Shown here: positions 1-64,000 of the stretch, piece after piece
How positions within the stretch are numbered: the first letter of the stretch is position 1
Layout of the letters: every line of letters starts with the position of its first letter
NCBI GenBank assembly: GCA_903859705.1
Contig: CAIONQ010000036.1
Coordinates: forward strand, 1-64,000
Direction: 5' to 3'
Origin: an uncultured Chthonomonas sp.
GTDB lineage: Bacteria > Armatimonadota > Chthonomonadetes > Chthonomonadales > Chthonomonadaceae
DNA length: 64,000 nucleotides
The notes under the pieces: generated by a model
Seen by the model: the letters and a program-made list of their open reading frames with translations, nothing else
Told to the model about the DNA's origin: nothing
The model's database searches: none
Made by a program: the position numbers and the translations under genes

Positions 1-140
1 AACGATGATCCCTGATCGTTGCACCACGCATCTCAGCCGCAGCCCAGTTCTCCATTTAACATCCCCCTAAATCATATCCGATTAAGAAGGAGCAAAGATT
101 CCCCGGTATGAGTTAAAAGATATGAATCATTGTTAGCCCT

Positions 141-1196
141 GTGCGCTCTGCCAAGGTGGCCTGCATGCAAGAAAGCTACAGCCTGTATACCACTTTGGGA
201 AACCTCGATGCAGCAAACATTGTGCGTGCCAGCCTTGCCGGCGTATTTACGCAATACGAACAGATTTCTGAAGCTGTGCCTTTGATAAACGAGTGCCTTC
301 AGTACAATATTCAAACCCATAAAGACTGGGATGCAGCGAGGGTACAGTTTGCGTTGGGGCAGATTGCCTATATGCAGGGACGTACGCCCGAGGCAAAATT
401 ACTGTTTGAAACGTCCCTACGCTTCTACACCGAGGTCGATTTTCGATTACTTAAGCAGCTCATCCGCTTCTGGCTGTCTGCCGCGTTAGCTGATCTTGGA
501 GACATGCCTGAAGCTCTGGAGCTTATTTCCCCTGAGCTACAACCTTTTGAGCAAGATGGCGATATATCAGCAATTCGCATAGGCAGTTTCATGATGGGCA
601 GCACTTTGATATCTGTTGAACGGCATGCAGTAGCTTCCGAAATCATGGAAAGGGCAGGCAGATACCACGAAGCGTACCAAACCAGATGCAACCGAATACG
701 AGCTGCCCTGGAAGCAGGAGCTTCAGAATTAGCCAGCGTGCTTCACACGGGTTGGGAACAAGCTTCAGAAAGTCAGATTGAAGGGTGCCCGAGCTGCGAA
801 TGGCATGTGCTTGGGTTTATTCTTGCTGCACAGAAGGCAAATACTCGCATGGCAATGCACCACCTTTCGTCCGCCCTGCACGAAGTGTGCACCAACGTAA
901 GGCGGCCATTGCTATATCGAATGTTGCCCGCCGCAGTTGTGTTTACCATCAATAACGGGCGGCCCGATATCGCTGGGCAGTGTCAAGATACGTGTAAGCA
1001 CCTGGAACAGTGGATGGGATTTGTACCGGGATCCTGGATGCGTGAGCAACAGAAGGCAGCTCTGAAAGCACTTGCTGCCTGCAATCAAATGGAACAGGCG
1101 GGCACGGACCACTCAATTTGTGATGGTGACATAGCCCCGTTATGCAATCTGCTTATGGAATTTACCGCAGCAGGAATAACCGGGTTGTCAAATTGA
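141..1196 (+). CDS. TPR-like helical repeat protein, N-terminally incomplete
   Basis: The 351-residue product consists of paired amphipathic helices with TPR-like spacing (for example LGQIAYMQGRTPEAKLLFE near residue 75, and AALADLGDMPEALELI near 117). It resembles the C-terminal helical arm of large AAA/TPR signalling regulators, where the arm binds partners. The frame is closed by TGA at 123-125, and neither GTG 141 nor ATG 165 has a ribosome binding site. No catalytic or DNA-binding domain is visible. I infer that the N-terminal part was lost by truncation or frameshift; the upstream 140 bases show no coding continuation in any frame. The next gene, acs, starts 87 bases downstream with its own ribosome binding site. 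Confidence 0.55.
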   Translation: MRSAKVACMQESYSLYTTLGNLDAANIVRASLAGVFTQYEQISEAVPLINECLQYNIQTHKDWDAARVQFALGQIAYMQGRTPEAKLLFETSLRFYTEVDFRLLKQLIRFWLSAALADLGDMPEALELISPELQPFEQDGDISAIRIGSFMMGSTLISVERHAVASEIMERAGRYHEAYQTRCNRIRAALEAGASELASVLHTGWEQASESQIEGCPSCEWHVLGFILAAQKANTRMAMHHLSSALHEVCTNVRRPLLYRMLPAAVVFTINNGRPDIAGQCQDTCKHLEQWMGFVPGSWMREQQKAALKALAACNQMEQAGTDHSICDGDIAPLCNLLMEFTAAGITGLSN

Positions 1197-1283
1197 GAGG
1201 AATCCGGCGTGGCACTGTCTAACCTTTGGAGAAGTGTTATTACCACGTCAGATCCATTAACGTTGTAAGGAGATTCCGGTTTT

Positions 1284-3287
1284 ATGTCGATCGGTAATGA
1301 GTGGCAGCAGGAGCTAATCTTCCCGCCAGCCCCAGAATTTACTGCGCAGGCCAATGCTGGCGATGCGTCTATATACGCCACGGCGGCGGATGACTACGAG
1401 GCGTTCTGGGCTTCCTGGGCAGACCGGCTTGAGTGGTTTACGCCATACAATACCGTGCTGGAATGGAACCCACCCCATGCCAAGTGGTTTTTGGGCGGCA
1501 CACTGAATGTAAGCTACAACTGTGTAGATCGCCACCTTAGCACGCACCGCAGAGATAAAACTGCCATCGTGTTTGAGGGAGAGCCAGGCGACACACGTTC
1601 CTTAACCTATGCAGAACTTTCGGTAGAGGTTAATCGGTTTGCCAACGTACTTAAGAAGCTTGGCATTAACAAGGGCGACCGCGTAACCCTGTACATGCCG
1701 ATGACGCCGGAAGCTGCTATTGCCATGCTTGCGTGTACCCGCGTTGGGGCGGTGCACTCCGTTGTATTTGGTGGGTTCTCTGCCGAAAGCCTGCGAGAGC
1801 GCTCCAACGATAGCGGCGCTAAGCTTATCATTACGGCGGATGGTTACTGGCGACGCGGACACATTGTTCCGCTGAAGAAAACCACCGATGAAGCAGTCGC
1901 AGGGTGCCCTACCGTTGAAAACGTTATTGTGCTTCAGCGCATTGGCGTTGATGCCGGCATAACCATGGTGGAGGGCCGCGACCACTGGTGGCATGATCTG
2001 GTTGCAGGCGTATCGGACGAATGCCCCGCGGAGCCGATGGATGCCGAGGATCCCCTATTCATCCTCTATACATCCGGCAGCACTGGCAAGCCCAAGGGAA
2101 TTCTGCACACAACGGCAGGTTACCTCACCGGTGTAACCGCAACCACAAACTACGTTTTTGATATTAAAGACACCGATTTATATTGGTGTACGGCCGATGT
2201 TGGTTGGATTACGGGCCACTCTTATGTGGTTTATGGGCCACTGGCAAACGGCGCAACCGTGTTCATGTATGAGGGTTCGCCGGATTGGGGAAGAACCGTT
2301 GGTGAGGGGGCGGGCGCAGCACCTGGCCCGAACCGTGCTCGCCTGTGGGATATCATAGAGCGACACAAGGTAACGATTCTTTACACTGCCCCCACCCTTA
2401 TCCGCTCCTGTATGAAATGGGGCGAAGTCTACCCGCAAAAGCACGATATTTCATCGCTGCGCTTGCTGGGTTCGGTGGGTGAGCCCATTAATCCCGAAGC
2501 ATGGCTGTGGTACCACGAGTTTATTGGTGGCAAGAACTGCCCCATTGTGGATACCTGGTGGCAAACCGAAACCGGCGCCATTATGATTTCGCCACTGCCA
2601 GGCATCACAAATACCAAGCCAGGATCGGCAACAAAGCCCTTCCCGGGTATTTGTGCAGAGATTGTGGATGAGCAGGGCAACCCGGTGAAGGATGGCCAGA
2701 AGGGCATTCTCGTAATTCGCAAGCCATGGCCATCCATGCTGCGAACTCTGTGGGGCAACGACGAACGCTACAAGCAGGTTTACTGGAGCAAGTTTGAGGG
2801 CCTGTACTTCCCTGGCGATGGCGCCGTGCGGGATGACGATGGCGACTTTTGGCTGCTTGGCCGCGTAGACGACATTATGCTGGTTGCGGGCCATAACATC
2901 AGCACAATGGAGATGGAGAGCTCGCTTGTAGAGCACGCTGCCGTTGCCGAAGCAGCTGTCATTGGCAAATCTCACGAGATTAAGGGGCAGGCCCCGGTTG
3001 CATTCGTAATCATTCGCGAAGGGTATGGGCCAGCTGCGGGGGATACTGAAGCAGCCGATAAGCTGCGCGCCGAACTCAAAGAGTTTGTGGCACACAAGCT
3101 CGGTGCTATCTGCCGCCCAGATGATATCATCCTCTCTGCAGAGCTGCCCAAAACCCGCTCTGGCAAAATCATGCGCCGCCTGCTACGCGATGTTGCAGAA
3201 GGCCGAGTAATGGGAGATACCACCACACTGGCAGACCCGGCCGTGGTTGCATCGCTCCGCGAGAAGTACTCTTCAGACGAGAGCTAA
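1284..3287 (+). CDS. acs: Acetyl-CoA synthetase
   Basis: This 667-residue AMP-forming acetate-CoA ligase activates acetate to acetyl-AMP and then acetyl-CoA in the cytoplasm. The N-terminal ACS domain ([17 protein letters not shown] near residue 70) is followed by the adenylation P-loop [12 protein letters not shown] near residue 261 and the [12 protein letters not shown] core motif near 425. The C-terminal [11 protein letters not shown] near 621 carries the catalytic lysine that is regulated by acetylation in this family. Length is normal (about 650). AAGGAG lies just upstream of ATG 1284. The gene is single and ends in a strong hairpin. Acetate scavenging fits the sugar-degrading neighbourhood. 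Confidence 0.97.
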
Positions 3288-3311
3288 TCTCTCTTAACCA
3301 AACCTAAACAG

Positions 3312-3349
3312 ATTGGGCCGCACCAAGCATCTGCTCGGTGCGGCCCAAT
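3312..3349. terminator. Bidirectional hairpin terminator after acs
   Basis: ATTGGGCCGCACC (3312-3324) pairs perfectly with GGTGCGGCCCAAT (3337-3349), and the stem can extend inward with one mismatch. A T-rich stretch follows. It lies between the convergent acs and the zinc-ribbon protein gene. Confidence 0.85.
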
Positions 3350-3374
3350 TTGTGTTTGTTAGTTGGTGGTAGGG

Positions 3375-4559
3375 TTAATGAGATACGGCTTTGCCACAAT
3401 GCGGGCAGAACTTCCAGTCGCCTGCTTCGGCAGGGCGCTTAGCACCATCATTGGGGCAAAACTTCCATTCCTTCTGAAAGTCCTTACCACACGTTGGGCA
3501 CTTTGGTGCAGTGTGCTTCCGCAGTACCGTTATCTGCTCTTTGCAACTGGGGCAAGTAAATGTGGAGCGTGCCTCGGTGGTGGTGATATCGTATACCAGT
3601 GGCTTTTGCGTTAACACCGATTCGAGGGCTTTTGTAACTTGCAGGTTCGCATCGTCGTGTGCCCGCTTTGTTGCTATCTGAACGTCCCTACTCACCCCGG
3701 CTGGCAGCGAGATAAGTGCGCCGTCGTCCTCGCTGGGCCTTGTGGGAGTTGCTACCGGTGCGGCGGCATCCTTAGCAACGAGTGAATCCTTCAGCATTCG
3801 CTGTTTGTCCAGAGCCCTTTCAAGATATTGCTTTGCCTGCATCAAGCTATCATTGTAGTACAGGTAGCTATACGGAAGGCTATCAGACTGCGCTCCCCAG
3901 TAGGGAGGGATGCCCAGTTTTTTTGTGAAGTGGTAAACCGAGCCAGTCTGTGCGATGGGCTTGGTTGTGCCGGGCAGTGCCATACCAGGATCGGCTGAAA
4001 GATGGGCGCCGATGCCAAGTGCTTCAGTAATTACAGTTACCACCGAATTAAGCCTCACGTTTGTGGCTTTCAGTGAGATGGTAAGGCTATCGGGAACATC
4101 TTTATCTATTTCGAACCGCTGGCCGGTGCCCGCAAACAGCTTTTTCAGCGCATCCCGCAGAGATTTACCCTTTATGTCTGCATTCACCCTGGGTGAGGTG
4201 GGCAGTGGCCAGGTGAAAGATGCGGGCGGAGCATTGGCCGGTATGTACTGAGCCGGAATGGTAGCAGCAGCATCAATTGCCGCATTTACTGCAGGTGCAA
4301 CGGTGGCTACAGTGTCTGCGCTCGTTCCAGAGTTGGCCGTTTTGGTCTCTTGCCCGGGGAGTTTTGAATTGGATGCCGGAGCAGACTTGCTTTGCGCCGG
4401 TTGGGAGTTACTGGCAACGGGAACAGGCGGGATTACATCCTCGCCACCAACGGGAGGAGAATCCTGTGCACGGGCTGCAGAAAGGCTGCCAGCTGCTAGC
4501 AGAGTTATGGCGGCCGCACGGATGGTGGCAGTTATTGGCCGGTTGTACAGTGGTTTCAA
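3375..4559 (-). CDS. Exported protein with secretin-N0/STN-like domain and C-terminal zinc ribbons
   Basis: The 394-residue product starts at TTG 4559, with AGGAGA eight bases upstream. Residues 1-31 are a signal peptide (ALAAGSLSAARAQ-type cleavage). A Pro/Ser/Ala-rich spacer runs to about residue 110. Residues 125-195 (GKSLRDALKKLFAGTGQRFEID, then LKATNVRLNSVVTVITEAL, with a small gap) match the short STN / secretin N0-type fold. The tail has a four-cysteine ribbon (CPSC ... CPTC) and a second ribbon-like unit with CPND in place of CPxC, ending in CPHCGKAVSH. Zinc ribbons on an exported protein are unusual. It is the third gene of the sigma/anti-sigma operon, 14 bases after its neighbour, so it may be an output or sensor of that system. 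Function unknown. Confidence 0.8.
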   Translation of the reverse strand: MKPLYNRPITATIRAAAITLLAAGSLSAARAQDSPPVGGEDVIPPVPVASNSQPAQSKSAPASNSKLPGQETKTANSGTSADTVATVAPAVNAAIDAAATIPAQYIPANAPPASFTWPLPTSPRVNADIKGKSLRDALKKLFAGTGQRFEIDKDVPDSLTISLKATNVRLNSVVTVITEALGIGAHLSADPGMALPGTTKPIAQTGSVYHFTKKLGIPPYWGAQSDSLPYSYLYYNDSLMQAKQYLERALDKQRMLKDSLVAKDAAAPVATPTRPSEDDGALISLPAGVSRDVQIATKRAHDDANLQVTKALESVLTQKPLVYDITTTEARSTFTCPSCKEQITVLRKHTAPKCPTCGKDFQKEWKFCPNDGAKRPAEAGDWKFCPHCGKAVSH

Positions 4560-4573
4560 TGCGTGGTTCTCCT

Positions 4574-5197
4574 TCAGTTATCTGAATGCACACTCTTTGA
4601 ATTCGGAGGAAAGTCGCCCGGGATCTGTTTCAGCGTTACCTGTGTCAGCACCGGTATGGTGGCCATATAAGGATCATCACGGGATTCCGTCGCATCGTTG
4701 CCGACGGGGATATTTACTACAATGCCGCTATGGCGGCTGGTTACTACTGTGGTGGTCCACATAGGAGTGGAGGATATTCTGGCTGCAGTATTAGCGATGA
4801 CGTTGCGGCGTTTGCGCGTACGGAGCGATTGGCTGCCCGAGCCAGGATGCTGATTGGATGCGATGGTTGAGGCAGGCTGAACAGTTGTTGGAGCCACCTG
4901 CGGGATTTGCACGGCTTGAGCAAGTTGCTGTGGAAATGCTGACTGCGGCTTACCCTTTGGTCTGGCCGTTGCGTGAGGTTGCCTGATCATCGCCAAAATG
5001 CAGAAGCAAGCAGCAGCGCACACAACAACACCGGACTGGACTGCGCGTCTTCTAGCCAAATTGCGCTGACCGCGAGCCATTGCACGGGATACAAACCCGG
5101 CTGGAATATCGGAAACATCTGTCACATCGGCTGCCTTAAGCAGGATGCCTTCCAGATGTTCGTAATTATGATTGTCCTGGTTGTTATTAGATTTCAT
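4574..5197 (-). CDS. Putative membrane anti-sigma factor
   Basis: The 207-residue product has a cytoplasmic N-terminus of about 50 residues, one hydrophobic helix at about 55-72 (GVVVCAAACFCILAMI), and a low-complexity Pro/Gln/Thr/Ser-rich external part. Its ATG overlaps the end of the sigma-factor gene by 11 bases, so translation is probably coupled. Position and topology fit an anti-sigma factor that holds the ECF sigma at the membrane. The common zinc anti-sigma motif (H-x3-C-x2-C) is absent, so the assignment rests on context. It could alternatively be a structural membrane protein of the same operon. Confidence 0.6.
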   Translation of the reverse strand: MKSNNNQDNHNYEHLEGILLKAADVTDVSDIPAGFVSRAMARGQRNLARRRAVQSGVVVCAAACFCILAMIRQPHATARPKGKPQSAFPQQLAQAVQIPQVAPTTVQPASTIASNQHPGSGSQSLRTRKRRNVIANTAARISSTPMWTTTVVTSRHSGIVVNIPVGNDATESRDDPYMATIPVLTQVTLKQIPGDFPPNSKSVHSDN

Positions 5198-5783
5198 TAG
5201 ACCTCGCAGTCTGAACCAGCAACTCCTCGTTGGGAGCGTTCAGATCCTCCAACACAATACTGAGCCTTGCAAGGCCAACCTTCATCCTACTACGGATAGT
5301 ACTTTCCGGCGCATTTTCTATCTCCGCAATCTCTTTCAGGGTGAGGCCCTCAAAGTAATGCAGCCAGATTGGCACACTCTGGCCAGGTGGGAGCTTCATA
5401 ACCGCCTTGCGTACTCTCATCACTTCTGCGCGCCGTTCGGCTACTACTGCTGCCGCTGGCACTGTTTCGGTTTGTACCGGGCCTCCGGTCACCAGCGATA
5501 CCACACGGCGCTTCCATGCCGACTTCAGATAATCGCGCCCGGCATTCACTGTTATGCGGCATATCCAGGCTTCAAAGGTAATGGCATTGCTACAGGTGCC
5601 AATGGCACGCCAGCCTTTGATAATCGCATCCTGTGCGATATCTTCGGCATCTGGGCCAGTAGCGATGGCGTTGGCAATCTTCCAGACGCGCGTAGCAAAT
5701 TGCTCGCACAACTGTTCATAGGCCGCCCTATCTCCTGATCGGGCCCGCACAACCAGCGCAGCACAGGCCACGTAATCGGCCAA
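5187..5783 (-). CDS. ECF-family RNA polymerase sigma factor
   Basis: This 198-residue sigma-70 family protein redirects RNA polymerase in response to an envelope or nutrient signal. Region 2 is visible as RARSGDRAAYEQLCEQFATR and DAEDIAQDAIIKGWRAI (residues 12-70). Region 4 is LPPGQSVPIWLHYFEGLTLKEIAEI followed, after a few residues, by STIRSRMKVGLARL (about 125-180). I chose TTG 5783 because GGAGGT lies six bases upstream and homology begins there; the same frame stays open to 5933 but that extension looks non-coding. It is the first gene of a three-gene unit with the anti-sigma-like protein and the zinc-ribbon protein. Confidence 0.9.
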   Translation of the reverse strand: MADYVACAALVVRARSGDRAAYEQLCEQFATRVWKIANAIATGPDAEDIAQDAIIKGWRAIGTCSNAITFEAWICRITVNAGRDYLKSAWKRRVVSLVTGGPVQTETVPAAAVVAERRAEVMRVRKAVMKLPPGQSVPIWLHYFEGLTLKEIAEIENAPESTIRSRMKVGLARLSIVLEDLNAPNEELLVQTARSNEI

Positions 5784-6036
5784 ATCCGTACCTCCATACA
5801 CAAGACGATATAGAGAATTAAAAGCGCGAACTAAGGTAAGAAAATTTTCTGGACTGAATCGGTAGATGAAATGTTTGAGTACCCGCATCCAAGACTTCAT
5901 CAGAATAGTGGCACAACATACAACTCCACCCACAATCCATCAAACGGCGGATGTGCGTTTGCGCTCCATCTCTTATGCTGTGAAATCTGGCATGTGAATT
6001 ATCTGCCGGCGATGCCGCCGGGATGAGGGCTTAATT

Positions 6037-9000
6037 ATGCTCCGCTTGGATAAGTTTTCTGGTAATCGCCTCCTGCTATCTGTTGCTGCAGCAGCAAGTC
6101 TGGCAATAGCATGCGATGTGGCTGTATTTGCCACTCCGGCACCACCGACTGCATTTCAAAAGTGCTTTGCCTTGCCACCACCGCAAGCTCGCCCCTGGGT
6201 TTACTGGTTCTGGTTGAATGGCAACATAACCCGGGAGGGAATTACCGCAGACCTGGAGGCGATGAAGAAAGCTGGCATCGGTGGCGCACTCATAATGGAA
6301 GTGGATCAGGGCACACCCGTTGGCAATGTTCCATTTGCTGGGCCACAATGGCGAGAGCTGTTTAAGCACGTTTTGCGCGAAGCATCTCGCCTTGGCCTTG
6401 AGATCAATATGAATGGTGACGCTGGCTGGTGTGGCAGCGGTGGGCCGTGGGTTACCCCTAAAAACTCGATGAAGAAGGTGGTGTGGAGCGAGGCCGAAAC
6501 AAAGGGCGCTGGCACCACACATATAACGCTACGGCAGCCAGAATCCGTTGCAGGGTTCTATCGCGATATCTGCGTGCTTGCCATCCCATCCGTGCCGAAG
6601 GGTGTTATCGAAGATCTGCCTGGCAAAACGGCCCTCGTTCGCCGTGATGTTCCGGAGAAGACACAGTATAGGCAGCTTCCACCCGAGAGTTGCATAGGTA
6701 AAGATAACGTCATTCGCCTGGACGGGCGAATGACCCCGGATGGAGTGCTAACGTGTGACTTGCCCGCAGGTAACTGGACCATTTTACGCCTTGGCTTCAC
6801 CAGCACTGGCGCTGTTAATGCCCCGGCGCCCGCCAGTGGTCGTGGCCTGGAATGCGATAAATTAAGCGAAGCCGGTGCCGACGAGGCGTTTGATGGCCTG
6901 ATCGGCAGAATTCTAAAAGACTCACCAGTTGCTGCAGGTAAATCGCTGGTATCCATGCATATCGATAGCTGGGAGATGGGCAGCCAGAACTGGACAGATC
7001 TGTTTCCTCAGGAGTTCGAACGTCTGCGAGGATACTCCATCTACCAGTGGCTTCCGGTGCTAACCGGCAGAGCCGTTGGCACTCTGGAGCAATCAGAGCG
7101 GATTCTCTGGGACTTTCGGCGAACAATTGCCGATCTTGTTGCGGCCCGTTATGCCGGCCACATGCAGCAACGCGCTAAGAAGGCGGGCATTCGGCTTTCG
7201 ATAGAAGCGTATGGCGATGCTGTGTTTGATGACATTCAATACGGCGGTATGGCAGATGAACCGATGACCGAATTCTGGTCGTGGCCAGGCAACTTCACAG
7301 CGGGCATCGCGCATCAAATGGCATCGTCTGCGCATGTTTATGGTAAGAACATTCTGGGTGCCGAAGCGTTTACTGCGGGCGACGGTGAGAAGTGGCTATT
7401 CCACCCGGGCTCTGTAAAGCCCCTGGGAGACTGGGCCTTTTGCAGGGGAGTAAACCGCTTTGTGTTCCACCGTTTTGCCATGCAGCCCTGGGTTGGCCCT
7501 GGGAGATCACCGGGCATGTCTATGGGGCCATGGGGTCTGCACTATGAGCGCACTCAAACCTGGTGGCCACTCTCCAGTGTCTGGCATACCTACCTTAGCC
7601 GCTGCCAGTATATGCTGCGCCTTGGCCTGCCCAGTGCAGATATTCTGTATCTGGAGCCTGAGGGTGCCCCACGCAGTTTCTCACCGCCCGATGCCCCGGA
7701 GAGGCACGGATTCCGCAGCGACATCTGCACGCCAGATGCGCTCTTCAGCCGAGTATCTGTAAAAGAAGGACAACTGGTTTTGCCAGATGGCAACAGCTAC
7801 CGCGTGCTTGTGCTGCCTGCCGTTAGAACAATGACACCGCGATTGTTAAGGCGTATTAGTGAGCTGGCCCGAGCCGGTGTGAAAATAATAGGAACGCGTC
7901 CGCAGGTTTCCCCAGGGCTCACGGGGTATCCACGCTGCGACGAGGAGATCACAGAGATAGCGGCAGGGCTCTGGGATAATCGTCTGGTGCATGAAACCAC
8001 AGACCTTGAAACTGAGCTCAAGCGGATGGGGATAGAGCCAGATTTCACCTCCGACAGATTGCTGGATTTCACGCATCGCAGCTCAGCAACTCAGGAGATC
8101 TACTTTGTATCTAACCAGGGTCGGCATGCCGTAAACGCGCGCTGTTCGTTTAGAGCTGCTGGCGAAAATGCCGAACTATGGAACCCGGAAACCGGCACCG
8201 TTACGCGGGCAGCAAGTGCTGTGCGCAAGGGCAAACATCTGCAGATAGACCTGAGGTTGGAAGCCGGCGGTTCCATTTTTGTGGTAATTCCACACAGTTC
8301 AGCTTCGGCAGTAGGCTCGCTGCTGGCCCTCACCCATACTGGCACCAATGGCAAGACTGTGGATCTGCAAAAGCCACGTGCCACAGCGCAAATACATGTT
8401 TTGAAGGCGATGTGGGGCCCGGCGGGCGATGCTGCGCGCACCATCGATGTAACAGCCGAGGTGGCGCGCAGAGCGAAAACAGGAGACGGTTCTTTCGTGG
8501 TGGCTGAACTGGCAGCAGGTGGCGACCCGGCAGTGAATGTTATCAAAACGCTCACGGTAGAGTATCTAACCGAAGGAAAACGCCTGCATGTTACGGCAAC
8601 GGACCCTGAGACACTGCAGTTTGAGATGCCTGCCGATGGAGCGCGCCCTATCCGGCTGGAAGGGGATGCAGTATCCGGCGGCGTGCGAGCCATAGTAACT
8701 GCGCCGGGAACCTACCGTCTAGGCTCAAAACGCGGGCACACAGTTGTGCTAAATGTGAAGCGCGGCGCTGAAGTGCAGGCACTGACATCGCCATGGAGAG
8801 TTGTTTTTCCCAGTGGAACCGGGGCACCTGCGGCCATCGTCATGAAGTCTCTTGCGCCACTCAGCCATTCAAATATCGAAGGTGTACGCTACTTCTCTGG
8901 CATCGCGACCTACACTACAGATGTGCAGGCTAACGCGGGGTTGGTTGCGGCAGGCAAACGGATTAGTCTGGATCTGGGAGAGGTTGAGGTTTGCGCCCGA

Positions 9001-9363
9001 GTAACTATAAATGGCAAGCCCGCAGGCACTGCATGGCACAGCCCCTATGTGTTGGATGTAACCGGTTTGCTGAAACCCGGCAAAAACAGCATAAGAATAG
9101 AGGTTGCAAACTTGTGGCCAAACAGGATGATTGGCGACGAACACCTGCCCGAAGACAGCGCCCGTCGGCCGGACGGCACTCTGGAGCGCTGGCCGGATTG
9201 GCTGGATGCTGGCAAAATGCCCCCAACTGGAAGATACACCTTCACAAGTTGGCGCCTTTGGAAGGCAAGCTCCCCGCTGCCACTATCCGGGCTAATTGGC
9301 CCCGTGCAGCTGGTGAGTGAACCCGTGATAGTGCTGAGAAAGAGCGGGAACAGCAAGCAATGA
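6037..9363 (+). CDS. Secreted GH106-like glycoside hydrolase (alpha-L-rhamnosidase type)
   Basis: The 1108-residue exported enzyme has a signal peptide at 1-32. The family block RPWVYWFWLNGNITREGI (near residue 50) and ADLEAMKKAGIGGALIMEVD lead into a long catalytic barrel with SMHIDSWEMGSQNW near residue 305 and LGAEAFTAGDGEKW near 440. The last 150 residues form a galactose-binding-like beta domain (VRYFSGIATYTTDVQ, then VTINGKPAGTAWHSPYVLDV). Length is normal for GH106-like proteins, which release terminal rhamnose or related sugars from plant or algal polysaccharides; the exact substrate is unknown. A GAGG ribosome binding site lies before ATG 6037. The stop overlaps the next start by four bases. 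Confidence 0.85.
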   Translation: MLRLDKFSGNRLLLSVAAAASLAIACDVAVFATPAPPTAFQKCFALPPPQARPWVYWFWLNGNITREGITADLEAMKKAGIGGALIMEVDQGTPVGNVPFAGPQWRELFKHVLREASRLGLEINMNGDAGWCGSGGPWVTPKNSMKKVVWSEAETKGAGTTHITLRQPESVAGFYRDICVLAIPSVPKGVIEDLPGKTALVRRDVPEKTQYRQLPPESCIGKDNVIRLDGRMTPDGVLTCDLPAGNWTILRLGFTSTGAVNAPAPASGRGLECDKLSEAGADEAFDGLIGRILKDSPVAAGKSLVSMHIDSWEMGSQNWTDLFPQEFERLRGYSIYQWLPVLTGRAVGTLEQSERILWDFRRTIADLVAARYAGHMQQRAKKAGIRLSIEAYGDAVFDDIQYGGMADEPMTEFWSWPGNFTAGIAHQMASSAHVYGKNILGAEAFTAGDGEKWLFHPGSVKPLGDWAFCRGVNRFVFHRFAMQPWVGPGRSPGMSMGPWGLHYERTQTWWPLSSVWHTYLSRCQYMLRLGLPSADILYLEPEGAPRSFSPPDAPERHGFRSDICTPDALFSRVSVKEGQLVLPDGNSYRVLVLPAVRTMTPRLLRRISELARAGVKIIGTRPQVSPGLTGYPRCDEEITEIAAGLWDNRLVHETTDLETELKRMGIEPDFTSDRLLDFTHRSSATQEIYFVSNQGRHAVNARCSFRAAGENAELWNPETGTVTRAASAVRKGKHLQIDLRLEAGGSIFVVIPHSSASAVGSLLALTHTGTNGKTVDLQKPRATAQIHVLKAMWGPAGDAARTIDVTAEVARRAKTGDGSFVVAELAAGGDPAVNVIKTLTVEYLTEGKRLHVTATDPETLQFEMPADGARPIRLEGDAVSGGVRAIVTAPGTYRLGSKRGHTVVLNVKRGAEVQALTSPWRVVFPSGTGAPAAIVMKSLAPLSHSNIEGVRYFSGIATYTTDVQANAGLVAAGKRISLDLGEVEVCARVTINGKPAGTAWHSPYVLDVTGLLKPGKNSIRIEVANLWPNRMIGDEHLPEDSARRPDGTLERWPDWLDAGKMPPTGRYTFTSWRLWKASSPLPLSGLIGPVQLVSEPVIVLRKSGNSKQ

Positions 9364-10442
9364 ACTGCAGGGAACGGTTTGTTAACACGCTTTGTTACCA
9401 GGCAGTAGATAGGCCACCACTAATTGCAACCGGAGGTTGGCCCGAAACGGCTCAGCGCTGGCGGGAAGAAGGATGGGATGGCGGTTCGTTGACAAAACGC
9501 TTTGGTGCCGACAACTGGATCTGGCGAACACAGTTGCTATTTCCCTGTCCGCCGTTCACGGAAGAAGTGATAGAAGAAAACGCGGAAACGAAGATCATCC
9601 GAAACCATGAGGGCATTCTCATGGAGATCCCCACTTTGTGGCGGGAGAGCTCCATGCCCCGCTTTCTCCGGTTTCCGGTAGAGGTGATGGACGATTTCAG
9701 GGCATTTGCAGATGAACGGCTACAGCCAGATCGGCAACTGAGACTTGGGCCAAATTGGGCTGCAGAGTGTGCCGCATGGAACACCAGAACGGAGCCGTTG
9801 ATTGTATTTTCCGATAGGTGGGGTGGCTTCTTTGGTCCCCTTAGAAACCTTATGGGAGTTGAGAACTTATGCAAAGCCTTTTATGACGATCCCGGGTTGA
9901 TTGAAGCAATGATGGATCATATCGCAGACTTGATCATCATGGTAATGGACCGGGTGCTTACCGACACAAAGATAGATATGTTTGCCTTTTGGGAAGACAT
10001 GGCGTATAGAGGCGGCTCTTTAATATCCCCTCGTCTGGTGCGCAAATACATGCTGCCGCGATACAAGCGCGTGATTGAATTCTTGAAATCACGCGGGGTG
10101 AACCTGATTGGGTTAGATAGCGACGGAGACATCAATCAGTTGATCCCAATCTGGATGGAGGCCGGAGTAAACTTGCTTTGGCCATTCGAAGTGCAATCTG
10201 GAATGGATGTGTGCTCCGTGAGGCGCGAATTTGGCAGAGAGTTGCGGATACTCGGCGGCATCGATAAGCGGGCACTGGCATGCACTCATCGAGACATCGA
10301 GTTGGCTGTGGATGCGGTAATGCCGGTGGTTGCGGATGGCGGTTACGTGCCGTACCTGGATCACTCCTGCCCGCCAGACATCTCCTGGGGTAACTTTTGC
10401 TACTATATGGATTATCTCTCGAGGCGGCTGGTGTGCGGGTAA
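9360..10442 (+). CDS. URO-D (HemE-like) family protein, not a heme enzyme by context
   Basis: The 360-residue product has the uroporphyrinogen decarboxylase / corrinoid methyltransferase TIM-barrel fold. It begins MNCRERFVNTLCYQAVDRPPL, typical of this superfamily, and has LISPRLVRKYMLPRYKRVI near residue 220 and LRILGGIDKRAL near 295. It overlaps the GH106-like gene by ATGA, so the two are translationally coupled. No heme genes are nearby. Related orphan URO-D proteins are common in sugar clusters of Planctomycetes, Verrucomicrobia and Lentisphaerae; they may demethylate or otherwise modify substrates. I see no corrinoid protein partner here. Function not established. Confidence 0.85.
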   Translation: MNCRERFVNTLCYQAVDRPPLIATGGWPETAQRWREEGWDGGSLTKRFGADNWIWRTQLLFPCPPFTEEVIEENAETKIIRNHEGILMEIPTLWRESSMPRFLRFPVEVMDDFRAFADERLQPDRQLRLGPNWAAECAAWNTRTEPLIVFSDRWGGFFGPLRNLMGVENLCKAFYDDPGLIEAMMDHIADLIIMVMDRVLTDTKIDMFAFWEDMAYRGGSLISPRLVRKYMLPRYKRVIEFLKSRGVNLIGLDSDGDINQLIPIWMEAGVNLLWPFEVQSGMDVCSVRREFGRELRILGGIDKRALACTHRDIELAVDAVMPVVADGGYVPYLDHSCPPDISWGNFCYYMDYLSRRLVCG

Positions 10443-11374
10443 TTTCGGGTGTGGATAGGAATTCTCAATGATGAACGTTCAATTTCGTTAACGATTGCTG
10501 CCGCCGCCCGTGCGCAGTTCACACGTGGCAGAGCCAACGCTAACATCCAAGACCGAAAAGTTGCATACCAGCATGAGTCGTGTTGTGCTAAGCATGTTCC
10601 AGTAACCGGGTCCGCGCGCGTCGAACCTAAATGCGGAGGTGGGCATACTGAGCGAATAGGTACCAGAGGGCGTTTCGCCAGGGGTTTTTCCACCTATCGC
10701 GCACAAACAACACTCAACAATGCTCCACACAGGGCACGGAATCCTGTTAATCCACAACATGTTGCCCACGTGATGCGTTGAGCGTGCTGCACTGATTCCA
10801 GGTTGGCCGAATGGGAAAAGCGGCGAGGAGGTATAAAATAGCAACGCTCAGTGAGGCTGGAAGCTTTTACTACACTCCCCTCCTGTTGCTAAGCAAAATG
10901 CCCGGCACAAGAGGGGAGTGGTGTTATTTTACGAAGAGATACCGCCCTACACTGTCTCATTAATCGCTTAGTAAGCTGTATACCCAGACTTTTGCCGACA
11001 GTTCCGACACCAGATTGCATCATATGGCAGCATAGAATTAGTCATAGTTTGACAAGTCAATAGCACAGGATCTTAAATTTCTTGCAATTGTTGTTGTCTA
11101 AATATCACAGCAATCTCGGTATATCAGCTAACATTATTCCCTGTCAATGACGAAAAGAAAATACCTAAGGCATTCATAATGCTTGCATTACAATCCCAAA
11201 GCGTCTATACCCCTACTCACTCTGCGAGGTAGGGCAAACCGGAGATGGTCCCCGAAAAAGGCAAACACTAACCCAACCGCCTTTAATAACAGGCCTACTG
11301 CAATCCTCCTGTACATAGTGCACCAAGCCCATCCCCTTCGCATAATCACACCCCTGTACAGGTAATCTATTATC
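10443..11374. other. Non-coding 0.9-kb interval
   Basis: Several frames are open for 60-118 codons on both strands, but none has a ribosome binding site, a recognisable domain or a composition like the flanking genes. The interval contains a hairpin at 10873-10920 and a TTGACA (11049-11054) with TTAAAT 18 bases downstream that could be a promoter reading right. The right part (11000-11170) is AT-richer than the surroundings. Confidence 0.5.
10839..10925 (+). ncRNA. Candidate structured RNA or terminator with pseudoknot potential
   Basis: CACTCCCCTC (10873-10882) pairs with GAGGGGAGTG (10911-10920) around a 28-base loop. The loop contains GTTGCTA (10885-10891), which is the exact complement of TAGCAAC (10839-10845) upstream. 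The two pairings together would form a pseudoknot. A TATAAAAT sequence at 10832-10839 could be a promoter element, in which case the 5' arm may not be transcribed. It may simply be the terminator of the GH106/URO-D operon. No known RNA family is recognised. Confidence 0.3.
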
Positions 11375-12508
11375 ATGTTAACCACTCCTTCTACACACGG
11401 GCGATTTGCTGCCTCCATAAGGTTATGCTTTATGATGTTGGCTGGTTTTGTCGGCGCTGCCGCTTACGGCCAGGGCCACACGGATGTTGTATGGGAGCGC
11501 ACCGGCACTAATGGCCCACGCCTCATTCAGGAAGGCGCGGTTTACGGCCGAATTATCCGGTTGCGAAGCGGCGCCCTGCTGTGTGGTTATGAACGCGATG
11601 GCAGATGCTGGGTGAAGCGCAGCGAGGATGAAGGCAGAACATGGGGACAGGAGCTGCTGGCAGCACAATCTTCCGTGGGCGGTGCCGCCAATCCGGAGGT
11701 GCTTTCTCTGGCAGATGGCCGTATTCTACTATGCATTAATGAACGGCCTACCGATCGCCGCAGTCCGTTTCGTATACTAACTCGCTTTAGCCGTGATGAG
11801 GGCAAAACCTGGACCGACGGCTCCGTGATTTACACAGCAGACTCCGATCCGCGAAATGGCTGCTGGGAACCGTGCGCACGCCATTTGCCAAACGGTGAAA
11901 TCCTGCTGTTTTTTGCCAACGAAAGCCCTTACAGGCACAGCGACGAACAGGAGATTTCGGTGGTTCGATCGCGGGATGGCGCACGTAGCTGGTCTGCCAC
12001 AGAAACAGCCGCCTTCCGGAAGGGACACCGCGATGGCATGCCTGTGCCTCTGCTACTGCCAGATGGCACCTTGCTGATGGCGATAGAAGACAACGGAAAC
12101 GGACCACTTCAGCCCGCTGTGATACGTTACACAAAAAGCGATTTGAGTGCTTTTACAGCCGTTGGAGGCGAAAGCGATCAACGTATATTCCCCGTTCGGC
12201 CACCGCTTGCAAAGGATAGGTATGCCGGGGCACCTTATCTCTGCCTCTTAAAGGATGGTACCGTTCTGCTCTCCAGCCAGAGCGATGAAAACGGGCACAA
12301 TCAACGCATGGTGGTTTACACTGGCACCCCACCCTACCGCACATTCTCCAACAGAAGCGAGCCCTTTCTGCTGCCAACACAAACCGCTGGTAACTGGAAC
12401 AGCCTGTTTGTTCTGAATTCCGATACGGTATTCGCTCTTTCTTCTACCGCCATCGGCGGCCGATTCGGATTGTGGATGGCTACCGGCCACTTAGTATCTC
12501 GTCCCTGA
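11375..12508 (+). CDS. Secreted sialidase-fold (BNR/Asp-box) protein
   Basis: The 377-residue product has an N-terminal signal peptide (hydrophobic residues 16-31, cleavage near AYGQG). Asp-box motifs of the six-bladed sialidase propeller are visible: SEDEGRTWG near residue 83, SRDEGKTWTD near 137, and a degenerate SRDGARSWS near 193. The spacing fits exo-alpha-sialidase-like proteins, many of which act on other sugars or have no proven activity. Start ATG 11375 has only a weak AGGT upstream. It is followed 30 bases later by another secreted protein gene on the same strand, so the two probably form a transcript. Confidence 0.8.
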   Translation: MLTTPSTHGRFAASIRLCFMMLAGFVGAAAYGQGHTDVVWERTGTNGPRLIQEGAVYGRIIRLRSGALLCGYERDGRCWVKRSEDEGRTWGQELLAAQSSVGGAANPEVLSLADGRILLCINERPTDRRSPFRILTRFSRDEGKTWTDGSVIYTADSDPRNGCWEPCARHLPNGEILLFFANESPYRHSDEQEISVVRSRDGARSWSATETAAFRKGHRDGMPVPLLLPDGTLLMAIEDNGNGPLQPAVIRYTKSDLSAFTAVGGESDQRIFPVRPPLAKDRYAGAPYLCLLKDGTVLLSSQSDENGHNQRMVVYTGTPPYRTFSNRSEPFLLPTQTAGNWNSLFVLNSDTVFALSSTAIGGRFGLWMATGHLVSRP

Positions 12509-12538
12509 TCGAAACTCTTGAATCCCGGGTTATTACGC

Positions 12539-14407
12539 ATGAACCGAAAATCTATCCCCGCACTACTCACACTTGCATCCCTTGCCGCCGCTCCCTCCTT
12601 TGCTTCCGATAGGTCGCTCGAGTCTGCATGGAAGCGCGTGGATTACACCGGTGCTGCCAGTGGCAAGCTGAGTTTGCCGCTGCTTCCCGGCACCAGCGGT
12701 TTTACCTTTACCATGTATGGGGCACCGGGGTCAGCGGCAGCTATTCAAGAACTTGCTGAAGTGATGAAGGCGAACGACCTTGGCAACGGCTTTGACCCGG
12801 CGGGAAGTTCCGAAGCGGAGCTTGCAGATGCCTGCCGATACCTGTCCCAAATAGGCTGGCCCAGCATCTTCTACTCTGGAGCAGAGATGCAGATTAAGGG
12901 CGGGCGGGCTGTTTTCGGAGAGAAAACGCGCGCCGCACTGGATATAATGCGTAGCCGGCCGCTTTACGCAGCTTATCAACTTGGCGAGTGGGGCTACTAC
13001 CTTCATAACCTCAGCAATAATGAGGGCTGGCTAAAGGACGTATACGGCCCAGATTTCGAGAAGTACCGATTTGTGGTGAAGCCAGCTGGCCTTGCCGGGT
13101 ACGAACATATGCCGGCAAGCAAGCAGGAGTGCTACGATTACGTTAAGGACTACTACACAAGCCGCCAGAACGACCTTTGTGGAAGCGTAATCAGCGTTAC
13201 AGGGCACAGCCAGTATGAGGCATATGCAGCCGAGTGGGGTGCATCGTGCGTGGGGCTGGAACTGGGAGAAAACATTGGGTTTACTCAGTGTAAGCTGGCG
13301 TTTGCACGTGGGGCGGCGCGCCAATGGAACAAGCCATGGAGCGTGCAGGTTAGCCCCTGGTTTGGCCCCAGTTGCACAAGTAGTGGCCCCCTGCGAACCG
13401 AAAGCGGGATTGTGCGCGGCCTGGATGCAGGGCATTCGCTCAGCTTTTACCGGCGCCTATGGACCCATGCCTGGTTTGCCGGCGCGGCCATGGTAACGCC
13501 AGAAAACAGCATCGCAACCGCATTTGATACGCCCGCTCGCCCCTGGAACCTCACCACGTATGGCAAACAGATGCAGCTGTTCTTCCGATTTACGCGCAGC
13601 CATGATCGGGGAGTGCCGTACACGCCGGTGGCCGTGGTGCTGGATCATCTCGCCGGTTACAACGCCTATATGGATAAGCCATGGGGAACTCTGAAGCCAA
13701 CCGCAGGAGACAGGCAAGTGAGAGACCTGTTCGATAGCCAGCTATTTCCCGGGGCAGACCACGTGCATGTACGCACAGAGGAGCTTAAGGCAAACCCCGA
13801 AGCAGGGTATTTGCGGGCAACCCCGGTGGGCGAGATTTTTGATGTGCTTTTAAGCTCTGCCACCGCAGATACCCTTTCGGCATACCCGGTGATAATGCTG
13901 GCAGGCGATATGGAGTTTGCACCTGGGTTCGTTAGTGCTTTAACAGCGGCTGCAAAGCATGGCAGCCAGATATGGCTGAGCCGGGCCCATAAAGCGGCCC
14001 TGGGTACCGCCTATCCCGAGCTGGCGCATTCTGGCCGTGTGGTGGTGTTGGAGGAAGGAACCGTAGGAAATGCGGGCCGCTCATCGGCAATTAGTGATGC
14101 CCGGCTGTTAAGCCTGAAGGCGCTGCTTCCCTTCGAGGTTTCGGGTGATGCCGTGGAGTACCAGGTAAACAGAACAAAGAGCGGCTGGGCAATAGAGCTT
14201 ATCAACAATCAGGGTGTGATTAAGAAGGGCGATACTCCGGCGATAGTCGATAACAGTGCCATGGCAAAGATAACCCTCCGCCCGAAGTTTAAAGCGGCAC
14301 ATGTGGACGCCTGGACCCCGGAAACAAAAATCTCCCCGGCACGCAATGCGCTACAAGTGCGCATCGGCCCCGGGGAGTCGGCTATTCTGGAGTTCCGGCT
14401 GCGTTAA
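12539..14407 (+). CDS. Secreted protein of unknown function, probable glycoside-hydrolase-like TIM barrel
   Basis: The 622-residue product starts at ATG 12539 (an upstream TTG is in frame but lacks a ribosome binding site). Signal peptide at 1-22 (LASLAAAPSFASD). The body has alternating hydrophobic strands and Trp/Tyr-rich segments (YQLGEWGYYLHNLSNNEGW near 145, GLELGENIGFTQCKLAFARG near 240, HAWFAGAAMVTPENS near 315) that suggest a sugar-active barrel. Later comes an alpha/beta domain (YPVIMLAGDMEFAPGF) and a C-terminal beta domain. GLELGE could supply an acid residue, but I cannot assign a CAZy family. Homologues seem restricted to Planctomycetes- and Verrucomicrobia-like genomes; this is from memory. 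Confidence 0.65.
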   Translation: MNRKSIPALLTLASLAAAPSFASDRSLESAWKRVDYTGAASGKLSLPLLPGTSGFTFTMYGAPGSAAAIQELAEVMKANDLGNGFDPAGSSEAELADACRYLSQIGWPSIFYSGAEMQIKGGRAVFGEKTRAALDIMRSRPLYAAYQLGEWGYYLHNLSNNEGWLKDVYGPDFEKYRFVVKPAGLAGYEHMPASKQECYDYVKDYYTSRQNDLCGSVISVTGHSQYEAYAAEWGASCVGLELGENIGFTQCKLAFARGAARQWNKPWSVQVSPWFGPSCTSSGPLRTESGIVRGLDAGHSLSFYRRLWTHAWFAGAAMVTPENSIATAFDTPARPWNLTTYGKQMQLFFRFTRSHDRGVPYTPVAVVLDHLAGYNAYMDKPWGTLKPTAGDRQVRDLFDSQLFPGADHVHVRTEELKANPEAGYLRATPVGEIFDVLLSSATADTLSAYPVIMLAGDMEFAPGFVSALTAAAKHGSQIWLSRAHKAALGTAYPELAHSGRVVVLEEGTVGNAGRSSAISDARLLSLKALLPFEVSGDAVEYQVNRTKSGWAIELINNQGVIKKGDTPAIVDNSAMAKITLRPKFKAAHVDAWTPETKISPARNALQVRIGPGESAILEFRLR

Positions 14408-14420
14408 GCCAGCGCAGAGA

Positions 14421-15278
14421 TCAGAACTGCTTCCACAGCTTTTCAAAGTTGCGCAGGCACTTCTCCACACAAACAAGCGGCGGTTCGCCGTAACTCTCCT
14501 GCTCAACAATAAAGTACTTAACCGGGGCTTTCGTCTTAAGGATGGGGATCACCTCATTCCAGTGTTCGTCGCCTTCACCAAGCAGTGCGTTCTTGTTGGT
14601 GGAAGAGAAGTCCTTTACATGTACCGTCTGGATCTGTTTAGGGTGTTTTAACAGATATGGAGCGGCCTGAATACCTGCCGAAAGTGCATTGCCCGTATCG
14701 AACTGCATGGCAACGGATTTGTCTGCGTTGTTCCAGAAGATGTCCCAGATGGGTTCCCCATCAACCATTTTCCACTCGTAATCTTCATTGTGCCAGCCAA
14801 TGGCAATCCCCCGCTCGGCAGCCTTTTTTGCAACATCGCCAAAGAAGTGGGCCGTGTCTATAATCTGTGCGCGGGTGCTGCGCCTGTTATCTGGTATCCA
14901 CGGCACCACAACCATCTTGCAGCCAATACCATCGGCATAGTCCAGGGTTTTCTGCAGGTTGTCGCCGGTTAGCGCATTCATATCCACATGTGTGCCGTAG
15001 CACTTTAAGCCCGTATCATCCAGTAACTTCTTTAGCTCTTGTGGGGTGTGGCCGTAGTAACCGGCAAACTCAACCCCGGTAAAGCCCATCTTAGCAACGG
15101 CTTTCAGAGTACCAACCAGATCCTTTGCACAATCGTTGCGCACAGAGTAGAGCTGAAGGCCGACTTTGATTGGGTGCCCTTTGCGATCTTTGAGCACATC
15201 CGCTTTCGCGGTTAACGACGTGAAGGTAACCGCAGCAAGCGCAGCTGCAGCCATGATCACATTTCGACGATTGATCAT
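14421..15278 (-). CDS. Tat-exported sugar phosphate isomerase/epimerase-like protein
   Basis: The 285-residue product starts at ATG 15278 (MINRRNVIMAAAALAAVTF), a twin-arginine-type signal peptide; the frame stays open to 15317 but without a better start. The rest is a xylose-isomerase-like TIM barrel: KVGLQLYSVRNDCAKDLVGT, MGFTGVEFAGYYG, metal-site candidates in WHNEDYEW, QFDTGNA, HVKDF and the final FIVEQE. This fold isomerises or epimerises sugars, or cleaves 3-keto-sugars. It is convergent with the preceding secreted protein (13-base gap). An 8-base palindrome GGTATACC sits just upstream of the start (15285-15292). Confidence 0.85.
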   Translation of the reverse strand: MINRRNVIMAAAALAAVTFTSLTAKADVLKDRKGHPIKVGLQLYSVRNDCAKDLVGTLKAVAKMGFTGVEFAGYYGHTPQELKKLLDDTGLKCYGTHVDMNALTGDNLQKTLDYADGIGCKMVVVPWIPDNRRSTRAQIIDTAHFFGDVAKKAAERGIAIGWHNEDYEWKMVDGEPIWDIFWNNADKSVAMQFDTGNALSAGIQAAPYLLKHPKQIQTVHVKDFSSTNKNALLGEGDEHWNEVIPILKTKAPVKYFIVEQESYGEPPLVCVEKCLRNFEKLWKQF

Positions 15279-15455
15279 ACTGGTGGTATACCCCTTCCAG
15301 GCTAAATATACTGGCATTGCAAGCCCACAAATTAGGGTTATGCACAGCGTGGATATTTAGAGTACCACGGCGAGCCAAATTAGCGTGTATACTGCAACGT
15401 GCTCTCCCCCGTCCATCGCCGTGCGGTACTTTCTCCAGTTTGTGAAAGGCAATCC

Positions 15456-16268
15456 ATGAAATCCAATCGCTTCAAAGCATTTACGCTAATCGAACTCCTC
15501 GTTGTCATCGCAATTATCGCAATTCTTGCTGCCATACTGTTTCCAGTGTTTGCCCGTGCGCGTGAAAGCGCTCGGCAGTCTTCCTGCCTTTCCAACATGA
15601 AGCAGGCAAACACGGCCACGCTTATGTATGTGCAGGATTATGATGAGATGTTCCCCACCCTTACACGTGATTTCACTACATCGCCAGTAACCACAACGGA
15701 TGTCTCTACATTGCTTCAGCCCTATATAAAGAATACGCAGGTGTTTTTCTGCCCGGATCGCAGCCAGACCGGCTGTTATGCAGATACAACTCTGAAGTGT
15801 ATGGGCGTTGGCTACAACTGGGGGCCCATTCAGTTTAACGGCGGCGGGCTCTTAAACCCGAACTCAGGCACCGCTTCGCTGGCGATTTACGGCGGAGTGA
15901 GCCTGGCATCCCTATCGGCGCCGGCAGATACCTTTGCGTTTGGCGATACTCAGGACACACCGTTCTATACCATTACAGCCAACAACATGCTCTCGTTCTT
16001 TAAGGGAACTTCAAATAGCTCCCTCATTCATGCAGGGCGTTATAACATGGCTTACACGGATGGCCATGCAAAGAACATGAACTGGCATGCAGGCAAGAGC
16101 GGCCTGTTTAGCGGCCAGATCTTTTCGGCGCCACGTAACACTGCGGATCAATCGAAGTGGTGTGCAGATCCCACGGCTGTTATTACCAGCCCAACCGGCG
16201 GAACCCTGGCATGTGGGCAGGTTGTGCCGGCCGTTATAAACAATGGGGTAACCTGGCTGGCAGATTGA
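15456..16268 (+). CDS. Type IV prepilin-like protein (DUF1559-like)
   Basis: The 270-residue product has the prepilin peptidase site and hydrophobic helix [18 protein letters not shown] (residues 9-26) followed by [18 protein letters not shown]. The C-terminal part has [15 protein letters not shown], the pilin tail seen in Planctomycetes and Armatimonadota. Such proteins are cleaved after the glycine/alanine before F and anchored or assembled in pilus- or secretion-like structures. ATG 15456 follows AAAGG. It is a single gene ending near a strong shared terminator. The mature part is highly divergent from the other two prepilins in this window. Confidence 0.9.
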
Positions 16269-16391
16269 TGCAAGGCAGCGAGGGTACTTCGGCTAGCGAG
16301 GATAGGTAGGCAGTTAGGGGTGCAGCTCTCCAATGCATATCGCCGTAGATTGCCTCTGGCTGCGTCCATCATGCTGCACACATAAGTAACG

Positions 16392-16427
16392 AGAGCTCCC
16401 GGGCGTTTGCCTGGGAGCTCTTTTTTG
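16392..16427. terminator. Bidirectional terminator between prepilin and HEAT-repeat genes
   Basis: AGAGCTCCCGGGC (16392-16404) pairs with GCCTGGGAGCTCT (16409-16421) through one G-U pair and a GTTT loop, followed by a T run. The minus-strand HEAT gene stops at 16429, so it serves both convergent genes. Confidence 0.9.
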
Positions 16428-16428
16428 A

Positions 16429-17487
16429 TTAGTTGTGAGCCGAACTAGCCCTCAACATCTCGCCTGGAACCATTGCCAGCTCCCCACTATTGGGGCGCAA
16501 TAGTACTGTTGGATCCACGGCCGCACAGGCGCTGGAGCTTCTGAGTAGCGTTTCTCTCATTTCCAGCGCATGGGCATTCACTCCAATTTGCGTAATTGCT
16601 TCCTGGGCGTACTGGCGTGCGTAGGGAGATTCCTTTGGGTTAGATACAATGCTCTTAAGTGCTGGTATTACGGTAGCATCGCCAGAACAACGCATGGCTC
16701 TGAAGATATTCAATCTGAGATGCCGGCCACCCTTTTCTGCCGCTTTCATCAGTTTTCGAGACCCATTGTTACCAAAATCTAAACGGCCATTTGTTTTCCG
16801 TATCTCCTCACTGGTGAGCAACTTGTTCAGCATTTCAGTAGCCGCGCGCGTTACGGCCGTGCTACCGTAACTAACAAACTCCGCAAGCGCACCGGCAGCC
16901 ACTGTTCCAGGCAATTCAGCAAGGATGCATACAGCGACGTATTGAAGATTATCTGGTTGACAGGTAATCGCCGCCCAACTTCTGCTGTTGCTTATGCCCG
17001 TATGTTCCAGCTTCTTCTTGTCTGGGCCTCTAGAGAACAACCAGGACAGTGGGTCGATAAATCCACCAAGACCCACAATAATGGCGATAATTGCCGCTAC
17101 AACAATTGAAACAAGGGCTACGGTTCCCACCTTTTTAAAGGCAGCATCACGCCGGTCCAGCGCAATTGCCTGGACGATTGTTTCTACACCTCGAGGATCG
17201 CCCCAGCGTGCCAGCGCTTGAAACGCCGCCACCTGGTCTGTGCCTTTGCTCTGCAAAGCGGCCGTAATAAGCGCCGAATATGCTGGCACCCCAATGGATT
17301 TCAGTGCGCTAAGGGCTGCCTCGGCAACCGGAATTCTTACAGCATTTAACGAAGCTGTCAGCACTGGCAATCCGAGGGTCGGGCAACATCTCGCAACGGC
17401 TATTACCTCGTCCACAGATATGGCAATGCCCCGCTTCATGGCACGCCGGGCATCTTCCATACAGAAGCTGTCATCGTAATCATGCAT
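16429..17487 (-). CDS. HEAT-repeat membrane protein of unknown function
   Basis: The 352-residue product consists of helical repeats (VAEAALSALKSIGVPAYSALI near residue 53, QVAAFQALARWGDPRGVETI near 85). A strong membrane helix (VGTVALVSIVVAAIIAIIVG) lies near residues 119-138. A second block of HEAT-like repeats near 265-310 has ATVIPALKSIVSNPKESPYA. Both sides of the membrane segment carry repeat units, so it is probably a scaffold. ATG 17487 has GGAGA nine bases upstream. No enzymatic motif is visible. Confidence 0.75.
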   Translation of the reverse strand: MHDYDDSFCMEDARRAMKRGIAISVDEVIAVARCCPTLGLPVLTASLNAVRIPVAEAALSALKSIGVPAYSALITAALQSKGTDQVAAFQALARWGDPRGVETIVQAIALDRRDAAFKKVGTVALVSIVVAAIIAIIVGLGGFIDPLSWLFSRGPDKKKLEHTGISNSRSWAAITCQPDNLQYVAVCILAELPGTVAAGALAEFVSYGSTAVTRAATEMLNKLLTSEEIRKTNGRLDFGNNGSRKLMKAAEKGGRHLRLNIFRAMRCSGDATVIPALKSIVSNPKESPYARQYAQEAITQIGVNAHALEMRETLLRSSSACAAVDPTVLLRPNSGELAMVPGEMLRASSAHN

Positions 17488-17674
17488 ACCACATGGTCTC
17501 CGAGAAGGCGAAGCATCACTCTATGAACACGCTAGTAAACGGGGATATCGTGAAATTCATGTTACGTTAACATATTTTGGGGCGTGAGCACGATATACTG
17601 AGTCACATGTTGGGTGCGGCAGATTTCACACTGTGCCCTCCCATAGATTTGCTTTCAGAGATAGGACTCGAGAA

Positions 17675-20119
17675 ATGACACCGAAACCCTTACTCGCGGG
17701 AGTAGCACTGCTGCTGTTAGCCGGTTTTGCAGCACCACCGCTGTTGAAAATGGGAAAGCAGCCCGATGGCAGCCACATCGTTTCTACAGGGCGTCGAATA
17801 GAGCCAGCATCCTTCTCGTTTGATAGCCGACCGAAAGACCTGGCGATGCATCCCGGCGGAGCCTTCTTCGCGGTGCTCAACCAAAAAGAGGTGTTTCTTG
17901 CAGATACCAGTGGTGTAATAGCAGGCTCGAAGTCTCCGTTAGAGCACGCGGCAGCACATAGAGGCGCGCTCTGGTCGCCCGATGGCACACGACTATATGT
18001 AAGTGTGAGCGAGGGATACATACAGGAGTTTGCCCTGGAAGGCAAGACCCTCAAGCCGGTGCGACGATTGAAACCTGGAGATGCCGAGGATAAAGAGAAC
18101 GCTCGGCCCGGCGGAATGTGTATTACCCGCGATGGCAAAACCCTAATTGCAGCGGCTCTGGATAGAAACAGCGTGGTTGCTTTCAACACGGTGGATGGCA
18201 AACAGATAAAAGAGTATCCGGTAGAGAATCTGCCCTTTGAAGTAAAACTGAGCGAGGATGAAAGCCGGATCATCGTTTCCAACTGGGGCGGACGCAAGGT
18301 TAAGGATGACGACGAAAGTACCGCTGCAAGCGGCAACACGCTCATCGTTACCGATCCGCGCGGGGCGGCGGCATCTGGCACGGTGAGCATAATCTCCCGA
18401 GCAACAGGGGCCGTATCTACCTTTGCTGCTGGGCTGCACCCGTGTGCACTGGCGGTAAAGGGCAATACCGGCTGGGTCGCGAACGCTGCCAGTGATGATA
18501 TTACCGAGTTTGATGTTGCCGCTGCAAAGCCTGTACGAACCCTCAAGCTAAAGTGGAATGGGCTCAACCTATTTGGCAGCATGCCATGCGCGCTTCAGCT
18601 TGTTGGCGGCAAAATGATGATCTGCTGCGGTGGAGATAACGCCGTATGCCAGCTGGATATTGCCAGCGGCAATATAGAAGGCTTTCGGCCCGCCGGTTAC
18701 TTCCCCACCGCTCTCTCTGTAAGCGAAGATGGTGCGCACGCGGTGGTGCTGAATACCAAAGGCAATGGCTCTGTTCGCAGAACCGATGCAGGTGAGGCCG
18801 GCAATGCGCATGATTTTCAGGGCACGGTATCTGTTCTGGATCTGAAAGCAGATATTAAAGAGGCAACGTTAAAGGTGGCTGCTAATAATAGCTGGAACAG
18901 AAACCGCGCAGACCTACAGTCCGATCTGGCCGTTTACCATGGAGCCATCAAGCATGTTCTGTATATCATTAAAGAGAATAGAACCTACGACCAGATCCTG
19001 GGTGATATGCCAGAAGGCAATGGCCGCGCATCTCTTTGCATGTTCGGTGAGCAAATAACCCCGAACGCCCATGCGCTAACCCGGCAGTTTGCTCTCTTTG
19101 ATAACTCGTATGTAACGGGCACCAACAGTGCGGATGGGCACCAATGGTCTACCCAGGCACTCGCGAACGACTATCTGGAGCATTTTTATGATGGATATCG
19201 AACCTATCCGGATGATGGCGACTGCGCGATGTCCATTTCAGCGGCAGGCTGCATCTGGGATGCGGCTCTGAAGAAAAGGAAATCTCTGCGGATATATGGC
19301 GAGTTTGCAGATGATGAGCTCGCCGTGTTCACCCCCACCGTAACAAGCTGGCTGCAGGTTTGGAAAGACAGGGTTGCCGGAACGCATCACATTCAAAAGC
19401 ACATTGGATCCCGCGTTGTCGGCATCCGTCCCTACATGCACCCGCAGTATGTTTACTGGCCCCTGCTGCAAAGCGATCAAGAGCGTGCAGACCTATTTAT
19501 AGGCGAATATGCCCGTTTGAGCCGCGAGAACAAGGTGCCCAACCTCATGGTGATGGCTCTGCCCTGCGATCATACGGAAGGTCGAGATCCCAACTACCCA
19601 AAACCGCAATCGATGGTGGCGGATAACGATCTGGCGTTGGGCAGAATTGTGGAGGCAGTTTCTAATTCACCGCAATGGAAGGACACATGTATCTTCGTAA
19701 TTGAGGACGACGCGCAATCCGGTATGGACCACGTAGATGGCCACCGAACCGTGTACATGGCTATAAGCCCTTACACCAAACGGAAGTTTGTGGACTCAAA
19801 CCTGAACACCACGCTTACGATGCTGAAATCAATTGAGATGATGCTGGGCCTGGACCCAATGAACAGGTTCGACGCGCTCACGCCACCCTTACGGGATTGC
19901 TTTACGAATACTGCAGACCTTACCCCGTACAAGGCAGTACCCAGCCGCTTGAAGCTGGACGACATGAACCTGCCGCTGATGGGGCAAAAGGGGTTGGACA
20001 AGTTCTGGACTGAGAAATCGCTGGCTCTGGACTGGAGCGGGATGGACAGAGCGGACCCAGTTGCACTCGATCAGGTACTGCAATACACCATGACTGGCAA
20101 AAGTCCCGTCACGCACTGA
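17675..20119 (+). CDS. YncE-like beta-propeller / phosphoesterase fusion (copy 1)
   Basis: The 814-residue exported protein starts at ATG 17675, eight bases after AGGA; an upstream in-frame GTG lacks a site. Signal anchor at 1-22. Residues 40-410 form a YVTN/YncE beta-propeller (WSPDGTRLYVSVSEGYI, NGLNLFGSMPCALQLVGG). From about 432 (KENRTYDQILGD) it becomes an AcpA-like phosphoesterase domain of the alkaline phosphatase superfamily, with VTGTNSADGHQWS and VIEDDAQSGMDHVDGHRT supplying metal-binding Asp/His. The predicted role is hydrolysis of phosphate esters outside the cytoplasm. Two paralogues lie at 39382 and 51006; this copy is the most divergent in the propeller. Confidence 0.9.
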   Translation: MTPKPLLAGVALLLLAGFAAPPLLKMGKQPDGSHIVSTGRRIEPASFSFDSRPKDLAMHPGGAFFAVLNQKEVFLADTSGVIAGSKSPLEHAAAHRGALWSPDGTRLYVSVSEGYIQEFALEGKTLKPVRRLKPGDAEDKENARPGGMCITRDGKTLIAAALDRNSVVAFNTVDGKQIKEYPVENLPFEVKLSEDESRIIVSNWGGRKVKDDDESTAASGNTLIVTDPRGAAASGTVSIISRATGAVSTFAAGLHPCALAVKGNTGWVANAASDDITEFDVAAAKPVRTLKLKWNGLNLFGSMPCALQLVGGKMMICCGGDNAVCQLDIASGNIEGFRPAGYFPTALSVSEDGAHAVVLNTKGNGSVRRTDAGEAGNAHDFQGTVSVLDLKADIKEATLKVAANNSWNRNRADLQSDLAVYHGAIKHVLYIIKENRTYDQILGDMPEGNGRASLCMFGEQITPNAHALTRQFALFDNSYVTGTNSADGHQWSTQALANDYLEHFYDGYRTYPDDGDCAMSISAAGCIWDAALKKRKSLRIYGEFADDELAVFTPTVTSWLQVWKDRVAGTHHIQKHIGSRVVGIRPYMHPQYVYWPLLQSDQERADLFIGEYARLSRENKVPNLMVMALPCDHTEGRDPNYPKPQSMVADNDLALGRIVEAVSNSPQWKDTCIFVIEDDAQSGMDHVDGHRTVYMAISPYTKRKFVDSNLNTTLTMLKSIEMMLGLDPMNRFDALTPPLRDCFTNTADLTPYKAVPSRLKLDDMNLPLMGQKGLDKFWTEKSLALDWSGMDRADPVALDQVLQYTMTGKSPVTH

Positions 20120-20160
20120 GAGCGGAACCATACGTATTTACTACAAGCAAGGAGTAATTG

Positions 20161-20712
20161 GTGAGCAAGGTAGACGAGATTTTTGAGCTGTTTGCTATGC
20201 GTGGTTCCGAGGAGTACTTCGGAGAGGCAGTATCTCAGCGTGAGCATGCCCTGCAGGCAGCTGCACTGGCCGACGCAGAAGGTGCGCCCGATAGCCTTGT
20301 TGTGGCCGCGCTATTGCACGACATTGGGCACCTGGTGCATGGTAAGGGCGAGGATATTGCAAATCAGGGGATTGACGGTAGGCATGAAATCGCGGGCGAG
20401 GCCTGGCTGAGTGCGGCGTTCGGCCCCGAGGTTACCGAGCCAGTTAAGCTGCATGTGGCTGCAAAACGGTACCTTTGCGCAACGCGAGATGGCTACCTGG
20501 AGCTGCTTTCACCTGCTTCTATTTTAAGCCTTGAGCTGCAGGGCGGGCCATACACACCGGATGAAGTGGCGGAGTTCGAAAGCAATCCGCACTATGAGGC
20601 TGCCGTAAGGCTGCGCCACTGGGATGATGAAGCCAAGATTGTAGACCTGGAAGTGCCAGATCTGGAGCATTACCGGGCAAAGATTGCGGCAGTGCTCGCT
20701 GCCTTCCAATAA
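20161..20712 (+). CDS. PhnZ-like HD-domain protein
   Basis: The 183-residue product starts at GTG 20161, six bases after AGGAG. It carries the HD-domain hallmarks of the family linked to phosphonate degradation: SEEYFGEAVSQREHALQAA near residue 16, ALLHDIGHLVHGKG near 48-62, GRHEIAGEAWL near 73 and VKLHVAAKRYL near 96. In PhnZ these His/Asp side chains bind a mixed-valent di-iron centre that oxidises 2-amino-1-hydroxyethylphosphonate. No phosphonate genes are visible nearby, so the substrate here is uncertain. Single gene after the phosphoesterase fusion, ending in a strong hairpin. Confidence 0.85.
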   Translation: MSKVDEIFELFAMRGSEEYFGEAVSQREHALQAAALADAEGAPDSLVVAALLHDIGHLVHGKGEDIANQGIDGRHEIAGEAWLSAAFGPEVTEPVKLHVAAKRYLCATRDGYLELLSPASILSLELQGGPYTPDEVAEFESNPHYEAAVRLRHWDDEAKIVDLEVPDLEHYRAKIAAVLAAFQ

Positions 20713-20717
20713 TAAGA

Positions 20718-20751
20718 GGTCGGCTGCCCTAACCACTGTGGGCAGCCGACC
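20718..20751. terminator. Bidirectional terminator after the HD-domain gene
   Basis: GGTCGGCTGCCC (20718-20729) and GGGCAGCCGACC (20740-20751) form a perfect 12-bp stem with a short loop. The convergent gene on the minus strand ends at 20765. Confidence 0.85.
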
Positions 20752-20764
20752 ATTAACATTAAAG

Positions 20765-21544
20765 TTAGTTTTCTGAGGTTTCAGCAGAAGCCGGCTCGGC
20801 GTTCCACACCTTCACATCGGTGTACCAACCGTCCTTACCCCCTACCCCAAATTCGATTTTTGATTTTGTAACATGCCCGATTCCTGCCGATTTGAGATAC
20901 CCGGCAGGTTTGCCATCTATGGTAACTCGCATCTCATCCTCAACTGTCTCCACGCAAAGTTTGTACCACTTATGCGCCACCAGCTTTATGGGATAAGAAG
21001 CACTATGCTCGGCGAGCAGGCGGCTGATAGCTGCCTTATTGCGCACGGAATCTTTGCGCAGTTCAATCAGCTCATTGCTCTGGCTGCCATCTCGCTCATC
21101 AACCATGATTACGCGGTCTAACTTAACCTGTGCGCGGCAGAGGTGACCGTAATGCGAGCCCGTAAACTTCCGATCGTCAAACTCCACATCGATCAGGTTG
21201 GCGCCTTCAAAGCGAATTTTGCACTCGATAACCGTGTTGTGCGTTGGGATCTCCAGGCCATAAACTGCGGCATGTGGCGTGCTGGTTACCTTGCCATCTG
21301 GCCCAACAACATCGTGGTCGCGTGTTTGTGTGCCCTTCAGGTAGCCTTTCTCAAAGGAGAAGGTTTCTACAACATCGTGCCAGCGCTTATCATGCACGGC
21401 ACCCTTGAAGTTGTCTTTGAAGAGCAGCTCTTTCTTCTTTGCGATAGGTTCGGTAGGAATGCTTGAGATATCGGCAGCATGCGCACCGATGGAGAGAATG
21501 GATGCATATAGCACAGCAACAGGCAGAACAGCAGAAAAACGCAT
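20765..21544 (-). CDS. Exported concanavalin-like/DUF1080-type protein
   Basis: The 259-residue product has a signal peptide (MRFSAVLPVAVLYAS, cleavage near AHAAD) and then a beta-rich jelly-roll domain: LLFKDNFKGAVHDKRWHDVV near residue 40, EFDDRKFTGSHYGHLCRAQV near 121, YKLCVETVEDEMRVTIDGKP near 195. This pattern fits LamG/DUF1080-like proteins that bind or cleave glycosides in sugar-degrading bacteria. GGAG lies seven bases before ATG 21544. It is divergently arranged with the sialidase-fold gene. Specific activity unknown. Confidence 0.7.
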   Translation of the reverse strand: MRFSAVLPVAVLYASILSIGAHAADISSIPTEPIAKKKELLFKDNFKGAVHDKRWHDVVETFSFEKGYLKGTQTRDHDVVGPDGKVTSTPHAAVYGLEIPTHNTVIECKIRFEGANLIDVEFDDRKFTGSHYGHLCRAQVKLDRVIMVDERDGSQSNELIELRKDSVRNKAAISRLLAEHSASYPIKLVAHKWYKLCVETVEDEMRVTIDGKPAGYLKSAGIGHVTKSKIEFGVGGKDGWYTDVKVWNAEPASAETSEN

Positions 21545-21714
21545 TGCACAACTCCGTGGCGTAAGGGTGAGAACAGAATACCTGAAGTGCGATCTATGTA
21601 ATCCATGCGCTAAGTGTAAATTGTGGAAAGCGGCCTATTCCGGTGTGCAGGAGTTTGCGAGCCGATGCCAGAAGTTTGCATGTGGGTTCGAACGAAAATT
21701 GTGAGAGGCAGACT

Positions 21715-22881
21715 GTGACAATTGGATGGTGTTTATGTGGATTGCTTGGCCTCGCAGGAGTTTTAGCCGCCGTGATACCTGCTACTGCGCTAGCCAGCGC
21801 GCAAGCAGTACCCTCCGCCCCAGAACACGTTAAGGTGTATTACAAGCCGGGCAGGTTCGGCGGATGGCCCGCCAACCATGGCATGTGGATTTGGGGCAAC
21901 GAGATACTGGTTGGGTTTAGCGCGGGCGATTATAAGGACCTGGGGCCAGACAGACACAATATCGATAGAGACCGCCCAGAATCCCATCTGTTCGCACGAA
22001 GCCTGGATGGTGGTGAAACCTGGAGCATTGAGGACCCATCAAAAGATGGAGTATTGTTGCCAGAAGGCAAGATGCTGCACGGCAAAGAGTTGCCGGGCAT
22101 CCCAAAGCCTGCGTGGAAAGATTGCACGGGCGGCATCGATTTTACTGCGCCAGACTTTGCGATGACCCTGCGGCTAACCGATAACGATAAGGGCCCGAGC
22201 CGGTTTTTCACATCTACAGACAGAGGCCACCACTGGAATGGGCCATTCCGATTGCCGGATATGGGCACGCCCGGCATTGCGGCCAGAACGGACATGATCC
22301 CTACGGGCAAACATACGTCTCTGTTTTTCCTGACGTCCGCCAAGAGCGATGGACAGGAAGGGCGTCCATTCTGTGCAAAGTCTACTGATGGGGGCAAATC
22401 ATTTCAGTTTGTATCCTGGATTGGGCAGGAACCAAGCGGATACGCGATAATGCCTGCAACCGTTAAACTGGGGCGTAACGAGCTGTACACGGTAATTCGT
22501 TGTGCTGACGAAAACCACAGCTGGCTAACTGCCTATCGATCCAGAGATCTTGGCAAAACGTGGGAAAGTGAAGGCGTGCTTGCAGAAACCGGTGAGGGCA
22601 ACCCGGCATCAATGATCAAGCTGAAGGATGGGAGACTGAGCCTGGTGTATGGCATCCGGAAGAAACCGTTCCGAATGGTTGCACGGCTTAGCAGCGATGG
22701 TGGGCACACCTGGAGCGCTGAGCGCATACTGCGAGAAGATGGCTCCAGTCGCGACATCGGGTACCCGCGCAGTGTTCAACGGCCAGATGGCAAAGTTGTA
22801 TCGGCATACTATTTTAGTGATGCCGCAACCGGCCCGGAGCGCTATATCTGCGCAACCGTCTGGGACCCCGGAAAGAAGTAA
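21715..22881 (+). CDS. Secreted sialidase-fold (BNR/Asp-box) protein
   Basis: The 388-residue product starts at GTG 21715, six bases after GAGAGG; the frame is open 72 bases further up but without signals. Signal peptide at 1-28. Asp-box motifs are clear: SLDGGETWS, STDRGHHWNG, STDGGKSFQF, SRDLGKTWES and SSDGGHTWSA, five blades of the propeller. This gives more complete repeats than the sialidase-like protein at 11375. Many such proteins act on sialic acid or other terminal sugars. The family Arg triad cannot be confirmed by eye. Confidence 0.85.
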   Translation: MTIGWCLCGLLGLAGVLAAVIPATALASAQAVPSAPEHVKVYYKPGRFGGWPANHGMWIWGNEILVGFSAGDYKDLGPDRHNIDRDRPESHLFARSLDGGETWSIEDPSKDGVLLPEGKMLHGKELPGIPKPAWKDCTGGIDFTAPDFAMTLRLTDNDKGPSRFFTSTDRGHHWNGPFRLPDMGTPGIAARTDMIPTGKHTSLFFLTSAKSDGQEGRPFCAKSTDGGKSFQFVSWIGQEPSGYAIMPATVKLGRNELYTVIRCADENHSWLTAYRSRDLGKTWESEGVLAETGEGNPASMIKLKDGRLSLVYGIRKKPFRMVARLSSDGGHTWSAERILREDGSSRDIGYPRSVQRPDGKVVSAYYFSDAATGPERYICATVWDPGKK

Positions 22882-22891
22882 GATCAGGAAA

Positions 22892-22928
22892 AACATGAGC
22901 CGATTGCAGGCGGCGATCGGCTCATGTT
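22892..22928. terminator. Bidirectional terminator after sialidase-fold gene
   Basis: AACATGAGCCGAT (22892-22904) pairs with ATCGGCTCATGTT (22916-22928) in a perfect 13-bp stem. The convergent CRTAC1 gene stops at 22930, two bases away. Confidence 0.85.
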
Positions 22929-22929
22929 A

Positions 22930-24633
22930 TTACTCTTTAACGGTGAGGTACTTCCCTGTTTCTGGATTATTGAGGGTGGTTACCGTACCACTGGTCCAAC
23001 GAATAATTAGCTTGTCGGGCTTTGTTCGATTGCCAAGCCCAAAATGTACGCGCGCATCGCAAGCAGAAAGGTAACTGCGCGCCGTGCCAGCACATAGGGT
23101 TTGCTCCCATCCTGGCCCAGATATCGTTACCATTGCGCCAGAGCCATCCTTAGGGCTCTTCGTACCCACGAGCTTCACGCCCAGCCATTTGCCAACCGGC
23201 GGCGTATCGTTGTGCCACAGGCGCACTGGCCCACCATTTTCAAAGATGAGCAGGTCCTGCCGGCCATCGTTATCTATATCCGCTACGGCCAGCCCCCTGC
23301 CAATAATGGGTTTGGCAAAGCCTGCACTCTTGTCCGCGTCGGCAAATTTACCATCTCCAGTGTTCATGAATAGCTGGGGCAACTGGCGATATGGCACCTG
23401 CCCATTGCCTATTCGTAGGCTGGGGTCGTCATCTATATGGCCATTCACAAGCAGAAGGTCCGGGTAGCCATCCAGGTTAGCATCAAAGAACGCAGCACCA
23501 AAAGTTGTGCTTGCATGCGTTGGGTCTGCCAGGCCGGCTTCACGCTTTCGGTTCTCGAATAAGAGTGGCCCATCGCCGGTTGACGTAGATGCGAAGAGGC
23601 TGGCTTCCTGAGTGGCGAAGGTGCCGATGCCAATAACGGCCTTGCCATCACAGAAAGGGGTGGCAACATCTACCCCCATGCTGCCCGTAGCTCCGCCCTG
23701 ATCTGCCAGTGCCACCCCTGCGGTTAGCGCCTGATCGGTAAACGTGCCGTTCTTATTGTTAATAAGCAGCACATTGGCAACCGTATCATTGGCGAGGAAA
23801 ATATCTGGCCACCCATCGTGATTAAAGTCGTAGATGGCGATGCCCAGGTTCTTGCCCGGATGCCCAAGTACGCCCGCTTTTTCGGAAACATCTTCAAACT
23901 TGCCGTTGCCAAGATTATGAAAGAGGTGCGGAGCAGAACCCTTGTACTGGTTCGGCGCACAATACTGGCGGGCTGATGGCGAACCACATGGCAGATCCGT
24001 TTCGGCGGTCCACTCAACATAACTTGCTACAAACAGATCCAGCTTGCCATCGCGATCGTAATCAACCCAGGCTCCCGCCGTGCAGAACCCTTTAACCCCA
24101 ACACACGCTTGCGCGGTTACATCTTTAAAGTGGCCGTGTTCATTGTGATACAGTCGGCATCCATCCAGAGCCGTGATAAAGATATCCGGCCAGCCGTCGT
24201 TATCATAGTCCCCCACAACGGCGCTAAATCCATAACCTTTAAAATCTAAGCCGCTTGCAGCGGTAGTATCAGTGAATGTGCCGTTGCCGTTGTTGTGGTA
24301 GAGCGCCAGCCTGCCGGGCTTGCCGGTATAGCCGGGAAGTGGGCCGCCATTGATGAGAATGATGTCCTGAAATCCATCGTTATCATAGTCAATAAACCCG
24401 CCCCCACCACCAACCGTTTCTGGCAAAAGCTTTTTGCCAGTTCGGCACGGGTTATGCACCCAATTTATGCCTGCCTTATCCGTAATATCTGTAAAAAGAG
24501 CGGCCGGCACAGCTGGCTTAACCTGCTGCGCAGGCGATTCTGTATTCACTTTGGTGGGTAGCTTGCCCCCACATGCTGGAATCAGCATGCACATGAGTGC
24601 GGCACATAGCAGGCTAAGCGGAATGGGCTTCAT
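22930..24633 (-). CDS. CRTAC1 family lipoprotein (FG-GAP/VCBS repeats plus ASPIC/UnbV domain)
   Basis: The 567-residue product has a lipoprotein signal (LIPAC, Cys21). The body is an integrin-like propeller with many calcium-loop repeats: DYDNDGFQDIILINGG, DYDNDGWPDIFITALDG, DYDRDGKLDLFVASY, DFNHDGWPDIFLAND, DIDNDGRQDLLIFENGG. The C-terminal ASPIC/UnbV module (VHFGLGNRTKPDKLIIRW) ends the protein. These proteins are surface exposed; their function is not known. The start overlaps the stop of the upstream TPR lipoprotein by ATGA, so both are made together, a pairing common in Planctomycetes and Acidobacteria. Confidence 0.92.
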   Translation of the reverse strand: MKPIPLSLLCAALMCMLIPACGGKLPTKVNTESPAQQVKPAVPAALFTDITDKAGINWVHNPCRTGKKLLPETVGGGGGFIDYDNDGFQDIILINGGPLPGYTGKPGRLALYHNNGNGTFTDTTAASGLDFKGYGFSAVVGDYDNDGWPDIFITALDGCRLYHNEHGHFKDVTAQACVGVKGFCTAGAWVDYDRDGKLDLFVASYVEWTAETDLPCGSPSARQYCAPNQYKGSAPHLFHNLGNGKFEDVSEKAGVLGHPGKNLGIAIYDFNHDGWPDIFLANDTVANVLLINNKNGTFTDQALTAGVALADQGGATGSMGVDVATPFCDGKAVIGIGTFATQEASLFASTSTGDGPLLFENRKREAGLADPTHASTTFGAAFFDANLDGYPDLLLVNGHIDDDPSLRIGNGQVPYRQLPQLFMNTGDGKFADADKSAGFAKPIIGRGLAVADIDNDGRQDLLIFENGGPVRLWHNDTPPVGKWLGVKLVGTKSPKDGSGAMVTISGPGWEQTLCAGTARSYLSACDARVHFGLGNRTKPDKLIIRWTSGTVTTLNNPETGKYLTVKE

Positions 24634-26552
24634 CTGGCGCCCTGCTGCGAAAGGAGCATAGACTCCAGGGCATCATCAAACATGCCAAAGCGCTTCTGAG
24701 CGGATGCAAGGCTTTGCCACGCCGCCGAGTCCGATGGTTTGAGAGCGGTCCAGCGGCGAGTGGCGCAGAGTGCAATCCAGTTTTCGTGCCTGCTTAGCGC
24801 TAGCTCTGCAAGGGCCTTCCATGCCGCAGCATCGGAAGACGGTGCCGCCTGCCTCATGGTCTTCAGCACAGTTGGCCACGGATCTTTCAGTTGACGTAGG
24901 CGCTGATACCACATGGCCTCAAAGGCCACTTCAGAACTCTTTTTATCTGCCTGGTACAGCTTGATCAGTACCGCATTAGCGGCCCCATCCAGAACGCGTG
25001 GATTAAGTGAGAGTGAGTGCAGAAGCGTATGCTCTGCATCCACATTTCGCTTCAAATCCGCCATTATCAGGCCGCCATGGGCAGCCGCCTCGGCGTTATT
25101 TGGAGCCAGCATGCCTGCACGCTCATAAAACGATAGGGTTTTCTTGAGTGCCGCAGTGTCTTTACCCTGCTTGGCCAGCATTTCTGCCTGGTGCAACAAG
25201 GGCATGGGCTCGGAGGGTGCAAGCTGCAGTGCCCTATCCGCGTTCGCGGTTACGAGATCAGGTTTATCGGTATCCAGGCCAATTCTACACAGCAATTCTG
25301 CTGCCTGTGCCTGCTTCTCTTGCGGGGCATTCGCTTGAAACTTCTGTGCTGGTGCCAGAGCCTCTGAGGGCTGGCTCATGGCAAGCAGGGTTTCAGCATA
25401 CAGCCTGTTTGTTTCAGGATCTGACGGCCACCGCTGTGCTCCAGCCTTTGCAAACTTGAGGGCGCTATCCGGGTCTTGCCTGCGCAATGCGCAGTTTGTG
25501 GCCGCGATGGATGCCTGCAGGGCCATGCCTGGGTTGCTGCCTTCGGCTATTTTCCCCCAGATCTTCTCTGCTGCCCAGGGGTCGCCAGAATTGTACGCCG
25601 CGTAGCCAAGCATCATCTGAGCAGCTTCGGTGTGGCTGCGCTTCTGGGCCTCACGGGCCGAGGTTTGCCAGTACTGCGGCAGGCGGCGATCTGAGCCCTT
25701 TATCAGATTCAGCGCGGCATTTGCCTCCTCTGCCTGATTGTGAGTTAGCGCAACGTCTGCCAGCAAGATGGCAGCCTGAGGCGGCGAATTCGGGCTTTGA
25801 ATAGCGGCGCGCAAATCTTGATACGCGGTATCTGCCTGGCCAGTTTTTAGCTCTGCCTTCGCCAGTAGATAGCCGGTCCACGGATCTTTTGAAATCTGGT
25901 AGGATCGCTTAAGCGCCACTTCGGCGTCCTTCCAACGCTGCTCTGCTAAAGCGAGCGTGCCTTCCATGGCAAGCATTTCTGGATCTGTGGAGCCCTTTTG
26001 AATTACTTTTGCAGCCAGCTGAGTCTTACCAGCAAGCAATAGTGCTCGTGCGAGCTGAGCAGGTGCAACAGTTGTGAGCTTCTGCATTGTTTGTGCAGAC
26101 CGCGAGAAATCTCCGGCCTTAAGATAGAGCCCAGCAAGCTGCAGCAGGGTTGCATCCTCTGTGGGAGCCGCCGTCAGTATCTCTGCTGCGCGCTCCGTTT
26201 CAGAGAGGCTATCGTAGGCGGTTGCAAGTTCTCGCAGGATGTCGCTGTTTTTTGGTGCCAGAGTACGGCCGACCTCCAACTGCTCTATTCCTGCGAACGT
26301 TTCGCCCTGAGTGCCGTACTCCTTGGCAAGGGCCAGGCGAGCAAGTGGGTCTGCAGGATTCGTGCGTACGGCGGTCTCTGCCGCAGACTCTACTGGCCCC
26401 TTTTGTGCCGGTGCCGATTTGTTTGCCAAGGGCGTGGTAGGAGGCTTAGACGAGCAGCCGTACAGACACAGGGGTGCCAGCAAGACAGCAGTGGCACCGA
26501 TGGTCCAGATTGGCAGCCGCATCGCTGCCTTAATTTTAGTTCGTAGGTTCAT
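24630..26552 (-). CDS. TPR-repeat lipoprotein
   Basis: The 640-residue product starts at ATG 26552; an alternative ATG at 26522 has a better AAGG spacing. A lipoprotein signal ends at CLYGC (Cys33 from the first start). The rest is a long series of tetratricopeptide repeats, for example LARLALAKEYGTQGETFAGI and EALAPAQKFQANAPQEKQAQ. It probably scaffolds partners at the membrane. It is translationally coupled to the CRTAC1 lipoprotein. The frame continues upstream to 26807, but that part overlaps the prepilin gene end and its terminator and is unlikely to be translated. Confidence 0.85.
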   Translation of the reverse strand: MNLRTKIKAAMRLPIWTIGATAVLLAPLCLYGCSSKPPTTPLANKSAPAQKGPVESAAETAVRTNPADPLARLALAKEYGTQGETFAGIEQLEVGRTLAPKNSDILRELATAYDSLSETERAAEILTAAPTEDATLLQLAGLYLKAGDFSRSAQTMQKLTTVAPAQLARALLLAGKTQLAAKVIQKGSTDPEMLAMEGTLALAEQRWKDAEVALKRSYQISKDPWTGYLLAKAELKTGQADTAYQDLRAAIQSPNSPPQAAILLADVALTHNQAEEANAALNLIKGSDRRLPQYWQTSAREAQKRSHTEAAQMMLGYAAYNSGDPWAAEKIWGKIAEGSNPGMALQASIAATNCALRRQDPDSALKFAKAGAQRWPSDPETNRLYAETLLAMSQPSEALAPAQKFQANAPQEKQAQAAELLCRIGLDTDKPDLVTANADRALQLAPSEPMPLLHQAEMLAKQGKDTAALKKTLSFYERAGMLAPNNAEAAAHGGLIMADLKRNVDAEHTLLHSLSLNPRVLDGAANAVLIKLYQADKKSSEVAFEAMWYQRLRQLKDPWPTVLKTMRQAAPSSDAAAWKALAELALSRHENWIALCATRRWTALKPSDSAAWQSLASAQKRFGMFDDALESMLLSQQGAR

Positions 26553-26608
26553 CAAATCTATATTACCTTCGGCAGCGGATGCAATTGGTACCGAAGTGGC
26601 ACAAAAGT

Positions 26609-26649
26609 AAACGCCCCACGCTGAGAGTAATGCACAGCGCAGGGCGTTT
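26609..26649 (-). terminator. Terminator after the second prepilin gene
   Basis: AAACGCCC (26609-26616) pairs with GGGCGTTT (26642-26649), with a further inner CGCTG/CAGCG pairing. Read on the minus strand it lies just downstream of the prepilin stop and is followed by a T-rich stretch. Confidence 0.7.
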
Positions 26650-26700
26650 GGATCTATGCTCCGCAGTGGATCTGCGAGGCCCCGACCCTGGAGGTGGTGC

Positions 26701-27615
26701 TTACGGGCAGGGGTCGCCGCCGTCGCTATCTTCAGAGTTGGATACGTGGCGCCACCACAGCAGCCCCGGAACGGGCGGCTTGGCGCACATGTTGCCGTAT
26801 GCGCCACCCCAGGTGGTTAGGCCAAGGGAGGTGTTGGAACCACCGGGGCCGGTGGAATCCAGCTTGTAGTACTTTACGTGACCATCGGAGAAGCCGAGGA
26901 CAGAACCGCCTGAATGCGGGTTATACCAGTCGGCCCAGCGGGCTGTGCGGTAGTAAACTGGATCCTGGCCGAAATCGGCATCGAAGCCGGCGCGCAGGCG
27001 GCCCGTTTCGAATACGATAGCGCGCTCAGCAGGAGCATCTACGGCTGCAGCAGACTGCTGACCGAAGTCACCCTGGAAGGCGTAGGAGAGCGCATTCGGG
27101 CGAACATGGCCATTGCCTAGGGAGTCTGTAAGGAACTGAGACGTGCTCGGAGCCCAGAGGGAGGTATCCTGGCTATTCATGGAGCTATTATTTGCGCTCG
27201 GGCAGGTGAATACCTGAAGGCTCTTAATATATGGATAGATACGTGCTGCGTACGTTCCGGACCCATCGCTCCCGATACACGGCCATCCCCAGCAGTTGGC
27301 GTACGGAGCGTTTCCGTACTGCGTCATCGCGTTGTTATACATCAGATAAGGACCGCCAGGAGCGACCCCTGGTGCCGAGGTACCGCCATCGTTGTTGGCC
27401 ATACCACCGGGCACATAAGTCTCGTCGTAATCCTGCAAGTACATCATGATAGCAAGAGTGATCTGCTTGAGGTTGCTTGTGCAGCTTGCCTGACGGGCTT
27501 TCTCTCGGGCCTGTGCGAACACAGGGAAGAGGATTGCAGCCAGGATTGCGATAATTGCGATTACAACAAGCAGTTCGATCAGAGTAAATCCGGACCGAAC
27601 GCGGCGCTGACGCAT
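26701..27615 (-). CDS. Type IV prepilin-like protein (DUF1559-like)
   Basis: The 304-residue product starts at ATG 27615, seven bases after AGGAG. It has the prepilin cleavage and helix block [20 protein letters not shown] at residues 8-27, then [20 protein letters not shown], a sequence frequent in Armatimonadota. The C-terminal half has the [14 protein letters not shown] tail and a probable disulfide cysteine pair. It is a secreted or cell-surface filament or pseudopilin component. It is followed downstream by its own hairpin, so it is probably monocistronic. Confidence 0.92.
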
Positions 27616-27728
27616 GTTTGTCTCCTTTGCTTTTCCGAACATGGGAATGGTACCAGTCATGCTTACCTGGTTTGCGACTATCCAAACTGCAGGCCTAAAC
27701 AGCGTTTGGCCTTGCTCGGTTTGAACAC

Positions 27729-27986
27729 TTAGCGGGAGCCCTTTACGGGTGCGGCGCTCATGTTAACAGGATTGCCCTGAGCGTCGACAAAATGACCGTT
27801 TTCGTCCCTATGAACATTGCCGTTCATAATGGCGCCACGCATGGCACCAACGGCTTTCACCTGTTCAGGAGTGGCGGTCTGCGCAGCCGGATCTCCGCCA
27901 AACACTTTGTAGGCGGCAAACCCAATAATGCCAAGCAGCGCCACTGCTGCTACACCAATTGCAACCGGAGATATCTCTTTCTTCAT
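27729..27986 (-). CDS. Small single-pass membrane protein
   Basis: The 85-residue product starts at ATG 27986, seven bases after AGGAG. One N-terminal membrane helix ([21 protein letters not shown], residues 8-28) is followed by a short soluble tail containing [17 protein letters not shown]. It lies upstream of the prepilin gene on the same strand and may share its transcript. No family is recognised; related small proteins beside prepilins are known to me only as hypothetical. Confidence 0.7.
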
Positions 27987-28068
27987 TCAATCGCTCCTAT
28001 CATCACGCAGTTCCAAGCTGCTGCGACTCTGGCTGCATCCCTTCAGCCCGGTTGAAACTACTCATCCT

Positions 28069-29196
28069 TCAGGACGCATTCCGCATAATCACGGGGGCAT
28101 CCATAATCACACTTGTGTACTCATCCGATTGTGGATGGCGCAGCCGCTCCAGCAGCAAGTCTGCCGAGGCAACGCCAATTCTTTCGAAGGGCTGCCGTAC
28201 CGTAGTTAGCGTTGCAGGGCCAGGCCGCCACCTTTCCAGATCGTCGAAACCTGCAACAAGCAATTGCTTTGCTGCGGGCACCGTGCTTGCATCTGCGGCG
28301 GCGCGCAGGCACAAAGCCATATAATCGTTCACCGCAAAGATAGCGGTTGGCGGCTGTGGCAACTGCATCAGCTCTCCGACGAACTGATGGTACTGATCCT
28401 CTCCCGACTTCTGGAATGGCGCCACCCGAACGAGAGCTGGATCATACGTTAGTCCTGACTCCTGCAAGGCATCTTCGTATCCTTGCCGCCGATCTGCAAC
28501 CGTGCAGGCAATTTCATTGTTGGTTACATGGGCTATGCGAGTGTGCCCCGCCGTTATCAGCCTTGCAACAAGCTGGCGAGCCGCCCGCCGATTATCGATG
28601 CCAACGAAGTCTGCCTTCATGCCAACAGGTGGCCGTCGATCCAGGAACACCAGCGCCTTACCGCCTTGCCTTGCTTTCTCCAGCAGTTCGCGATTCTGTT
28701 CTCCACCCAGATACCAGAGGATGGCTCCTGCCACATCGGCATCTTCGGCCAGCCGCACCAGAAAGGCGGCCTCACATCGAATGAGCTCCTGCAGATCTCG
28801 GCCTCTTGGTGAGGCAACGAGCACCCGAAACTGATCCGGATTGAGTGCAGCCTGAACACCCTGCAGCACAGAATAAGCACCTACATCATCTGGCTCACCG
28901 GTTATCCACACGGCAATATTTCGCCGTGCCACCAGGCCCGCATCCGGGATAGCCGGTACCCCGGCCGCAACGGGCCGACATCCCACACCGCGCTCCAAAC
29001 ATCCTTCTGCCTCAAGTATATCGAGCGCCATCCGAACGATGGTTCGGCTTACTCCGTACTCTATCGCGAGGGCGCGTTCAGCGGGCAGCCTTCCGCCCGG
29101 GCCAAACTCTCCCTCTAAAATCCTTTCGCGTAACCGCTCTGCCACTCGCGTTGCCGAGGGCGAGGTGGGCACCGCGCTTGCTATCGATCGCCCCAT
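28069..29196 (-). CDS. GntR-type DNA-binding / LacI-type sugar-binding chimeric transcription regulator
   Basis: The 375-residue product has an N-terminal GntR winged helix (RVAERLRERILEGEFGPGGR, then RTIVRMALDILEAEGCLERG, residues 18-75). This is joined to a periplasmic-binding-protein-like LacI domain (FVGIDNRRAARQLVARLI, FAVNDYMALCLRAAAD, LLVAGFDDLERW). This architecture is that of AraR-type sugar-responsive repressors. GGAG lies seven bases before ATG 29196. It neighbours the large hydrolase gene (29354) on the same strand. Three TATACCA repeats upstream may be its own operator. Confidence 0.92.
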   Translation of the reverse strand: MGRSIASAVPTSPSATRVAERLRERILEGEFGPGGRLPAERALAIEYGVSRTIVRMALDILEAEGCLERGVGCRPVAAGVPAIPDAGLVARRNIAVWITGEPDDVGAYSVLQGVQAALNPDQFRVLVASPRGRDLQELIRCEAAFLVRLAEDADVAGAILWYLGGEQNRELLEKARQGGKALVFLDRRPPVGMKADFVGIDNRRAARQLVARLITAGHTRIAHVTNNEIACTVADRRQGYEDALQESGLTYDPALVRVAPFQKSGEDQYHQFVGELMQLPQPPTAIFAVNDYMALCLRAAADASTVPAAKQLLVAGFDDLERWRPGPATLTTVRQPFERIGVASADLLLERLRHPQSDEYTSVIMDAPVIMRNAS

Positions 29197-29257
29197 TCGT
29201 CAACTCCACCAATAGAAATACCAAATGAACCATTAAGCACCCGATAAATGGCATGAG

Positions 29258-29295
29258 GGTATACCATTACAGGACCATATATACCAAGTATACCA
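29258..29295. promoter_or_regulatory. Candidate operator of the GntR-LacI regulator
   Basis: Three direct TATACCA repeats at 29260-29266, 29280-29286 and 29289-29295; the first is part of the palindrome GGTATACC (29258-29265). They lie 60-100 bases upstream of the regulator start and downstream of the hydrolase stop. Autoregulation is inferred from position and from the known behaviour of GntR proteins. Confidence 0.4.
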
Positions 29296-29353
29296 GTGTG
29301 CCGCAATGGTGTCAACATTTTCTTAATAAGCCTTAAGGTTTATGCAACCGGGC

Positions 29354-31813
29354 TTAGTTCGAGCTCGAATCGGAACTGCTGATCCGGGTTGGTACCCCCA
29401 GCAGGCGCACTTCGAACTTCGCTTTTCCACTCACCTTCACTGATGTTTGTGTGGGGCCCGCAGGTACAGCAAAAAGCGCGAGTTGCACTGGAATACGCAA
29501 CACCTCTTTTTGATCGCCGTTGTACACACCAACAAAGGAACCACCATCGTAACGAACGCTGCCGCCGGCCGGTACCGACGCTGTAGCCGGCAGTGTGAAT
29601 ATGCCACCGTGTGCCCGCACCTCGATGTGGGTTAAAGGTTTGTCTCCGGCCGATATGCTCCACCGCAGTTGCTGGCTATCCGCTGAGTTGTGCAGAGAAA
29701 TCGTAACCGGTGCGTCTGTACTCAAATCGGTACGCGCGCTGAACACCTCATAGAGGTTCCAGGCATTGGTGTTGCGGCCACCGATGGGTTCCATGTGGAA
29801 TTCACGCTGATTGTCTCGGAGTGCGGCACGGACGTCGGCAGGAAATACATCCAGCCTGCGTGCGCGTTCCCACTGGTTAATTGCCTCCAGGATGGCTGGC
29901 TCAGATCCATAACGCTTTGCGGTTTCTGCAGAAGACGGATCTGCTGCAAGCTGTGCGGTGCTTGCCAGGCTGGCAGCTAGGGCAAAACCCGCTTTGAAGC
30001 CAGCAGCCCGTGCAAGCAGCCACTCTGCATCCTCTACCGTTGTGTTGGCACCCAGGGCAAACCACCCGAGCATATGCGGCATCAGGTTACGCTCAAAGTA
30101 GACCTGGTTCTTGAAGCGATATAAGGTCTGGCTTTCTCTGAATCCGGCGTACCAGGGCTCCCCCCAGTTCATGCGAGTTGCTATATGCCAGTTGAAATGG
30201 CCCGGATTACTGGCATCGTTGATTACGCCGCCCTTAATTGCTGGGGCAAGAGCGCGGTACCAGGCATCCGTAAACAGGGTTCGGCCATATTGCCCGTAGC
30301 CACTTGCCCAGTTGCCCTCCAATCCATCAAAACTCAGCTGCCTTGCACCTGTTTCGTTACAGAACTTTGCAACGGTTTGCGCTATCTCTTCTGAAAGATG
30401 TGCGTCTCCCAGAAAAGTGCGGTAGTCGTGATCCAGCAGTTTGCTTACAGTTTCTGATGCGGCATGTGGGGCAGCGGCCGTACCCCAGGCGCCGCGTTTG
30501 CAACCAGTTAACTTGTACGGGGCTTCTTCAGTAACCTTTTCGTATGTTATCATTTCGCTCCCGATCTGCACGGTGTTGAGCGTGGTGTGCTTCTTGAAAT
30601 AATCGGGGGCTTCTACAGTAATTTCTGTATCTGAAGATGATATTGCAGCCTCCAGTTGCGTGGTGCCAATTTTTGCCAGCCGGCCATCGGGGCGTGGAGA
30701 GGCGTAGGTATCGTTGGGTGTTATAAAGTTGGACAGCGTGTGGAAGCCCACCCGAATTCCCTTCTTTGATGCCTTATCCACACAGGCTTTGAAACCAGCC
30801 CAACCGTTGGGGAAAAGCGATTTCTTGAGCACAAAATGGCCCCAGGTCTCAAAGGGAGAGCTGTGGTACAGAAACTTCAGGCCGGCTTTACGGGTCATGG
30901 TGATGGCATCATCGATGCTCTTCTCACTGAAGTCCACTATCAAATAACTTGACGTAGAGGTCGGCGATACTTTTGCCCATTTGCCATCCAGCATTGGGTG
31001 TGGCAAACCCTCTTTCACCTCAATCTCACCTATGGTTTCAAGTGCACGGGCCTCTGGCACAGCAAACAGGGCAATTGCGCTACCAGTAACGCCGCCATCG
31101 GTAAAGGGTGGCACCATGTATTTTTCATGCCCCCAGTTCGGGATCACTCTCTCGGTATTTCTATTTCGGCAGAACGCCTGCAGGGAGCTGCCATAGGGTG
31201 TTGGACGTGCTGCATCAGATCGGTACCCTTGCCCTTTCAGCAGTTCTGCGGGCAGATCCGGGTAGATGCCCTGATCGTCACCAGAGCTTTCTGCCTCAAT
31301 GTCGTTCTCATTGGTGGGATATCCGCCCAGTGTCTTCGCGTTAAGTGCCTGAATGCCGATTGCAAAATCCTGACTGCGCACAACACCCACTGTATCGCCG
31401 ATAGTTTGGCCAATTGTTGTAGGAAACGGCCCCCACAAAATAAGCTCTACATTCAGGCGCGTTTGCAGAGAAACAAGTTCAAGCCTTACATAATCCCCTT
31501 TTGTGATAACAACAACTTGGGCCTCAGCACCTGGATAACTTAACCTGGCAGTTTTGGATTTGGGATCGTAAGTGCAGCCCGTTGGCGCAATCAGCTTGCC
31601 ATCAACCCTTATGCTTAGAAGAGGGGAAGGAACACCCGAAGCCAGGAAGTTACGACCATCAGACCGGCGGAGTAAACCCGATATGGCACCGCTGCTATCC
31701 AGCACGATTTCTGCCTGCGGCGTACGGAAGGAAGCTAACCGGGTGGAAGGCGCGTTGGCTGCAAGAGCGTTGCTGCTTATGGCCGCAGCAATAACGGTGG
31801 CGATGATAATCAC
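29354..31813 (-). CDS. Secreted glycoside-hydrolase-like protein, family unknown
   Basis: The 819-residue product starts at GTG 31813, seven bases after AGGAGG. Signal peptide at 1-19. A beta-sandwich N-terminal region (to about residue 290) leads into a TIM-barrel-like core (GLKFLYHSSPFETWGHFVL near 325, KKGIRVGFHTLSNFITPND near 365, ARQLSFDGLEGNWASGYGQ near 492), where Asp and Glu of SFDGLEGN are plausible catalytic residues. The C-terminus is beta-rich. I cannot place it in a CAZy family. It is transcribed toward the GntR-LacI regulator gene, so the two may form a sugar-responsive unit. Confidence 0.7.
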   Translation of the reverse strand: MIIIATVIAAAISSNALAANAPSTRLASFRTPQAEIVLDSSGAISGLLRRSDGRNFLASGVPSPLLSIRVDGKLIAPTGCTYDPKSKTARLSYPGAEAQVVVITKGDYVRLELVSLQTRLNVELILWGPFPTTIGQTIGDTVGVVRSQDFAIGIQALNAKTLGGYPTNENDIEAESSGDDQGIYPDLPAELLKGQGYRSDAARPTPYGSSLQAFCRNRNTERVIPNWGHEKYMVPPFTDGGVTGSAIALFAVPEARALETIGEIEVKEGLPHPMLDGKWAKVSPTSTSSYLIVDFSEKSIDDAITMTRKAGLKFLYHSSPFETWGHFVLKKSLFPNGWAGFKACVDKASKKGIRVGFHTLSNFITPNDTYASPRPDGRLAKIGTTQLEAAISSSDTEITVEAPDYFKKHTTLNTVQIGSEMITYEKVTEEAPYKLTGCKRGAWGTAAAPHAASETVSKLLDHDYRTFLGDAHLSEEIAQTVAKFCNETGARQLSFDGLEGNWASGYGQYGRTLFTDAWYRALAPAIKGGVINDASNPGHFNWHIATRMNWGEPWYAGFRESQTLYRFKNQVYFERNLMPHMLGWFALGANTTVEDAEWLLARAAGFKAGFALAASLASTAQLAADPSSAETAKRYGSEPAILEAINQWERARRLDVFPADVRAALRDNQREFHMEPIGGRNTNAWNLYEVFSARTDLSTDAPVTISLHNSADSQQLRWSISAGDKPLTHIEVRAHGGIFTLPATASVPAGGSVRYDGGSFVGVYNGDQKEVLRIPVQLALFAVPAGPTQTSVKVSGKAKFEVRLLGVPTRISSSDSSSN

Positions 31814-31888
31814 GGGTGAGCCTCCTGTGGCTTACTGTAAATGCATTTCGGAACACTGATGCAGATGCAAAGCTTCTGCGGCCGAACG

Positions 31889-31894
31889 TATAAT
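31889..31894 (+). promoter_or_regulatory. Candidate -10 element of the small selenoprotein-like gene
   Basis: TATAAT at 31889-31894 lies 39 bases before GTG 31934; the -35 position (near 31866, TGCAAA) matches poorly. It separates the divergent hydrolase and small-protein genes. Confidence 0.4.
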
Positions 31895-31933
31895 TTATTG
31901 AGGGTAATGTACCCGGAGTGGAGGAGACAAAGC

Positions 31934-32119
31934 GTGGACTGGCTAATGCCAATTGGATTTCTGGCAGTATGGATACTGCTACAGCGGGTTATATTGCCGC
32001 GTATGGGAGTTGAAACCTGAATGAGCCCGAATGCGCACGAGGGTTCGTGTGCGGTTCCTAAACCAGATTCTGCAGCATCAAATGGCTCGAACGATGGCAA
32101 AAAGCCACCATTGGAGTAA
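31934..32119 (+). CDS. Candidate selenoprotein: 61-codon membrane protein with in-frame UGA (Sec29)
   Basis: GTG 31934 follows GGAGGAG (31920-31926) at seven bases. The first 28 codons encode a membrane helix (WLMPIGFLAVWILLQRVIL, residues 3-21) and PRMGVET. TGA follows at 32018-32020 and the same frame continues with MSPNAHEGSC and a polar tail to TAA 32117. If TGA reads as selenocysteine the product is 61 residues, with U29 and C39 ten residues apart, a plausible redox pair. A hairpin 12 bases after the TGA fits a bacterial SECIS, and the rho-independent terminator follows the TAA, not the TGA. If TGA is a true stop, a 28-residue membrane peptide is made. I recognise no family. No selA, selB, selC or selD gene is in the window. 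Confidence 0.6.
32018..32052 (+). promoter_or_regulatory. Candidate bacterial SECIS element (UGA codon plus hairpin)
   Basis: TGA 32018-32020 is followed by GCGCACGA (32033-32040), loop GGGT (32041-32044) and TCGTGTGC (32045-32052): an 8-bp stem with one G-U pair. The loop starts 20 bases after the UGA and begins with G. Known bacterial SECIS elements have the apical loop roughly 16-37 bases after the UGA and a G among the first two loop bases. Confidence 0.55.
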
Positions 32120-32125
32120 CTGCGC

Positions 32126-32163
32126 ACAGCCGCCGCCCGGGTGTTTGGGGCGGCGGCTGTTTT
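32126..32163. terminator. Terminator after the candidate selenoprotein gene
   Basis: ACAGCCGCCGCCC (32126-32138) pairs with GGGCGGCGGCTGT (32148-32160), followed by TTT. It begins seven bases after the TAA at 32117-32119. The convergent methyltransferase gene stops at 32168. Confidence 0.9.
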
Positions 32164-32167
32164 ACTG

Positions 32168-32794
32168 CTATGGTTTGCGCGCTAACACCTGCACCACATG
32201 GGCAGAGCCGGTGTGGTATCGCCCTTCAATCACATCTCTGGTAATCTCCTGGCCAATCTCAAAATCGAGGCCCGCCAGTTCCCCTTTCAAATCTTCAAGC
32301 TTCATCAGCAAATCTCTATTGGACGGGCCGCCGGTACCACTCTCCGCTTGATCCGGTGTATACGCCTCCAGCAGAAATACTCCCCCAGGTTTGAGCCCCG
32401 CAACCACCGCGGCATGCACGCGCCTCCGCAGTTCTACCGGCAGGTGAGCGAATATGGATACAATTCCCGTATAACACTCCTGCTCTATTACATAATCGGC
32501 GAGATCAGCAACCACTGTTTCGATGGATACATCGTAACTCGAGGCCAACTCTTGCGCTTTAAGCAAACCAGCTTCTGCGCCATCCACCCCGGTTACAGAA
32601 TAGCCCTGACGAGCCATAAACACCCCGTTACGCCCCTCGCCTTCTGCAAGAAATAACGTGTTCCCCTGCGGGATTGACTGCCAGTTGGCCGCCAGAAAAT
32701 CGTTTGGCTGGTCTCCAAACGCATAGCCTTGCTCACTATAACGGCTGTTCCATAACTCTGCCGAATACACCGGCCGGTTCGCATTGTCTGTCAT
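32168..32794 (-). CDS. Class I SAM-dependent methyltransferase
   Basis: The 208-residue product starts at ATG 32794, six bases after GAGG (another ATG three bases up is possible). The Rossmann SAM-binding fold is seen in LFLAEGEGRNGVFMARQGYS followed by VTGVDGAEAGLLKAQ (residues 47-82), and LKPGGVFLLEAYTPDQA near residue 137. Sequence resembles the TehB/thiopurine-methyltransferase-like group, some of which methylate tellurite, selenite or thiol compounds; the substrate here is not known. It is upstream-adjacent to the photolyase gene on the same strand and convergent with the candidate selenoprotein. Confidence 0.88.
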   Translation of the reverse strand: MTDNANRPVYSAELWNSRYSEQGYAFGDQPNDFLAANWQSIPQGNTLFLAEGEGRNGVFMARQGYSVTGVDGAEAGLLKAQELASSYDVSIETVVADLADYVIEQECYTGIVSIFAHLPVELRRRVHAAVVAGLKPGGVFLLEAYTPDQAESGTGGPSNRDLLMKLEDLKGELAGLDFEIGQEITRDVIEGRYHTGSAHVVQVLARKP

Positions 32795-32817
32795 CATATA
32801 CCTCTTCGCACAGTTTG

Positions 32818-34284
32818 TTAAACTAATCCATCCAGAAACTGCTCTGCAGCATTCATCAGGTGGGTGCGCCTCTGAATATCCATTTTATCGAACATTGCGG
32901 GCGCAACTCCAAACCGCTGATTTGTGCGAAAAACATCGCGATGCCTATCGATAAACCGCCAGTAGAGCCCATCCCAGATATCGGTCCATGGCCCTGTTTC
33001 CCAGTCTCCCATTTTCCGCAGGTAGGCGCTGCCGCATATGTAAGGTTTTGTAGACATCAATCCACCATCAGCAAACTGGCTCATTCCATAAACATTGGGC
33101 ACCATCACCCAGTCGTTGGCATCCACAAATAGGGTCATAAACCACCGGTAAACTTCATCCGGGTGTATCTCACACAGAAGCATCAGGCAACCAAGCACCA
33201 TGAGCCGCTCTATATGGTGGCAGTAGCCCGAGTTTAGCAGCCGTGATATCACCACATCTGCCGGTGGAAGTCCCGTTTGCGCATTCCAGAAAGCCCGTGG
33301 CATCTTTCGCGTAAATCCAAAGGTATTCCTTGTTCGTTGCTGCCTGCCGGCGTAAACATAAACACCGCGGATAAACTCTCGCCAGCCTATTACCTGCCGA
33401 ATGAAGCCTTCAACCGAGTTCAGCGAAACGTTGGCCTCATCAGCGGCTGAAAGCGCAGCATCTACCACTTCCTGCGGGGTGATTAGCCCGGTGTTGAGCG
33501 CAGGAGTAAGGCAGGAGTGAAAAAGCAGACCATCATCTGCCGCCATGGCATCTTCATAAGGTCCGAATAGTTCAAACCGATTAGCAAGAAAGTGATGTAG
33601 ATGGTTACGGGCCCCTGCATGCGTCACCTGGTATGTAAATTCACCGCCCAACCCCGGCGCATTAGGGAAGTGTGTTTCAACCCAACGTCTGGCATCCAAC
33701 ACGGTTTGATTTGTTGCGGGCATGAGCGGCTGCGGAACCGCAATAGAGCGAGGAAGGCGCCTGCGATTGTCTTCGTCGAAGCTCCAGCGCCCGCCTGTTG
33801 GCTTGCCATCGGCATCTACCAGGATGCCCATTCGGGTTCTCTGTTCCTGGTAAAAGGCCGCCATCCTATACCGGGTGCGGTCCGCAAAGTAGGCCTCGAG
33901 TGAGGCTATCGGGGTAAGAAACTGAGGGGTCGCAGCAAATCGCAGGCCAAGTACTCCTTCAAATGCTGCCCTTATTTCGTGCTCGAGCCAATCATCTGTT
34001 ACATCGTAACACACTACATCGGTTACGCCCTGATCATAAATCCATCGCGCCTCGGTGTTGAGCCCTGAGTACTCGTTTATCGACACATACCGAACGATTG
34101 CCCCGGCCTCTCGAAGCCGTTGTGCGAAGCAACACATGGATGCGCGGTGCAGTATCAGCCGGGAAGCATGAAACTTAAGCTGTGTAAAATAGAGCGGATG
34201 TTCGATAAGCAGCACATGCCGCCCGGCACAGCGCGGCAGAACATCTTCAAAGAGTTGGTGTGGAAATAAGAGAATAGCCTTCAA
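32818..34284 (-). CDS. Cryptochrome/photolyase-related protein (DPRP class)
   Basis: The 488-residue flavoprotein of the deoxyribodipyrimidine photolyase-related class starts at TTG 34284 (no clear ribosome binding site). The N-terminal Rossmann part has LLFPHQLFEDVL and LIEHPLYFTQLKFHASRLIL. The FAD-binding C-terminal half has EGFIRQVIGWREFIRGVYVY, HHIERLMVLGCLML, DANDWVMVPNVYGMSQFADG and KPYICGSAYLRKMGDW. The CxxC ... C insertion that carries the 4Fe-4S cluster in PhrB/CryB-type proteins is missing: after KMGDW comes ETGPWTDIWDGLYW. It should therefore belong to the cluster-free subgroup. Role: repair of UV lesions or blue-light signalling. Confidence 0.88.
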   Translation of the reverse strand: MKAILLFPHQLFEDVLPRCAGRHVLLIEHPLYFTQLKFHASRLILHRASMCCFAQRLREAGAIVRYVSINEYSGLNTEARWIYDQGVTDVVCYDVTDDWLEHEIRAAFEGVLGLRFAATPQFLTPIASLEAYFADRTRYRMAAFYQEQRTRMGILVDADGKPTGGRWSFDEDNRRRLPRSIAVPQPLMPATNQTVLDARRWVETHFPNAPGLGGEFTYQVTHAGARNHLHHFLANRFELFGPYEDAMAADDGLLFHSCLTPALNTGLITPQEVVDAALSAADEANVSLNSVEGFIRQVIGWREFIRGVYVYAGRQQRTRNTFGFTRKMPRAFWNAQTGLPPADVVISRLLNSGYCHHIERLMVLGCLMLLCEIHPDEVYRWFMTLFVDANDWVMVPNVYGMSQFADGGLMSTKPYICGSAYLRKMGDWETGPWTDIWDGLYWRFIDRHRDVFRTNQRFGVAPAMFDKMDIQRRTHLMNAAEQFLDGLV

Positions 34285-34376
34285 CGCCAGTATTATCCCG
34301 TTAGCCGAATTCTAACCCTAATTACGCTGGAGCTGAGCGTTTATATCCTGGTGCACTCGCGTTACTAACAAACTGC

Positions 34377-34406
34377 AGCGCCCACCTGGTTAACCGGGTG
34401 GGCGCT
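34377..34406. terminator. Terminator downstream of the tricorn-like gene
   Basis: AGCGCCCACC (34377-34386) pairs with GGTGGGCGCT (34397-34406) around a short loop; the tricorn C-terminal frame stops at 34417 on the minus strand. Confidence 0.75.
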
Positions 34407-34416
34407 GCCATCACTC

Positions 34417-34806
34417 TTACTTATCTTTCGGGTTAATGCCCATGCCCCGTTTATCCGGGTATTCCGGGCGTTTCGGCGGGGAGTACGGGTGCTTTTTGAG
34501 CTCGCCAAGCATCTCTTTAATGGCCGCATCCAGCTGTGGATCGCCGCCATCTACCATTAAAGCCGGGTTATCTAGCACTTCAATGTCTGGCTCAACACCG
34601 TTGCCTTCGATGCCCCAGGTTCCATTCTTTTTGTAGAAGCCAAAAGAGGGCGCGGTTACAACGGCCCCATCTATTAGCTCCGGATTGCCAGATAGGCCAA
34701 CAAGCCCACCCCAGGTGCGTGTGCCGATAAGCTTTCCAAGCTTAAGCTCTCGGAAGTACCACGGGAAGGCATCTCCTCCGGAGCCAGCTTCACCGTTAAT
34801 TAGCAT
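34417..34806 (-). CDS. C-terminal part of a tricorn-like serine protease, split by a frameshift
   Basis: The 129-residue frame contains the S41/tricorn catalytic block: LINGEAGSGGDAFPWYFREL, where the Ser after GSG neighbouring GGDAF is the expected nucleophile, then GLVGLSGNPELIDGAVVTAP and the C-terminal NGVEPDIEVLDNPA. It continues the protein encoded at 34800-38108 in another frame. The ATG at 34806 is internal to the family sequence, so on its own this piece would not be a functional enzyme. It stands or falls with the frameshift at 34856-34861. Confidence 0.9.
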   Translation of the reverse strand: MLINGEAGSGGDAFPWYFRELKLGKLIGTRTWGGLVGLSGNPELIDGAVVTAPSFGFYKKNGTWGIEGNGVEPDIEVLDNPALMVDGGDPQLDAAIKEMLGELKKHPYSPPKRPEYPDKRGMGINPKDK

Positions 34807-37800
34807 ACACTTGGGGCCCTGGTGTGATATCTGCGGCCAGGTCCAGTCTTTGCCGTCTCTCGCACGGCCCAGTAGTTCAACACGGGGCGGTTCAACAGTT
34901 CTATAAACCTGTCTGGTATCTGTCCCCCACCATTCCAGCGCTCATCAATAATAAGCGCTTCTTTACCCGTCTGGCTCAGGAACTGGCGTACCAGATCGTT
35001 CTGGCCGTTTACGCCTGTATCTGGCACATAGATATAGCCAACCTTGCCTCCAGTTTTTTCTGAAACGTAGGCACGGTTTCGCTCTATCCAGGCACGGTAT
35101 CGCGTCTTTTCTTCGTTGCGTGCCAGGGTAACGGGCATATCTTTTGCGGTGGAGTCTACGGTAGGCTTCTTGCTTACCGTTAGCGTTACCACCTTTCCTG
35201 CAAGGCCGACAAACGCTGCCCAGGGATCCTGTTTCGTATCCAGGGGCACACCGTTCACTGCCAGCAGGTAATCGCCTTCTTTAATGCCGAGGCCGGGCTG
35301 AGTAAGTGGGCCACGGGCATCCACATCCCACGGGGCCACCTTTGCAATATGAGCAATGCGGTAAGCACCATTCTCAAGGGTGAAGTCCGCACCCAGCATA
35401 CCAACAGATACAGCTGGACCAGAAGGCACATCTCCCCCGAAGTAGTAGGCGTGGCCAACGTTCAACTCGGAGATCATTTCACCGATGATGTAGCTAACAT
35501 CTTCCCTGTCCGCACACTCGTCCAGCAGCTTCGCATATCGATCATGCACGGCCTGCCAGTCCAGATGATGCATGTTAGGATCGTAGAAGTAGTCCCGCTC
35601 CATCCGCCAGGCATCGTCAAACAGCTCACGCCACTCTGCCCTTGGGTCGATCAGCGTTTGCATGCCGGCTGTAGATACGCCTTCTCCGGCTCCGCCGGGG
35701 CCAGCATCCTGTATGGTGGCGCTCTGGCCACGAATTACCAGCAGTTGCTTACCATCGGCAGTGATATCGAAGTTCGAAGCTCCGGGTGCTACTGCCTTCT
35801 CAGTCCGTGCCTCATCTGCGATATCAAACAGGCGGATACCCTGATCTGCCTCTGTGCCCGGGGCACTCATGCGGACAAAGATCAGCTGGTTGCGGTTGTT
35901 AACCGCCAGCGTTCCGAAGCGGCCAGAGCGGACCGGCAACAGAATGGATCGCGCCTCTATGTCGTCAAAGTCTATCGTCACCTTAAGCGGCGTTTGAGCA
36001 GCGGCAGGCGCCGCGGCAGCAGTAGCACCGCCGGTAGCGGGTGCCGGGGAAGCAGCACCTCCAGACACTCGAGTGGCTGTGAGATCCAGGGTCAATCCCT
36101 GAACGGTGGCTTTACCGGAGAGCGTGGTGCCATTGATAACGCCAGCGATGGTTACTTTTGTACCGCCGCCAACAGCTATCGTAATTTTTAGCTCATGGGA
36201 AGCAGGATCGTAAGTGCCAGATACACTGCCATTCCCCTGGCTGGATTCCAGGGTGCCTGTTACGCTGTTATCCGGGTTTAGTTTGAGGTGGGCAATAAAG
36301 TTCGCCGGGCCCGCAGAGCCCTTCCAATCGCCGGTTACATCGTCGGCGACCACCGTTGCGGTGCGCTCCAACAATACTTGCGTACTGAGCGACGTCTTTG
36401 GCGCAGACTTATCTGATGCTGTAGCAGGCTCTTCATCGCTCTGCGGCAGGTACGGTGATTTTACATCGGCACAAAGCGGCATTGCAATCAGCACTTCGGT
36501 GGCGTTGTATACCCACGTGGAGCCGGCATCGTCATATTGCGGCAGTTCAAAACTCCGGTGGCTGCTAAAATACAGATAGTCACCTTTTCTATCAAACACA
36601 GGGTTTGCATCGGCATACAAACCACCGGTAACTTCCCGGGTTTTACCAGTTTGAACGTTGTAGATCCAGATCGAAGAGGTTACTGATGATGCGGCGATTC
36701 CCTTAGAGTAGGTTATCCAGCGGCTATCTGGCGACCAGTTAATGCTCATCATGGCGCCATGAGGATCCTGATCCACAGTTACCGTTTTACCAGTATCTAC
36801 CGTTGTTAAACTGACTTTGCCAGATTTATCGGTAAACGCGATGTACTTAGAGTCTGGCGACCACACCGGGTTAACGCGAAAAATCTTACCTTCGTGCGTT
36901 ATCTGCTTCGGCTGCCCTTTGCCATCTGCCGGAACGATGGTGAGCTGGTATTCGCCAGAGGCGTCTGAGAAGTACGCAATGCTCTTGCCATCCGGGCTCC
37001 ATGCAGGGTAACGCTCTGCCACACCGCTTGTGTGGGTAAGGTTACGGCCAGAACCATTCTTTGCCGGTACCGACCAGATATCGCCCCGGGCACCAACCGC
37101 AACCCGCTTGCCGTTTGGAGAGATACTCCAATCGGTTATGAATGGCGTTACATCCACCATTCTCTGCCGAGTGGGGGTTCGCTCACCGGGTATGCGCACT
37201 TCAACAGCGTGAGACTTTGCTGTAGAGAGGTCCAGCAGAACCAGCTCCGGGCCGTGCTCAAACACAATCTCGCCTTTGCCATCTTCCCCGGGACCCTTGC
37301 TTGGCCACTTCACATCAAAGTCTGCGTATTTTGTAACCTGTGTGCGCTTTCCAGATTCGGTATCGTACTTCCAGATATTCAGCCTGTGTTCTTGCCCACC
37401 ATCTGAGAGGTAATAGATGGTTTTGCCCTGCCACATGGGGATGGTATCGGTGCCTTCCCAATCCGTAATCTTCTTTGCTGCCTTGTTGCCGAGGTCAAAT
37501 AGCCAGATATCCTGTGCCCAGCCGCCCCGGTAACGCTTCCAGGTGCGGTCGTTTACCGAATCCGGAGTGTACGCAAGGGTTTTGCCATCCTGGCTTATTT
37601 GAGCATCTCGGCCATAGGGCACCGGCAGCTTTTGTGGCAGGCCGCCGGTGGCTGGCACAGTGTATAGCTGCATGGTGCGGGCAATGCCAGAACCATAATT
37701 CGCGCTGAAAAGAAGCTTGCCATCTGCTGTCCAATCGCACAAGATTTCGGAAGCAGGATGGTGAGTAACGCGGAACGGAACTCCGCCGTTAACCTGCAGC

Positions 37801-38108
37801 GTGTACAGGTCCAGATTGCCATCATAGTTTCCACTGAAAGCAATTTGAGATCCATCAGGGGAAAAGTGAGGGAATACGATGTGGCCGGGCGGGCTGGCCA
37901 ATGGGCTGGCGGTGCCGCCGCTCCTGGGAACAAGCCAGAGCTTGCCAGAATATACAAAGGCGATCTGCTTAGAACTGATTGCAGGGTACCGCATCAATCC
38001 AACCGATGGTTTATTGGCGAGTTGGGCAGATGCCGAAATTGTAGAACCAGCACACAGTGTTGATCCAACCAGCATTACGTGCACTGCACGATTGAAAGAC
38101 ACGAACAT
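34800..38108 (-). CDS. Tricorn-like protease, N-terminal 1102 residues (frameshifted)
   Basis: AGGAG lies seven bases before ATG 38108. Signal peptide at 1-29. Beta-propeller blades with WSPDGKSIAYFSD, WSPDSKYIAFTDK and similar fill about 35-560. Residues 585-680 are an extra beta domain (DDVTGDWKGSAGPANFIAHL) with a Pro/Ala linker, not typical of tricorn. The second propeller portion follows, then a PDZ domain near 906-976 (LGIKEGDYLLAVNGVPLD) and the start of the S41 catalytic domain. The frame ends in an unrelated tail (RRYHTRAPSVC) because GAGAGA at 34856-34861 (minus strand) carries two extra bases relative to the expected VRDGKDWTW. The active-site serine is in the downstream frame. A sequencing or assembly error, a pseudogene or programmed shifting are all possible. 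Confidence 0.9.
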   Translation of the reverse strand: MFVSFNRAVHVMLVGSTLCAGSTISASAQLANKPSVGLMRYPAISSKQIAFVYSGKLWLVPRSGGTASPLASPPGHIVFPHFSPDGSQIAFSGNYDGNLDLYTLQVNGGVPFRVTHHPASEILCDWTADGKLLFSANYGSGIARTMQLYTVPATGGLPQKLPVPYGRDAQISQDGKTLAYTPDSVNDRTWKRYRGGWAQDIWLFDLGNKAAKKITDWEGTDTIPMWQGKTIYYLSDGGQEHRLNIWKYDTESGKRTQVTKYADFDVKWPSKGPGEDGKGEIVFEHGPELVLLDLSTAKSHAVEVRIPGERTPTRQRMVDVTPFITDWSISPNGKRVAVGARGDIWSVPAKNGSGRNLTHTSGVAERYPAWSPDGKSIAYFSDASGEYQLTIVPADGKGQPKQITHEGKIFRVNPVWSPDSKYIAFTDKSGKVSLTTVDTGKTVTVDQDPHGAMMSINWSPDSRWITYSKGIAASSVTSSIWIYNVQTGKTREVTGGLYADANPVFDRKGDYLYFSSHRSFELPQYDDAGSTWVYNATEVLIAMPLCADVKSPYLPQSDEEPATASDKSAPKTSLSTQVLLERTATVVADDVTGDWKGSAGPANFIAHLKLNPDNSVTGTLESSQGNGSVSGTYDPASHELKITIAVGGGTKVTIAGVINGTTLSGKATVQGLTLDLTATRVSGGAASPAPATGGATAAAAPAAAQTPLKVTIDFDDIEARSILLPVRSGRFGTLAVNNRNQLIFVRMSAPGTEADQGIRLFDIADEARTEKAVAPGASNFDITADGKQLLVIRGQSATIQDAGPGGAGEGVSTAGMQTLIDPRAEWRELFDDAWRMERDYFYDPNMHHLDWQAVHDRYAKLLDECADREDVSYIIGEMISELNVGHAYYFGGDVPSGPAVSVGMLGADFTLENGAYRIAHIAKVAPWDVDARGPLTQPGLGIKEGDYLLAVNGVPLDTKQDPWAAFVGLAGKVVTLTVSKKPTVDSTAKDMPVTLARNEEKTRYRAWIERNRAYVSEKTGGKVGYIYVPDTGVNGQNDLVRQFLSQTGKEALIIDERWNGGGQIPDRFIELLNRPVLNYWAVRETAKTGPGRRYHTRAPSVC

Positions 38109-38245
38109 TCACACTCTCCTGGATGAAAGGATTTAGGATAAAAAGTACCGCAGGTCTGCTCTATCAGTACGGGCATGTTCTGCCCGGGGTTTCCTGTGAA
38201 ATGTGCAACTGCATGCCGATGCCATCATCAGATGCTTTTTGGGTT

Positions 38246-38264
38246 TACACAAACTTATTGTGTA
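38246..38264. promoter_or_regulatory. Candidate operator between tricorn and prepilin genes
   Basis: TACACAA (38246-38252) and TTGTGTA (38258-38264) form a perfect 7-base inverted repeat with a 5-base gap, in the 270-base interval between divergent genes. No regulator is assigned. Confidence 0.35.
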
Positions 38265-38378
38265 GTTAACAACAGCTATATAGACTCATAACAGCCCCAT
38301 AATGCGCCGAGCTTATTATTTTGCACGATAGACACCGGCGCCAACATGCGTGTCCGCGCCAATTCTGGAGGCTGCCTT

Positions 38379-39254
38379 ATGAACCATTTACGTTTGAAGA
38401 GTGCGCGAAGCACAGGCTTCACGCTTATCGAGCTACTCGTTGTTATCGCAATTATAGCGATACTCGCTGCAATCCTGTTTCCTGTATTTGCTCAGGCCCG
38501 CGAAAAAGCGCGCCAAACTTCCTGCCTATCTAATGTAAAGCAGATTGGCACTGCGGTTATGATGTACACACAGGATTACGATGAAGTTGTGCCGCAAACA
38601 GGCTGGCAGGGCCCCTGTACCAACCCGCTTAATGTCTCCCAGGCGAGCGATAACTACTTCAGCGGGCAGTTCGCATTCCCTATAGCTTCTGCTCCCTATA
38701 TCAAGAACTGGCAGATCTTTTCCTGCCCATCCGACCCGCTAAAAGGCGGCTGGGCAAAGCTGGGCTCTTATTGCTATGAGGAGCAATTGCTCCAAGTGCA
38801 TATGCCGGGAGCCTACGCTGGTATGCGCAGTGTGCCGAAGGCAATGGAAACGGTTTTCCCGCTCTCCTACGCTGGCAACTACTGGCTGAACAAGGTGTAC
38901 CTGGGCCGTGGCACGGCAGCCACCATGGTTAACCTCGCGGATATTGCTGCCCCTGCAAACTGCTTCTTCACAACCGAGGTTGGCAGTTATTTCGACCCCA
39001 CCACCGGCAATGCATTTGCTGGCTGGTACATCATCCCCGCGTATGGCAACACCACTAGCCCCGTGCAGCGATGGGCCATGGGTGGCAGGCATGGCGGCGG
39101 CCGCAACTGGAACTTCTGCGATGGGCACGCAAAATGGTTTAAAGACCCGCCATTCGTAAATCCGGATGGTACCGCGATGAGCTCCACGCAAGCAGTGGCC
39201 GTATACCGCAGAATGGGTGTTTACACAGACTACATGTGGGATTCCCCCCAGTAG
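38379..39254 (+). CDS. Type IV prepilin-like protein (DUF1559-like)
   Basis: The 291-residue product starts at ATG 38379, seven bases after GGAGG. The prepilin block [20 protein letters not shown] (residues 11-30) is followed by [18 protein letters not shown]. The C-terminal half contains [20 protein letters not shown], the H...DG tail of this family, and conserved cysteines. It is divergent from the tricorn-like gene. Third prepilin of this class in the window; its mature part is distinct from the other two. Confidence 0.92.
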
Positions 39255-39297
39255 AGTATTTCGAACGTGAGAATTGTGCTCCGGAGCACAATGGATG

Positions 39298-39333
39298 AGG
39301 GCCGTTTGAGTCAATGGCGACTCTTACGGCCCT
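39298..39333 (+). terminator. Hairpin after the third prepilin
   Basis: AGGGCCGT (39298-39305) and ACGGCCCT (39326-39333) pair around an inner GAGTC/GACTC stem. No T run follows, so termination is inferred from position. A second palindrome (ATTGTGCTCCGGAGCACAAT, 39273-39292) precedes it. Confidence 0.5.
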
Positions 39334-39381
39334 AATCCGCTTTAATATAGGTACGAAATCAGATAAGTGCTTGGGGACGAG

Positions 39382-41922
39382 ATGATACTTACGGCAAATC
39401 GATTGAAGCGGGCAACAATCCTATCCATTAACGCAGCCATTGCAGTATCGGTAGCGGCGGCGATGGCTGGCTCTCAGAAACCTGAGGCGGCTACACCGGG
39501 GAAAATTGCGGGTTCTGAAACCGTTCTGCTGCATAACGGCTGGCGGATAACGCCGACCGGAACCAAAACCGATACGTTCGGAGATTTGCTGATGGGTGCT
39601 ACGCTTAGCCCCAACGGCAAGTGGGTGGCATTTGTAAACGCAGGGGCTGCCGATCACCACATAATTTTGAGCGATGCCAATACTGGCAAAACCATTTCCA
39701 GCAAGCCGGTACCGCGCGCGCAGAGCGCAAGTGGGGTGGCATTTTCGCCGGATAGCGCAACAATTTATGTCTCTGGAGCCAATGCCGGGCGCATCTACCG
39801 TTACGCGGTTTCTGCCGAAGGATCTCTCACCCCATTAGAATCCCTGGCGATCCCCGGCCTGCAAACGGTATTCGGGAAAACTCCCGATCCCGGAAGCGAT
39901 GCTGGTCGAGACCCGGCACGGCAGGACAAAACAGAAGAGAAGTCCTATCTGGCAGGCATCGCGGTGCCTGCCACGGGCAGCCACCTGTATGCAGCAAATA
40001 CGGCTGGGGATTCGATTTATTGCCTGGACACAAACACTGGCAAAGTACTAACAACACGAAAGCTGGAGCAGATGTCCCGCCCGGGCGCCGTTGCCATATC
40101 CCCGGATGGGAAGAACATCTATGTGGCACTGCTCGGCTCAGGGTCTGTAGCGGTGTTGAATGCAGCCGATCTGCATACGCTCGCCATTTACAGAACGGGC
40201 AGGCACCCCAATGCTCTAGCCCTTACGAAAGCTGGCGACCGCCTGTTTGTAAGCTGTGGTAATGATGATATTATTGATTGCTTTGATACCGCCACAGGCG
40301 CCATGAGAGATACCGTAAACGTACGGATGACCGCGCAGGCGGTAGCAGGCTCCACGCCCTCTGCGCTCTGCCTATCTCCAGATGAAAAACTGCTATATGT
40401 AGCCTGCTCCGATAACAACACAGTAGCAGTTATCGATGTTCAAACCGCGGGGGCGGCACATGTTTCAGGCTTCCTGCCCACTGACTGGTATCCCACCATG
40501 CTTGCGGCATCTCCGGATGGCAAGCACCTCATCACCGGATCTGGAAAGGGCGCCCCCACCGGCCCGAATGATAGGAAACGGCCGATTGATGCCGTGGCAC
40601 CAGCAGGGTCACCGTACATTGTTAGCCTGTTGCAGGGAATAGTGCGTTGTGTAGAGCTTCCTGATGCCGCCGAACTGGCGCATTTTACAGAGCAGGCACG
40701 CCTGAATTGCCGGTTTAAAGATCGTATGTTGGCGAACGCGCCCGGAGCGGTAAAAGGCTCCCCCATCCCCGCAGTTCCCGGCGCCTCAAGCCCTATTCAA
40801 CATGTGCTGTACATAATCAAAGAGAACCGCACCTACGATCAGGTGCTGGGAGATTTGAAGAGTGAAACCGGCAAACCGCTTGGAAATGGCGATCCCAACC
40901 TGTGCCTTTTCGGCGAAACGGTTACCCCCAACCACCATGCGCTTGCACGCGAGTTTGTAACTCTAGATAACTTCTACGCAGATGGTGAAGTGAGTGTAGA
41001 TGGTCACCATTGGAGCAACGGAGCCTATGTGCCTGAAACTATGCAGCGCACCTGGCCATCGGAGTACGGCGGTAAAGGCGGAACCCCCATTCGTTATGGC
41101 GATTTTGGCGATCCACTGGCAGAGACCCCGAACGGACGCATATGGGACCTGTGTGAGCGCGCCGGTGTAACCTACCGAACCTACTACTACCACGTTGATA
41201 AGCACCGCAGCGATGCCTGGAACGAGGCCCGACATGCGAATGTTCGGGATTACATAGCTGCAGATATCTTTGTAAAAGATGTTGAACGGTGGAGCAAAGT
41301 TGGCGGCATGCCAGGCTTTATGGTAATGGCGCTTTCTGAGGACCACACATCGGGAACTCGCGCCGGAGCCTACACCCCTAAAGCTGCCGTTGCCAGTAAC
41401 GATCTCGCGCTCGGCAAAATAGTGGAAGCTTGCTCGCACTCCCCATTCTGGAAAAACATGGCCATATTTGTTGTGGAAGATGATGCCCAGAATGGCCCCG
41501 ACCACATAGACGCCCATCGAACGGTAGCACTCGCAATTTCACCCTATGTTCGCAAGCACACGGTAGATAGCACCATGTACAGCACGTGCTCGCTGTTGCG
41601 CTCTATGGAACTCATCCTTGGGCTGCCACCAATGACGCAATTTGATGGCGCGGCAACACCCCTTTACAAATCGTTCACTTCAAAACCAGACCTCACACCC
41701 TACAAATGCCGCGAGGCAAAGATAGATCTGAACAGCAAGAACACAAGATCTACATTTGGTGCGGCCCGCTCGGCACGTATGGATCTCTCAGAGCCAGACA
41801 AACTGACTGTGAACGATGAAATCGCTCTCAATAAAATTCTCTGGCACAGCATCAAAGGGCTGAACACGCCATATCCGGCAGTTCACTCTGCACGCAAAGT
41901 GGTTGATGAAGATGGAGACTGA
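39382..41922 (+). CDS. YncE-like beta-propeller / phosphoesterase fusion (copy 2)
   Basis: The 846-residue product starts at ATG 39382, five bases after GGGGAC. Signal peptide at 1-25. The propeller half shows SPNGKWVAFVNAG, SPDGKNIYVALLGSG and SPDEKLLYVACSDNNTV. The C-terminal half carries KENRTYDQVLGD near residue 479, DGEVSVDGHHWSN near 539 and VEDDAQNGPDHIDAHRT near 700, the phosphoesterase metal site. It probably hydrolyses phosphate esters at the cell surface or in the periplasm. It is more similar to the 51006 copy than to the 17675 copy. Single gene with its own flanking hairpin. Confidence 0.92.
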   Translation: MILTANRLKRATILSINAAIAVSVAAAMAGSQKPEAATPGKIAGSETVLLHNGWRITPTGTKTDTFGDLLMGATLSPNGKWVAFVNAGAADHHIILSDANTGKTISSKPVPRAQSASGVAFSPDSATIYVSGANAGRIYRYAVSAEGSLTPLESLAIPGLQTVFGKTPDPGSDAGRDPARQDKTEEKSYLAGIAVPATGSHLYAANTAGDSIYCLDTNTGKVLTTRKLEQMSRPGAVAISPDGKNIYVALLGSGSVAVLNAADLHTLAIYRTGRHPNALALTKAGDRLFVSCGNDDIIDCFDTATGAMRDTVNVRMTAQAVAGSTPSALCLSPDEKLLYVACSDNNTVAVIDVQTAGAAHVSGFLPTDWYPTMLAASPDGKHLITGSGKGAPTGPNDRKRPIDAVAPAGSPYIVSLLQGIVRCVELPDAAELAHFTEQARLNCRFKDRMLANAPGAVKGSPIPAVPGASSPIQHVLYIIKENRTYDQVLGDLKSETGKPLGNGDPNLCLFGETVTPNHHALAREFVTLDNFYADGEVSVDGHHWSNGAYVPETMQRTWPSEYGGKGGTPIRYGDFGDPLAETPNGRIWDLCERAGVTYRTYYYHVDKHRSDAWNEARHANVRDYIAADIFVKDVERWSKVGGMPGFMVMALSEDHTSGTRAGAYTPKAAVASNDLALGKIVEACSHSPFWKNMAIFVVEDDAQNGPDHIDAHRTVALAISPYVRKHTVDSTMYSTCSLLRSMELILGLPPMTQFDGAATPLYKSFTSKPDLTPYKCREAKIDLNSKNTRSTFGAARSARMDLSEPDKLTVNDEIALNKILWHSIKGLNTPYPAVHSARKVVDEDGD

Positions 41923-42073
41923 ACGCGCTGGTTAGCGAGCAAGGTAGGAAGGTGAGGGTGCTATGCGTATTGAGCGAGCGAACCGGCGTGGTACCGCTGA
42001 AACCGCGACATAAGATAACTACACCCACGACAATATAAACCACGAATACCCTCACTTCCGGTAGAATATCTGC

Positions 42074-42877
42074 ATGAAACTTTACTCATGGAATGTTAAC
42101 GGCATCCGCGCCGTATTGCGGAAGGAACTGTTTTTGCCGTTTCTTGAAGCGGCTGCCCCCGATGTTTTGTGCCTGCAGGAAACGAAGGCACAGCAAAGCG
42201 AAGTTAAGGTAGATCTGCCGGGCTACGAGCAGTTCTGGTATTCTGCAGAGAAGAATGGCTATTCTGGCACGGCGCTCTGGGCTAAAAAAGCTCCGCTAAG
42301 CGTGCAAAATGGCTTTTCTTCGGAGATAATTTCCCAATTTCAGATCGATGACGATGGTTATGGCAACCCGGCAAATGAGGGCCGCATCATCACCGCCGAG
42401 TTTGATCAGATTTATGTGGTAACCGTTTACACTCCCAACGCCAAGGATGACCTTTCGCGCGTTGGCCTTCGCCACGAGAAGTGGGACCCCGCGTTTCTTG
42501 AGCATTGCAAACAGCTCGAGGCCAAGAAGCCTGTTGTGTTTTGTGGAGACCTTAATGTTGCCCACACCCCTCTTGATCTTGCAAACCCAGGGCCCAACCG
42601 TGGCAAAAAGGGTTTTACGGATGAGGAGCGAGTAGGCTTTCAGGCTTTTGTAGATAAGGGTTTTGTAGACACCTTCCGCCTGTTTACCCAGGGTAATGGG
42701 TACTACACCTGGTGGTCTATGATGTCTGGTGCAAGGGCACGCAATGCCGGTTGGCGCATAGACTATGTGATGGTATCCGAGGCGCTAAGAGCCAGCGTTA
42801 AACAGGCAAACATCCATCCGGATGTGATGGGCTCCGACCATTGCCCGGTTAGCCTGGAACTCGATATCAACCTGTAA
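42074..42877 (+). CDS. xth: Exodeoxyribonuclease III / AP endonuclease
   Basis: The 267-residue metal-dependent nuclease repairs abasic sites and degrades 3' ends. Motifs of the EEP superfamily are in place: MKLYSWNVNGIRA at the N-terminus, CLQETKAQ with the metal-binding Glu near residue 35, FCGDLNVAHTPLDLANPG near 157 and GSDHCPVSLEL near 255. Length is normal. Start ATG 42074 follows a possible -10 TAGAAT and has no clear ribosome binding site, so it may be leaderless. Single gene ending in a strong hairpin. Confidence 0.96.
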   Translation: MKLYSWNVNGIRAVLRKELFLPFLEAAAPDVLCLQETKAQQSEVKVDLPGYEQFWYSAEKNGYSGTALWAKKAPLSVQNGFSSEIISQFQIDDDGYGNPANEGRIITAEFDQIYVVTVYTPNAKDDLSRVGLRHEKWDPAFLEHCKQLEAKKPVVFCGDLNVAHTPLDLANPGPNRGKKGFTDEERVGFQAFVDKGFVDTFRLFTQGNGYYTWWSMMSGARARNAGWRIDYVMVSEALRASVKQANIHPDVMGSDHCPVSLELDINL

Positions 42878-42903
42878 CTCTTACGGTAGCCATACAAAAT
42901 GAT

Positions 42904-42943
42904 TGGGCCGCCACTCCCCCTAACTGGAGGATGTGGCGGCCCA
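42904..42943. terminator. Bidirectional terminator after xth
   Basis: TGGGCCGCCAC (42904-42914) pairs with GTGGCGGCCCA (42933-42943), followed by a T-rich stretch. Convergent DUF362 gene stops at 42974. Confidence 0.85.
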
Positions 42944-42973
42944 TTACCTTTTTACTTCGCTATTGCAGTCGGG

Positions 42974-43882
42974 TTAAACTCGAACGTTCACTACTTCGAT
43001 GCGCGAGCGATCTGAGATACCTGCGTTGTAGCGAGTATCGGCCAGCAGGCGGTGGTGATCTGGCGGAAGCTCACCATAGGTTTTACAGCTCTTCAAGAAC
43101 ACATCCATCGCAACCATATCGGTTGCAACCGGATCCGTACCGAAGATTAGGCTCTTCTGCCAGAACTGCGGCCCACGGGTTGTCTCACCAAAACGCAAGG
43201 CATCCACAACATAAAGCTGCTTCATATGCCCGAATTCGGGGACAATTACTGAGCCAGAGGTTTCCATAGCATTGGCATGGTGCGGCTGTGGGCCACCTTT
43301 GCTCATGGTGGCAAAGTGCTTAACAATTCCGGAAACACCGGCAATGCTGTGGCTCTTTAACGTGGGAGACATTATGAGGCTGGTGAACTGCTGCTGATGG
43401 TACTTGGAGCGGATGGTGTAGATGGAGCCATCCAGCACTTCCTGCGGTATGGATGCATCCTTCAGGCCAGATTTCAGCTTGCCCATAAAATCCAGATGGC
43501 CTTCGTCCAGGGCGCAGTAGGTAAGTTTGGCAGCGCTCGGCCCCGCCAGCGTAACGCCTCGCATAATTTCTATCAGTACTTCCGGCACGTTCAGCAGCCA
43601 GGTGCCTGCATCGGCAACCGCCACTTGATCCGTGGGCTTAATAAACGTTTTCCATGCCTTCGTTACATCAGAGGTGCCAGCCAGGCGGGTTACGCCGGTT
43701 TCCATCATCTTGCGTACTGCGCCTGGATTAACCGGCTTATCGCGGTCGATTACGTCTGGGCAGGTTACCACAACAACTTTTGTCTTTTTTGCGCTTTCGG
43801 CCAACGCATCTGCAGACAGGCCAGCGGCAAGTACACCGGCTGTTGCGGTGGCAACAAATTGCCTTCGGTTCATATCAGTCAT
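42974..43882 (-). CDS. Tat-exported DUF362 protein
   Basis: The 302-residue product carries a twin-arginine signal (NRRQFVATATAGVLAAGLS) and the DUF362 domain, with MSPTLKSHSIAGVSGIVKHF near residue 170 and RGPQFWQKSLIFGTDPVATD near 236. DUF362 proteins occur with iron-sulfur or sugar-oxidation genes, but their reaction is unknown. It is 95 bases downstream of the DUF6599 gene on the same strand, so an operon is likely. GGGGG lies before ATG 43882 at normal spacing. Confidence 0.85.
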   Translation of the reverse strand: MTDMNRRQFVATATAGVLAAGLSADALAESAKKTKVVVVTCPDVIDRDKPVNPGAVRKMMETGVTRLAGTSDVTKAWKTFIKPTDQVAVADAGTWLLNVPEVLIEIMRGVTLAGPSAAKLTYCALDEGHLDFMGKLKSGLKDASIPQEVLDGSIYTIRSKYHQQQFTSLIMSPTLKSHSIAGVSGIVKHFATMSKGGPQPHHANAMETSGSVIVPEFGHMKQLYVVDALRFGETTRGPQFWQKSLIFGTDPVATDMVAMDVFLKSCKTYGELPPDHHRLLADTRYNAGISDRSRIEVVNVRV

Positions 43883-43977
43883 TTGTAATCCCCCACTTCC
43901 ACGCGCCCTAAAACTATCGATAGTGAATCATACCACGCAATACATACACATCGGTATATGCCGTAATAACGCTTGCG

Positions 43978-44886
43978 TTATTTGCCAACCTGTTCCACAG
44001 ATGGCCCCGGGGATGCTATTGATTTTTTCAATCGGGTCACCAGTCCGGCATCCGCTTGCTTACCTACTAGCGACCACGCCGCCCCCACCACTCTTCCGTT
44101 CTGCACAAAGGTTAGGGCCTTCAGATCGGTAGATTTGCTGGCAGCGGCAAATACCATTCCCGCCTCAGATGTGGAGCCATACCGCAGTACCATGGCTCGA
44201 GATTGTGGCGCAGTGTAGGTGGCAACAGCCACATCCGGGTGAGCCTTTAGGTGGAATAGATCTTCACGTACAAACTTAACGGTATCCATTGCGGCTTTGC
44301 CATGAAAGTACTTAACAGTACGAGGAACAACCCCTTGCGAGGGCAGCAGCTTTAACAGATCCGGCAGGGGGCTGGCATCTCGCACCTGGGATGCAATCAG
44401 CTTTGCGATTGCCATAAGGTCGGCATCGGTAACTTTGCCACTATCATCCGCAAAGATGAGCACCATATACTTTCCACGATGCAGCAATAACTCATGGTAG
44501 CCACTCTGTGCCTGCACAATATCAGTACCGATAGTAAGGGCCACTGGCTTGCCGGCGGCCAGTCGCTTCATGCTGTACAACCCGAAGGCATCGGCAGCGT
44601 TTGCAAACTCATAAAGTTCTACCGAAATCATTCCCCCCGCAGATTTGCGTGTGTACTCGCCCACAGCAAGCGCCTTATATCCGCACGCTATCGGTATCTC
44701 CCCGGCGCCATCCATGTAATCGTAGATAGCAGTGCCGCTAATTCTCCTGGGCTCCGCTTTAAGCGCCCACATGGTGGATTGCGCACTCGGCGGCAGCAGG
44801 CGTGCCGGGCCATTTTGTTGGCCAGATACAGCCATTGGCAGCAGAAGTGTACATGCGATCATTGGAAGCGGGCTTAGAGATTTCAT
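43978..44886 (-). CDS. Exported DUF6599-type protein
   Basis: The 302-residue product has a signal peptide (MKSLSPLPMIACTLLLP, cleavage near SGQQN). The family hallmarks are AIYDYMDGAGEIPIACGYKA near residue 53 and VELYEFANAADAFGLYSMKR near 86. These proteins have an alpha/beta fold of unknown function. It is probably co-transcribed with the DUF362 gene downstream. No catalytic residues can be named. Confidence 0.8.
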   Translation of the reverse strand: MKSLSPLPMIACTLLLPMAVSGQQNGPARLLPPSAQSTMWALKAEPRRISGTAIYDYMDGAGEIPIACGYKALAVGEYTRKSAGGMISVELYEFANAADAFGLYSMKRLAAGKPVALTIGTDIVQAQSGYHELLLHRGKYMVLIFADDSGKVTDADLMAIAKLIASQVRDASPLPDLLKLLPSQGVVPRTVKYFHGKAAMDTVKFVREDLFHLKAHPDVAVATYTAPQSRAMVLRYGSTSEAGMVFAAASKSTDLKALTFVQNGRVVGAAWSLVGKQADAGLVTRLKKSIASPGPSVEQVGK

Positions 44887-44942
44887 ACATCTGTTTTATT
44901 CGGCGCAAACCGCATTTCCTTCGATTCAGTGCAGAAGAAACA

Positions 44943-44978
44943 GGCACAGGGCCAGAACTTACGCTCTGGCCCTGTGCC
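44943..44978 (-). terminator. Terminator after the alcohol dehydrogenase gene
   Basis: GGCACAGGGCCAGA (44943-44956) pairs perfectly with TCTGGCCCTGTGCC (44965-44978), 14 bp. It lies between the DUF6599 start and the dehydrogenase stop. Confidence 0.85.
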
Positions 44979-45000
44979 ACGTGTTCAATTCATACTAGTT

Positions 45001-46047
45001 TCAGGCGGTCGGCATTGTGCTGAGATCCATCACAAAACGGTACCTTACCTCGCTCTTGAGCATGCGCTCGTAAGCCTCATTGATCTTATCTACAGAGATA
45101 ATTTCAATGTCGGAAGTTATGCCATGCTCTCCGCAGAAATCCAACATCTCCTGCGTTTCAGCCAGGCCGCCGATCAGGGAGCCCGCAAGTCTGCGGCGAC
45201 CGAATATCAGTGGCAAAGCTGCCACGGGCACCGGTTCGCCAACAACACCAAGCATCACCATGGTTCCATCACGATCGAGCAATGAGATGAGTTTGTTGAC
45301 TTCGGAGGCTGCGGAAACAGTGTTCAGAATGAGGTCAAAGCTGCCAGCAGCAGCAGTCATCGCTGCATCATCTTTCGAGATCAGGAAGTGCTTCGCGCCC
45401 ATCCGCAGTGCATCCTCGCGCTTACGATCGGATGTAGATATTACGGTGACCTCTGCACCCATGGCTGCCGCAAGCTTAACGCCCATGTGGCCGAGGCCAC
45501 CCAGGCCAACGATAGCAACACGCGTGCCTGGCCCGGCACCCCAGGTTCGCAAAGGAGAGTAGGTGGTGATACCCGCACAAAGAAGAGGAGCCGCGCCATC
45601 CAGCGGCAGCGCTGCCGGTATATTGAGAACAAAATCCTCATCCACTACAACAAGCGTCGAGTAACCGCCCTGCGTTGGTGTGCCATCACGATCGATAGCA
45701 CCATAGGTGCCTATCATACCAGGGCAGTATTGTTCCAAATCTTCGGCACAGTTTTTACAGGTTCTGCACGAGTTTACCAGGCATCCAACCCCAACCCGAT
45801 CGCCGGGTTTACAATTGGTCACGTCACTACCAACCGCTTCAACAATGCCCGCAATTTCGTGGCCGGGCACCAGTGGGTATTTGCTGAATCCGAGGTCGTT
45901 TCGTGTGAAGTGAATATCTGTATGGCAAATACCGCAGTATTTGATATTGATTACAACATCATTCGGGCCCGGATCCCGGCGCTTCAGTGCGTATGGACCA
46001 AGTGGAGAGGTGGCGTCGAACGCGGCATAACTACTGGCAGAAGGCAT
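45001..46047 (-). CDS. Zinc-dependent alcohol/aldehyde dehydrogenase (AdhP/YahK-like MDR family)
   Basis: The 348-residue medium-chain dehydrogenase/reductase interconverts alcohols and aldehydes with NAD(P). Catalytic zinc ligands are in [10 protein letters not shown] and GHEIAG. Structural zinc ligands are the four cysteines of [16 protein letters not shown] with their spacing. The nucleotide-binding [14 protein letters not shown] is near residue 178. AAAGGG precedes ATG 46047 at normal distance. It is downstream of the arsenic operon on the same strand but separated by 247 bases, so it probably has its own promoter. Substrate unknown. Confidence 0.93.
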
Positions 46048-46294
46048 TTTTTAACCCTTTCAGCAAACAGGCTGCAGTTTATGGATGCAGCATAAGCAAC
46101 TGACAGCGGGGAACCGACATGTGTTCCGCTGAGTACTAGATCACTATTTGTTTACGTCTGCGAACGGAAACTTGCTTCAATACTGGGCTGATTGGGAGAC
46201 CATCAGTAACGAATTCTGGACCCGTTAACGGTGTTCCAACCGCTGGAATAACCAATGCAACAGAAATAGTCGAGTGAGCCTCAGCCCGCAATAC

Positions 46295-47392
46295 CTACGT
46301 TGATGCTGCCCCGAAGAAACGTTTCTGGAAATAGAGAGCCACGCTCACCAGTGCGATGAGCGCTGGAACCTCTACCAACGGCCCAATTACAGCAGCAAAG
46401 GCGGCTCCTGAGTTTATACCGAACACCGCCACGGCCACTGCTATTGCCAGCTCAAAGTTGTTACTTGCCGCAGTAAAGGAGAGGGTTGCCGTTTTCGAAT
46501 AGTCTGCCCCCATACGCCTACCCATGTAGAACGACACCAGAAACATTACGATAAAGTATATGAGCAGAGGAATGGCGATCCTGACGACGTCCAATGGAAT
46601 TTTGACGATATACTCCCCTTTAAGGGAGAACATCACTACAATCGTGAAGAGCAGTGCAACAAGCGTAAGCGGGCTAATGCGCGGTATAAACTCAGCTTCA
46701 TACCATGCCTTCCCTTTAACACGAAGTAACACAAATCGGGTTAGCATCCCTGAAAAGAATGGAATTCCCAGATAGATAAGCACGCTCTCAGCAATGCCCA
46801 GCATCGTGATCTTCGACAGATCTACATTGCCAAAACTGCGACCAAAGAGGTGAGGAAGTACCTTCACAAACAGGTAGGCATATGGGGAAAAGAACAGCAC
46901 CTGGAAAATTGAGTTGAAAGCAACCAGGCCGGCCGCATACTCCGGGTCGCCCTTTGCCAGATCGTTCCAAACGATAACCATGGCAATGCACCGTGCAAGC
47001 CCAATCATGATCAAACCGATGCAATATTCCGGCTTATCAGAAAGGAACGCAAGCGCCAGAGCGAACATCAACAACGGGCCAATGATCCAGTTTTGAACCA
47101 GTGATAGTGCTAACACTTTCTTGTTTTGAAATACTTTACCAAGCTCCTCGTACTTTACCTTTGCAAGAGGAGGATACATCATTACGATCAGGCCAACTGC
47201 AATTGGTATAGATGTGGTTCCAACCGATAACCCTGTAATGCCTTTTACTACCGCCGGGGCAAAATAGCCAAGCGCCACACCAATCGCCATTGCGAGAAAA
47301 ATCCAGAGGGTGAGATATCGGTCCAAAAACGACAATCTACCACTGATCGTGGGATGGCAGGTTGGTGCGCCAACCGTTTGCGGTTTACTCAA
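46295..47392 (-). CDS. acr3: Acr3-type arsenite efflux permease
   Basis: The 365-residue inner-membrane transporter exports arsenite. Ten hydrophobic helices fit the Acr3 fold, with [19 protein letters not shown], containing the conserved Cys involved in arsenite recognition, near residue 131. Start TTG 47392 has AGGGACC upstream. It is downstream of arsC in the ArsR-controlled unit. The long TM array and the absence of an ATPase gene indicate Acr3, not the ArsAB pump. Confidence 0.95.
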
Positions 47393-47497
47393 CAGAGGTC
47401 CCTTCCAAAATACTTGTATTCAAAATCGCATAAATCACAGGTAAACAGCTCAGCTAACACCAGGGATGTTACTTAGCAAGTAACCAGGTGCTCATCC

Positions 47498-47905
47498 CTA
47501 CGCGCTCATCTCATCCAGCATATGCTCAACGCGTACCCGGATCTGATCTCTAATCTCGCGAACACGCTCCAGGGATTGCCCCTTAGGATCATCCAGTCCC
47601 CAATCTTCCGTAACCATGAATCTGGCGGGGCACGATGCCGCATCCACACCACACCCCATCGTGATTACTCGGGATGCCTTCCCTGCCATCTCTGTGGTGA
47701 TCAGCTTTGGTTTCTGATCTGCCATCGAGATTCCAATCTCATCCATTACCTGAACAGCCACAGGGTTGAGTGTTGCCCCACCCTCAGTTCCAGCCGACTC
47801 CGAAATGACACTTAGACCACGCTCGGCGGCAAGATGCCGGGTAAACGCCTCTGCCATCTGTGAGCGGCCCGCATTATGAACACAAACAAACAGGATTATT
47901 TGCAC
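47498..47905 (-). CDS. arsC: Thioredoxin-coupled arsenate reductase
   Basis: The 135-residue low-molecular-weight phosphatase-type ArsC reduces arsenate to arsenite. CVHNAGRSQ (CX5R, nucleophilic Cys near residue 8) opens the protein, and the pair of cysteines in MGCGVDAASCP (about residue 84 and 91) serves the disulfide cascade passed to thioredoxin. Start is GTG 47905, five bases after GGGAGG. It lies between arsR and acr3. Confidence 0.95.
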   Translation of the reverse strand: MQIILFVCVHNAGRSQMAEAFTRHLAAERGLSVISESAGTEGGATLNPVAVQVMDEIGISMADQKPKLITTEMAGKASRVITMGCGVDAASCPARFMVTEDWGLDDPKGQSLERVREIRDQIRVRVEHMLDEMSA

Positions 47906-48011
47906 TTAAGCCTCCCACTTAGCACTTCTCTGCAGAGATACAAACAGGTGAGCGTAACCTCTGATTACGGTAGATTGCGCTGCCCCGCTCCGCTGCAGAT
48001 TCACCAGGTGA

Positions 48012-48380
48012 TCAGCAGCAGCTCTCCGGTTTAGCGGGTTCAGCCGCATCGCAACAACAGGTCAGAAACTCAGTAAGCTGTGTTACTGCTTCGGTGTTTG
48101 CAGCAAACACCGAGAATTTGCCGCGCTTTTCGGTATGAATAAGGCCAGCCAGCCTCAGCTCTTTCAGATGTTGAGACACCCGCGAGTTGATCTGCGACTC
48201 CCCGGTTACATGGCAGCACACTTCACCAGCCGTTGGGCCATCGGCACGGCGAACATCGCCGTTATCGTCTACAGAAACGGCGCCGCTGCATGCCGCCAAG
48301 AAACGAAATATCTTTAGCCGAGTAGGATCTGAAAGCGCACGAAACATCGTTGCAGCTTCTGCATCGCTCATTTCAGCCAT
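48012..48380 (-). CDS. arsR: ArsR/SmtB family metal-sensing repressor
   Basis: The 122-residue winged-helix repressor starts at ATG 48380, five bases after GAGGA; an ATG at 48404 is in frame. Helix-turn-helix: ATMFRALSDPTRLKIFRFL near residue 10 and QINSRVSQHLKELRLAGLI near 63. Cysteines in EVCCHV and a Cys-rich tail (TCCCD, ESCC at the C-terminus) can bind As(III) or other metal. It should derepress the arsC-acr3 genes on arsenite. A dyad just upstream is a candidate operator. Confidence 0.93.
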   Translation of the reverse strand: MAEMSDAEAATMFRALSDPTRLKIFRFLAACSGAVSVDDNGDVRRADGPTAGEVCCHVTGESQINSRVSQHLKELRLAGLIHTEKRGKFSVFAANTEAVTQLTEFLTCCCDAAEPAKPESCC

Positions 48381-48390
48381 ATGTTTCCTC

Positions 48391-48414
48391 ATTTCATGAA
48401 ACATTAAAATGAAT
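48391..48414. promoter_or_regulatory. Candidate ArsR operator
   Basis: The dyad ATTTCAT (48391-48397) ... ATGAAT (48409-48414), with an internal perfect TTTCATGAAA palindrome, lies 11-34 bases upstream of ATG 48380. Position and AT-rich symmetry fit an ArsR-type operator. Confidence 0.4.
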
Positions 48415-48467
48415 CTACCCCATTTTTGATCCTGAATTCAAGTGGGGTACAGGAGTTTATATTCGCT

Positions 48468-48788
48468 TCAGGGCAGGACAGTATCGTACACCTGAACGCG
48501 CGACCAAACATGCTTGCATGCCGCAATAAACGCCAGATGATCGGGATGATCCTGATACACATCGTGCGCAGCCGCATCGGCAAACCCCACCGCAAGCCCA
48601 ACGCCGTAACTGTTATCCACAACGTCCCTGTCTGTACCTGCCGGAATGCCCGCGCCCAGGTATAAAACACCCGGAATGCCACTCAGATGCTGATTAATGC
48701 CTGCCAGCAGTATAGAGGTGTCGTCCTCACTGCCGGGGTTGGCAAGCCAGAAGTACACCATGTGAATGAACTTAATGTTGTTCGGCAC
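48468..48788 (-). CDS. Dabb-family (stress-response alpha/beta barrel) protein
   Basis: The 106-residue product starts at GTG 48788 after AAAGGAG. Typical Dabb signature FIHMVYFWLANPG at the N-terminus, GLAVGFADAAAHDVYQDHPD near 67 and HLAFIAACKHVW near 86. Dabb domains form small ferredoxin-like dimers, sometimes with catalytic roles in polyketide cyclisation. It lies upstream of arsR on the same strand but has its own ribosome binding site; no link to arsenic is known. Confidence 0.85.
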   Translation of the reverse strand: MPNNIKFIHMVYFWLANPGSEDDTSILLAGINQHLSGIPGVLYLGAGIPAGTDRDVVDNSYGVGLAVGFADAAAHDVYQDHPDHLAFIAACKHVWSRVQVYDTVLP

Positions 48789-48831
48789 TCTTTTCTCCTT
48801 TGTTTCAGTCGCTGCCCTGTGCGGGGCTTAG

Positions 48832-49686
48832 CTACGGCTGCGCAGTGGTTGAAGTTTGTTGATAAACACGCACGTAATCCACTTCAAATTTACCCGGGAA
48901 TGTTGTGTTGTCCGGGTTACCTCCATTGGCACCGCCAATGGCCAGATTGAGAATCATATAGTGTGGCTGCTTGAATGGGGAAACCCCATTGCTACCAACA
49001 TTGATGGCCCTTTCAAGGGGTACTTCATTCAATAATCGATTGTCCACAAACAGCTTTATTGCCTCGGCAGTCCAATCCATGCGCCAAATATGAAACTTCT
49101 TCGCCCAGTCTTTATCCGTCTTGTTCAGGTCCGTTAAGGGGAATTTATTTGATGCCCAAACGGCCTGCCACCGCTTTCCGCTGCCCCAGGCAACATTCGC
49201 CAGCAGATTGCCTCGGTAGTACTCCATGATGTCTATTTCGCCATTGGAGGGCCATTCGCCATCTTGCCCAAGAGTCCAGAAAGCCGGCCACATTCCGGGG
49301 CGTGTATCGATTCGGGCACGCATTTCAAACCTTCCATAAAGCCAGCTGTGCTTGCCTCTGGTGGTAATGCTTGCCGAAGTAAACTGTGCGTTGGCTCGGT
49401 TCTTGCGCCAGTCTGAACTGCCAGGCACATAGTCTGGATTGGGCTTCTGCTCTCTCCGTGCTTCTATTACCAGGTTGCCACCCTTGCAAACAGCATTTGC
49501 CGGCTGGTACCACTGATCCTCTTCGTTCCGCACAAAGCCGTTTTCGTATTCCCAGTCTGCCGGGTTTGGCGCTCCCTGCTTGTTAAACTCGTCGCTCCAA
49601 ACCAGCGTCCACCCATCCACCGCAACGGCATTCGTTGGGCTGAAACCGAACATCGCACATGCCGCTGCAACTATTGAGACGATCAT
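48832..49686 (-). CDS. Secreted GH16-family glycoside hydrolase
   Basis: The 284-residue product starts at ATG 49686 (MIVSIVAAACAMFGFSPTN), a signal peptide. The GH16 beta-jelly-roll has LVWSDEFNKQGAPNPADWEY near residue 28 and the catalytic GEIDIMEYY near 138, with nucleophile and acid/base glutamates flanking the aspartate. RMDWTAEAIKLFVDNRL near 187 and FPGKFEVDYVRVYQ at the C-terminus complete the fold. GH16 enzymes cut beta-1,3- or beta-1,3/1,4-glucans or galactans such as laminarin. It lies 29 bases after the CPBP gene. Confidence 0.92.
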   Translation of the reverse strand: MIVSIVAAACAMFGFSPTNAVAVDGWTLVWSDEFNKQGAPNPADWEYENGFVRNEEDQWYQPANAVCKGGNLVIEARREQKPNPDYVPGSSDWRKNRANAQFTSASITTRGKHSWLYGRFEMRARIDTRPGMWPAFWTLGQDGEWPSNGEIDIMEYYRGNLLANVAWGSGKRWQAVWASNKFPLTDLNKTDKDWAKKFHIWRMDWTAEAIKLFVDNRLLNEVPLERAINVGSNGVSPFKQPHYMILNLAIGGANGGNPDNTTFPGKFEVDYVRVYQQTSTTAQP

Positions 49687-49715
49687 AGTTTTCAGATCCT
49701 TCTGGAGATACGAAA

Positions 49716-50726
49716 TCAGCCTTGCGCTTGCTTGCGCCAACCGGGATGGATATACCGTTTCCATTGCGCCTCTGTGTTGGCTTCCGCGTGTATCGGCGCA
49801 TATTTATAGATTATGAATGCTGCAAGCAGATGAATAATCACTGCTACAATGCTCCCCTCTGGGCCGGCAGTTCCTCCGCTCAACCAGGCTGGCCCATGTG
49901 GGAGAGAGTTCAACAGGTAGCCAGGAACCTTTGTTCCACTATCCGCAACGCCGAATAGAAAACTTTGCCCCCAATCCCACGATGCATGCAGCCCAACCGC
50001 AAGCCACAGTGATCTGGTTTTAAGTATGCAAACGGTAAGCAGAATAGCGGCTGCAAACACATCGATAATACCGGCAGGGTTTTCACCCGGATTGTGCATA
50101 TGAGCCATAGAAAACAACAGGCTGGTGATAAACACCGCAAACTTTAACCCGGCTGCATCGGAAAGGTTCTGCAACAGATATCCTCTAAAGCAGAACTCCT
50201 CAAACAGGCCAACACATAGAAAGCCCAGCCCCATAATCGTGCCCCACTTCACGGCGGCGGGCAGGCCCTCATTAAACCCGGCAAAAGAGTAGGCGCCGCA
50301 AATCCGCAGGAGTGTCATGGTTATGCCGATAAGAACAACGCCAATTACAAATCCGGCACACAATTCCGGCAAAGTCCTGTGATGAAAAGGCAGCCCAAGG
50401 CTCGATATAGGGCGCTTCTCTATTGCAACCGCAGGTACCAGAGCAGCAGCAAAAGCAATAGCAAATAGCACTGCCATAGCAACAAAGTTTAAGTACAGCG
50501 CCATGCTATTGGTGCGGGGGTTGAAATTCCTCAATGCTGGCACCATGCTGAGCAAAAAACTGAATGCAAGTGCCCCAGCGCCAGTAATTATCAGCCAAAT
50601 CAACAGGCGCCAGCCAGAGCGCACACCCCTGGCGTTATGCAACACTCCTGGCTTAATATCTCTGGTATTCTGCTGGTGGCGCATTTTATCGCCAACGTCT
50701 ATCTTGGTGCTATGCTCTGTTTCCAA
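49716..50726 (-). CDS. CPBP-family intramembrane metalloprotease
   Basis: The 336-residue product starts at TTG 50726. Eight or so hydrophobic helices carry the CPBP (Abi/CAAX prenyl protease-like) motifs: EEFCFRGYLL (motif 1 Glu-Glu ... Arg) near residue 180, FSMAHMHNPGEN near 212 and HASWDWGQSF near 252. These glutamyl intramembrane proteases process membrane-bound peptides. The frame ends 29 bases before the GH16 start, so the two may form a transcript. The substrate is unknown. Confidence 0.88.
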   Translation of the reverse strand: METEHSTKIDVGDKMRHQQNTRDIKPGVLHNARGVRSGWRLLIWLIITGAGALAFSFLLSMVPALRNFNPRTNSMALYLNFVAMAVLFAIAFAAALVPAVAIEKRPISSLGLPFHHRTLPELCAGFVIGVVLIGITMTLLRICGAYSFAGFNEGLPAAVKWGTIMGLGFLCVGLFEEFCFRGYLLQNLSDAAGLKFAVFITSLLFSMAHMHNPGENPAGIIDVFAAAILLTVCILKTRSLWLAVGLHASWDWGQSFLFGVADSGTKVPGYLLNSLPHGPAWLSGGTAGPEGSIVAVIIHLLAAFIIYKYAPIHAEANTEAQWKRYIHPGWRKQAQG

Positions 50727-51005
50727 GCTTCCCCTTATTCATCCAATCAACCGAACAGTAGTGTATAGTATCAGAATACGCCGTTGTTGTGCCCGGGTTT
50801 CTATAGTAACGTGTGACATTAACCACTTTCCGTACTGCGCCACTGGCTGAAAATCTGTAATATTTTATCTTTCAAGCCGTTCGTTTGGGCATTCGGCTCA
50901 GTGAGTTAACCTGCGCATAAACATCCTGCGGTATCATTTTCTTCAAGATGAATACCATGTGCGAAGCATGCGGTAGCAATGTGAATACGGACTGGACCAT
51001 TACAA

Positions 51006-53501
51006 ATGAGAAGTGTTAAGAGATCACTGGCATTATGTGCGGTTGGCGCACTGGCCGCTGCGGCGGCAGCCAGAACAGGGCATGTACACCAGCCTGCTGC
51101 GAAAACGCTGCCCGGTTCGCGCACCCAGGATGGCGGGCTTGTACTGCCGAGCGGGTGGAAGCTTACGCCGGCAGGGCGCCACATTTCGCTTGCTGGGGAT
51201 ATGCCGTTGGGATTGGTCTTTTCCCCGGATGGTCGCAACCTGCTGGTTAGCACCGCCGGCTTTCATGATCATGGCCTTGCAGTTATCGATGCTGCCACCG
51301 AAAAGGTAACAGATACAGTGTCCCTTTACAGGGCATGGAACGGACTGGCGATCTCAGCAGATGGCAAAGATGTGTACGTTGCTTCAGGCCAATTTCCCAG
51401 GCCCGATTACAAAGCAACGCTTGTAACGCAGGTTGCTACCTCTCAAATGATAGACCAGCTTACAACGCCTGTTCACCATCTTACAGCCTCGGGTGGTAAG
51501 TTAGCCCTTGCGGCCGGTGTGCCGGTGCGTGGTATGGGCGAAGGCAGATACACGGCAGGAGTTGCCATTGGCCCTAATGGCTCGCTGTATGTGCTCGATA
51601 TTAATCACGATACGGTTTACCACGTAAACCGAACCACCGGGCAAACAGTGGCACAGCAGGCAACCGGATATCGCCCCTACGCAATTGCTGTATCGGCAGA
51701 TGGCAAAGAGGTTGCCGTAGCAAACTGGGGAGGCGGCAGCGTGATGTTGCTGGACCCGGCAACCCTTGAAGTAAAATCCACCATCGAAGTGGGCAGCCAC
51801 CCGAACGCGCTTCTGTATGCGCGCGATGGCAGCCTGTTTGTTGCCTGCGGCGGCGAAAACCGCGTTGCGGTGATTAGAGGCGGAGCAGTTGTTGAAAGCA
51901 TCAACACGGCACTGGAACCGAAATCCCCCATTGGCACCACCCCGGATGCGCTGGCCATATCTCCAGATCAATCGGTACTGTTTGTTGCCTGTGCCGATAT
52001 CAATGCTGTTGCCACAGTAGCGCTGAACAAGCATGGTGCCAGCAAAGTAAGCGGGTTTATACCCACGGGCTGGTACCCCAGTGCACTCACAGTATCGCCA
52101 GATGGCAAGCGCCTGTACGTCGGCACCGGCAAGGGGCTGAACTTCCGCAGCAATTTCCCTGGCCTGGGCCATGATCAAGAGACTACCGACGACGGTAAAA
52201 ATAAGTACGATTACATTGGTAATGTTCTGAATGGCACCGTATCTGTGGTGGATATGCCTAATGCAAAACAGCGCGATGCGTACACCGCACAGGTTCGCAA
52301 AAACGGGCCCGGTAAAGGTGTTGTATCTGCCAGCCCGGAGCAAGAAAAACGGGCAAAATCCGCATTTAGCCACATCAAGCACGTGGTGTATATCATCCGA
52401 GAAAACCGAACATACGATCAGGTATTCGGTGATATACAAGGCGCCAATGGTGAGCCAAAGCTAACGATGTATGGCGAGCAGGTTACACCCAATGCGCATG
52501 CGCTGGCTCGGCGCACCACTCTGCTGGATAACCTGTACTGCAGCGGGGAAGTATCTGAAGATGGCCACCAATGGTGCAATGCCGCCTATGTAACGGACTT
52601 TAAGACGCGCGCCTGGATTGCCAGTTATAGCGACCATGGCGAGCCCGATGCCGATGAGCGCCTGAGCACCAGCCCTGCCGGTTACCTGTGGGATAACTGT
52701 GGTAAGCACGGCAAAACCTACAGGGCATATGGTGAGGCAGCGAGCTTTAAGTCGACACCTACCACCGCACCAGTTTTCACCGGCCCCGCAGCGCTGAAAG
52801 GGCACAGCAGCGAAGCGTGGTACCTGGCAAGTAAGAAACCAGACGTACGTGATTACGAGCGAATTGATGCCTTTATTCAGGAACTGCACGATGCAGAGCA
52901 CACGGGTAAATGGCCAAACTACATGGTTATGAGCCTTGGCGAAGATCACACCCACGGCTTGAGTGCCGGTGCGTATTCCCCATTTGCATGCGTCGCTTCT
53001 AACGACCTCGCACTCGGCAAGCTGGTGGAGGCTGTATCCCACAGTAAGTTCTGGAAGGAGACAGCCATCTTCGTTATTGAAGACGACGCTCAGGATGGCC
53101 CGGACCATGTGGATGCACACCGTACCGCAGGGCTGGTGATATCCCCGTATACCCGGCGTGCGGCAGTGGACAGCACGCTTTACACCACGGCGGGCATGAT
53201 CCGCACAATGGAAATGATACTGAGCCTGCCACCCATGACAATACACGACAAGCTGGCGACGCCAATGTACGGCTGCTTTACTTCGGAGCCAGACTTCAGC
53301 CCTTACATCGCAATAACGCCGAAGGTGAACCTGATGGCGAAAAATGCAAAGGCCGGCGAGCCTGCCCGAATATCGGCTACCCTTGATTTTAAGGGATACG
53401 ATAGGGCCGATCCTGCAATCCTGAACAAGCTGCTGTGGGAAGATGCCCACCCCGGCACTCCCGTACCCGCGTCTGTCCGGAGTGGTGTACTTACCCGATA
53501 A
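51006..53501 (+). CDS. YncE-like beta-propeller / phosphoesterase fusion (copy 3)
   Basis: The 831-residue product has a signal peptide (LALCAVGALAAAAAART). The propeller half has SPDGRNLLVSTAGFHDHG and SADGKEVAVANWGGGSVM. The phosphoesterase half has RENRTYDQVFGDIQGANGE near residue 464, SGEVSEDGHQWCN near 515 and VIEDDAQDGPDHVDAHRTA near 690. Close to copy 2, more distant from copy 1. ATG 51006 has no clear ribosome binding site. It ends in the strongest terminator of the window. Confidence 0.92.
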   Translation: MRSVKRSLALCAVGALAAAAAARTGHVHQPAAKTLPGSRTQDGGLVLPSGWKLTPAGRHISLAGDMPLGLVFSPDGRNLLVSTAGFHDHGLAVIDAATEKVTDTVSLYRAWNGLAISADGKDVYVASGQFPRPDYKATLVTQVATSQMIDQLTTPVHHLTASGGKLALAAGVPVRGMGEGRYTAGVAIGPNGSLYVLDINHDTVYHVNRTTGQTVAQQATGYRPYAIAVSADGKEVAVANWGGGSVMLLDPATLEVKSTIEVGSHPNALLYARDGSLFVACGGENRVAVIRGGAVVESINTALEPKSPIGTTPDALAISPDQSVLFVACADINAVATVALNKHGASKVSGFIPTGWYPSALTVSPDGKRLYVGTGKGLNFRSNFPGLGHDQETTDDGKNKYDYIGNVLNGTVSVVDMPNAKQRDAYTAQVRKNGPGKGVVSASPEQEKRAKSAFSHIKHVVYIIRENRTYDQVFGDIQGANGEPKLTMYGEQVTPNAHALARRTTLLDNLYCSGEVSEDGHQWCNAAYVTDFKTRAWIASYSDHGEPDADERLSTSPAGYLWDNCGKHGKTYRAYGEAASFKSTPTTAPVFTGPAALKGHSSEAWYLASKKPDVRDYERIDAFIQELHDAEHTGKWPNYMVMSLGEDHTHGLSAGAYSPFACVASNDLALGKLVEAVSHSKFWKETAIFVIEDDAQDGPDHVDAHRTAGLVISPYTRRAAVDSTLYTTAGMIRTMEMILSLPPMTIHDKLATPMYGCFTSEPDFSPYIAITPKVNLMAKNAKAGEPARISATLDFKGYDRADPAILNKLLWEDAHPGTPVPASVRSGVLTR

Positions 53502-53519
53502 CTTAGCTCAAGCGGCCCG

Positions 53520-53561
53520 GAAAGCGCCTGCTGACAACCGTCAGTAGGCGCTTTCTTTTTT
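53520..53561 (+). terminator. Strong terminator after phosphoesterase copy 3
   Basis: GAAAGCGCCTGCTGAC (53520-53535) pairs with GTCAGTAGGCGCTTTC (53540-53555) via an AACC loop and one G-U pair, with a six-T run (53556-53561). It overlaps the end of the minus-strand lipoprotein gene (stop 53541). Confidence 0.92.
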
Positions 53562-53798
53562 ACCGCTCTCTTTGGCAGGCGTAGATGCCGTGGACTCCGC
53601 ATCGGTAGCCTGCGGCGGCAGCGATGCCTCAGTGGCCCTGCCCTGATGCACATTATCTACAGGCGTATCTGCGGTGGCAGCTCCCTTTACAGGCGCGCCA
53701 TCGGAATAATCCACGTTACGTTTGCAACCTGCAAATGTGCAGCAAACGACTATTGCTACAACTGCCGCAAGGCGCGAGGTGGTGGTGTTTGTAATCAT
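53541..53798 (-). CDS. Small lipoprotein of unknown function
   Basis: The 85-residue product starts at ATG 53798, seven bases after AGGAG. The lipoprotein signal (LAAVVAIVVCCTFAGC, Cys25) precedes a low-complexity Ala/Thr/Ser/Pro tail. It lies downstream of the oxidoreductase gene but after that gene's terminator, so it probably has its own promoter. Its stop codon is inside the strong terminator of the convergent phosphoesterase gene. No family recognised. Confidence 0.65.
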   Translation of the reverse strand: MITNTTTSRLAAVVAIVVCCTFAGCKRNVDYSDGAPVKGAATADTPVDNVHQGRATEASLPPQATDAESTASTPAKESGKKESAY

Positions 53799-53826
53799 TT
53801 CCGGTCTCCTTATCCTGGCTAAAAAG

Positions 53827-53870
53827 TAGGCGGGCTGTAAAGCGCCAGTGTTCACTTTACAGCCCGCCTA
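53827..53870 (-). terminator. Terminator after the Gfo/Idh/MocA oxidoreductase gene
   Basis: TAGGCGGGCTGTAAAG (53827-53842) pairs perfectly with CTTTACAGCCCGCCTA (53855-53870), 16 bp, on the minus-strand exit of the oxidoreductase gene. Confidence 0.9.
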
Positions 53871-53908
53871 TTAAGCCGAGGTTAGGAGCCTGTTAAATAT
53901 TGGTTCGG

Positions 53909-55240
53909 CTACAGGTGCCATCCCTTACGATACGTTCGGTGGATGAAATGATCGGCAGAGCGCGTGTTAGAAACCCGTAATTTTGCTGAATCCCATATCA
54001 GCTTTTCGCCTGCTCTAAATGCCACATTGCCAAGATGATTGGCCTCTGTTAGCTTGCCAGCGTATTCAAAGTTGCAGGTTGTGGGGGTGCCATTGATGCA
54101 GGCATTTACCCACTCCTGATGGTGGCCAACACTCTCTGGAATCGTTGGCGCAGGTGTGGTGAAGCCCGCAAACTGCTTCTCTGGCAACAACACATGGTTG
54201 AAGTAATCCGAAAGAACCATTCCCTTGTCGCCAACAAAAAGTACTCCGCTGCCCCACTGCGGTATCTCTTTATCGGTCCACCTTTTCGGCTTCATTTCAC
54301 CTTGATAAAATGTGAGGGATACGGGTGGCAAAGAGCCACGTTGACCGTACTCATACCTGGCCAGCATTGTTGCCGGTGCAATTTCGGGGTGTGCTGGCCC
54401 GCCCTCTGCTTCCACAGAATGAGGCGCATCCAGCTTAAGCGCCCAGAATGGCAGATCGTTCCAGTGGGAGCCCAGATCGCTCATGGTGCCATTTCCGAAA
54501 TCCCACCATCGATACCATTTTGGTCCGGGGAAGTACACTTCGTTGTAAGGCCGCTCTGGCACCGGTCCAAGCCACAACTCCCAATCCAGGTAAGGCGGCG
54601 GTGTCTGCGCCTCTCGGGGCCGCTCCGCAACATAAACTATGTCGCCGTTCTTTTTCGCGGCCTCCGGGCTCTGCAGTCCCCAGGCACGTTCCACCCACAC
54701 ATGACACTCTCGAACGTTACCAATTACCCCACCCTGCACAAGCTCTACAACGCGTCGATAGTTGGAGCCAGCGTGGATCTGGGTTCCCATCTGGGTAGCA
54801 ACACCTGCAGAGGCGGCAGCATGGCGGATCTGCCTGGTTTCCCAGATGTTATGCGTCAGTGGCTTCTCGCAATAAACGTGCTTCTTCATCTTGAGGGCGG
54901 GCATGGTTGCAAACGCATGTGTGTGCTCACAGGTGCTTACAGCAACCGCATCAAATGCCTTAAACTCATCATAAAACTTGCGAAAATCTCGAAAGGTTGC
55001 TGCAGTAGGAAACCTGTGTGCCGCCGCATCCAGGTTGTTCTTGTTCACATCACACAGTGCCACAACGTTTACGCCACAGGCCGATATCTCCTGCAGGTTG
55101 CTTCCACCACGGCCACCGCAGCCAATAAACGCCACATCCAACTTAGAATTAAGTTGCTGCCCACGAACTATGGATGGAAAGCCAGCCGCGGCAATGCCTG
55201 TGGCAGCCGCCTGAATTACCGTTCTTCTTGAAACACGCAT
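53909..55240 (-). CDS. Tat-exported Gfo/Idh/MocA-family oxidoreductase
   Basis: The 443-residue product has a twin-arginine signal ([18 protein letters not shown]) and an NAD(P)-binding Rossmann fold, [15 protein letters not shown] near residue 38, [15 protein letters not shown] near 60. The Gfo/Idh/MocA signature [11 protein letters not shown] is near 121, and [20 protein letters not shown] near 249 contains the catalytic His region. Such periplasmic enzymes oxidise or rearrange sugars with tightly bound cofactor. It is the third gene of an operon with TPR protein and seven-heme cytochrome; electrons from sugar oxidation could enter the cytochrome. Confidence 0.92.
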
Positions 55241-55267
55241 CTGTGTGGTTCTCCTGATTCCGCGAAC

Positions 55268-56359
55268 TTATCTGCGCCATATCCGGTGATCCGTCATGGT
55301 TAACGGTATCTCGGTGCCTGGCAGCACTTTTCGCTGTGGCATGTGGCACGGTATGCAATCTCCGGTGGGTTTTACGGTGCACTTCTTCTGGTTGGGAAGC
55401 GTGCCATGGCACGAGTTGCACTTCGCAGCATAGCTGGCTCGATTGTGGCTGGCATCGGTGTGTGGATCGTGGCACGTCACGCATGAAATACCGCCGCCAG
55501 TTGTCTTGTAGCACTTAGAAAGCTCTATCCCATAGGGCTGAAAGCGAGCTGTGTTTATCGAATCCAGGCCGGCAAGGGCAATGTCTGAGCTGTTTCGGTG
55601 GCATGTTCCACACCGCTGATTCTTCTCATGCGGGGTAAGTTGCTTCCACCCAACAATGTCGTTCTTAACCGATCCACCAGATCGGTTTGCCACATGGGCC
55701 CCGCCTGGCCCGTGGCAGGCTTCGCAGCGCACGCCTTCGCCGCCCGGCACGGGTCTTCTGGATGATGGACTCACCGCGTCGGAATGGCACGCCACGCAAC
55801 GGCGCGCGATACCCGGCAGGTGTTTTGCCCCCAGTTCCAGATCGGCAAAAGTCTCCTGCCCCGGAGTGATGTACCACCTGTGCTGCCCGGGGTTGTACGA
55901 CATCCGAAACTCAACCAGGCTATGTGCACTGGTTTGGCCAACGTAGGTGATATTTGCAATACCAGAGCCAAGCGCGTACTCAATGGGTGCGCTTAAAGCT
56001 CGCTTTCCCGGCAGTATCGAACAGAAGCGATATTCACCCGCACGCTTTTCTATATAGTACGGCGTGCCAGCAATTGGGCCGGTGGGCGGCGCAATGCCGC
56101 TCTGTTCCAGAGTGGCGGCAGTATGCAGTGTATTGGCATGGTGGGATCCGGATTGAGCAGAGAACTCGGCGGGATGGCAGGGCTTACAAGCAACACTGCC
56201 CGTGTAATACCCGGCAGTAAAATGAGCAGATGCATTCAACCCGGTAACCGGCTGGCGATTTTGCGCCGTTGCCCCGGGGTTCAGGTACAGGCTGCCTGCA
56301 ACGAGGCACAACACGGGCAGCAAGCCCATCGCCACTTGCAACCAGCGTGGCGTAATCAT
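55268..56359 (-). CDS. Seven-heme c-type cytochrome
   Basis: The 363-residue product has an N-terminal membrane anchor or signal (VAMGLLPVLCLVAGSLYL). Seven CxxCH sites are visible: CKPCH, CVACH, CEACH, CGTCH, CVTCH, CNSCH and CIPCH, between about residues 58 and 345. This matches the cytochrome c554/NapC-like multiheme class used for periplasmic electron transfer. Its ATG overlaps the end of the TPR gene (ATGA) and the next gene begins 27 bases after its stop. Partner and direction of electron flow are not known. Confidence 0.92.
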   Translation of the reverse strand: MITPRWLQVAMGLLPVLCLVAGSLYLNPGATAQNRQPVTGLNASAHFTAGYYTGSVACKPCHPAEFSAQSGSHHANTLHTAATLEQSGIAPPTGPIAGTPYYIEKRAGEYRFCSILPGKRALSAPIEYALGSGIANITYVGQTSAHSLVEFRMSYNPGQHRWYITPGQETFADLELGAKHLPGIARRCVACHSDAVSPSSRRPVPGGEGVRCEACHGPGGAHVANRSGGSVKNDIVGWKQLTPHEKNQRCGTCHRNSSDIALAGLDSINTARFQPYGIELSKCYKTTGGGISCVTCHDPHTDASHNRASYAAKCNSCHGTLPNQKKCTVKPTGDCIPCHMPQRKVLPGTEIPLTMTDHRIWRR

Positions 56360-57612
56360 TGGGCAGCCCCTCCACTCATCGATCGCTCCATTAGCTGCCG
56401 AGCGCGTTCAACCATCTGTTGGATGTCTTTCCTGCCCGGAGCCAGCTGGCCCGCGGCCAGCAGTGCGCGGTACGCCTCAGGATTTCGCCCGATGCGGTGA
56501 AGTGCCTGAGACAATTGAAACATCAAATCTGCGTTCTGCGGTTCCATCTGGCAGGCAATCTGGAGGCGAAAAACGGCGTATTCGGAGTTATTTATGGCAT
56601 CAAAGCGCTTCTGTGCCTCTGCCAGCTGCGTGGCATCTGGCTTCTGATGGTGCTGCAGATAATCGTACAAAAGCAGCCATGCGGTTCTATCTTGCGGAAC
56701 CACCCGCAGATACTTCTTAACAAGGTCGGCTGCGCCCGTTACATCCGCAAATCGATAGTGCAGCCCGGCAAGAAGCATAATCAGCCTCGGATCATCGGAT
56801 TGCTGCTCCATCACACTTTTCAACGCGGCATCTGCTGCCGCAAACTCTGCGTCCGAAGATGCCATTGATGCCAGCAATCTTGCGGGCAGAGATTTGATCT
56901 CCGGATTATTGGGAGCAAGGTTTGCGGCCCTATTGGCAGCTGCAATAGCTTCTTTGTCCTGCCCCAACCTGTGCAGGGCCTCCGCGAGGGCTGCGTACAC
57001 CGGTGCCGACTGGTCCGCCGGGAGCCCGGCAGCAGCTTTGGAAAGCGCGTCTGCAGCTTCTGGATCCAGGTGGGCATTGAGTGCTGCCAGCCCAGCCTGC
57101 CTGTACGCAAATGCCGCATCCGCCCTGTGCTGCGCCGAAGCAATAAAGTGCGTGTACGCCTCCTCCAGATCGCCGTTAAGCCTGGCAATAAAGCCGGTAG
57201 CCACCTCAATATCTGGATTTGCAGGCACGATAGCGCCGGCGCGCTTAGCCCAGGCTTGAGCCGCTTCGGCATCTCCCTGCTCCGCAGCGGCAACAGCTGC
57301 AAGGGCAAGGTAGTTGCCCGTGGATACAGTAGAATCGCCCGGCTTCAATTCCCGCGTAACGCCCCTCGAGCGGGAGAGCGCCTCCGAAAACTGATTCTCA
57401 AAGCACAGGCGTTTAAGGGTTATGAAGTGCGTAGAAAACGGAGCCTCTGGCAGGGCATCCTGCCGTTCGAGATCTGCAATAGAGAGGGAGTTTAGCCACA
57501 AAGCCTGGCGTTGTTCCCTGGCAGAAGGTCGGTAGAAACTCACAACCGTACCCACCACGCACAATCCAACAACGGTGGCAGCAAGCTTTACACTGGATTT
57601 ATCAACTGCCAC
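56356..57612 (-). CDS. TPR-repeat membrane protein
   Basis: The 418-residue product starts at GTG 57612, seven bases after GAGGAG; a TTG nine codons up is less likely. One membrane helix (VKLAATVVGLCVVGTVVSFY) anchors a series of TPR motifs, such as AAVAAAEQGDAEAAQAWAKR, and LAEALHRLGQDKEAIAAANR. It probably organises the multiheme cytochrome or other partners outside the membrane. It is the first gene of the TPR/cytochrome/oxidoreductase operon. Confidence 0.85.
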   Translation of the reverse strand: MAVDKSSVKLAATVVGLCVVGTVVSFYRPSAREQRQALWLNSLSIADLERQDALPEAPFSTHFITLKRLCFENQFSEALSRSRGVTRELKPGDSTVSTGNYLALAAVAAAEQGDAEAAQAWAKRAGAIVPANPDIEVATGFIARLNGDLEEAYTHFIASAQHRADAAFAYRQAGLAALNAHLDPEAADALSKAAAGLPADQSAPVYAALAEALHRLGQDKEAIAAANRAANLAPNNPEIKSLPARLLASMASSDAEFAAADAALKSVMEQQSDDPRLIMLLAGLHYRFADVTGAADLVKKYLRVVPQDRTAWLLLYDYLQHHQKPDATQLAEAQKRFDAINNSEYAVFRLQIACQMEPQNADLMFQLSQALHRIGRNPEAYRALLAAGQLAPGRKDIQQMVERARQLMERSMSGGAAQ

Positions 57613-57639
57613 CGGGCCACTCCTCACAGCAGGCAACAA

Positions 57640-58364
57640 AGGTAGCCGATTTTAACAGGAGCGATCGATCCCTGTCAAATAGAGAGGCAAGAAGAGGCCC
57701 GCATGGCAGGGTAACCAGAACTGCCCGCCATCTGCAAAGAGGCAAGAGCACGCTTCGAAGCAAGCCTTCCAACTATCATTCCACAGCTCAGCAAGCTGAC
57801 AAAAGGCATACAGACCATCTTCCGGCAAGAAGGCGCACCGTTGCTAACCATATCCCACGCACCAGATGCCTTTGCCGCAAAGTGAATCCTCACCAGCGTC
57901 ATCGGCAAGCCAAGCAAAAGCAAACAAGCCAAACGCCCGGCAGGCACGCATTTACGTCCTCCCCACGTTGATCTCACCCTATGCCTTCACCTTCGCTGGC
58001 GTGAAGCGGCACAGAAAACCTGGGGGATGGTAGTTTTCGTATCATACCAATCAACCGATAGGCGCGTATTTACGTCCTCCCAGGTTCCATTCGCGTTGCG
58101 ATAGCAACTACGGCGAAGGGGCGGGAGGATCGAGGAGGGGGATGGTACCGGTTAATGCTACCAACAAGCCAACCGTCCGAAGGCGGCATCAATTCCTCTT
58201 CCCGCGAGCTTGCGAGCAAATGTGGGCCCCTTCATGCTCCCCCGCTTCGCGCGCATGAGGGAACCTGGCAAGGAGAGGGGGCGGCACGTAGTGCCGGAAA
58301 TCCTGCCGCCACCCGCCAAACCTCTGATTCTGTTCGCCTGGAAGGCTGTACCTGAGCATTGGGC
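57640..58364. other. Non-coding interval before the repeat array
   Basis: A 100-codon frame on the minus strand (57675-57977) has no ribosome binding site and no domain. The block ATTTACGTCCTCCC occurs twice (around 57951 and 58069), suggesting duplicated non-coding DNA. I see no gene here. Confidence 0.5.
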
Positions 58365-59400
58365 ACCTCGAGCAGTTCCAGTTCCCTCTTCGGTGCATTG
58401 TCTTAGCGCAACGCATAACATGATGGTTATGAAAAGCAATTCCTACCGCGCTACGCGGGCTTGCGCGACAAACGCATTTCTGCACCTGGGCTCTTGCCGG
58501 ATGGATGCCTGTGCTAACCGGGAGCTTCTCACTTAGCGAGCGAAGGCCGCGAAGCAATCATCTGGTAGTGTCGGATGAAAGCTGTGCTTAAGCGGCGAGT
58601 ATCTTGAATGGAACCAGTTCCCTCTTGGATGCATCTCTTCGCGTGCTTTGAATTTCCTTAGCGCGACAATTGCATTTCAGAACGTGGCTGTATCTGAACC
58701 TTGGTTAGCTTGAGCGGTACCCGTTCACTCTTAGCTGCATGTCTTCGCGTAACGCAGAAGCGGATCCTCATGAAAAGCAATTCTACAGCGCTTCGCTTGC
58801 TGATGTTTATGAAAAGCAATACCTACCGCGCTACGCTTGCTTGCGCGACAAATGCATTTCAGAGCGTGGCTGTACTTAAGCGAAAGGCAGCTTGAAAGGA
58901 ACCAGTTCCCTCTTCGCTGCATCTCTTCGCGTGCTTTGCATTTCCTTAGCGCGACAAATGCATTTCGAAACGTGGTTGTGCTCAAGCAACGGGCCACTTG
59001 AGCAGTACCAGTTTCCTCTTGACTGCATCTCTTCGGGCAACGCAGAAGCGGATCCTCATGAAAAGCAATTCTACCGCGCTTCGCTTGCTGATGTTTATGA
59101 AAAGCAATATCTACCGCGCTGCGCTTGCTTGCGCGACACATGCATTTCTGATCTGAGGTTTATGATGGATCCAGGGCGGCGCTAACCGTAGGCTTTTGAT
59201 TTTTCGCGCGAAGGCCGCGAAGCTATCACGTGTTTCTGCTCCTTGGAATCTTGTGCTTTAGCGATGGGCATATTGAGCGGAGGCAGTTTCATCTTCGTTG
59301 CTTTTCCTTCGCGCAACGCATAACATGATGTTCATGAAAAGCAATACCTACCGCGCTACGCTTGCTTGCGCGACAATTGCATTTACGATTCGCCGCTCAG
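58365..59400. repeat. Degenerate long-repeat array with a 288-bp duplication
   Basis: ATGAAAAGCAAT occurs at 58429, 58771, 58809, 59058, 59097 and 59334; the pairs 58771/59058 and 58809/59097 are 287-288 bases apart. Between copies recur TTCCCTCTT-TGCATCTCTTCG, CTACCGCGCTACGCTTGCTTG and GCGCGACAAATGCATTTC. Units are 100-190 bases and diverged. The open frames here, including a 136-codon one at 58731-59141 that repeats itself every 96 codons, follow from the repeat and are not judged genes. Confidence 0.75.
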
Positions 59401-59510
59401 GGCGACGGAAGAGTGTTGTAGCGGGGCCCGGAGTCAGGGGTCGGGAGTCAGGGACAATGCGGCGCCTACCGGTAAAATGCCGAGTGCATGATGGACGCTT
59501 GCGGGCACGG

Positions 59511-59762
59511 CAAGGATCAAGGTGAGGTACCTACGGAAGTAAGCCTGGTCCCGCCCATTTGGCCTGATTGCTGTCAAAGGCCACAAACCGTAGCGTACCG
59601 CCAAGTCCTCTGCCGCGCCATGGGGCCCATGCTCGCCCTGGGGCCTATGCTCGCCCTAGGGCCCATGCTCGCCCTGGGGCCTATGCTCGCCCGACGCAAG
59701 GAGGGATAGAGAGCATGGGAACAGAGGAGGGATGAAGCGGTAGAGTAAGAAGCAACAATCAA
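59511..59762. repeat. Dispersed repeat, copy near the left of the RHS region
   Basis: The block running from CAAGGATCAAGGTGAGGTAC through TACGGAAGTAAGCCTGGTC and CCGCCCATTTGGCC to GGTAGAGTAAGAAGCAA is repeated almost exactly at 63720-64000. This copy carries additional tandem 18-base units and ends in an extra segment. Confidence 0.75.
59622..59693. repeat. Four 18-bp tandem units
   Basis: GGGGCCCATGCTCGCCCT and variants (GGGGCCTATGCTCGCCCT, AGGGCCCATGCTCGCCCT) repeat four times with CCC/CCT alternating. Absent from the copy near 63.8 kb. Confidence 0.85.
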
Positions 59763-59934
59763 GGCTCGGTACTCACCAACGCATAGCCTTCCCGAACTGG
59801 TTGCTTTCAGAGTTAACTTTGGCTGGTTGAGGCACCAACAGATGGAACCGCCGTTAGCATGGAGTTGGCGGCATTGAAGGTTCGGGTGCTGGTTACTCCA
59901 CCGTTGTTCTCAGTTACACGGTTTCCGAGGGGTA

Positions 59935-61110
59935 CTACTGCTCTTGCACCCTCTGCAACGTGACTATTCGCTCGCGCTTGAAGGCGGCAAGCTCATTTAT
60001 CGGTGAATGACTTCCATTCTCCTCAGGCATGTAGAGCTTTCTTGTGTGGAAGACTTTGCCACGTCCTAGCAATCCACGAGTCAGCTTGAATCTTGTAACA
60101 CAGTAATGCTGTGGATCGTTACGGGTTTCGCCATCCATCTCACCGCTACTTATGTAGACTGCTGCATTCGTTATAACTATGTTTCCGCTGTCATCACAGG
60201 AGACAAAGGGCAATCGATCTATTTCGATATGCCAGCGTCCATTTCTATAAACGTACAAAGCATAGCTACTATAGTTGAATGTGCCCGAGGCGGTAGCCAA
60301 CTCTAATACGATTCCTGGATTGCTGTTTATTGTCCCGACAAGAACCCGAACCAATCCATGGTCACAATTTAGATCCGGCAACCAGTTCCGTGGCACTGCG
60401 ATTTTCTGGCTGCTAATCTTGCGCCCGCGTGTCCAACGCAAGTACAGATAGCGGGCGGGTAAGGTCACGCAACAGGTAGCGGTCAGCGGCGCATATCCGG
60501 GCGTTACTATGCGGAATAGCCGGGGTATGAGGTTCTGTCCGTTCGGACCAGCGCACTCGTACAATCGAAAATCTGAGTTTTCGACAGATTTCAGGATTGA
60601 CCTCAAGCTCTCAAATTGGCGGCTATTTGCTGACAAATTGAAATCAGCAGCGTTTTTCAGCAGGGATTTTCTTGAATCAGGGATACCAATTGTATAACCA
60701 TCGGGAACAGGGTTCTGAAACCGAGCTCGCCAGGCGAGTATAGCCGACAGGCGAACCCGCCAATCTTGATCGCGCGATAGAGCTGTTAGCAATGTTCGTG
60801 GTGTGTCACCATTGCCGGACGTACCGATTACTTCCGCTGCCACGTAGCGGGTACTCCAATCTTGCGATGTACACCAGGAGCTTAGCACTGCTGAAGGATC
60901 GGACACCTCGGCAGCACGACCCATTAATTTGCCCGGTGAGAGTATTTTGGGCAAACCTGACAGTTTCTCGAGCGTATCGTTCTTTACAGAACCTCCTTGC
61001 CGAGCTCTGATTGGTATTCTTGGATTGTCATCCGATTCGCAGGCGCCAGAGTGGGCAATGATAGCCCCAATGAGAAATAACGACAGCAGTATCGATGTTT
61101 TTTTATTCAT
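59935..61110 (-). CDS. HEAT-repeat lipoprotein of unknown function
   Basis: The 391-residue product starts at ATG 61110, seven bases after GAGGT. A lipoprotein-like signal ends at SGAC (Cys24). HEAT-like repeats are visible near residue 77-115 (STRYVAAEVIGTSGNGDTPR and DWRVRLSAILAWRARF). The C-terminal half is beta-rich (RYLYLRWTRGRKISSQKI; ALYVYRNGRWHIEID). The gene lies in accessory DNA between a repeat and an IS3 remnant, and its upstream region is invaded by the IS remnant frame. No family recognised. Confidence 0.65.
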   Translation of the reverse strand: MNKKTSILLSLFLIGAIIAHSGACESDDNPRIPIRARQGGSVKNDTLEKLSGLPKILSPGKLMGRAAEVSDPSAVLSSWCTSQDWSTRYVAAEVIGTSGNGDTPRTLLTALSRDQDWRVRLSAILAWRARFQNPVPDGYTIGIPDSRKSLLKNAADFNLSANSRQFESLRSILKSVENSDFRLYECAGPNGQNLIPRLFRIVTPGYAPLTATCCVTLPARYLYLRWTRGRKISSQKIAVPRNWLPDLNCDHGLVRVLVGTINSNPGIVLELATASGTFNYSSYALYVYRNGRWHIEIDRLPFVSCDDSGNIVITNAAVYISSGEMDGETRNDPQHYCVTRFKLTRGLLGRGKVFHTRKLYMPEENGSHSPINELAAFKRERIVTLQRVQEQ

Positions 61111-61123
61111 TTTGCGGACCTCA

Positions 61124-61640
61124 TTAATCTTCTGATCGCGTTCGCGGTTTGTCATGTCCGTAATGTACCGTTATCAAATCCATACACCCTTTACAACCTG
61201 ATTCAAAATCGCCGGCCCAGATGAGCAACGTGGTGATCGTAATCTCAGTTTTTTGCGACCACTTGTCAATGAAATCGACAATCTCGTCGCGAACTGTGCG
61301 GGAAACCCAGCGGCCATTCAGATCTCCCCACGCTGCTTTTTTAGCTGGATGTGCTCTTCCATTAACTCCGAAAGGGTCTCATGTTTGCGGAGCAACTTCT
61401 GTTCCAGAGCCGCAATGCGAGCGGAGTCACCAGTACCAACTGGCTCCTTAGCGGGAGCTTCAAAGGCGGCAGCGCCGTTCTCGAAGAACTGCTTCTGCCA
61501 GCTGTAGAAAACAGTAGGCTGAAGATCATACTCGGTGCATAAATCAGATATCGGGACAGAGTCAAGCAGATGACGGCGTAAAATGGCTACTTTTTCAGTG
61601 CCCGTAAAGTGTCTGCGATTGCGTTTCATGAGATATCCTT
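61124..61640 (-). mobile_element. IS3-family element remnant (orfA complete, orfB cut off)
   Basis: The orfA frame is complete (61318-61629). In the -1 frame after A AAA AAG (61336-61342) translation continues as AWGDLNGRWVSRTVRDEIVD then FIDKWSQKTEITITTLLIWA and runs to a stop at 61124. The first part is the start of an IS3 orfB integrase; the rest of orfB, including the DDE residues, is missing. No terminal inverted repeats were identified. The element is therefore inactive. Confidence 0.8.
61318..61629 (-). CDS. IS3-family transposase OrfA
   Basis: The 103-residue OrfA has the helix-turn-helix MKRNRRHFTGTEKVAILRRH and VPISDLCTEYDLQPTVFYSW (residues 29-48), and a leucine-zipper-like C-terminus (RKHETLSELMEEHIQLKKQ). 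OrfA binds IS ends. The A6G slippery heptamer sits in frame as A AAA AAG near its end, the classical -1 frameshift site that makes OrfAB in IS3 elements. The downstream orfB is truncated. Confidence 0.9.
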   Translation of the reverse strand: MKRNRRHFTGTEKVAILRRHLLDSVPISDLCTEYDLQPTVFYSWQKQFFENGAAAFEAPAKEPVGTGDSARIAALEQKLLRKHETLSELMEEHIQLKKQRGEI

Positions 61641-61656
61641 CCCATACGAAGTGTAC

Positions 61657-61842
61657 CTAACGGTGGAAGGCCAAATGTGTGTTTCCGACTGAAGCAGCAC
61701 AATAGACTACTGAACTGCCTCCGCTCTCGGCAACGCCAACCCGGATGTTGGCGGCATCGTATTGGTACGAGAAGCTGGGTGCTAAGGGAGCATCGGTGTT
61801 TGCGGCAATTGTACAGCGACTCCAATGTGCGAAACGCTTGTT
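61657..61842 (-). pseudogene. RHS-repeat fragment
   Basis: The minus-strand frame reads PSFSYQYDAANIRVGVAESG-GSSVVY, matching the RHS/YD repeat pattern YxYDxxGNRxxVxxxGG. It lies after the stop of the downstream immunity-like gene, in the same frame, with no start codon and ends in TAG at 61657. It is the remnant of a larger RHS protein or of an orphan RHS module. Confidence 0.6.
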
Positions 61843-62307
61843 CTATACCTGGTCAGTAACCGATAAAATGACTGCAGATGCACCAATCCGAAGCATAGCG
61901 TCATTCTCGAAGCCCCATACTAAATGGTGATCATCCAGATCCGCCCATCGCAAACGGCCATCACCGGGGTAACTGCCATTTTTCCAGTACAATCGAAGGT
62001 CATCATCAGCTGAAATGGACGATATACCAAATGTACTGATACATTCGTACGTTTCCGACTGCGGATCACCTGGTAAGAATTCGAAATGATTGACATCTTC
62101 AAATCGAAACGCTAATGACTGTGCTATTGTTTCCTCATACCCCTTCAGCCGCCAGTCGAAATAGGTAAACATTAGCTCTGCAGAACGTTGCCTTATATCA
62201 GTCTTAAGGCCAACAAAAGTTGAAAAGCAATCCATCCGCCACCATCTACCGAGTGCAACTATGTGCAACCCGAAGCCGCCTGGATGAATTCTGAAGTTAG
62301 CATTCAA
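61843..62307 (-). CDS. Immunity-like small protein (copy B), paralogue of 62351-62818
   Basis: The 154-residue product starts at TTG 62307 with a weak GGAAA upstream. The half from about residue 70 (FEDVNHFEFLPGDP, ADDDLRLYWKNG, HHLVWGFENDAMLRIGASAV) aligns with its neighbour at 62351-62818 (YNDVYYFEVGPRDP, PDDDLFIYRW, HHVWLFRGGTVIRIGACEAT). Both are about 155 residues. They lie directly downstream of the RHS tip, the usual position of immunity genes in polymorphic toxin loci. Immunity function is inference; no family is recognised. Confidence 0.6.
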   Translation of the reverse strand: MNANFRIHPGGFGLHIVALGRWWRMDCFSTFVGLKTDIRQRSAELMFTYFDWRLKGYEETIAQSLAFRFEDVNHFEFLPGDPQSETYECISTFGISSISADDDLRLYWKNGSYPGDGRLRWADLDDHHLVWGFENDAMLRIGASAVILSVTDQV

Positions 62308-62350
62308 GTTTGTGTTTCCGATCTATTAAAAGGCGAAACCAAAAGTAGAT

Positions 62351-62818
62351 TCATCCTACGATATCGCAGGAAAAAGTCGCTTCGCATGCACCAATGCGTA
62401 TCACAGTACCGCCCCGGAACAGCCAAACGTGATGCAGTTCCTTGCTGTCATTCAGATCGATTGGTGCAATCGATGAACTTGAATCGCACCACCGATATAT
62501 GAATAAATCGTCATCCGGGCTCATAAATGAGGCACTGAGGGTATGCTCATCATATTCTGTTGGTGTTGCTGGGTCACGTGGTCCGACCTCAAAGTAATAC
62601 ACGTCGTTATACGTGACATGTACCACCGTTGAGTTTTGATCTCCATTTTCTAATTGGGTTGTTTCCAAAATATTCCAGCTAAGAACAACCCTTCTTCCAA
62701 CAGGGTTGTAGTCCAAGCTAACAAACCTTGACGATTCGTCTATCAGCCAAGTCTTTCCGAACACATTAATCTCTATGTGCCCAGGACGAGTAGCGCTTAT
62801 ACTGAATGTGAATTTCAT
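62351..62818 (-). CDS. Immunity-like small protein (copy A)
   Basis: The 155-residue product starts at ATG 62818 with AGGGA upstream; an ATG at 62941 is in frame but lacks homology. Alignment with copy B is clear in the second half (see residues 70-150: YFEVGPRDP, PDDDLFIY, ELHHVWLFRGGTVIRIGACE). Shared length and order suggest tandem duplication. Located 226 bases after the RHS tip stop. Confidence 0.65.
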   Translation of the reverse strand: MKFTFSISATRPGHIEINVFGKTWLIDESSRFVSLDYNPVGRRVVLSWNILETTQLENGDQNSTVVHVTYNDVYYFEVGPRDPATPTEYDEHTLSASFMSPDDDLFIYRWCDSSSSIAPIDLNDSKELHHVWLFRGGTVIRIGACEATFSCDIVG

Positions 62819-63044
62819 ACGAGTTAGTCCCTCTTTTTTGCCGGTTTCCCTTGAGCCCACCAGCAGGGCCTTTGCCTGGCGGCCACATTGATGGAGGACA
62901 TAGTTTTTCGCAAGGGGCGACAACTGGTCCCCATGGGACACGGCAAACGGTTTTCGTTTTTCTTACGAGCGAAGCATTCACAATTTGGTAATGGCACCTG
63001 ATCTCACAAAATTTCCTGTGTGTGTGCACCACAACAACATCGCT

Positions 63045-63743
63045 TCACAGACTTGTCGAAGTGAAGACCCGACCCTGGTGGAAAGTGGTACAAAAATATA
63101 GGAGGAGGACACGGGGGAACTTTCCATTCGGTTCTGGTTCTTCTTCAGGGATAGGGACGCATTTGTCTGCGATCTTTTGACCAATCCCGGTAAACACACC
63201 GCTCGGATGGCCGGGAGTGTATGTGCATAGCTCGTACACGGCTCCGGCAATCGAGATGCACGTCCTTCCCAGCACCAATCCACCACGTGCAGGCGCAGTG
63301 CCACGTTGGACTATCGTCAAACGAACCGGCGGCTCGACAACAGGCGGTATCGGTGAAGGCATTGCCACTTGCATAAATGTACCCCTTGGCGGTACGTATC
63401 CGGGTGCCCCTCCTCCCGATTGTCCGCTATTACGCCGAGCTTCACCAGAGCAGTACATGGATTGCAAAGGCAGATAAGGTGATGACCCAACGAACAGTGT
63501 GCTGGAATTTTCCGACAACACGAAATATAGACCTGCAAAGCGAAACTGGTTTTGCGTGGTGCCTTGCGTCGACAATGCTACACCAAATACGCTGAAGTCA
63601 TATTCATCTGTAATCACACCCGCAGAGTTTGTGAGGATGCGAACCGTGCCCAGGTTGCCGTATCCGTAAAACGAGCTTGCTCCATTTCTGTTCTGGCTGT
63701 TCAGTCCGCTCCAAATGTACCCATTTGGCCTTATTGCTGTCAA
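63045..63743 (-). CDS. RHS repeat-associated core and C-terminal tip, 5'-truncated
   Basis: The 232-residue frame shows the RHS core signature: FYGYGNLGTVRILTNSAGVI then TDEYDFSVFGVALSTQGTTQ and FRFAGLYF (residues 24-75). The usual DPxGRF end of the core is replaced by a divergent segment. The tip after it is Pro-rich and has LGRTCISIAGAVYELCTY; it matches no toxin I know. The frame starts in the dispersed repeat, where the original long RHS protein has been cut. A C-terminal frameshift is possible, since a neighbouring frame (62978-63304) stays open. Confidence 0.75.
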   Translation of the reverse strand: MTAIRPNGYIWSGLNSQNRNGASSFYGYGNLGTVRILTNSAGVITDEYDFSVFGVALSTQGTTQNQFRFAGLYFVLSENSSTLFVGSSPYLPLQSMYCSGEARRNSGQSGGGAPGYVPPRGTFMQVAMPSPIPPVVEPPVRLTIVQRGTAPARGGLVLGRTCISIAGAVYELCTYTPGHPSGVFTGIGQKIADKCVPIPEEEPEPNGKFPRVLLLYFCTTFHQGRVFTSTSL

Positions 63744-64000
63744 TACGCAAAAGCTGTACAGCGCCGCCGCAGCGCAGCAAGGATCAAGGTGAGGTACCTA
63801 CGGAAGTAAGCCTGGTCCCGCCCATTTGGCCTTATTGCTGTCAATACGCAAAAGCTGTACAGCGCCGCCAAGTCCTCTGCCGCGCCCGACGCAAGGAGGG
63901 ATGAAGCGGTAGAGTAAGAAGCAAGGATCAAGGTGAGGTACCTACGGAAGTAAGCCTGGTCCCGCCCATTTGGCCTTATTGCTGTCAATACGCAAAAGCT
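63720..64000. repeat. Tandem copies of the dispersed repeat, truncated by the window end
   Basis: CCCATTTGGCCTTATTGCTG starts at 63720, 63821 and 63965. The second unit is 144 bases; the first lacks about 43 bases; the third is cut. Each unit holds GGATCAAGGTGAGGTACC, GTACAGCGCCGCCAAGTCC (or a deleted form) and GAGGGATGAAGCGGTAGAG. Confidence 0.8.

Follow-up and report, generated by a model that had tools for sequence, protein, structure and literature searches.

A predicted family of very small bacterial membrane selenoproteins with selenocysteine at the membrane border and a likely thiol/selenol redox role

Bacterial selenoproteins whose selenocysteine (Sec) is decoded with the help of SelB and of a bacterial SECIS element (bSECIS) share a UGA codon followed, 16–37 nt away, by the small loop of a hairpin, which has 3–9 nt and a G at its first or second position (PMC13188914). 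SelA, SelB, SelC and SelD are encoded in the same genome, and the Sec is often followed by a Cys. Selenoproteins of the thioredoxin-like or UxxC type, such as thioredoxin, TlpA-like and rhodanese-like proteins, also combine a Sec with a nearby Cys. In eukaryotes, SELENOK and SELENOS are small proteins that cross the membrane once and contain one Sec, which is located outside the helix and near the C-terminus. Sulfide-response loci of the SqrR/BigR type are under ArsR regulation and contain rhodanese/DUF2892 or sqr genes. Regulators of the ArsR type include sensors of sulfide and persulfide (PMC11858517).

The stretch of 64,000 nucleotides from an uncultured Chthonomonas sp. that was analysed here (the window) contains, at positions 31934–32119 of the forward strand, a gene that, as judged from sequence, almost certainly encodes a selenoprotein in which an internal UGA is read as Sec. 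It resembles the SelB-decoded proteins in having a UGA with a G-containing loop at the described distance and in belonging to a genome with all four Sel genes, and nothing in the way Sec is inserted departs from the known bacterial mechanism. The protein itself stands apart from the described systems. Like the UxxC-type proteins, it has a Cys near the Sec, and a thioredoxin or rhodanese gene is adjacent in some homologues; unlike them, the family shows a U-x4-C motif and no thioredoxin fold, and its members have only about 45–80 residues, half of which form a membrane helix. Compared by general features with SELENOK and SELENOS, the Sec is found directly at the membrane border, and the SECIS is of a different type.

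The family appears to be new: it was found in no catalogue, and a mention outside the open-access literature is possible. When 28 members were scanned against NCBIfam r20 (June 2026) and Pfam, no match above chance was obtained; the best chance-level hits were to ATP synthase b-type and similar helices, with E values of at least 0.002 and far below the cut-offs. None of the 119 prokaryotic selenoprotein families in a 2026 catalogue fits by name or motif, the families without an HMM being judged by their descriptions. A profile search of solved structures returned nothing, and nothing closely similar, in DNA or in protein, was found in plasmids. Published selenoprotein finders require homologues with Cys and standard gene callers stop at the 28-codon reading frame, which is likely why the family has been missed; the paper on deep-Sep states that this tool may miss proteins without Cys homologues (PMC12013277).

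The gene begins with a GTG (31934–31936), which is preceded at 7 nt by the ribosome-binding site GGAGGAG (31920–31926), and ends with a TAA (32117–32119), giving 61 residues with Sec as residue 29 (32018–32020). A longer reading frame in the same phase starts at an upstream ATG (31841), but homologues begin at the GTG position, with MDW. Further upstream, the sequence TATAAT (31889–31894) is a possible, weak −10 promoter element; scanning for the consensus revealed no complete sigma-70 promoter there. Directly after the TAA follows an intrinsic terminator (32120–32160), composed of a GC-rich hairpin and TTTT, with a folding energy of −31 kcal/mol and a z-score of −3.5. No Rfam family was detected in the window. 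The original prediction, which was made from the letters of the DNA, had described the GGAGGAG site, the GTG, 28 codons ending in GVET, the in-frame TGA, the continuation of the frame to the TAA and the rho-independent terminator, and all of these elements were recovered at their positions.

Homologues are found at increasing evolutionary distances. A search of the window protein against 40 relatives revealed members within its own genus, order and phylum, each with a single TGA in the corresponding position, and a profile built from nine members extended this to 28 TGA-form genomes within the phylum. A wider scan of 84,980 species genomes employed the pattern W[FVI][VF][LI][QMS][RAK][WF][VL]LP, which is located wholly upstream of the Sec codon, so that the scan does not select for TGA. 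It yielded 64 loci in about 15 phylum-level groups, of both uncultured and cultured bacteria: Armatimonadota, Acidobacteriota, Planctomycetota, Verrucomicrobiota, several deltaproteobacterial lineages, Myxococcota, SAR324, Spirochaetes, Latescibacterota, Calditrichaeota, Zixibacteria, KSB1, LCP-89, Chloroflexi and an actinobacterial MAG. The aligned codon is TGA in all 63 analysed scan loci, and the 64th is a divergent, Cys-like form. Among the 85 distinct homologues collected by profile searches, 83 have TGA at this codon, two have a Cys codon (L059, GIGTCMSGAC; L061, GIPTCCSGPC) and none has TAA or TAG. The Cys-for-Sec homologues that the original prediction had proposed to search for thus exist, although very rarely, as these two members and the divergent scan locus. 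The latter (L125:4966–5082), from a relative in the Verrucomicrobiae, carries Cys at the Sec position (FKVSGCRSAAC), has a tail rich in Cys and His with QCGCGHDH as its last residues, and is possibly a metal-binding derivative.

The family consensus consists of a short N-terminus, one hydrophobic helix, the motif W-[FV]-[VF]-L-Q-x-W-[VL]-LPRxGVxT-U-M-S-x-x-C and, last, a short charged tail. No variation is seen at L21, P22, G25 or T28 in the alignment (A6). In the window protein, the segment before the Sec (31937–32017), which ends in LPRxGVxT, contains one predicted transmembrane helix with a hydropathy maximum of 1.92 (Kyte–Doolittle, 17 residues), the mean of this maximum in the family being 2.27. 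This helix is predicted to act as a membrane anchor. The net charge is −0.7 before the helix and +1.6 after it, which suggests that the N-terminus is outside and the Sec-containing tail inside, in the cytoplasm. The Sec had been placed on the face after a single membrane helix; the helix is indeed predicted, and the side, which had been left unclear, is predicted from the charges to be the cytoplasmic one.

The partner of the Sec is less uniform. The first Cys after U is 5 residues away in 64 of the 83 Sec members and 6 residues away in 12, and it is absent or distant in six. In the window copy it is 10 residues away: Cys39 (32048–32050) is the putative resolving cysteine by alignment, in a U-x9-C arrangement where most homologues have U-x4-C. 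Five members (L048, L066, L069, L070 and L120) keep the U and a SECIS-like hairpin and have a tail without Cys, so that a resolving Cys is not strictly needed. Both residues of the predicted U29–C39 pair are therefore present, while their pairing can be considered only a suggestion, as the Cys stands 5 residues after U in most homologues and is missing in these five. After the TGA, close pairs of members show 24, 21 and 39 substitutions at the three codon positions, in 18 synonymous and 45 nonsynonymous codons; this indicates only weak constraint on the protein over the entire tail, and these patterns are given no weight in favour of the Sec reading.

A function for such a protein is suggested by this motif and by the neighbouring genes. 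The whole explanation considered probable is that of a single cistron for a 61-residue Sec protein that would act as a membrane-tethered selenol/thiol redox relay. SelB loaded with Sec-tRNA would bind the hairpin about 12 nt past the UGA and insert Sec at residue 29; the product would be a membrane peptide with a single helix, N-terminus out and C-terminus in, its Thr-Sec pair lying at the membrane border and the Cys in the short charged tail. The Sec would attack a sulfane-sulfur, a disulfide or a similar substrate, the tail Cys would resolve the resulting selenenyl-sulfide, and thioredoxin would reduce the protein again. These relay steps are derived from the U-x4-C motif and from the gene neighbours, and a thiol/selenol redox role as such is likely.

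The neighbours were identified by a six-frame search around the 85 members, in which genes within about 350 nt were regarded as adjacent. The commonest one, directly beside the family gene in 11 loci, encodes a protein of the thioredoxin family, which we infer to be the strongest clue to redox chemistry. A regulator of the ArsR family adjoins in nine loci, and 11 of the 12 ArsR hits are within 1 kb. DUF302 genes adjoin in seven to eight loci (the DUF302-adjacent loci are L043, L045, L054, L072, L076, L087, L107 and L113), and, since every DUF302 hit in the loci is adjacent, within about 310 nt, a functional link is suggested for this family of unknown function. An independent whole-genome search also located DUF302 beside the family gene in four genomes (G001, G032, G043 and G067). 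Genes for FmdB zinc ribbon proteins adjoin in eight loci (L060, L074, L090, L095, L106, L111, L112 and L115), several of which also have ArsR. Four related Syntrophaceae loci contain C_GCAxxG_C_C and DUF2892 genes, two or three loci a rhodanese or rhodanese-DUF2892 gene, one locus the gene of a type III SQR-like enzyme, and one that of a CoA-disulfide reductase, part of which is rhodanese-like.

Sulfide, persulfide or related thiol-reactive stress is the setting suggested by the adjacent genes of the ArsR family and of DUF302, rhodanese/DUF2892, SQR-like and CoA-disulfide-reductase proteins. That the setting is one of sulfane-sulfur is a tentative reading of the sequences, somewhat short of an even chance, and, as about 40 of the 85 loci have no recurrent neighbour, it may hold for only part of the family. 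Several homologue loci resemble those of the SqrR/BigR type in combining the family gene with ArsR, rhodanese/DUF2892, DUF302 or SQR-like genes; unlike them, they encode a selenoprotein of a kind that was not found described for such loci in the open-access literature. Their ArsR proteins may or may not be BigR/SqrR orthologues. It is conceivable, at a similarly guarded level, that the family represents ancient, widespread mini membrane selenoproteins with a near-obligate Sec, which together with thioredoxin, ArsR and DUF302/rhodanese form an undescribed system for sulfane-sulfur and thiol stress at the membrane surface. A Sec that is hardly ever replaced, across about 15 phylum-level groups and almost without Cys forms, would open to direct test, on a peptide of 60 residues, what selenium can do and sulfur cannot.

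The same neighbours can be read in another way, in which the protein is a real selenoprotein that handles metals, metalloids or selenium, with Sec and Cys as ligands, and in which ArsR, FmdB and DUF302 would be signs of metalloid or zinc chemistry. Regulators of the ArsR/SmtB type are sensors of metals no less often than of persulfides, and for the ArsR neighbours of L109 and L045 the best match is the general HTH_metalloreg model; with the BigR model, whose cut-off is 155 bits, they reach 47 and 37 bits, respectively. Similarity of a DUF302 protein to one encoded in an sqr plasmid operon of Synechocystis, and to a potential arsenic oxidase, has been noted (PMC5061849). These ArsR scores and the tentative ties of DUF302 to both sqr and arsenic make metal or metalloid handling a serious rival; it is nevertheless rather unlikely, as thioredoxin is the gene most often adjacent and the rhodanese, SQR-like and CoA-disulfide-reductase neighbours suit sulfur better.

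About as doubtful is a role within a larger membrane complex, as one of its small subunits or as its regulator, in which the Sec would serve as a redox switch and have no catalytic turnover of its own. The very small size, the one helix, the lack of an apparent fold of its own and the strongly conserved end of the helix, LPRxGVxTU, would suit such a role, but no single recurrent large membrane partner adjoins the family gene in the 85 loci.

The reading of the UGA as Sec, on which the proposed redox relay depends, finds its evidence in the hairpin, the family and the genome. In the window, the hairpin GCGCACGA-GGGT-TCGTGTGC (32033–32052) has a stem of 8 bp and a loop that begins 20 nt past the UGA, as had been predicted. 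The segment 32018–32060 has a minimum free energy (MFE) of −16.9 kcal/mol (z = −2.5), equalled by 3 of 200 dinucleotide shuffles, and the hairpin is equalled by 85 of 1000 synonymous-codon shuffles. A single copy is thus only moderately improbable, and the case rests on the family and the genome. The full bSECIS constraints are satisfied by 70 of the 83 Sec members, including the window copy, and the strict threshold (MFE ≤ −7.5 kcal/mol) is missed by the other 13. In a test with synonymous shuffles, in which the protein sequence was kept fixed and the same hairpin search was run on the shuffled sequences, the best model-conforming hairpin had a family mean of −8.6 kcal/mol, compared with −1.9 kcal/mol in the shuffles (z about −21).

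Covariation was analysed in 25 members that share one loop distance, grouped by their best hairpin placement. All seven stem pairs show changes on both sides, and although the grouping by placement is biased towards the four inner pairs, covariation extends to the outer ones, which were not selected. Paired cells amount to 90%, versus 58% in the shuffles and 30–40% when one strand is slid, and the covariation score of 0.82, versus 0.24 in the shuffles, was reached by none of 500. The window copy has an insertion between its U and C, which has moved the Cys codon out of the 5′ arm into the 3′ arm, and a hairpin is still at the usual distance from the UGA, as expected if this spacing is constrained. 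The proposal of a bacterial SECIS is therefore supported both by the fit of the window hairpin to the model and by the shuffles and covariation in the family.

The source assembly (6.2 Mb, 96% complete, Armatimonadota) encodes selB (387 bits), selA (467 bits) and selC, the tRNA-Sec (63.9 bits), all above the curated cut-offs. Its selD (L039, G000:C149:20127–21071), likewise above the cut-off, contains one in-frame TGA in the active-site loop, RCAG-U-ASKIG, followed by a hairpin. The genes selA, selD and selC are clustered on contig C149, and selB lies apart, on C107. With the four genes that had been suggested as a check all found, and with selD in the Sec form, the organism reads UGA as Sec and possesses at least one further clear selenoprotein. 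Across the phylum, with selB called at E ≤ 1e-60 in 291 genomes, it was detected in 24 of the 28 TGA-form genomes versus 142 of all 291 (Fisher p = 3.5e-5, uncorrected for kinship). The four TGA-form genomes in which an intact selB was not found (G030, G045, G067 and G212) are fragmented or incomplete assemblies, and the absence is probably due to missing sequence. Both Cys-form genomes, G089 and G214, have no selB above the cut-off.

That the TGA is an ordinary stop, at which a 28-residue membrane peptide ends before a frame kept open by chance, is very improbable. The standard code does read TGA as stop, and the strongest conservation lies in the 28-residue part; however, the identity of the stop is invariant, the other two aligned members having Cys, the frame runs on through conserved sequence that includes a Cys, the hairpin after the UGA has accumulated compensatory changes, and the genome decodes Sec. 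The homologues hence continue beyond the UGA instead of ending there, and the assignment of the codon to Sec29 is strongly supported. Two coupled short reading frames, of which the first would end at the TGA and the second be reinitiated at the adjacent ATG, are the least probable reading of all, since this ATG, present in the window and in 58 of the 83 members, is replaced by another codon in the remaining 25 (including CGG, CTT, GGG, TTT, GCG and ACC), the Cys forms are one read-through frame, and reinitiation requires neither a TGA-specific stop nor a SECIS.

The window copy of the selenoprotein gene is alone, with none of the recurrent neighbours of the family, and is flanked by two genes of the opposite strand. 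The reverse strand at 32168–34284 encodes, as judged by sequence, a SAM-methyltransferase-like protein (209 aa) and a protein related to cryptochromes and photolyases (488 aa).
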